23,648 nucleotides of DNA from a virus (IMGVR_UViG_3300017741_001868:1-23648), one strand, 5' to 3'; positions 1 to 23,648 are shown, numbered from the stretch's first letter. Numbers and translations are program-made. Notes: generated by a model not told the origin, from the sequence alone.

Positions 1-1
1 A

Positions 2-172
2 GTTCTTAGTCATGGAGAAGGTGGTTCAGGAGGTTTTACTACGGTGGGCGGTTCGACAATGTCAGAACTTGAAACCACTGAAAGTTATAGTATTAAAGCA
101 TCTTGGAAAACGGATACAACAACCACATTCTATCTAGGGCAAACTTGGATGGATATTGTTTTCGTAGGATAA
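2..172 (+). CDS. C-terminal end of a small tail-fibre-like protein (partial)
   Basis: An open frame enters from the left edge and stops with TAA at 170-172, giving 56 visible residues. The visible part begins with a glycine-rich stretch (HGEGGSGGF) and ends in a Thr/Trp-rich beta-like segment (TFYLGQTWMDIVFVG). It sits four bases before the next gene of a tandem series of small fibre-like proteins, so it is probably the previous virion gene. Its ending differs from the HGELA/FGDLA/HGDLA endings of its three downstream neighbours, so it may be a more distant relative or a different fibre or baseplate-wedge protein. Function is inferred from position and composition only. Confidence 0.6.
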   Translation, partial: VLSHGEGGSGGFTTVGGSTMSELETTESYSIKASWKTDTTTTFYLGQTWMDIVFVG

Positions 173-176
173 GGTT

Positions 177-563
177 ATGACAGGAAAAATTACAGTAGGA
201 ACCATACAAGATACCGACGGAAATACCGTTACCTCTCCTTTTGTTACAAGCGGTGTTGCGAAACATTGGACGAGTTGGAATCAAAGTGGTACATTAACAG
301 TTGCTGGTAGTTTTAATCAAAGCAGTCTGACTGATGAACAATCGGCATATACAACAATTGCCTTTACCAACATCATGAGTAACAACGATTATGCATATAG
401 TGGATGCACACAAGGAAATGGCAATGGCCAAGCAGTTTTTTGCGAATATAATCTAAGCAACAAAATAACATCTTCGACCCAAGTTCGAACCCTGCATAAT
501 ACAGATAACAGTGTTAGAGACCCTGATGATGTTATGATGCACACACATGGAGAACTAGCATGA
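177..563 (+). CDS. Small tail-fibre-like protein, paralogue 1 of 3
   Basis: A 128-residue protein rich in Thr, Ser, Asn and Gly with no predicted membrane segment. It starts with GKITVGTIQDTDGNTV, carries a VTSGVAKHW segment that aligns with SGISKAY and SGSAKAY in the next two genes, and ends in HGELA. This order of short beta strands is typical of small marine-phage fibre or tail-tip proteins. The next gene starts inside its stop (ATGA, 560-563), suggesting translational coupling. The ATG at 177 follows an AAGG at 171-174 that is too close to be an ideal ribosome site, so coupling to the upstream stop at 172 is likely. No specific receptor or partner can be read from the sequence. Confidence 0.75.
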   Translation: MTGKITVGTIQDTDGNTVTSPFVTSGVAKHWTSWNQSGTLTVAGSFNQSSLTDEQSAYTTIAFTNIMSNNDYAYSGCTQGNGNGQAVFCEYNLSNKITSSTQVRTLHNTDNSVRDPDDVMMHTHGELA

Positions 564-976
564 CCGCAGCAAGATTAAAAAGTCAAAACGGCGATCTTCT
601 GGTTCGAGATGGTTCTGTAGATACCTCTATAAAAAGTGGTATTTCGAAAGCATATGTTAACTTTAATGGTTTTGGCACTGTTGCTATTCAAGAAAGTTTG
701 AATATGAGTTCAGTCGTAGATAATGCGACTGGTGACTACACACCAACGCTTGCTACAGCAATGAATAACACAGATTATCTTTGTATAGTAGGGGGACAAC
801 TCAGACAGCGCACTAGTTCTATTGCTATTCTTTTGCAAGTTAGATCAAGCGCGGAAAATAATGTGGCAGATTTAAAGACCACTACTCAGGTTAGACACGA
901 AGGAAAAAGGTCTGACACTAGTTCTGCGCTAGATATTGGTGCAGGGCATATAGGAATTTTTGGAGACCTTGCATAA
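560..976 (+). CDS. Small tail-fibre-like protein, paralogue 2 of 3
   Basis: A 138-residue paralogue of its two neighbours. Shared landmarks are GSVDTSIKSGISKAYVNF near the N-terminus, a central SLNMSSVVDNATGDYT segment that closely matches SLNISSSTDNATGDFT in the next gene, and a closing FGDLA. The central NATGD(Y/F)T motif is the strongest link between paralogues 2 and 3. It overlaps the upstream gene by four bases and the downstream one by one base (TAATG at 974-978). Composition and neighbours point to a virion surface or fibre protein; the receptor or baseplate partner is unknown. Confidence 0.75.
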   Translation: MTAARLKSQNGDLLVRDGSVDTSIKSGISKAYVNFNGFGTVAIQESLNMSSVVDNATGDYTPTLATAMNNTDYLCIVGGQLRQRTSSIAILLQVRSSAENNVADLKTTTQVRHEGKRSDTSSALDIGAGHIGIFGDLA

Positions 977-1368
977 TGGCATATGGTAAGATAGTAGCAG
1001 ATCAGATTCAGCACAGTTCAGAAGGAACTGTCGATACACAGTATGTTGTGAGTGGTAGTGCAAAGGCATATCAACATTTAGAACAACTAACTAACACCTT
1101 GCAAAAAAGTCTTAATATAAGTTCGTCTACGGATAACGCCACTGGCGATTTTACTGCTAATTTTACCAATTCATGGTCAGATGCTTATTATATGTTTTCT
1201 CATGGCCATGATGATGGTGGATATAATGATGCCGCATCATATCACAGTAAAGGTTTAACTTGGACAACTACGACATTTAGATATAGATCAGCATATGCTT
1301 GGAATGCAAGTGCAGGATTTGCTGATTTACAAATGGCGACTATTGTTTGGCACGGAGACCTTGCATAA
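976..1368 (+). CDS. Small tail-fibre-like protein, paralogue 3 of 3
   Basis: A 130-residue member of the same tandem family. It begins with GKIVADQIQHSSEGTVDTQY, has the SGSAKAYQHL and NATGDFT landmarks, and ends in HGDLA. The middle is rich in aromatic residues and His (SHGHDDGGY), unlike its neighbours, as expected if the family shares a scaffold and varies an exposed face. It is joined to both neighbours by TAATG stop/start overlaps. Function as a fibre or adhesin subunit is inferred from the family layout and from the large LamG adhesins downstream. Confidence 0.75.
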   Translation: MAYGKIVADQIQHSSEGTVDTQYVVSGSAKAYQHLEQLTNTLQKSLNISSSTDNATGDFTANFTNSWSDAYYMFSHGHDDGGYNDAASYHSKGLTWTTTTFRYRSAYAWNASAGFADLQMATIVWHGDLA

Positions 1369-1829
1369 TGAAATTGAAAGAACTAAAATTATTTGATAGA
1401 CTATGTTGGGCAAAGGAAAATCTAGAACCACATCAGTCAGACTATCGTGTTGTCTATGAAGTTGACGTTGATACTCCAGCAAGTGTGCTTGTGCCTGATC
1501 CAAATTGGATGGCATGTGCAATGAATGGCGGTATTCTTCCTCCAGTATGGGTATATCACGAACTGGCAAAGGATGAAGCGCAGGAAAATTTTAAGAAACA
1601 TACTCGCGGTTATCTGTTACATGAAACAGAACCAATGCCTCCTATGAATGAAGAAGAGGCAATTGAATATTTGATTATGAAAGACATTCCCAATCACGTT
1701 TGGCGTACATGGAATGAAGGTAATAAACCAAAGATGGTCATCTGTAAGAAAGAGCAACTACCACAAACAAGAGAGTGGCGAAATGCTTGGAAGATAGATC
1801 CTAATATAAATAGTAAAGAAATTGCTTAG
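1368..1829 (+). CDS. Tail-region protein of unknown function, possibly fibre accessory or assembly
   Basis: A 153-residue soluble protein. The ATG at 1368 overlaps the preceding stop (TAATG) and is preferred over an in-frame upstream start that lies inside the previous gene. It begins MKLKELKLFDRLCWAKENLEPHQ and is charged and Trp-rich. The C-terminal REWRNAWKID resembles NRHFRGAWSLSG near the N-terminus of the next gene; this R-x-x-R-x-A-W type motif recurs in small phage tail-fibre-accessory proteins. Its place between fibre paralogues and adhesins suggests a virion or assembly role. I do not recognise a named family. Confidence 0.7.
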   Translation: MKLKELKLFDRLCWAKENLEPHQSDYRVVYEVDVDTPASVLVPDPNWMACAMNGGILPPVWVYHELAKDEAQENFKKHTRGYLLHETEPMPPMNEEEAIEYLIMKDIPNHVWRTWNEGNKPKMVICKKEQLPQTREWRNAWKIDPNINSKEIA

Positions 1830-1840
1830 GAGAAAATAAA

Positions 1841-2212
1841 ATGGCAACTACTTATATCGTTGACAAGGATGGTAATCAAGCAGATGCTGCTCAATTAACT
1901 GTTCCATCTAATCGTCATTTTCGTGGTGCTTGGTCTTTATCTGGTGATATTATCAGTGAAGATTTAGATGTCGCAAAAGTATTATTCAAAGATAAAATTC
2001 GTGAGGTTCGCAAACCTCTATTAGAAGCAGAAGATGTAAAGTACATGCGTGCTATTGAGGACGATGATTCTACTGCAAAGTCAGCAGCAGCAACTAAAAA
2101 AACTGCACTTCGTAATGCACCTGCTGCATCTGCAATTACTGATGCAACAACCATTGCAGAATTAAAAGCAGCATGGGATACAGACACGCTTGGTGATTCA
2201 CCATACGCATAG
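1841..2212 (+). CDS. Conserved tail-fibre accessory/assembly-type protein
   Basis: A 123-residue protein. After TVPSNRHFRGAWSLSGDII comes a helical part (KDKIREVRKPLLEAEDVKYMRAIEDD) and then an Ala-rich tail with AATKKTALRNAP and ATTIAELKAAW. This layout, with a short beta-like N-terminus, the R-x-F-R-x-A-W motif and then basic and Ala-rich helices, is familiar from small proteins next to tail fibres in many tailed phages and gene transfer agents, often called fibre assembly or hypothetical. A clear ribosome site (AGGAGA, 1828-1833) overlaps the preceding stop, seven bases before the ATG. Assembly function is inferred from that resemblance. Confidence 0.75.
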   Translation: MATTYIVDKDGNQADAAQLTVPSNRHFRGAWSLSGDIISEDLDVAKVLFKDKIREVRKPLLEAEDVKYMRAIEDDDSTAKSAAATKKTALRNAPAASAITDATTIAELKAAWDTDTLGDSPYA

Positions 2213-2250
2213 AATCACAATCAATAACAATTAAGCAAAGGTAACATAGA

Positions 2251-4800
2251 ATGGGTAGATCTAGAGACATAGCAGAATTCTTAGGTAAAACTGAATCTGC
2301 TAACACAACTAATGTTGCTTTACTTAATTCAACTTCCAATGTGGGTTTAGATTCTGCACAGGTATCATCTATTGCAAATGCCGCAGGATTAACTGTCTAT
2401 GCCACTAAAGAAAATTTACCATCATCTGGACTTACTAGTGGCGACCAAGCATATGTAACCGACACAAGTAGATTGTATATCTCAAATGGATCAGGGTGGT
2501 ATAATGTTGCACTTATCAATGCCACTCCTAGTTTAACAATTGATCCAACAGGTGTTATAATACTTTCGAAAGAAGGTGCAGCAACTACAATTACATTAAC
2601 TGGAACTGACTCCGATAACGCTGTTGATGGATTAACGTTTAGTGTAGATTCTGATGGAAATTTTGGCGGTATGGGCACAATCAGTCAAGATTCAAGTGTG
2701 TTTACAATCACGCCACTAGGTGAAGACAGTGCAACTACGTCTACGTGTACTTTGACATTTAAAGCATCTGACGGCATATCATTTGGTACTGGAACAAGTG
2801 TATTAAATCTCACGTTTAAAGTAGATAATTCAAAACATACATCTATATTATTGAAAGCAGATGTTGCTGCTACAGATCAGCAAGTCGATGCTTCTACTAA
2901 TACACATACGATTACTCAAAGTGGCGTGAGGTCATCTGCACTTACACCTTACCATCCTGGAGGATATAGTTGGGGTTGGGCAGGAGATGGCACTGATTAT
3001 TTTACAATTGAGTCTCCTACATCGGCATTAAGTTTTGGTACAGGTGATTTTTGTTTAGAACTGTGGATATATCCTTTTGATGTAACGGCAAGCATATTAG
3101 CAGACATGAGACCTGCATCAACAAACGGTCCATACATTGGTGCTTTGGGTTTTAGTAGTGGTAATATATCTCTTGGGTTTAACGGACAATCTGGTTCACA
3201 ATTGGGTTTCATAACATCTGGTGCTCCAGTTTCAACACGTCAATGGAGTCATATAGTTTTAAATCGTGAATCTGGAACTTCAAACATTTTTGTAAATGGT
3301 GTTAGAGAATATACAACCACTACAGAATATAATTTTCTTGTGGGTAAATTTAGTTTATTCAAAAATGCTTATCCAGGTGGCGGTATCAATGATGGTACTG
3401 GTGGGTGGATACGAGATTATCGTGTAGTAAAGGGAAGTTCTGTATATGGAACTGGTACGACTCTCCCTGTACCTAATGAACCACTAACTGCAATCACAGG
3501 CACATCATTATTACTTTTTGGAAAAGCGAGAAGACATGATGCGGTTGGTGTTGAAAATGTTTCATATCAAAGTGGACATTTTGATAGGATTGGACCATAT
3601 AATCATAGTGAATACACCCCAGCAGAATATGGCGGTTCCGTATATTTTGATGGTAACGATAATCTTGATTTAGATTTTAATGCTATTGGAACCAGCGATT
3701 TTACGATTGAATGTTGGGTTTATATAGATGACAGTGTTGCTAACCAAGTGATATGTGATACTAGACCAACAAGCACTGATAATACAACTGGAATTAACAT
3801 TCAATTTAGATCTAATAATGTAGCATATGTTGGTAGTACAGGTGTTGCATATATAACAGGTTCTACAGTTATGGCAGATTATAGTTGGAATCACATTGCA
3901 GTAACTAGAAGTGGCAATACAATGACTCTTTGGGTTAATGGTAAATCTGACGGAACTGCTTCTCATTCTGTTAACCTTACATCTAGTGATCTGAAAATAG
4001 GCACAAATAGAACAGGGTCGAGTGTTTTCAATGGCAATATAACTGATTTCAGAATAGTTAAATCTGCAGTTTATACAGCAAACTTTGATCCACCAACTGC
4101 TCCATTAACAGCAATAACAAACACTGAAGTTTTAACTTGCACAAATAAGAATAATATTTGGGACACTGCTTCATCTACTTCAATAACAAAAACAGGTAAT
4201 GTGACTGCAAGCAATACAGAAAGAAAATTTGCGACATCTTCTGCAGTATATTTTGATGGCAATAGTGATCATTTAGATTTTCTCGCTGCCCACCAAAATG
4301 TATTCGCACTAGCAAGCAATGATTTTACTATTGAAATGTGGGTCAATTTCAGTATAGCATCCAGCGATACCTTATATCGTAGAATCTTTATGGCAGATGA
4401 TGGCGGCAACATCGCTAATAATTTCCAAATATTGATTGATGTTGGAGATGGAGGATACGGTCCAAATGGCGCAATTTTGGTATGGGCACAAGATGGATCA
4501 AATAATAATACTGGTATCTCATCACAAACTGCTATCAATGACAATAACTGGCACCACATTGCAGTAAGTCGGACATCGGGCACTGTACGTTTCTTTATCG
4601 ATGGTGTTAGGCAAGGAACAAACCTTACCAATTGGACGCACGGATTTACTGGTACACCAACACCTAGAATTGGTTCATGTAATGTCACAACTGAAGGTAA
4701 CTATGCGGGATATATTCAAGACTTTAGATTTACAAATGATTTTTCTAGATACACGTCTGATAATAGTTTTACACCACCAACTGCAGAATTTAAGGGATAA
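2251..4800 (+). CDS. Large LamG-domain adhesin / tail fibre, copy 1
   Basis: An 849-residue Thr/Ser/Asn-rich protein. Residues 1-90 form a conserved head module ending in YISNGSGWYNVALINATPSL. Residues 90-192 look Ig- or cadherin-like (TLTGTDSDNAVDGLTF, then LTFKASDGISFG). Three LamG/concanavalin-like repeats follow at about 240-410, 460-625 and 660-849. Each has an FDG or similar opening, a D-F-x-x-E-x-W-V strand, a W-x-H-I-x-x-x-R strand, a VNG or IDG turn and a closing I-x-D-F/Y-R strand. Such domains bind glycans, so a receptor-binding role on the virion is likely. A weak AAAGG site lies at 2238-2241. The next gene is a paralogue three bases downstream. There is no signal peptide, as expected for a virion protein. 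Confidence 0.88.
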   Translation: MGRSRDIAEFLGKTESANTTNVALLNSTSNVGLDSAQVSSIANAAGLTVYATKENLPSSGLTSGDQAYVTDTSRLYISNGSGWYNVALINATPSLTIDPTGVIILSKEGAATTITLTGTDSDNAVDGLTFSVDSDGNFGGMGTISQDSSVFTITPLGEDSATTSTCTLTFKASDGISFGTGTSVLNLTFKVDNSKHTSILLKADVAATDQQVDASTNTHTITQSGVRSSALTPYHPGGYSWGWAGDGTDYFTIESPTSALSFGTGDFCLELWIYPFDVTASILADMRPASTNGPYIGALGFSSGNISLGFNGQSGSQLGFITSGAPVSTRQWSHIVLNRESGTSNIFVNGVREYTTTTEYNFLVGKFSLFKNAYPGGGINDGTGGWIRDYRVVKGSSVYGTGTTLPVPNEPLTAITGTSLLLFGKARRHDAVGVENVSYQSGHFDRIGPYNHSEYTPAEYGGSVYFDGNDNLDLDFNAIGTSDFTIECWVYIDDSVANQVICDTRPTSTDNTTGINIQFRSNNVAYVGSTGVAYITGSTVMADYSWNHIAVTRSGNTMTLWVNGKSDGTASHSVNLTSSDLKIGTNRTGSSVFNGNITDFRIVKSAVYTANFDPPTAPLTAITNTEVLTCTNKNNIWDTASSTSITKTGNVTASNTERKFATSSAVYFDGNSDHLDFLAAHQNVFALASNDFTIEMWVNFSIASSDTLYRRIFMADDGGNIANNFQILIDVGDGGYGPNGAILVWAQDGSNNNTGISSQTAINDNNWHHIAVSRTSGTVRFFIDGVRQGTNLTNWTHGFTGTPTPRIGSCNVTTEGNYAGYIQDFRFTNDFSRYTSDNSFTPPTAEFKG

Positions 4801-4803
4801 TCA

Positions 4804-7308
4804 ATGGCAAAAAGTATTAATCGTTTATTAGCAGATGCAATCACCCCTACTGGAGACATTAACTCTTCTGCACTTGATAATGCTTCTGCTGGATTAGATT
4901 CTTCGCAGGTTACAACTATTGCATCTTCTTCTGGATTGACTGTTTATAGTGCTCTCGATTCCCTTCCTACATCTAATCTGACTGTTGGTGATCAAGCATA
5001 TGTTTCATCGAACAGTAGAATGTATATTTCTAATGGATCAGGATGGTATAATGTTGCACTGATTAATGCGACACCATCTCTAACAGTTAGTCCTAGTGGT
5101 TCAATCACACTTGCTACAGATGGAGTATCACCAACAGTTATAACATTATCTGCTACAGATTCTGATAATGCAGATGCGTCGTTATCATTAACTGTTGATT
5201 CTGGTGGAGACTTCTATAAAATTGCAACACTCAGTCAAGATTCATCTGTCTTTACTATTACACCAAGATCAGAAGATTCAGCAACGGCACTAGGATTTGA
5301 TGGCAGTGCTAGTCTTACATTCAAGGCATCAGATGGTATTAGTTTCGGTTCGCACAATACAACATTCAACTTAACGTTTAATATCCCAAATAGTGAATAT
5401 ACAAATTTCTTGGTGAAAGCAGATACAGCAGGAACAGATAACCAAGTTGATGCCTCTACTAATAATTATGCTATTACTGAAAACACAAGTGCAACAGCAT
5501 TAACATCAAGTGCATTTAGTCCATATCATCCTGGCGGTTACAGTACATATTTTGCGTCATCATCTGAGCATCTTATAACTAATTTGGCAACGTCTGGTAC
5601 TGCTGCTTGGACTATAGAATGGTGGGTATATCACACTGCAAACTCAGGCACTTCAAGTCAAAATAGAAATTTTGGTGCAGCAACCAACGATCCAATGTTT
5701 CTTAATACAAATTTGAATACTCCAACGCTTTATATTGGCGGTCAAGGACGAGTATCAGCATCAAAGACTATGGCAATCGGTCAATGGTATCATATTGCAC
5801 TTGTACGATCTGTCACTAGTAATACAATAAAAATGTACATTGATGGTGTTCTAGAAGGAACTTCTGCTGTACAAGCAGGCACCACACATGATATACCTGC
5901 AAAGACTAACTTTGGTGTTGGTTGTGATGCTAATTTTACTGCTTATGGAATGACAGGATATATAAGAGATTTTAGATATGTTATTGGAACTGAAGTTTAT
6001 ACGTCAGCATTTACACCTCCGGAAGCACCTCTAACAGCAATATCTGGTACTGACTTATTGCTTTGTAATCATGCTGCTCCAATAGACGCTTCTGGTAATT
6101 ATAATGCAGTAACTAGAGCAGGCACAAAAGCGGTAAGAGTTAGTCCATATACAATATCAGCGCAATATTTAAAGAGTACGCATGGCGGTTCTATACACCA
6201 CACTGGGGGAAGTTGGTTAAGCACAGGAACTATCACGTGGGATCGTACAAAGGATTGGACATTTGAGGGTTGGTGGAATGGCGCAAATGCTGCCACTGGT
6301 ACTTTTGCGGCACTGAATTCTGGTGGTGGTGTTGATGGTATCTACATAATGCACGGTGGTGGAGTTTATGTTAATGGTATTGAATGGGGTATTCCAGGAG
6401 GTCCAGCAAACTACTTTATACCGAATCATTGGAATCATTGGGCATTGGTTAGACATTCAGGTACTTATAAATTCTATGTAAATGGAATTTCTATGTGGAG
6501 TGAAACTAATGCAGGAGATGGCGGTGCTTCATCAGATCCTAAATTTGGAATAGGAGCAACAAGCGCAGGGGCAACAAAAGTTGCAGGCGATACATTTATG
6601 GCAGATATTAGATTTACAGAGGATGGAATATACACTGCAGATTTTATTCCCCCAACTGGACCAGTAGGAATTCACGCAGAAACAATTTTCAGCACATGTA
6701 CTAATCAACAAAGTGTATGGGATGTTGGTTCGTCAAAAATGTTGAATATTGTTGGAAACGCTGCAGCAAGTGATACTCAAAGAAAATTTACCACATCATC
6801 TGCAATTTCTTTTGATGGTAGTGGTGATTATATAGGTTGGGATGAAAATGGTTTCGTGGGAACATATGCTAGTGGATCGAACGATCTAACTTTCGAAACG
6901 TGGGTATATCCAAATGCCAATTCTAATTATCAGTGCGTGTTTAGTATGAACAGAGGTACTAGCACAGGATTTAATTTTGGTATTGATGGTGCGAGTAGAC
7001 CATTTTTATGGAAAGGTTCTTTCAGAATTCAAGCAGGTACAGTATCCAATACAACTTGGTCACATCTTGCGCTTGTAAGATATAACGGTGTATTTTCAAT
7101 ATATGTTAATGGAACTTCAGTTGGAGCAACTTGGGCAAATACGACTACATATACAGGACAAGACTTTGCATTAGGTGATACCGTTGCATCTGGGGGTGGA
7201 ACTTCAGGCGAATGGTTTAACGGATATTTGCAAGATGCTAGATATACAAAAGGTTTAGCGAGATACACCACAAACTTTACACCACAATCTTCAGAATTTG
7301 ATGGATAA
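4804..7308 (+). CDS. Large LamG-domain adhesin / tail fibre, copy 2
   Basis: An 834-residue paralogue of the preceding gene with the same architecture: head module (residues 1-93, again with YISNGSGWYNVALINATPSL), an Ig/cadherin-like part to about 195, then three LamG-like domains at about 243-420, 460-640 and 670-834. The head module and the HPGGYS hinge before the first LamG are strongly conserved between copies, while the LamG domains differ much more. That suggests a common attachment to the virion and different ligands. It begins three bases after the stop of copy 1. A glycan-binding receptor role is inferred from the domain type. Confidence 0.88.
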   Translation: MAKSINRLLADAITPTGDINSSALDNASAGLDSSQVTTIASSSGLTVYSALDSLPTSNLTVGDQAYVSSNSRMYISNGSGWYNVALINATPSLTVSPSGSITLATDGVSPTVITLSATDSDNADASLSLTVDSGGDFYKIATLSQDSSVFTITPRSEDSATALGFDGSASLTFKASDGISFGSHNTTFNLTFNIPNSEYTNFLVKADTAGTDNQVDASTNNYAITENTSATALTSSAFSPYHPGGYSTYFASSSEHLITNLATSGTAAWTIEWWVYHTANSGTSSQNRNFGAATNDPMFLNTNLNTPTLYIGGQGRVSASKTMAIGQWYHIALVRSVTSNTIKMYIDGVLEGTSAVQAGTTHDIPAKTNFGVGCDANFTAYGMTGYIRDFRYVIGTEVYTSAFTPPEAPLTAISGTDLLLCNHAAPIDASGNYNAVTRAGTKAVRVSPYTISAQYLKSTHGGSIHHTGGSWLSTGTITWDRTKDWTFEGWWNGANAATGTFAALNSGGGVDGIYIMHGGGVYVNGIEWGIPGGPANYFIPNHWNHWALVRHSGTYKFYVNGISMWSETNAGDGGASSDPKFGIGATSAGATKVAGDTFMADIRFTEDGIYTADFIPPTGPVGIHAETIFSTCTNQQSVWDVGSSKMLNIVGNAAASDTQRKFTTSSAISFDGSGDYIGWDENGFVGTYASGSNDLTFETWVYPNANSNYQCVFSMNRGTSTGFNFGIDGASRPFLWKGSFRIQAGTVSNTTWSHLALVRYNGVFSIYVNGTSVGATWANTTTYTGQDFALGDTVASGGGTSGEWFNGYLQDARYTKGLARYTTNFTPQSSEFDG

Positions 7309-7320
7309 GGATAAAACATT

Positions 7321-7779
7321 ATGTTATCATTAATAGGATCATTGATTGGATTTGCTGGTTCAGCAGTCCCTTCAATCACAGATCACTTTGCAAAAAAAGG
7401 TGATCGAAAACTTGAACTTGATAAAATGCGACTCATGGCAGAACTTAAAAAAGACGGAATGGATTTCGATCTTAAGATGTATGATACTATGGGTGCAGAC
7501 AAAGAACACGAACGTTTGATTAAACACGATATTTCAATTAATCAGGGGACAGGTTGGATTGCTGCACTACAAAAATCTGTACGTCCAGTTATCACATATG
7601 CTTTCTTTCTTTTGTTTGCAACTATTGAAATCACGCTGCTAATGCAAGCATTAGAAAAAGGTACAGATTTTTCTGTAGCAATTCAATTACTATGGGATGA
7701 AGATACAAAGGCAATCTTTGCTGCAATATTATCGTTCTGGTTCGGATCACGTGCAATCGAGAAATCACGCAAAAAATAA
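7321..7779 (+). CDS. Holin-like three-segment membrane protein
   Basis: A 152-residue protein with a hydrophobic N-terminus (about 3-19), a charged helical middle (27-75), and two stronger membrane segments at about 90-110 (VITYAFFLLFATIEITLL) and 131-147, ending in FWFGSRAIEKSRKK. The VRPVITY lead-in to segment 2 and the F-W-F-G-S-R end are typical of the three-segment holin family named for gene-transfer-agent release (GTA_holin_3TM). It would form holes in the inner membrane at lysis. A TAAGGAT site at 7306-7312 overlaps the stop of the adhesin gene, so it is probably expressed with the virion genes. No endolysin is visible next to it. Confidence 0.8.
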   Translation: MLSLIGSLIGFAGSAVPSITDHFAKKGDRKLELDKMRLMAELKKDGMDFDLKMYDTMGADKEHERLIKHDISINQGTGWIAALQKSVRPVITYAFFLLFATIEITLLMQALEKGTDFSVAIQLLWDEDTKAIFAAILSFWFGSRAIEKSRKK

Positions 7780-7816
7780 TTCTCATAAAACACAAAGATA
7801 ATTCGGAAATATAGGC

Positions 7817-7845
7817 AGAATGGGGGTTTACTAGATCCCCATTTT
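7817..7845 (+). terminator. Weak hairpin terminator after the tail/holin genes
   Basis: AATGGGG at 7819-7825 pairs perfectly with CCCCATT at 7837-7843 around an 11-base loop, with an extra A-T and G-T pair outside. A short T-run (7842-7845) follows, broken by ACTATA. It lies between the holin-like gene and the reductase gene, where transcription of the late block would be expected to end. The T-tract is poor, so termination may be partial. The promoter described next has its -35 box in this hairpin's loop. Confidence 0.55.
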
Positions 7846-7855
7846 ACTATATAAT
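7827..7855 (+). promoter_or_regulatory. Sigma70-like promoter for the ribonucleotide reductase gene
   Basis: The -35 TTTACT (7827-7832) and -10 TATAAT (7850-7855) are separated by 17 bases. The -35, spacer length and -10 are identical to those of the sites before 12290 and 17122. It lacks the TG of an extended -10. The predicted transcript starts about 7862, leaving a short leader before the ATG at 7896. The -35 lies in the loop of the upstream hairpin. Confidence 0.6.
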
Positions 7856-7895
7856 ATCACCTATAAAGAAATCATTGAAAAGAAGGAACATTCGG

Positions 7896-10112
7896 ATGCA
7901 AAATCAGTTTGCAGACACGAGAGAGTTTTTGTCCCAAACCAAGTTTTATGACTCGTATTCACGTTTCAAAGAAGAAGAAGGAACGTATGAGACTTGGGAT
8001 GAAGCAGTAGATCGTGTGCTATCAATGCACGAAGAAAATTATTCAGAGGCATTAGAAAAATTACAACCGTTCATTGAAGAAGCAAGAACTGCATACAAAG
8101 AACAACGTGTTCTTGGTGCACAACGTGCACTACAATTTGGCGGTGAACAATTAAAGAAACACCAGATGCGTATGTACAATTGTACATCATCCTATGCAGA
8201 TCGTCCTGCATTCTTTGGTGAATTCTTCTATATTTTATTATGTGGTGCAGGTGCAGGGTTTTCTGTGCAAGAACATCACGTCGGAAAATTACCACAAATT
8301 CAACAACGTACAAAACAAGCAAAGGGTTTTGTCGTAGAAGATTCAATTGAAGGTTGGGCATCAGCACTTGACGTGTTGATGTCATCTTATTTTGTTGGTG
8401 ATAGTAAATATCCAGACTATGAAGGTCGTCGTGTATTCTTTGACTTATCAAACATTCGTCCGAAGGGTGCAAAGATCTCTGGTGGATTTAAAGCACCTGG
8501 ACCAGAGGGTCTTCGCAAATCACTTGATAAGATTGAGCATATGCTTCAAGCATTAGTTATGGATGCAAAAGAACCACAACCGCTTCGTCCTATCGCTGTA
8601 TATGATATCTGTATGCATGCTGCTGATGCTGTACTATCGGGTGGCGTGCGTCGTTCAGCAACTATCTGTTTGTTCTCTCCTGAAGATGATGAGATGATGA
8701 ATGCAAAAACTGGTAACTGGTTTATGGATAACGCTCAACGCGGTCGTTCGAACAATTCAGCAGTTATCGTACGTGATGAAGCAACACCTGAGATGTTTGC
8801 AAAAATTATGGAATCAGTTAAGTCGTTTGGGGAACCAGGATTTTACTTTACAACATCAAAAGAGCATACAACTAACCCTTGTGTTGAAATTGGTATGTTC
8901 CCGCAATATGAAGGTGAAACAGGTTGGCAAGGTTGTAACCTGACTGAAATTAACGGTGGTATGTGTAACACAGAAGAAGACTTCTATAAAGCATGTCGTG
9001 CAGGTGCTATTCTTGGCACAATGCAAGCAGGTTATACAGACTTCAAATTTTTATCAGACACATCTAAGAAAATCTTTGATCGTGAAGCATTGCTTGGCGT
9101 ATCAATTACAGGTTGGATGAATAATCCGGATATCCTTTTCGATACTAAAATTCTGAAAAAAGGGGCAAACATTGTTAAGAAAGTCAATAAAGAGATTGCT
9201 GCCATTATCGGCATTAATCCTGCTGCTCGTACTACTTGTGTTAAACCGAGTGGAAATGCATCCGTATTGCTCCAAACTGCTTCAGGAATCCATGCTGAAC
9301 ATTCGTCAATGTACATCCGTAACATTCAGATGAATAAAGAATCTGAAATTACAAATGCAATCATCAAAGCAAATCCGCATATGGTTGAAGAATCTGTATG
9401 GTCTGCTAATGGTACAGATGTTGTGATTTCATTTCCTATTGTTCCAAACAGAGGTTCTATGTTCAAGGATGAATTGCTTGGCGTGAAACATCTTGAACTC
9501 GTAAAGAAAGCACAAAAGAACTGGGTCGTTGAAGGCACAAACGAAGAACTATGTGCGGATGAAGGTATCCGTCACAATGTATCAAACACAATTATCGTTG
9601 ATGACTGGGATGATGTAGAAAAGTATGTTTACGAGAATCGTTACTCGTTCTCAGGTATTTCATTCCTCGCACCAACAGGTGATAAAGACTACAACCAAGC
9701 ACCAAATACTCAGGTCATTGATTCTGAGACTATGGTTGCAAAATATCAAGACGGTGCAGTATTTGCCTCTGGTATGGTTGTTGATGCAATGAAGTGTTTC
9801 GACAATTTATGGAATGCTTGCTCAACAGCGCAAGGTATGGGTGAAGATTTATCACTCGAGTCTAGCACAAACAGTGCAAAGAAAGACTGGGTTCGTAGAT
9901 TCGAACGGTTTGCTGAAAACTATCTTGATGGTGATATGAAGAAAACTGAATATTGCCTGAAAGACGCATATTTACTACATAAGTGGAATAAGATTCAAAA
10001 GAACTTATCACCAATCAATTGGAAAACAGATCTAACTGAGAAAGTTTTCACTGACGTTGATACTCTTGGTGCAGCAGCATGTGCTGGTGGTGCTTGTGAT
10101 ATCGATTTCTAG
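7896..10112 (+). CDS. nrdJ: Class II (adenosylcobalamin-dependent) ribonucleoside-triphosphate reductase, monomeric
   Basis: The enzyme makes deoxyribonucleotides from ribonucleoside triphosphates using coenzyme B12. From the ATG at 7896 it has 738 residues, close to the 739 known for the Lactobacillus leichmannii enzyme. The expected cysteines are visible: MYNCTS (C96) and GCNLTEI (C347) as the substrate-reducing pair, NPCVEI (C329) as the thiyl site with E331, and C729/C734 in the C-terminal CAGGAC swinging-arm pair. The ATG at 7896 is preferred over an upstream in-frame TTG at 7875 because AGAAGGA lies at the right distance (7881-7887). It has its own promoter. B12 must come from the host or the environment, since no B12 genes are seen. 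Marine phages often carry this class. Confidence 0.95.
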   Translation: MQNQFADTREFLSQTKFYDSYSRFKEEEGTYETWDEAVDRVLSMHEENYSEALEKLQPFIEEARTAYKEQRVLGAQRALQFGGEQLKKHQMRMYNCTSSYADRPAFFGEFFYILLCGAGAGFSVQEHHVGKLPQIQQRTKQAKGFVVEDSIEGWASALDVLMSSYFVGDSKYPDYEGRRVFFDLSNIRPKGAKISGGFKAPGPEGLRKSLDKIEHMLQALVMDAKEPQPLRPIAVYDICMHAADAVLSGGVRRSATICLFSPEDDEMMNAKTGNWFMDNAQRGRSNNSAVIVRDEATPEMFAKIMESVKSFGEPGFYFTTSKEHTTNPCVEIGMFPQYEGETGWQGCNLTEINGGMCNTEEDFYKACRAGAILGTMQAGYTDFKFLSDTSKKIFDREALLGVSITGWMNNPDILFDTKILKKGANIVKKVNKEIAAIIGINPAARTTCVKPSGNASVLLQTASGIHAEHSSMYIRNIQMNKESEITNAIIKANPHMVEESVWSANGTDVVISFPIVPNRGSMFKDELLGVKHLELVKKAQKNWVVEGTNEELCADEGIRHNVSNTIIVDDWDDVEKYVYENRYSFSGISFLAPTGDKDYNQAPNTQVIDSETMVAKYQDGAVFASGMVVDAMKCFDNLWNACSTAQGMGEDLSLESSTNSAKKDWVRRFERFAENYLDGDMKKTEYCLKDAYLLHKWNKIQKNLSPINWKTDLTEKVFTDVDTLGAAACAGGACDIDF

Positions 10113-10296
10113 TATTCCGTCACCTTGTGTAAAGGTATGTAAAATAGAGGACGACCACTGTGAAGGTTGTGGTCGTTCCTCTGACGAAATAAAAGAATGG
10201 TTTTATTGCGATGATTCTAGGAAAGAGGAGATATTAGAGCAAAGTGGAAAACGAATACCGAATAGAGTGCGAATCGACAACGATTGTACTGGTTGA
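10096..10296 (+). CDS. DUF1289-like small cysteine protein
   Basis: A protein of about 66 residues with PSPCVKVCKIEDDHCEGCGRSSDEI near its start, the signature of DUF1289: four cysteines in C-x3-C-x6-C-x2-C spacing followed by GR-x-x-x-E-I-x-x-W. The cysteines probably bind zinc or an iron-sulfur cluster; the family's function is unknown. The start is uncertain. GTG at 10096, overlapping the end of nrdJ by 17 bases, is the nearest usual start codon before the motif; an ATT at 10114 would be rarer. It is followed three bases later by the radical SAM gene, in a run of three cysteine-motif genes. Confidence 0.8.
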   Translation: MISISSIPSPCVKVCKIEDDHCEGCGRSSDEIKEWFYCDDSRKEEILEQSGKRIPNRVRIDNDCTG

Positions 10297-10299
10297 TAG

Positions 10300-11484
10300 A
10301 TGTACTGTAGATTAAACAGCAACGGCATGACTATCAACCCTGACGGTAATATATCCGTTTGTTGCTCTAACAATGGAAATTGGGACATAGGACATATATC
10401 TGAAATAGATGATCTCAATAAGCATTGGAAAAATCATCCTGACATGATTAAACTCAGAAATGATGATCCTCAGAAAATGATGGAAGCATGCGGAAGTTGT
10501 TTAAGAAAAACTGAAACTTTTCAAACTCGTTGGCATTTGGTGAATGAGGAACCTCGTTACCTGAAAATTAGAAATGACAATGAAATCAGATATCTAGAAT
10601 TCACGACTTCTAATATATGTAATCAAACTTGCGCTTCTTGCTCAAGTTATTTCAGTTCAAAGTGGAGGCACCTCGAAGAAGAATTAATTGATTTAGGATT
10701 TTTGCAAAATGCTAAATCAAAAAATGACATAGGGTTTAATTCTTACAATCATCCAATATCAAGAATAGAAGATAAAGATATCTCTAAGATAATGAAACTG
10801 CTGCCCCAACTTGATAAGATAGATATTAAGGGTGGTGAACCGTTCGCTGATAAAAATAACTTCTTTATCTTAGATGAGTTGTTGAAAACTAATCCTAATT
10901 GCGTAATAAGTATCTCAACCAACTTTTCTAGCGTTCCGCAAAAACATATAGATCTATTTAAAAAGTCTAGTGCAAAACCTACGATTAATGTTTCGATGGA
11001 TGGGGTTTATGAAGTGTATGAATACATTAGATCAACCCCTTTCCAAAAGACTGTAGACAATATCAAATATTGGTACAAAGAAACTGGACATCAAGTCAAT
11101 GTACAAACTTTTTATTCAATGTATAATATGCTAAACTTAAAAGAAGTTTTAGAGTTCTTTAGTAATAATTTGCGCGAAGAAGTAAAATTTGTGGTATTTC
11201 ATAAATGGATTAATTCTCCATTTTACATATCTCCACAAAGGGTATTATTTCAAAGGGAATTAGATGAACTGAAAGAGATAGTCATGAGTCCAAATATTAC
11301 GAAATATTTCTCTGAAAGTGAAGGCAAATTTGTAAATCGCAATCTTTACAATTTTACAAAAATCGGTAATTATGAAAGCACTATAAAATGGAGAAAAGAA
11401 TTCGTTCAATACACTAAATGGTTGAACTTAACAAGAGGGATTGATATATATGAACATATCCCTCTGCTGAAGGGAATAAAATAG
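10300..11484 (+). CDS. Radical SAM enzyme with N-terminal twitch/SPASM-like cysteine region
   Basis: A 394-residue enzyme. The radical SAM cluster motif is C107-x3-C111-x2-C114 (SNICNQTCASC), with the GGEP motif at 178-181 (DIKGGEPF) that contacts S-adenosylmethionine. Before it, residues 1-70 hold INPDGNISVCCSNNGNWDIG and ACGSCLRK (C21, C22, C64, C67), a layout normally found as a C-terminal twitch or SPASM auxiliary-cluster domain. Here it is at the N-terminus, matching a family called N-terminal twitch radical SAM protein that occurs in marine phages. The substrate is unknown; relatives with SPASM or twitch domains modify peptides, proteins or sugars. Only a weak ribosome site precedes the ATG, so coupling to the DUF1289 gene is likely. 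Confidence 0.88.
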   Translation: MYCRLNSNGMTINPDGNISVCCSNNGNWDIGHISEIDDLNKHWKNHPDMIKLRNDDPQKMMEACGSCLRKTETFQTRWHLVNEEPRYLKIRNDNEIRYLEFTTSNICNQTCASCSSYFSSKWRHLEEELIDLGFLQNAKSKNDIGFNSYNHPISRIEDKDISKIMKLLPQLDKIDIKGGEPFADKNNFFILDELLKTNPNCVISISTNFSSVPQKHIDLFKKSSAKPTINVSMDGVYEVYEYIRSTPFQKTVDNIKYWYKETGHQVNVQTFYSMYNMLNLKEVLEFFSNNLREEVKFVVFHKWINSPFYISPQRVLFQRELDELKEIVMSPNITKYFSESEGKFVNRNLYNFTKIGNYESTIKWRKEFVQYTKWLNLTRGIDIYEHIPLLKGIK

Positions 11485-11619
11485 ATGAACCAAGAGTATC
11501 GCTTAGAGTGCGAAGAATGCGATTCTGTCACAGTGGTGCTAGTTGATAACGGATGCGAACCCATATATTGTTCATGTTGTGGGGAAGAAGCAACAGTAGA
11601 AAACATAACAGAAGAATAA
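11485..11619 (+). CDS. Small zinc-ribbon protein
   Basis: A 44-residue acidic protein starting MNQEYRLECEECDSV and ending GEEATVENITEE. Two cysteine pairs (CEEC near residue 9 and CSCC near residue 29) form a rubredoxin-like zinc ribbon. The ATG directly follows the TAG of the radical SAM gene, with AAGGGA about ten bases upstream. Such tiny phage zinc ribbons are common and of unknown function; binding to nucleic acid or to a host protein is possible. It completes a run of three cysteine-motif genes. Confidence 0.75.
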   Translation: MNQEYRLECEECDSVTVVLVDNGCEPIYCSCCGEEATVENITEE

Positions 11620-11620
11620 A

Positions 11621-11803
11621 ATGACAAAACCAAACGAAAATTTTAATTTGTCTGTAAAAGAATTGCAGTTAATTGAGATGTCTCTCATCGCATATAGTAC
11701 CACTCAAGGCAATAGGCAAAAAGAAATACAAGAATTGCTTGCTAAGTTTTACCACCAAAAAGTTTGGTATAGACCAAAAACCAAAACATATGTTAGCGGT
11801 TGA
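11621..11803 (+). CDS. Small phage protein of unknown function
   Basis: A 60-residue basic protein (MTKPNENFNLSVKELQLIEM). The middle, LSVKELQLIEMSLIAY, followed by GNRQKEIQELLAKFYHQKVWYRP, suggests two amphipathic helices. It starts two bases after the zinc-ribbon stop with a weak ribosome site, so it probably belongs to the same transcript. Helical proteins with an opening like this are frequent small genes in T4-like marine phages. No domain is assigned. Confidence 0.65.
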   Translation: MTKPNENFNLSVKELQLIEMSLIAYSTTQGNRQKEIQELLAKFYHQKVWYRPKTKTYVSG

Positions 11804-11815
11804 CTATATAGGTGT

Positions 11816-12217
11816 ATGTGGACATATGAAAATGAAAAATTTGATGACACCCCAGAAGAATATCAAGGATTCGTATATGTCATCACAGAACTGGATACAG
11901 AGAAAAAATATATCGGTAAAAAGAACTTCTGGCGTCCAAAGACATTACCTAAAAATTCAAAAAGAAATAGACGAGTACGAACGAGAGTCGAGTCTGACTG
12001 GAGAGAGTATTTCGGATCTAATAAAGAGATACAAACTCTCCTTGAATCCAAGGGGCAAGATAATTATCGGCGAGAAATATTAAGACTATGTCGCACTAAA
12101 GGTGAAATGTCTTATTACGAAGCAAAGTTGCAGTTCGATAATGACGTCCTCCTGAGCGACGAATATTACAACGAATTTATAGGTTGTAAGATACACTCCA
12201 AACATATCAAGAAATAA
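11816..12217 (+). CDS. GIY-YIG-like endonuclease (Seg-type, putative)
   Basis: A 133-residue basic protein. GFVYVITELDTEKKYIGKK at 18-36 carries the two short strands of the GIY-YIG fold (here FVY and YIG). SDWREYFGS (60-68) and SYYEAKLQF with a candidate metal-binding Glu near 102 follow, as expected for the rest of the nuclease core. There is no obvious DNA-binding tail, so it is a minimal stand-alone nuclease, possibly a free homing enzyme or a repair/processing nuclease. Related proteins are widespread in cyanophages. The start at ATG 11816 has a weak ribosome site (ATAGGTGT). Confidence 0.72.
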   Translation: MWTYENEKFDDTPEEYQGFVYVITELDTEKKYIGKKNFWRPKTLPKNSKRNRRVRTRVESDWREYFGSNKEIQTLLESKGQDNYRREILRLCRTKGEMSYYEAKLQFDNDVLLSDEYYNEFIGCKIHSKHIKK

Positions 12218-12231
12218 CTAACAATTTTTTC

Positions 12232-12260
12232 TTTACTTCTTGTAAGAATTATGATATAAT
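12232..12260 (+). promoter_or_regulatory. Extended -10 promoter before the RNase H operon
   Basis: TTTACT (12232-12237), 17-base spacer, TATAAT (12255-12260) preceded by TGA to make an extended -10 (TGATATAAT). The predicted start is near 12267, followed by a very strong AAAGGAGG ribosome site (12274-12281) and ATG at 12290. The first ten spacer bases, TCTTGTAAGA, are identical to those of the promoter at 17064. Confidence 0.8.
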
Positions 12261-12289
12261 TATCGTACACTTAAAGGAGGGAGAATATA

Positions 12290-12508
12290 ATGCAAAAATA
12301 CTATAGGGTTACTAACCTTTCATTATCCCCGTATATGGAAAATGGGGTTTACACTGAATATCAATTTTTGAACGACCCAAACTTTCATCTTTGGGATGGG
12401 ATAGAATATAAAGAAATAACCAAAGAAGAATATAAAATGGAATCTCATAAAGTTATAGAATGGGAAAATAAAATAGCAAGGGAAATGACAAGGGAACTCG
12501 CTAAATGA
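12290..12508 (+). CDS. Small leader-position protein of unknown function
   Basis: A 72-residue protein (MQKYYRVTNLSLSPYMENGV) with aromatic residues in the first half and a charged helix at the end (KVIEWENKIAREMTRELAK). It is the first gene after a strong promoter and has the best Shine-Dalgarno sequence in the window (AAAGGAGGGAG, 12274-12284), so it should be made in quantity early. It overlaps the RNase H gene by ATGA (12505-12508). No family is recognised; a host-directed early role is a guess from its position. Confidence 0.7.
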   Translation: MQKYYRVTNLSLSPYMENGVYTEYQFLNDPNFHLWDGIEYKEITKEEYKMESHKVIEWENKIAREMTRELAK

Positions 12509-13359
12509 TATTGGTAGATTTCAGCGGTCTAGCGATCGCAACCATTGTAGTGAATAAAGTAGATGACGAAGACTTACTCAGGCACATGATCCTGAATAGT
12601 TTGCGTATGTACAGAAATTCTTATAAAGATAAATTTGGAGAACTCGTGTTATGTTGCGATGGCAAAAACAATTGGCGTCGTGGTTACTATCCTCAATATA
12701 AAGCAAACCGCAAGAAAAAACGTGAACAAGATACATTCGATTGGGCGAAGGCATTTGAGATCCTAACGAATGTTCGTGAAGAGATTCAAGAGAACTTTCC
12801 CTATAAAGTGGTTCAGGTTGACGAATGTGAGGCAGATGATATTATCGGCACACTATGCGAAAACACTCAAGAGTTTGGTCAATATGAAGATGTGATGATC
12901 ATATCTGCAGACAAAGACTTTTTACAGTTGCAGCGTTTTCCTAATGTGAGACAGTATTCTCCTCTCTTAAAGAAAGAATACAAAGAAGAAACTCCGCTTG
13001 TTAGTTTGATGGAAAAGATCATGAAAGGCGACGCTGGTGACGGTGTTCCTAACATATTATCAGACGACGATGTGTTTGTGGAAGGTCGTAGACAAATTCC
13101 GCTAAGTAAGAAAAAGAAAGAAGCAATCAAAGAAGATCTAGCAGAAGGTGAATTACTGTATGCTGCATCTTGGTATCGTAATTATCAACGAAATGAGACT
13201 TTAATCGACCTGAGTAAAACCCCTCAGAGATTAAAAGATCAAATATTAGATGTGTTTAATTCACAAGATCCTTGGCACAATAAGGGTTTAGTGTTTCCAT
13301 ATCTTATAAATAAAAATATGAAAATGTTGATTGAATCAGTAGAGGAATTTATAAACTGA
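12505..13359 (+). CDS. rnh: T4-type RNase H / 5'-3' flap exonuclease
   Basis: A 284-residue member of the FEN/RNase H family that removes RNA primers and 5' flaps during lagging-strand synthesis (T4 enzyme: 305 residues). Acidic metal ligands are visible in the usual order: D5 (MILVDFSG), D52 (CDGKNNWRR), the E-A-D-D cluster at 109-112 in DECEADDIIGTL, D136 and D138 in SADKDF, and GDAGDGVPNI at 175-184 for the helix-hairpin-helix/metal region. The conserved arch residues YPQYKANR (62-69) follow the second ligand. It is translationally coupled to the small upstream gene and to the DUF6433-like gene downstream (TGATG). Confidence 0.92.
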   Translation: MILVDFSGLAIATIVVNKVDDEDLLRHMILNSLRMYRNSYKDKFGELVLCCDGKNNWRRGYYPQYKANRKKKREQDTFDWAKAFEILTNVREEIQENFPYKVVQVDECEADDIIGTLCENTQEFGQYEDVMIISADKDFLQLQRFPNVRQYSPLLKKEYKEETPLVSLMEKIMKGDAGDGVPNILSDDDVFVEGRRQIPLSKKKKEAIKEDLAEGELLYAASWYRNYQRNETLIDLSKTPQRLKDQILDVFNSQDPWHNKGLVFPYLINKNMKMLIESVEEFIN

Positions 13360-13781
13360 TGGCAAAATATGTTTATGAAGTTTTAGAAGAAGCATCTAAA
13401 GCAAAGAAGAAAGAGGATAAAATCAATGTCCTCAAACAAAACGAATCATGGGCACTTAAAGATATTCTTCGAGGGTCTATTGATGAAAACATCAAATGGA
13501 ATATGCCTCCTGGAGAACCACCCTATACACCAGCAGAAGCACACAATCACCCAGCAAATTTGCTGAGGGAGAATGTGAAATTCTCATACTTTGCTGTGGG
13601 CGGTAAAGGTAAGGATCTTCCAAAATTTAAACGAGAAAGACTGTTTATCGGACTGTTAGAGGGTGTTCATCCTAAGGATGCCGAACTTGTCTTAGATATG
13701 ATAAACAAAAAAGCACCTAAAGGAGTCACGCGAAAACTTGTTGATGAAACCTTCCCAGGATTATTATCAGATAACAAATAG
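13359..13781 (+). CDS. DUF6433-like conserved phage protein
   Basis: A 140-residue charged, soluble protein. YVYEVLEEASKAKKKEDKIN, then NESWALKDILRGSIDENIKW and MPPGEPPYTPAE, then KRERLFIGLLEGVHPKDAEL and GVTRKLVDETFPGLL at the C-terminus, form an order seen in a family I recall as DUF6433 in cyanomyoviruses. The function is unknown. Its gene begins within the stop of RNase H (TGATG at 13357-13361), which suggests a replication- or recombination-linked role. The family name is from memory and should be treated as a likely match. Confidence 0.75.
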   Translation: MAKYVYEVLEEASKAKKKEDKINVLKQNESWALKDILRGSIDENIKWNMPPGEPPYTPAEAHNHPANLLRENVKFSYFAVGGKGKDLPKFKRERLFIGLLEGVHPKDAELVLDMINKKAPKGVTRKLVDETFPGLLSDNK

Positions 13782-13815
13782 TCTAACTCACATCTTAACA
13801 ACTTCAACACAAATC

Positions 13816-13847
13816 AAAGTGTGCGCCAATTGCGTACGCTTTTTTTT
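13816..13847 (+). terminator. Strong intrinsic terminator after the RNase H unit
   Basis: An 11-base stem (AAAGTGTGCGC, 13816-13826, with GCGTACGCTTT, 13832-13842) contains two G-U pairs and a 5-base loop CAATT. The 3' arm runs straight into eight Ts (13840-13847). This is the clearest terminator in the window and closes the unit that starts at the promoter near 12232. Confidence 0.88.
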
Positions 13848-13860
13848 ATTAGGAACAGAA

Positions 13861-14013
13861 ATGACATACAATCAAATCGAACGCTTAAAAAAAGACACTG
13901 AAGAACTTAGCATCTATGCAAAAAAACTCTTTAAGAAGGGGGATACACCCAGAGCGGAAAAGATTTTAAAAAAACGAGAGTTCATACTTCGAACGATAGA
14001 GATGTCAGCATAA
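13861..14013 (+). CDS. Small helical protein just after the terminator
   Basis: A 50-residue basic, highly helical protein (MTYNQIERLKKDTEELSIYA, then KKLFKKGDTPRAEKILKKRE). The ATG at 13861 has AGGAACAG directly upstream; a longer frame reaching back to 13738 crosses the terminator and the previous gene and is not credible. The gene starts 13 bases after the terminator T-run with no promoter of its own visible, so it depends on read-through or on an unseen start. No family is recognised. Confidence 0.65.
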   Translation: MTYNQIERLKKDTEELSIYAKKLFKKGDTPRAEKILKKREFILRTIEMSA

Positions 14014-14039
14014 ATTTTCACAAAAAACAAAGATAATCC

Positions 14040-14068
14040 TTTACGAACGCTTGACACTGTGATATAAT
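14040..14068 (+). promoter_or_regulatory. Extended -10 promoter before the 14106 operon
   Basis: TTTACG (14040-14045), 17-base spacer, TGATATAAT with the -10 at 14063-14068. The start would fall near 14075. A palindrome, AATTACA-T-TGTAATT (14066-14080), covers the end of the -10 and the start point and could be an operator. A TTGACA inside the spacer is too close to the -10 to act as the -35. Confidence 0.78.
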
Positions 14069-14105
14069 TACATTGTAATTGTTGAGGCAGTGGAGTATCC
14101 ATATT

Positions 14106-14711
14106 ATGAACATATTTTTCTTGAATGAGTGTCCTGAAGTATCTGCACAAATGATGTGCGACAAACACGTTCCTAAAATGATCGTGGAGAGTGGTCAGAT
14201 GCTCTCTACGGTGCATCGTATGCTCGATGGTAAACTAACTAAGAAACCATCAGTTTCTGGTAAAACCATGATTCGATACTGGGATTTATACGAGGGGCAA
14301 GATGACCTCGAAGCAGAGTTGCTATTCTATAAGGCAGTTCATACAGGACACCCTTGTGTAGTTTGGACTATGCAAAGTGCAGATAACTATAGATGGCACT
14401 GGAACCATATGAAAGCACTTTGCGATGAATATACATATAGATTTAGTACAGAGAAAGAACCATACAAAACTACAAAGACTCAGAGAGAATTGCTTTGGCC
14501 ACTTCAGGGAATACCGAGAAACATCCCTAATATCGGATTGACCCAGTTTCCAACAGCGATGAAAAAGTTTCCTGATTGTATTGTAGAGAATGATCCGATT
14601 AAGTCGTATCAAAATTATTATCACGCAGCGAAACCTTTTGCAAAATGGGAAAAAGGTCGTCCTGCTCCAACTTGGTGGAAAGGATATCAAGGTGCCAGTT
14701 TACACGCTTAA
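14106..14711 (+). CDS. Conserved phage protein of unknown function (Cys/His/Trp-rich helical family)
   Basis: A 201-residue protein beginning MNIFFLNECPEVSAQMMCDK, with HVPKMIVESGQMLSTVHRML, then a gap and HTGHPCVVWTMQSADNYRWHW, MKALCDEYTYRF, and near the end YQNYYHAAKPFAKW and PAPTWWKG. I recognise this as a family found across phages and some bacteria, with invariant CDKH, HP-x-x-x-W and NY-x-W segments that look like an active or binding site, but I know of no assigned activity. The ATG at 14106 is chosen over a TTG at 14079 because the predicted transcript starts near 14075 and GTGGAG sits ten bases before the ATG. It heads a promoter-driven unit. Confidence 0.8.
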   Translation: MNIFFLNECPEVSAQMMCDKHVPKMIVESGQMLSTVHRMLDGKLTKKPSVSGKTMIRYWDLYEGQDDLEAELLFYKAVHTGHPCVVWTMQSADNYRWHWNHMKALCDEYTYRFSTEKEPYKTTKTQRELLWPLQGIPRNIPNIGLTQFPTAMKKFPDCIVENDPIKSYQNYYHAAKPFAKWEKGRPAPTWWKGYQGASLHA

Positions 14712-14925
14712 ACGTATTTCTACAGATGAAGAATGGGATGTTAATGTTCCATTTGATGATCTTGCTAGAATGTTAGAAGATGATGATATTATCAAAGTTT
14801 TGTCTACTCCAGGATTTAGTACAGATGGTGGAAGAGGAACTTTATCACGTGCAGGTTCTGATTGGAGACAGCATTTAGATAGAATTAAAAAGGGTGCAGG
14901 TAGAAATAACACAATAAAATCATGA
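14692..14925 (+). CDS. FmdB-like small phage protein without zinc ribbon
   Basis: A 77-residue protein, PVYTLKRISTDEEWDVNVPF after the start, ending DWRQHLDRIKKGAGRN. The opening P-x-Y-T-x-x-x-x-x-T-x-E-E-W-D and the DWRQ-x-L-x-x-I-K-K end match a common phage protein related to FmdB-type small regulators but lacking their C-x-x-C pairs. The start is GTG at 14692, inside the preceding gene by 20 bases, with AAGGA eight bases upstream; an earlier frame start lies deep inside the upstream gene. It overlaps the next small gene by ATGA (14922-14925). Function unknown. Confidence 0.7.
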   Translation: MPVYTLKRISTDEEWDVNVPFDDLARMLEDDDIIKVLSTPGFSTDGGRGTLSRAGSDWRQHLDRIKKGAGRNNTIKS

Positions 14926-15074
14926 GGCGTGGGAAGAAAAAAAGCAAATCCGAATATATAAAAATTCGGATTGTGCAACTAAGAGAAGACATCGATAAAG
15001 CAAGTGATCCTATGGATAGAAAATGGTATTGGAGATTGATCCAAGAACTAAAGTGGGTAGAAGAACATGACTAA
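14922..15074 (+). CDS. Small basic protein of unknown function
   Basis: A 50-residue protein with a basic start (MRRGKKKSKSEYIKIRIVQL) and a Trp-rich helical end (RKWYWRLIQELKWVEEHD). It overlaps the upstream gene by ATGA and the PhoH gene by eight bases (15067-15074), which supports it as real and translationally coupled. Its coding sequence contains a perfect 9-base hairpin (14947-14972). No family is recognised. Confidence 0.65.
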   Translation: MRRGKKKSKSEYIKIRIVQLREDIDKASDPMDRKWYWRLIQELKWVEEHD

Positions 15075-15750
15075 TAAATCAAAAGCAATTTACGAAGATC
15101 TTTTTGAATTTGAACCACAAACTAAAAATCAAGAACTTGCATATAAAGCATGGGACGATGGTGATAATCTAGTTCTTGCTGGATCAGCAGGTACAGGTAA
15201 AACGTTTGTTGCAATGTACCTTGCACTCGAGAGCATTTTAGATAAAGTTCACCCCGAATACGATAAGGTCATTATTGTTCGTTCAGTAGTCCCTACAAGA
15301 GATATGGGATACCTGCCTGGAACAGTAGAAGAAAAGAAAGAAGTTTTCGAAACACCTTATAAAGCAATTTGCCAGCAATTATTTGGCGAAAATGCGGCAT
15401 ATAATAAACTGATAAATAGTCATCAGTTGGAGTTTACAACCACTTCTTTTATCAGAGGGTTGACTATCGATAATGCAATTATCATCGTTGATGAAATGCA
15501 AAACTTAAACTTCCATGAACTTGATTCTGTTATCACACGAGTTGGAGAAAATTGCAGAATCATACTGAGCGGAGACTACCACCAATCTGATTTCAAAGAT
15601 GAATCAGAACGTGGTGGAATTCAAAGATTCTTACGGATCATAGAACAACTGAAGAATTTCAGTGTGATCACATACGGTTGGCAAGATATCGTAAGATCAG
15701 ATTTCCTTCGTGATTATATCATGACAAAGGAAATGTTAGGAATGAAATGA
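15067..15750 (+). CDS. phoH: PhoH-like P-loop ATPase
   Basis: A 227-residue ATPase with Walker A GSAGTGKT (39-46), Walker B IIIVDEMQN (138-146, D142/E143), the PhoH-typical VRSVVPTRDMGYLPG segment at about 71-85, and SGDYHQSDF in the second half. PhoH proteins bind and hydrolyse ATP and have been linked to RNA handling and phosphate starvation. It is one of the commonest genes in marine phages, where its role is unsettled. It starts inside the previous small gene and ends with ATGA-type coupling to the next. The length matches phage PhoH proteins, which lack the longer bacterial N-terminus. Confidence 0.95.
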   Translation: MTNKSKAIYEDLFEFEPQTKNQELAYKAWDDGDNLVLAGSAGTGKTFVAMYLALESILDKVHPEYDKVIIVRSVVPTRDMGYLPGTVEEKKEVFETPYKAICQQLFGENAAYNKLINSHQLEFTTTSFIRGLTIDNAIIIVDEMQNLNFHELDSVITRVGENCRIILSGDYHQSDFKDESERGGIQRFLRIIEQLKNFSVITYGWQDIVRSDFLRDYIMTKEMLGMK

Positions 15751-16157
15751 TGTTTAAAAAACTTTTGAAAGAACTTATCAAAGATAAAATATTCTTAGCA
15801 GCATTATTTATCTTTATATCATCCACATACATTGCTGTGTACGCTCAAGAAAGAACAACAAACTTTTATGGCAAACCAGTTATGTGCACACCGCTAGAAC
15901 AAGCGATGGGAATGTGGGCACAAATTAAAAAAGATGATATGAAACCACTATTAGGATTTCGTGGTAATTCATTCTTAGATGATGGAAGAAAATTTGATGT
16001 AGATTATTTTATTCTATATGATGCAGACGAACAGCAGATTGTAGTTGTTGAACGCCAAGATAATGGATTTCAATGCCTTATTGCTGGCGGCACAGGAAAC
16101 GTTACATTTGATCCAGAAAAGTTAAATGATTTGATTGGTTGGGATGATATTCCATGA
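15747..16157 (+). CDS. Secreted or membrane-anchored protein of unknown function
   Basis: A 136-residue protein. A basic start (MMFKKLLKELIKDK) is followed by a hydrophobic stretch (15-33, IFLAALFIFISSTYIAVYA) with a plausible signal-peptidase site after AVYA. The rest, about 100 residues with two cysteines (MCTPLEQ and FQCLIAGG), would lie in the periplasm or face it. The gene overlaps PhoH by four bases and the next gene by four. Its name and function are not recognised; the conserved-looking parts are GKPVMCTPLEQAM and IVVVERQDNGFQCLI. A role at the host envelope is inferred from the signal peptide only. Confidence 0.72.
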   Translation: MMFKKLLKELIKDKIFLAALFIFISSTYIAVYAQERTTNFYGKPVMCTPLEQAMGMWAQIKKDDMKPLLGFRGNSFLDDGRKFDVDYFILYDADEQQIVVVERQDNGFQCLIAGGTGNVTFDPEKLNDLIGWDDIP

Positions 16158-16393
16158 AATGGTTTATTCTCGTAATTATGTTCAATGCCCCGACAACAGT
16201 CGGCACTGACATATTCGCATTTACGACTTATCCCTTTCCGGACGAGTGGTCATGTAGAGGTTTTCTAAATAAGAATAAACAACTGGCAATAAACCTTGCC
16301 TCACAAGAATATGATGGCAGACCAGTAAAAAGTGTGGTTTGCGTTGATGAAGTACAATTGTTGGAAGTGATAAACGATGGTGAAGAAGTTTGA
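16154..16393 (+). CDS. Small protein with N-terminal hydrophobic segment, unknown function
   Basis: A 79-residue protein starting MKWFILVIMFNAPTTVGTDI, whose first 12-18 residues resemble a short signal peptide or anchor. Two cysteines (WSCRGFL and SVVCVDEV) could pair by a disulfide if exported, as expected next to another exported protein. It overlaps the upstream gene by ATGA (16154-16157) and the exonuclease gene by 17 bases. No family is recognised. Confidence 0.65.
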   Translation: MKWFILVIMFNAPTTVGTDIFAFTTYPFPDEWSCRGFLNKNKQLAINLASQEYDGRPVKSVVCVDEVQLLEVINDGEEV

Positions 16394-17054
16394 ACATGAA
16401 AAGATTGATCTTGGATATGATGATTTGGTTGCGAATACAGGCAAGAGTGGTCGCTTATATACTGCTCCTGATGGTCATAAGTATCCTAGCGTTACAACAG
16501 TTTTAAGTATTATCAATGAAGATTCTATCAGGAAATGGCGAGAGAGAGTCGGGGATGATGTTGCTAATCAAGTTGGTCATCGCGCATCTAATCGTGGGAC
16601 TGCTGTACATTCCATTGTTGAAAAGTATTTACTGAACGAGGACACAACAGACTTTCTCCCTCATATCAGACAAAGTTTGAAAAATCTTGCACCGATCTTA
16701 GATGAAGGGATTGGTCGTATCTTTGGTCTTGAAGTTGCTTTATATTCAAAACATCTAGGACTTGCTGGACGTTGTGATTGTGTAGCAGAATGGAATGGTG
16801 TACCATCTATTATAGATTTCAAGACCTCAAGATGGCCAAAGACTAAAGATAAAATTTCAAATTATTTTGCTCAGGCATCTGCATACGCAATCATGTATGA
16901 AGAACGAACAGGTATGCCCATTCCAAACACAGTTATCGTTATGGATGTTGACAATGAGCGACCTTGCGTATTTACTGAGCATAGAGATAATTACACAAAA
17001 CTTTTGACAGATACCATCCAAGAATACAATCGAAGAAAAATGTTTCATTCGTGA
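16377..17054 (+). CDS. RecB/Cas4-family PD-(D/E)XK exonuclease
   Basis: A 225-residue nuclease with the full RecB-family motif set: RGTAVHSIVEKYL with H78, GLEV with E119, GRCDC with D134, IIDFKTS with D147 and K149, and FAQASAYA with Q166 and Y170. It resembles phage and mitochondrial (MGME1-type) single-strand DNA exonucleases, acting in replication or recombination. It begins inside the previous gene (ATG at 16377, directly followed by GTG). It is the last gene of the 14106 unit, since a new promoter starts ten bases after its stop, although no terminator is seen between them. Confidence 0.9.
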   Translation: MVKKFEHEKIDLGYDDLVANTGKSGRLYTAPDGHKYPSVTTVLSIINEDSIRKWRERVGDDVANQVGHRASNRGTAVHSIVEKYLLNEDTTDFLPHIRQSLKNLAPILDEGIGRIFGLEVALYSKHLGLAGRCDCVAEWNGVPSIIDFKTSRWPKTKDKISNYFAQASAYAIMYEERTGMPIPNTVIVMDVDNERPCVFTEHRDNYTKLLTDTIQEYNRRKMFHS

Positions 17055-17063
17055 AGAAAATCC

Positions 17064-17092
17064 TTTACTTCTTGTAAGATATGTGATATAAT
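17064..17092 (+). promoter_or_regulatory. Extended -10 promoter before the deoxyribonucleotidase operon
   Basis: TTTACT (17064-17069), 17-base spacer, TGATATAAT with the -10 at 17087-17092. The run from TTTACT through TCTTGTAAGA is identical to the promoter at 12232. The start is predicted near 17099, leaving a leader of about 23 bases with GAGGAG (17110-17115) before the ATG at 17122. Confidence 0.8.
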
Positions 17093-17121
17093 CATTGTAT
17101 AATAGAGATGAGGAGTTTTAT

Positions 17122-17655
17122 ATGATTTATTTGGATATGGATGGCGTGATTGCCGATTTTTTCAGTGAAGTCGCTAGACGTTTTGATGTTACGCATTGGA
17201 AGTCTATTCAAGATAAAGAAGTAAGGTTTGCTGAACTAGCAAACACTGATTTCTTTGACACACTTCCCTGTTTCTTCGATGATGATAAATCTAACCGTTC
17301 TTCTAAAATCGTTACCTATGTCAAAATGGCAGCATGGGAAAATGATATCAAGTGGGGTATCTGTTCTTCTCCGATGAGGGGTGATACGATGAACTCCGCT
17401 TGGCATAAAAGAAACTGGTTGATTCGAATGGGTTTCATGCCTGAGGTTGAGGATTGTATCTTCACATCTAATAAGCATAAATATGCTTTCTCAAAGATGG
17501 ACTCACGTCCTAACATCCTTATTGACGATAAACCTGAAAACATCATGCGTTTCAATAATGCAGGTGGCATCGGTATTCGCTTTCAAGCGGATCAAGATGA
17601 TTTAGAATATCTGTTCAGTGAGATACGACAAGCACTTGAAAAAAGGAAATACTGA
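17122..17655 (+). CDS. 5'(3')-deoxyribonucleotidase-like HAD phosphatase
   Basis: A 177-residue HAD enzyme of the NT5C type that removes phosphate from deoxynucleotides, balancing pools with the reductase. Motif I is LDMDGV with D5 and D7; motif II is CSSP (81-84); motif IV is ILIDDKPENI with D135/D136. A basic TSNKHKYAF precedes it and can supply the motif III Lys. The ATG at 17122 is firm: an in-frame TTG at 17095 lies before the predicted transcript start, and GAGGAG is six bases upstream of the ATG. The next gene starts on the base after its stop. Confidence 0.88.
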   Translation: MIYLDMDGVIADFFSEVARRFDVTHWKSIQDKEVRFAELANTDFFDTLPCFFDDDKSNRSSKIVTYVKMAAWENDIKWGICSSPMRGDTMNSAWHKRNWLIRMGFMPEVEDCIFTSNKHKYAFSKMDSRPNILIDDKPENIMRFNNAGGIGIRFQADQDDLEYLFSEIRQALEKRKY

Positions 17656-17889
17656 ATGTCAACATCTTTTATGGAAAATTTAAGACATCGCGAGTTGTTC
17701 GAAGAGTTGACTCGAGGATTTCAGATGGATAAAGGATCCTGTATAGATACTGTAGATTGGTTTATTGAAAACGGTCACAGATCGAATTCACTTCGTAATG
17801 GTTTTTCAGATGCGATGGAAGTCGCAATAAAGATAAAGGATTACGCAAATGAATGCGCAGAAGCAACTAGAACCTGGATCGAAGTATGA
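17656..17889 (+). CDS. Small helical protein of unknown function
   Basis: A 77-residue protein (MSTSFMENLRHRELFEELTR, ending KIKDYANECAEATRTWIEV), mostly charged helix with no membrane segment. It begins directly after the deoxyribonucleotidase stop and overlaps the EF-hand gene by 41 bases, so all three are on one transcript. FENGHRSNSLRNGF-type wording is the only distinctive part (here WFIENGHRSNSLRNGF). No family is recognised. Confidence 0.7.
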   Translation: MSTSFMENLRHRELFEELTRGFQMDKGSCIDTVDWFIENGHRSNSLRNGFSDAMEVAIKIKDYANECAEATRTWIEV

Positions 17890-18193
17890 TCATTTCGATA
17901 AAGATGGCGATGGCGTCATTACTGATGAAGAGTTTGCATTAGAAAGAGAAATGATGCGTGCTGATAATGAAGATAAGAAAGAAGATCAAATCCGTCGTAT
18001 GGCGTGGTTTGCTTTATGGGGATTATTAGTATATCCCGTCGGCATCGTCGTTGCTGATATTATCGGATATGATACCACAGGACAATTATTGGCAGATATT
18101 GCACCAACATATTTTGTTGCAATCTCAGCATTAGTTGGTGCTTTCTTTGGTGCACAAGCATACCAAAAGTCAAGGACAAACCCAAAAAAGTAA
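17849..18193 (+). CDS. EF-hand protein with two membrane segments
   Basis: A 114-residue protein. Residues 17-28 (DKDGDGVITDEE) are a textbook calcium-binding EF-hand loop with D17, D19, D21, T25 as the weaker ligand and E28. A charged helix (29-50) leads to two membrane segments, about 52-72 and 86-103, and a short basic tail (AYQKSRTNPKK). The end, FFGAQAYQKSR, matches the FWFGSRAIEKSR end of the holin-like protein at 7321. A membrane protein gated or anchored by calcium is the simplest reading, perhaps holin-like, but this is inference. AAAGGA upstream of the ATG supports the start, 41 bases inside the previous gene. Confidence 0.82.
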   Translation: MNAQKQLEPGSKYDHFDKDGDGVITDEEFALEREMMRADNEDKKEDQIRRMAWFALWGLLVYPVGIVVADIIGYDTTGQLLADIAPTYFVAISALVGAFFGAQAYQKSRTNPKK

Positions 18194-18203
18194 ACGATGT
18201 GAA

Positions 18204-18992
18204 ATGAAAAGATTGATATATCAGGTGTACACTGGTGCACCTTCTAAATTGTATGATTGGTGTACAGATTCCGTGATGAAATATTGTGAACGTCACGGAA
18301 TCGACCACCGAATTCAAAAACACCCTATCATGAAAATCAAACCTGATGTCTTCGTGACTAATCGAAGCAAAGAGTCTTATGAGAAATATGGTGGGTTCCT
18401 CCCTATTTACGAAAAAGAAAATGCGTTTGATCATTGGGATACATACGATCAAATCTGTATTGTCGATGCAGACATTTGGATTCGACCAGATGCTCCAAAC
18501 ATTTTTGAAGAACTGAATGACGATACTGAATTCGCAGGTGTGCTTGAACGTGACCTTCCACTGCTCGATTGGTATAAACAAAAACTTGTAAATTACACTC
18601 GGATGCAATACCAACCGCTCAATAAGATTGATTGGCAATTCGGTAAAAGTGGTGGTCGTTTTTATAACATGGGTCTTATGCTCATGGATAAAAAAATAGT
18701 GAAATATCTTCGTGGGGATAGCGGTAAAGAATTTATTCAGCGTGCTGAGTTTAAAGACTTTGTTGATGGACAGGGAGCATGGAAGTGGTCGACTGATCAA
18801 ACTTTGTTGAACTATTGGGTTCGAAAAGAGAATATGGTTGAGCAACCACTCTCATGGAAATATAATACATTGTACACTGCTATAGATAATAAGAATTTAA
18901 AGGACGCATATTTTGTGCACTTTTTCTTGAAAGACAAACTTCCCAATAAAGGTGAGAATGTCGAAGAACTTATGAGGATAGTGGATGTTTAA
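18204..18992 (+). CDS. GT8-like glycosyltransferase, copy 1
   Basis: A 262-residue GT-A type enzyme. IVDADIWIRPDAP at about 86-98 holds the D-x-D (D88, D90) that binds the metal and nucleotide sugar. Later landmarks are FYNMGLMLMD (the acceptor-side loop) and ATKWSTDQTLL-like text, here AWKWSTDQTLLNYW, and YFVHFFLKDKLP. These are typical of GT8-type transferases that move a sugar from a nucleotide donor. The start at ATG 18204 has only a weak ribosome site; an upstream frame start lies in the EF-hand gene. It opens the sugar cassette and is a paralogue of the gene at 22418. Confidence 0.83.
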   Translation: MKRLIYQVYTGAPSKLYDWCTDSVMKYCERHGIDHRIQKHPIMKIKPDVFVTNRSKESYEKYGGFLPIYEKENAFDHWDTYDQICIVDADIWIRPDAPNIFEELNDDTEFAGVLERDLPLLDWYKQKLVNYTRMQYQPLNKIDWQFGKSGGRFYNMGLMLMDKKIVKYLRGDSGKEFIQRAEFKDFVDGQGAWKWSTDQTLLNYWVRKENMVEQPLSWKYNTLYTAIDNKNLKDAYFVHFFLKDKLPNKGENVEELMRIVDV

Positions 18993-19620
18993 TTTTCAAT
19001 CACCACCTGGAGATATCGAAAGAAGAGATTATGCGGATGAGAAAAAAGCATGGGAGTTTTCGAAATCTCAACTTGTAAAGACTAGACATGCTCTTGATAT
19101 TGGTGGGCATATGGGTGCAATGTCTCGTATGTTTGCTGAGCACTTCACACAAGTCTCTACATTTGAACCATCGTTTCATTATTGGACAGAATTAAATACT
19201 CGAGATCTTCCTAACGTTCGCGTGTATCCATATGGATTAGGTGATGAAGAAAAAACCGAGACCATGTACATAATGGAAAAAAAGACTGGCGGTTCCACTA
19301 TTGTCCCTCATAAGGCAAGAGAAAAGTGGATGAAATTAGAAAGCACGAAAACAAGAACGATAGACATCAAGACGCTTGATAGTTTTGAATTCATCAATAT
19401 CGACTTTATAAAAATCGATGTAGAGAGTTATGAGTATTTTGTTTTGAATGGAGCACTCGAAACTTTAACTAATAACTCTCCAGTGATTATGGTTGAGTTC
19501 TTAACGAAATATGAGCATCCAACAAAACCTTCCAAACATTCACACAGACTTCTAGATAGTTTGGGGTATAAACATATCAAAAGATTTGGTTATGATAATA
19601 TTTACATTAGGAGAACATAA
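18985..19620 (+). CDS. FkbM-family methyltransferase
   Basis: A 211-residue methyltransferase. LDIGGHMGAMSRMF at 37-50 is the glycine-rich S-adenosylmethionine loop; TFEP supplies the next acidic contact. TRTIDIKTLDSF and FIKIDVESYEYFVLNGA are the FkbM hallmarks (IKIDVEG-type motif). FkbM enzymes methylate sugar hydroxyls, so this one probably caps or marks a sugar made by its neighbours. It overlaps the GT8-like gene by eight bases and the next methyltransferase by one (TAATG). Confidence 0.88.
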   Translation: MFNFQSPPGDIERRDYADEKKAWEFSKSQLVKTRHALDIGGHMGAMSRMFAEHFTQVSTFEPSFHYWTELNTRDLPNVRVYPYGLGDEEKTETMYIMEKKTGGSTIVPHKAREKWMKLESTKTRTIDIKTLDSFEFINIDFIKIDVESYEYFVLNGALETLTNNSPVIMVEFLTKYEHPTKPSKHSHRLLDSLGYKHIKRFGYDNIYIRRT

Positions 19621-20249
19621 TGTCTGAGTTGGGTGATTTATTCAATTTATTTCAAACTGATAAAACATCAAAGCATGGTTATGAAGAAGTTTATGAGAAA
19701 TCATTTAAAAAACGCAGAGACCAAAAAATTAATATATTAGAAATTGGTGTTTACCAAGGTTCTAGTACGATGGCACTCCATAAGTATTTTCCAAATGCTA
19801 ACTTATATGGTGCTGATGTTTTTGAACGGTTTACTATGGAAACGATCAAACCTTATAAATTTGATCGTTGCAAGTTTGTTAAAGCAGACTCTACGAGTGA
19901 AAACTTTGGTGAAAAAATTAAAGAAGCATTCGGTGAGGATATCAAGTTTGATTACATCATAGATGATGGTAAACACACCCCACTAGCAAATATGCTAACC
20001 TTTACACAAGCGAGTCCTTTTTTAGCAGATGGTGGTGAATATTTCATCGAAGATGTCTGGCCACTTCATATCATGTATGGTGATGAACTAGACCATTATT
20101 GGTTGCGTGCAAAACCTGAGGTCTATAATTCAGCAGTGAATAATGAATTCTTGACTACTCTTGAGATGTCAGATCTTAAAATCGTAAAGTTTGATCTTCG
20201 TAAAAAATCCGGAGAACCTGATTCTTATATTATAAGGTTGAAAAAGTGA
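19620..20249 (+). CDS. Class I methyltransferase (Methyltransf_24 / MycE-like)
   Basis: A 209-residue methyltransferase of a different family from its neighbour. It begins LGDLFNLFQTDKTSKHGYEE, typical of sugar O-methyltransferases such as MycE; ILEIGVYQGSST (39-50) is the binding loop; YGADVF and DYIIDDGKHTP are the acidic and metal-site motifs. The second half includes EYFIEDVWPLH. The target is likely a sugar hydroxyl of the same glycan. It begins in the previous stop and overlaps the next gene by four bases. Confidence 0.82.
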   Translation: MSELGDLFNLFQTDKTSKHGYEEVYEKSFKKRRDQKINILEIGVYQGSSTMALHKYFPNANLYGADVFERFTMETIKPYKFDRCKFVKADSTSENFGEKIKEAFGEDIKFDYIIDDGKHTPLANMLTFTQASPFLADGGEYFIEDVWPLHIMYGDELDHYWLRAKPEVYNSAVNNEFLTTLEMSDLKIVKFDLRKKSGEPDSYIIRLKK

Positions 20250-20920
20250 AAGCGCAAATTGTTTATGTTAAAGGGCACGAAGGTTCCGAAAAACAAGCAA
20301 ACGCTGCTTACAAATCAGCGTGGAAGAATGGATTAAAACCTGAACTTGTAGAAGGATTTACAAAAAACACAATTCATGTTCAGCGTAATATAATTCAAGA
20401 GAGCAGACTCCATAATTTTAAAAAAGAAAATGCTAATAGGTTTTTAACAAAATGTGCATGCGCTCATAACCATATCAAATTTTGGGAAAGGGTCGTCAAA
20501 CAAAACGAAACAATGATATTTCTCGAACATGATGCAGTAGTCACTATGCCATGGGCAGACTATGAGTTCGATGAATATCTTATTTTAAACGGTGAGTTTG
20601 TATTTCGACCACCAAATAAACTTGCTCTTCAACAATACAAAAATTTTGAATGGTCTGGGTTTGGAGTCACGGATCTTCCTGACGATTATCCTTTAAAATA
20701 TTACAGGGAAAATTCTTGGAAAGATTCTGATATGGCACCAGGAACAGGTGCTTATGCATTAACACCAAAGGGAGCAAAGAGGTTGCTTTCCGCTGTAGAT
20801 GTATATGGTTTCGATCAAAGTGACTTTATGATTAACTCATACAATGTTAATATTCAAGTCGTACTCCCATCACCTGTTAAATTCGCTGAAGTTAATCTTA
20901 GCACGTCATACGGAACATGA
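20246..20920 (+). CDS. GT25-like glycosyltransferase, copy 1
   Basis: A 224-residue enzyme of the LPS glycosyltransferase family 25 type. CACAHNHIKFWERVV matches the S/A-C-x-x-S/A-H-x-x-x-W lead-in, and MIFLEHDAVV (90-99) is the family's E-x-D site, here E94-H95-D96 with His in place of the usual middle Asp. PGTGAYALTPKGAKRLL is the conserved late motif. The start is GTG at 20246, overlapping the methyltransferase stop, with AAGG about nine bases upstream. A paralogue lies at 23149. Confidence 0.8.
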   Translation: MKAQIVYVKGHEGSEKQANAAYKSAWKNGLKPELVEGFTKNTIHVQRNIIQESRLHNFKKENANRFLTKCACAHNHIKFWERVVKQNETMIFLEHDAVVTMPWADYEFDEYLILNGEFVFRPPNKLALQQYKNFEWSGFGVTDLPDDYPLKYYRENSWKDSDMAPGTGAYALTPKGAKRLLSAVDVYGFDQSDFMINSYNVNIQVVLPSPVKFAEVNLSTSYGT

Positions 20921-21630
20921 TTACATTAGATGTTTTACAACGCCCAAAACCTTTGGGTGATCAATTAGATGCAGTTTTTCTTGGATGCATGATAAGTGTC
21001 ATCAACAGAGAACCTGTTAATATCTACTCTCCAGATTCTCCTCTACTAGATTATTTTAAGAATTTTATCGGTTGGGGTTATGTTCATGTAAATCGACCCA
21101 TCAGTGGCACAGTTATAGAATACAGTAACACTAAAGATCAAAAATTTTATAGCGATTGCTCAAAACAATTTGAAAAGATTCCACCTGCATTAAATATTCC
21201 AAAAACAAAAATACCATTGCCTGAGAAATATATCACCACGCAATGGGACGCAAAACAAAAATATCGAAAACTTGAACCGCATCGTATCGGTAAAATCCAG
21301 CATTACTATCAGGATCTTGGATATGAATTAATTGATGTCGGAAACGGAAAAATGCCTTTGGATGATACTATAGCAATAATGGCAGGTGCTGATTATCATA
21401 TTGGCGCAGACTCGGGCATGATGCATATTGCTAAGTTTTTGATGTCAATAGAAAAGATTCATGTTTACATTAACATCAGAAACAGGTATAATGATGTCAG
21501 ATTTCCGGATGACTGGAACGTTGCTTTTATGGCAAGGGAAATATTCCGGAGAGGTGCAAAAATGAATTATTGTGAAACTCCATCACAAGGTGAAATAGAA
21601 TATTTTGCGAGGACAGAGTTGTGGGATTAG
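20917..21630 (+). CDS. GT9-like (heptosyltransferase-type) glycosyltransferase, copy 1
   Basis: A 237-residue GT-B-like protein. LGDQLDAVFLGCMI near the N-terminus resembles the heptosyltransferase G-loop; KYITTQWDAKQKYRKL is the inter-domain strand; ADYHIGADSGMMHIAKF is the C-terminal donor-site motif with the D-S-G-x-x-H-I pattern. It is shorter than a typical heptosyltransferase (about 320-350 residues) but has both halves. It overlaps its neighbours by four and ten bases. Confidence 0.75.
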   Translation: MITLDVLQRPKPLGDQLDAVFLGCMISVINREPVNIYSPDSPLLDYFKNFIGWGYVHVNRPISGTVIEYSNTKDQKFYSDCSKQFEKIPPALNIPKTKIPLPEKYITTQWDAKQKYRKLEPHRIGKIQHYYQDLGYELIDVGNGKMPLDDTIAIMAGADYHIGADSGMMHIAKFLMSIEKIHVYINIRNRYNDVRFPDDWNVAFMAREIFRRGAKMNYCETPSQGEIEYFARTELWD

Positions 21631-22421
21631 GTGATGATGTTATATTTCTAGGAAAAGCAGAGGAAATATACAAAGAGACTGGAAAAAAGATTACACCTCT
21701 ATATGGTTCTGGGTGGAGTCCTTTATATAAAAACGTTGAGTTCCTAGTTAAAGATGGCGGATTAACAGTCAATGCGCGAGACACCTCCCGCAATTCTGAC
21801 CGTCATGTAGATTATTATGTTAAAGGAAAAGAGAAAACCATATTAGGTGAAAAAATGGTATGGAATGATTTCAAACCAACACCATTTAGAATCAGGTTAA
21901 GTAAAGAAGAAAAGTCGTGGGCAAAAAATGCCATGAGAGAACTTAGAATCCCAGAGAGTTTTTTCTTGATAAATCCCGATTACAAATCTACATTTTTTTC
22001 AGAGAATAAAAACTGGGGATTTAAAAAGTGGCAAGAACTTACTGATAAACTTTCAAAGCATATTCCAATTGTGAGAATTCACCCTGGAAATAATTATAGA
22101 GAACCTGATCTAAAAAATGCGCTGAACACTCAAATCACTGATATCCGAAGATCAGTTTCTGTTATGGCGCATGCGAAGGGTGGTGCGTCTTATGATGGAT
22201 TGCTTATGCATATCTTTGCTGGTTTTGAGATACCAATGACAGTGATTCAGGGTGGGTTAATTATGCCTCGTCAAATGTCTTATGATATCCATAAACACAT
22301 AGGATATGATCACCCTCAAACACCATGCGGAGCAACATACAGTTGCCCACATTGCCTCGAAGCAAACGAATACATAAGTGTTGATATGGTGTATGAAAAG
22401 TGTTTGGAGATGCTAAAATGA
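21621..22421 (+). CDS. GT9-like glycosyltransferase, copy 2
   Basis: A 266-residue GT-B-like protein. It opens with the G-loop GLGDDVIFLGKAEE; FFLINPDYKSTFFSENKNWG and KWQELTDKL are the inter-domain strand and helix; GGASYDGLLMHIFAGFEIP is the donor-site region, with GGLI where the preceding protein has a D-S-G. The C-terminus has a three-cysteine patch (TPCGATYSCPHCLE), also known from some heptosyltransferase-like proteins. The start is GTG at 21621, ten bases inside the previous gene. Whether it uses heptose or another sugar cannot be told. Confidence 0.75.
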   Translation: MGLGDDVIFLGKAEEIYKETGKKITPLYGSGWSPLYKNVEFLVKDGGLTVNARDTSRNSDRHVDYYVKGKEKTILGEKMVWNDFKPTPFRIRLSKEEKSWAKNAMRELRIPESFFLINPDYKSTFFSENKNWGFKKWQELTDKLSKHIPIVRIHPGNNYREPDLKNALNTQITDIRRSVSVMAHAKGGASYDGLLMHIFAGFEIPMTVIQGGLIMPRQMSYDIHKHIGYDHPQTPCGATYSCPHCLEANEYISVDMVYEKCLEMLK

Positions 22422-23152
22422 AAACGTTGGTTGTACAGGTTCAAGTGGGGAACACTGCTGCATATGTTTACGACAGCATTCCTGATGCAAAAGAAAGTGC
22501 AAAATTGTTTCGTGATATTTGTATCCCTAGTGTTAAACGTTATGCAGAAAAACACGATTACGATTACAAAATGATTACCGAGTATCCTGAAGATTTTGAC
22601 ATCACATATTTCAATAGAAATACAAAGTCAAAAGATCATGATTATTCGGGTGGTGGTAAAAACAAATGCTCAACTTTGATTCGATATTTAAATATGGGGA
22701 TAGAAGGGTATGACAGGATTGTTTCTTTAGATTGTGATGTTTGGATACCTGATCACGCTTCACCAGTTCCTGAGGTCAAAGGTCACGCTGGTTGTGTTGA
22801 TCTAGGGAAACCATGGGCAGAGTTTAGAAGTAAATATAAACTTCCCCATGATAAATTTATCAACGGTGGAGTTCAAATCGTTGATGGACCAACAGGTTCT
22901 AAAATATGTAAATTTGTTCAAAAGAAAATTATAAACAGAGACCTACCAATGATTCATACTGATCAAGCATATATGAATGAATGGCGTTCTCTGAATCCTG
23001 ATAAATCTTTTGTTCTTGATGAGAGTTGGAATTATATGACTGGTGTATATGTGAGAACAGATGATTACTCTAATGTGAATTTTGTCCATTTTGCTGGCGG
23101 TAATGGTAGAGGGATATTCCTCGATCAAGTGAAAAGAGGAGTGGTGAAATGA
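22418..23152 (+). CDS. GT8-like glycosyltransferase, copy 2
   Basis: A 244-residue GT-A type enzyme, a paralogue of the gene at 18204. RIVSLDCDVWIPDH at about 100-113 holds D105-C106-D107, the metal-binding D-x-D. KFINGGVQIVDGP is the acceptor loop, HTDQAYMNEW the late acidic motif, and NFVHFAGGNGRG the final His-Gly site. The ATG at 22418 overlaps the previous stop (ATGA), and a TTG upstream in the same frame is not needed. It is followed by a coupled GT25-like gene. Confidence 0.83.
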   Translation: MKTLVVQVQVGNTAAYVYDSIPDAKESAKLFRDICIPSVKRYAEKHDYDYKMITEYPEDFDITYFNRNTKSKDHDYSGGGKNKCSTLIRYLNMGIEGYDRIVSLDCDVWIPDHASPVPEVKGHAGCVDLGKPWAEFRSKYKLPHDKFINGGVQIVDGPTGSKICKFVQKKIINRDLPMIHTDQAYMNEWRSLNPDKSFVLDESWNYMTGVYVRTDDYSNVNFVHFAGGNGRGIFLDQVKRGVVK

Positions 23153-23648
23153 AAGCATTTGCTATCGTAGTTAAAGGTGTAGAAACATCCGAAACAGGTT
23201 TTAAAAATTTAGAGAGATCTTCTAAGAAAGTCAAGAACGATTTTAAAGTAGAAAGGTTTGAAGCGACAACACCTGAGTTTGCAAACGTATCTTTGGCAGG
23301 TAATGGTATCAAGTGGACATATCCTTGGGAAGGTGAGAAAATTGATATTGCTTCGGGGATGACTTTGAAATCATACCCAACAGCGTATAAAGAACGTCGT
23401 ATTGCTTGTTTCATGAGTCACTTTAGATTGTGGCATGAATGTATCAAACGTGATGAACCCATTCTTGTACTCGAACATGATTCTTTGTTCTTACAGAAAT
23501 TAAATTATGATTATATCCTTGAATCTAAATTCGACATCATTGGTATCAATAACCCCTTAATGGCGACACGTAAAGCAAAACTGTTTCATGATATGATAAA
23601 AGAACACCCTCAAGAGATTCAGCAGGTTCCGGATATTGATGAGTTCAA
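23149..23648 (+). CDS. GT25-like glycosyltransferase, copy 2 (cut by window edge)
   Basis: An open frame from ATG 23149 to the window end, 166 residues visible. RRIACFMSHFRLWHECI is the lead-in motif and PILVLEHDSLF (104-114) the active-site strand, again with Glu-His-Asp (109-111) as in the first copy. The C-terminal motif lies beyond the window. It overlaps the GT8-like gene by four bases (ATGA), and AGAGGAG at 23135-23141 provides a ribosome site. The cassette therefore continues past the window. Confidence 0.78.
   Translation, partial: MKAFAIVVKGVETSETGFKNLERSSKKVKNDFKVERFEATTPEFANVSLAGNGIKWTYPWEGEKIDIASGMTLKSYPTAYKERRIACFMSHFRLWHECIKRDEPILVLEHDSLFLQKLNYDYILESKFDIIGINNPLMATRKAKLFHDMIKEHPQEIQQVPDIDEF

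Follow-up and report, generated by a model that had tools for sequence, protein, structure and literature searches.

The eight-gene cassette at positions 18204-23648 of a 23,648-base virus DNA (IMGVR_UViG_3300017741_001868; the whole stretch is called the window below) is one allele of a hypervariable island that occupies a fixed site in uncultured marine T4-like phages. The middle of this island changes by wholesale replacement, not by drift. Its enzymes most likely extend an existing cytoplasmic acceptor, and the phages probably produce a variety of sugar coats, on their hosts or on themselves.

The window is DNA of a marine T4-like phage of an uncultured group. A contig of 48,864 bases (IMGVR_UViG_3300017758_000014) spans it entirely at 99.94% DNA identity and extends 919 bases beyond it. 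The phage origin assumed in a preliminary description of the window is borne out by the terminase of the parent contig, which has 74.5% identity to that of phage C48C1 and 47.5% to those of Synechococcus T4-like phages (T4-like cyanophages), and the neighbouring genes in the window are T4-like (PhoH, exonucleases, a DNA-binding protein, tail fibres and LamG adhesins). The LamG adhesins mentioned there are present as two consecutive proteins of ~840 aa (window 2251-7308; Laminin_G_3 1.8e-49 and 9.9e-30), each with several Laminin_G_3 domains and with PHROG matches in common; they are possibly duplicated adhesins.

A class II (B12-type) ribonucleotide reductase (RNR; window 7875-10112, with the Pfam RNR-II insertion domain), found here in a T4-like phage and nearest to that of Rhizobium phage RHph_I1_18 (61%), hints at a B12-using host. 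A radical SAM/SPASM protein (window 10300-11484) lies between the reductase and replication genes and has no homologue at the equivalent place in L008 and L015. No tRNAs were found in three kin contigs searched for host inference, and the matches in genome bins are for the most part phage contigs that share their bins with mixed phyla, which is not decisive for the host. The first and seventh cassette genes have no match among annotated phage records. Homologues of the first (46-57% identity) occur at L211:368-1183 and L212:1-354, on contigs that resemble Bacteroidota chromosomes by their DnaA-like and GalU-like neighbours (an assessment from N-termini alone); these are a possible gene source or host hint.

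All eight ORFs were found on the + strand, in the order previously given (GT8-like, FkbM methyltransferase, MycE-like methyltransferase, GT25, GT9-like, GT9-like, GT8-like, GT25) and coupled by short overlaps. A 10-base gap separates the upstream gene c0 from GT8a, and the later junctions overlap by 8, 1, 4, 4, 10, 4 and 4 bases if the seventh gene starts at ATG 22418. The last ORF is truncated at the window end and whole on the 48.9-kb contig, where a third GT25 (219 aa; Pfam 7.8e-11, 42.7 bits) comes next. A minus-strand ORF overlying GT8a (18060-18845) was considered a shadow ORF. The late-promoter motif TATAAATA has 2 matches where 2.34 are expected, which is uninformative, and sigma-70-like sites occur at chance level. 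The cassette genes are under purifying selection, with dN/dS of 0.05-0.31 where dS was computable (dS being near saturation); the value for GT8a is 0.05 relative to L007.

Features of the cassette and its left boundary in the window (protein-family handles in brackets)
Feature	Position	Strand	Evidence and remarks
c0, 114-aa EF-hand, two-TM protein	17849..18193	+	EF-hand_1 2.6e-4; island left boundary
GT8a (c5), GT8-like glycosyltransferase	18204..18992	+	motifs; no Pfam match; usual first island gene
FkbM-type methyltransferase (c76)	18985..19620	+	PF05050 1.3e-13; phrog_8156 3.6e-27
MycE-like sugar O-methyltransferase domain (c17)	19620..20249	+	PDB 3ssm 1.2e-11, 8ia9 1.6e-9; PF13578 1.5e-5
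GT25a glycosyltransferase (c18)	20246..20920	+	PF01755 1.2e-9
GT9a, heptosyltransferase-like (c34)	20917..21630	+	PF01075 1.5e-4, sub-cut-off; GD, SGM motifs
GT9b, heptosyltransferase-fold protein (c35)	21621..22421	+	AlphaFold model; no Pfam match
GT8b, GT8-like glycosyltransferase (c36)	22418..23152	+	motifs; PF01501 0.081; alternative GTG start 22400
GT25b (c1), partial in window	23149..23648	+	PF01755 5.1e-10; 231 aa at L006:14946-15641

Families, motifs and a predicted fold sustain the description of the cassette as a set of glycan-building genes. The FkbM methyltransferase exceeds its Pfam gathering score (51.9 bits versus 22.7), as do GT25a and GT25b (38.8 and 40 bits versus 24); the GT25b profile matches GT25 structures 8xlz/8xc8 at 3e-5 to 6e-5, and GT25 collagen galactosyltransferases give weak matches in the profile search. 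The second methyltransferase reaches PF13578 exactly at the cut-off. It resembles the MycE catalytic domain over residues 5-150, but at 209 aa, aligned to chain residues 185-329 of 419, it lacks the full-length MycE architecture (~400 aa), and because the match is partial it is named MycE-like and not MycE. The GT8 proteins fall short of the PF01501 gathering score (GT8b has 12.9 bits versus 24.3) and retain the family motifs, which are DxD (D88/D90), D198-Q199 and H239, invariant in 11 homologues of GT8a, and D111xD113, D188-Q189 and H230, kept in 5 homologues of GT8b; both are therefore named GT8-like only. GT9a, at 21.6 bits versus 22, narrowly misses the PF01075 gathering score, and its motifs G14-D15 and S166-G-M are invariant in 6 homologues. 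GT9b has a predicted GT-B heptosyltransferase fold: its AlphaFold model (pLDDT 76.8) matches WaaC, TibC and GT9 structures (best E 1.9e-5, probability 1.0; TM 0.37-0.57, normalised by query). Profile searches of the PDB with GT8a, GT9a, GT9b and GT8b returned nothing useful.

The preliminary description also spoke of paired families, which is apt for the class labels and not for recent duplicates. GT8a and GT8b have 23.5% identity (E 0.001), GT25a and GT25b align over 30 residues only (E 2e-5), and between GT9a and GT9b no sequence similarity was detected; recent tandem duplication is ruled out as the source of pairs so divergent.

The cassette had been treated as an isolated set; it is instead one version of an island with conserved ends. 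Islands were gathered with the left neighbour c0 and a right-end gene, c2, as search keys, giving 48 loci with both in order, of which 38 were distinct in protein content; the distinct loci and the parent contig, with near-duplicates removed, make up the 37 islands compared. They measure 1.5-12.3 kb and hold 2-17 genes (median 10), with overlaps at 73% of the junctions within them. The layout is c0, usually GT8a, a variable middle, and then a conserved block that begins with GT25b and continues with the third GT25 (GT25c, c3), a GT8-like gene (c4) and the DUF115-like c2. Family counts over the 37 islands are 37 for c0, 36 for GT25b, 34 each for GT25c and c4, and 29 for GT8a, the next commonest family reaching 16; as search keys, c0 and c2 occur in every island by construction, so that only GT25b, GT25c, c4 and GT8a are independent evidence. 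The exact right-end order is kept in 28 of 36 islands. Four more islands with the same layout (L204, L207, L208 and L209) were fetched independently through GT8a in bacterial genome bins. The site follows PhoH, exonuclease, deoxyribonucleotidase and c0, and the other flank is a 139-aa protein; VrlC and gp14 were not located. In L028, L030, L050 and L066, c0 and c2/c4-type genes lie on opposite strands, as rearranged versions of the locus.

The boundary gene c0 is probably a neighbour of the island and not a member of the sugar pathway. Two TM segments are scored in 36 of 39 homologues, and the gene occurs also in phages without the island, where a gene of 400-800 aa often lies downstream in place of the island; it has an invariant DIAPTYF motif and at least 561 viral relatives. 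At the opposite end, outside the window, c2 gave no significant match in a PDB fold search; its best matches in BFVD are unnamed, with DUF115/MptE-like proteins at 0.007-0.01, and a relative in phage DSL-LC06 (26%, 8e-7) is annotated as an alpha-2,3/8-sialyltransferase.

Between the conserved ends the gene content varies widely. Of 77 protein families, 35 are confined to a single island and only six occur in more than 16. The middle genes of the window are found again in 1-6 islands (c17 and c18 in 6; c34, c35 and c36 in 3), and c76, as a 35%-identity cluster, in the window allele only. The preliminary description had named close relatives that lack the cassette as a refuting case; relatives instead retain the ends and swap the middle. 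L126 and L128 are 91.7% identical through the end of c0, then unalignable for ~6.6 kb, then 89.5% identical over 3 kb. The alignment of L119 with L120 breaks exactly at the end of c0 and resumes at the start of GT25b, and that of L120 with L121 breaks at the end of c0 or at the next gene and likewise resumes at GT25b. Close relatives (~90% DNA identity on both flanks) can thus have no middle DNA in common, with breaks at gene ends. At 60-70% identity of the conserved genes, the variable genes of two islands have a mean Jaccard index of 0.10; above 90% it is 0.67, the latter value being inflated by three near-identical islands. Gene content follows relatedness of the right end only loosely (r 0.30) and that of c0 scarcely at all (r 0.08). 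The sharp edges of the alignments suggest that alleles are exchanged through the conserved ends.

Among the products of the various alleles are FkbM and other methyltransferases, epimerases/dehydratases, nucleotidyltransferases, a HAD-nucleotidyltransferase fusion, UDP-galactopyranose mutase, sulfotransferases and an asparagine-synthase-like protein, and in L016 a heptose kinase/adenylyltransferase-like gene lies near GT8a. The preliminary description had reported no genes for nucleotide-sugar synthesis, and the window allele indeed has none; since sister islands carry such enzymes, the lack of genes for making donors belongs to this allele and not to the system. It had also proposed to look past position 23648 for sugar-synthesis and flippase genes: the added DNA completes GT25b and supplies GT25c, the former genes appear in sister islands, and a flippase appears in none. 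By hydropathy, each of 414 island proteins has at most one TM segment, which indicates that neither flippase nor polymerase is encoded.

Two further kinds of protein were seen in these islands. A RuBisCO-superfamily protein (PF00016 2.3e-22; PDB RuBisCO 1.1e-23; the KPK and FIKEDE lysine/acidic motif retained) lies beside a sugar nucleotidyltransferase in five islands (L172:5057-6136, L155, L161, L163 and L167) and occurs also at L210:10541-11617; perhaps it serves an unusual step in sugar building. A literature search on phage RuBisCO returned no matching paper. At L208:10739-11858, two short ORFs have N-termini that resemble, by eye only, the halves of a split transketolase; HAD and nucleotidyltransferase genes are present in the same island.

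The enzymes of the island look soluble and are accompanied by neither flippase nor polymerase; they are therefore expected to act stepwise in the cytoplasm on a pre-existing acceptor. GT9, GT8, GT25 and FkbM are enzyme classes of stepwise lipooligosaccharide (LOS) core assembly. This speaks for host LOS and for superinfection exclusion, the latter having been suggested for pelagimyophages (PMC7029224); the WaaC fold of GT9b, the heptose gene of L016 and the nucleotide-sugar enzymes of sister islands were counted on the same side. The probability that the acceptor is the host LOS core, with the island as a fixed-site allelic locus for glycan assembly, is put at roughly 0.47. For the acceptor, the donors, the order of the pathway and the benefit of exclusion we infer the following scheme. 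The conserved ends (GT8a on the left; GT25b, GT25c, the GT8-like and the DUF115-like protein on the right) would make an invariant part of the oligosaccharide, and the exchangeable middle (FkbM, MycE-like, GT25a, GT9a, GT9b and GT8b in the window) would set lineage-specific sugars and O-methyl caps. The enzymes would work stepwise on host lipid A-core ahead of its export by the host, the window allele drawing its donors from the host. The new surface sugars would block adsorption by rival phages and keep progeny from sticking to debris, and exchange of the middle, with the conserved ends kept, would generate new alleles. It counts against this reading that a lytic phage is short of time to recoat a cell.

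A serious competitor, to which about a third of the weight might be given, is that the enzymes glycosylate and methylate structural proteins of the virion, such as the LamG adhesins, so that a lineage-specific coat alters host binding or shields the particle. One of the best fold matches of GT9b, TibC, transfers heptose to proteins, and collagen galactosyltransferases belong to GT25, so that proteins are almost as plausible an acceptor as LOS. Stepwise cytoplasmic building is compatible with the absence of a flippase here too, the LamG adhesins lie 11-16 kb upstream of the island, and related cassettes in L205 and L206 directly follow other, possibly structural, genes to which PHROGs gave no identity. 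Against this, no peptide-priming enzyme was recognised, several unrelated genes (RNR, exonucleases, PhoH) intervene between island and fibre genes, and no hydroxylase/GT25 fusion was found in close kin, the matches there to phrog_61 covering chiefly the GT25 part. Phage-encoded glycosylation of virions is known from mycobacteriophages, according to work cited in PMC12619734.

Two other explanations are very improbable. Glycosyltransferases might decorate modified DNA bases against restriction, as in T4-like phages, and PMC12619734 also cites phage glycosyltransferases able to place diverse glycans on DNA (Pyle 2024). Thymidylate-synthase/hydroxymethylase family genes were, however, not found in the kin G001, G002, C48C1 and the 141-kb G011, which makes DNA modification unlikely; one was found in only 2 of 18 related records (most of them fragments), once with an internal stop, and sulfotransferases, UDP-galactopyranose mutase and heptosyltransferase folds fit a surface glycan better. 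The genes might equally be host LPS genes acquired by chance and belonging to no single pathway, as the many families seen once could indicate, but purifying selection, intact motifs, the tight overlaps and an order of end genes that is fixed across divergent phages speak against loose cargo of this kind.

There is an even chance that the island is the phage counterpart of a bacterial O-antigen locus, in which conserved end enzymes make a common scaffold and its outer part is switched by whole-allele replacement between phages, the resulting "serotypes" being sustained by frequency-dependent competition. Some alleles would even draw on unusual sugar chemistry, as where the RuBisCO-superfamily protein adjoins a sugar nucleotidyltransferase. 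If so, marine T4-like phages maintain a collection of interchangeable loci for surface sugars, and the role of phage-borne LPS genes becomes testable, pairs of alleles with near-identical flanks such as L126/L128 being a natural experiment. The conserved right-end enzymes would then point to a single common acceptor that could be identified by biochemistry.

Several known systems invite comparison. The island shares allelic replacement between conserved end genes with bacterial O-antigen and capsule loci; unlike Wzx/Wzy O-antigen loci, it is borne by phages and lacks flippase and polymerase. Cyanophage P-SSM2 has an LPS-type cluster, likewise a large LPS-like gene set in a marine T4-like phage. 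C48C1 (OQ984149), the nearest complete genome, has in one stretch homologues of c2, the GT9-like c56, the radical SAM c57 and the glycosyltransferase c72, but no homologue of GT8a, GT25b or GT25c, and its sugar genes are interrupted by others. The host recognition cluster (HRC) of pelagimyophages and cyanomyophages is also a hypervariable island rich in glycosyltransferases in marine T4-like phages, for which changes to host LPS and prevention of co-infection have been proposed (Zaragoza-Solas 2020, PMC7029224). It is ~45 kb long, is bounded by VrlC and gp14 and includes the tail fibres (PMC7029224), whereas the present island is far smaller (1.5-12 kb), consists almost entirely of sugar genes, has conserved end enzymes and follows PhoH, exonuclease, deoxyribonucleotidase and c0. 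Divergence of the HRC was inferred to be gradual (PMC7029224), and replacement in the present island is abrupt. For this uncultured group, the combination of a fixed site with conserved enzymes at the ends and the swapping of whole alleles is undescribed in the literature searched, which covered few subscription journals. LPS-type islands are already known in phages (cyanophages, pelagimyophages), and what looks new is the design of conserved ends around a swapped middle.
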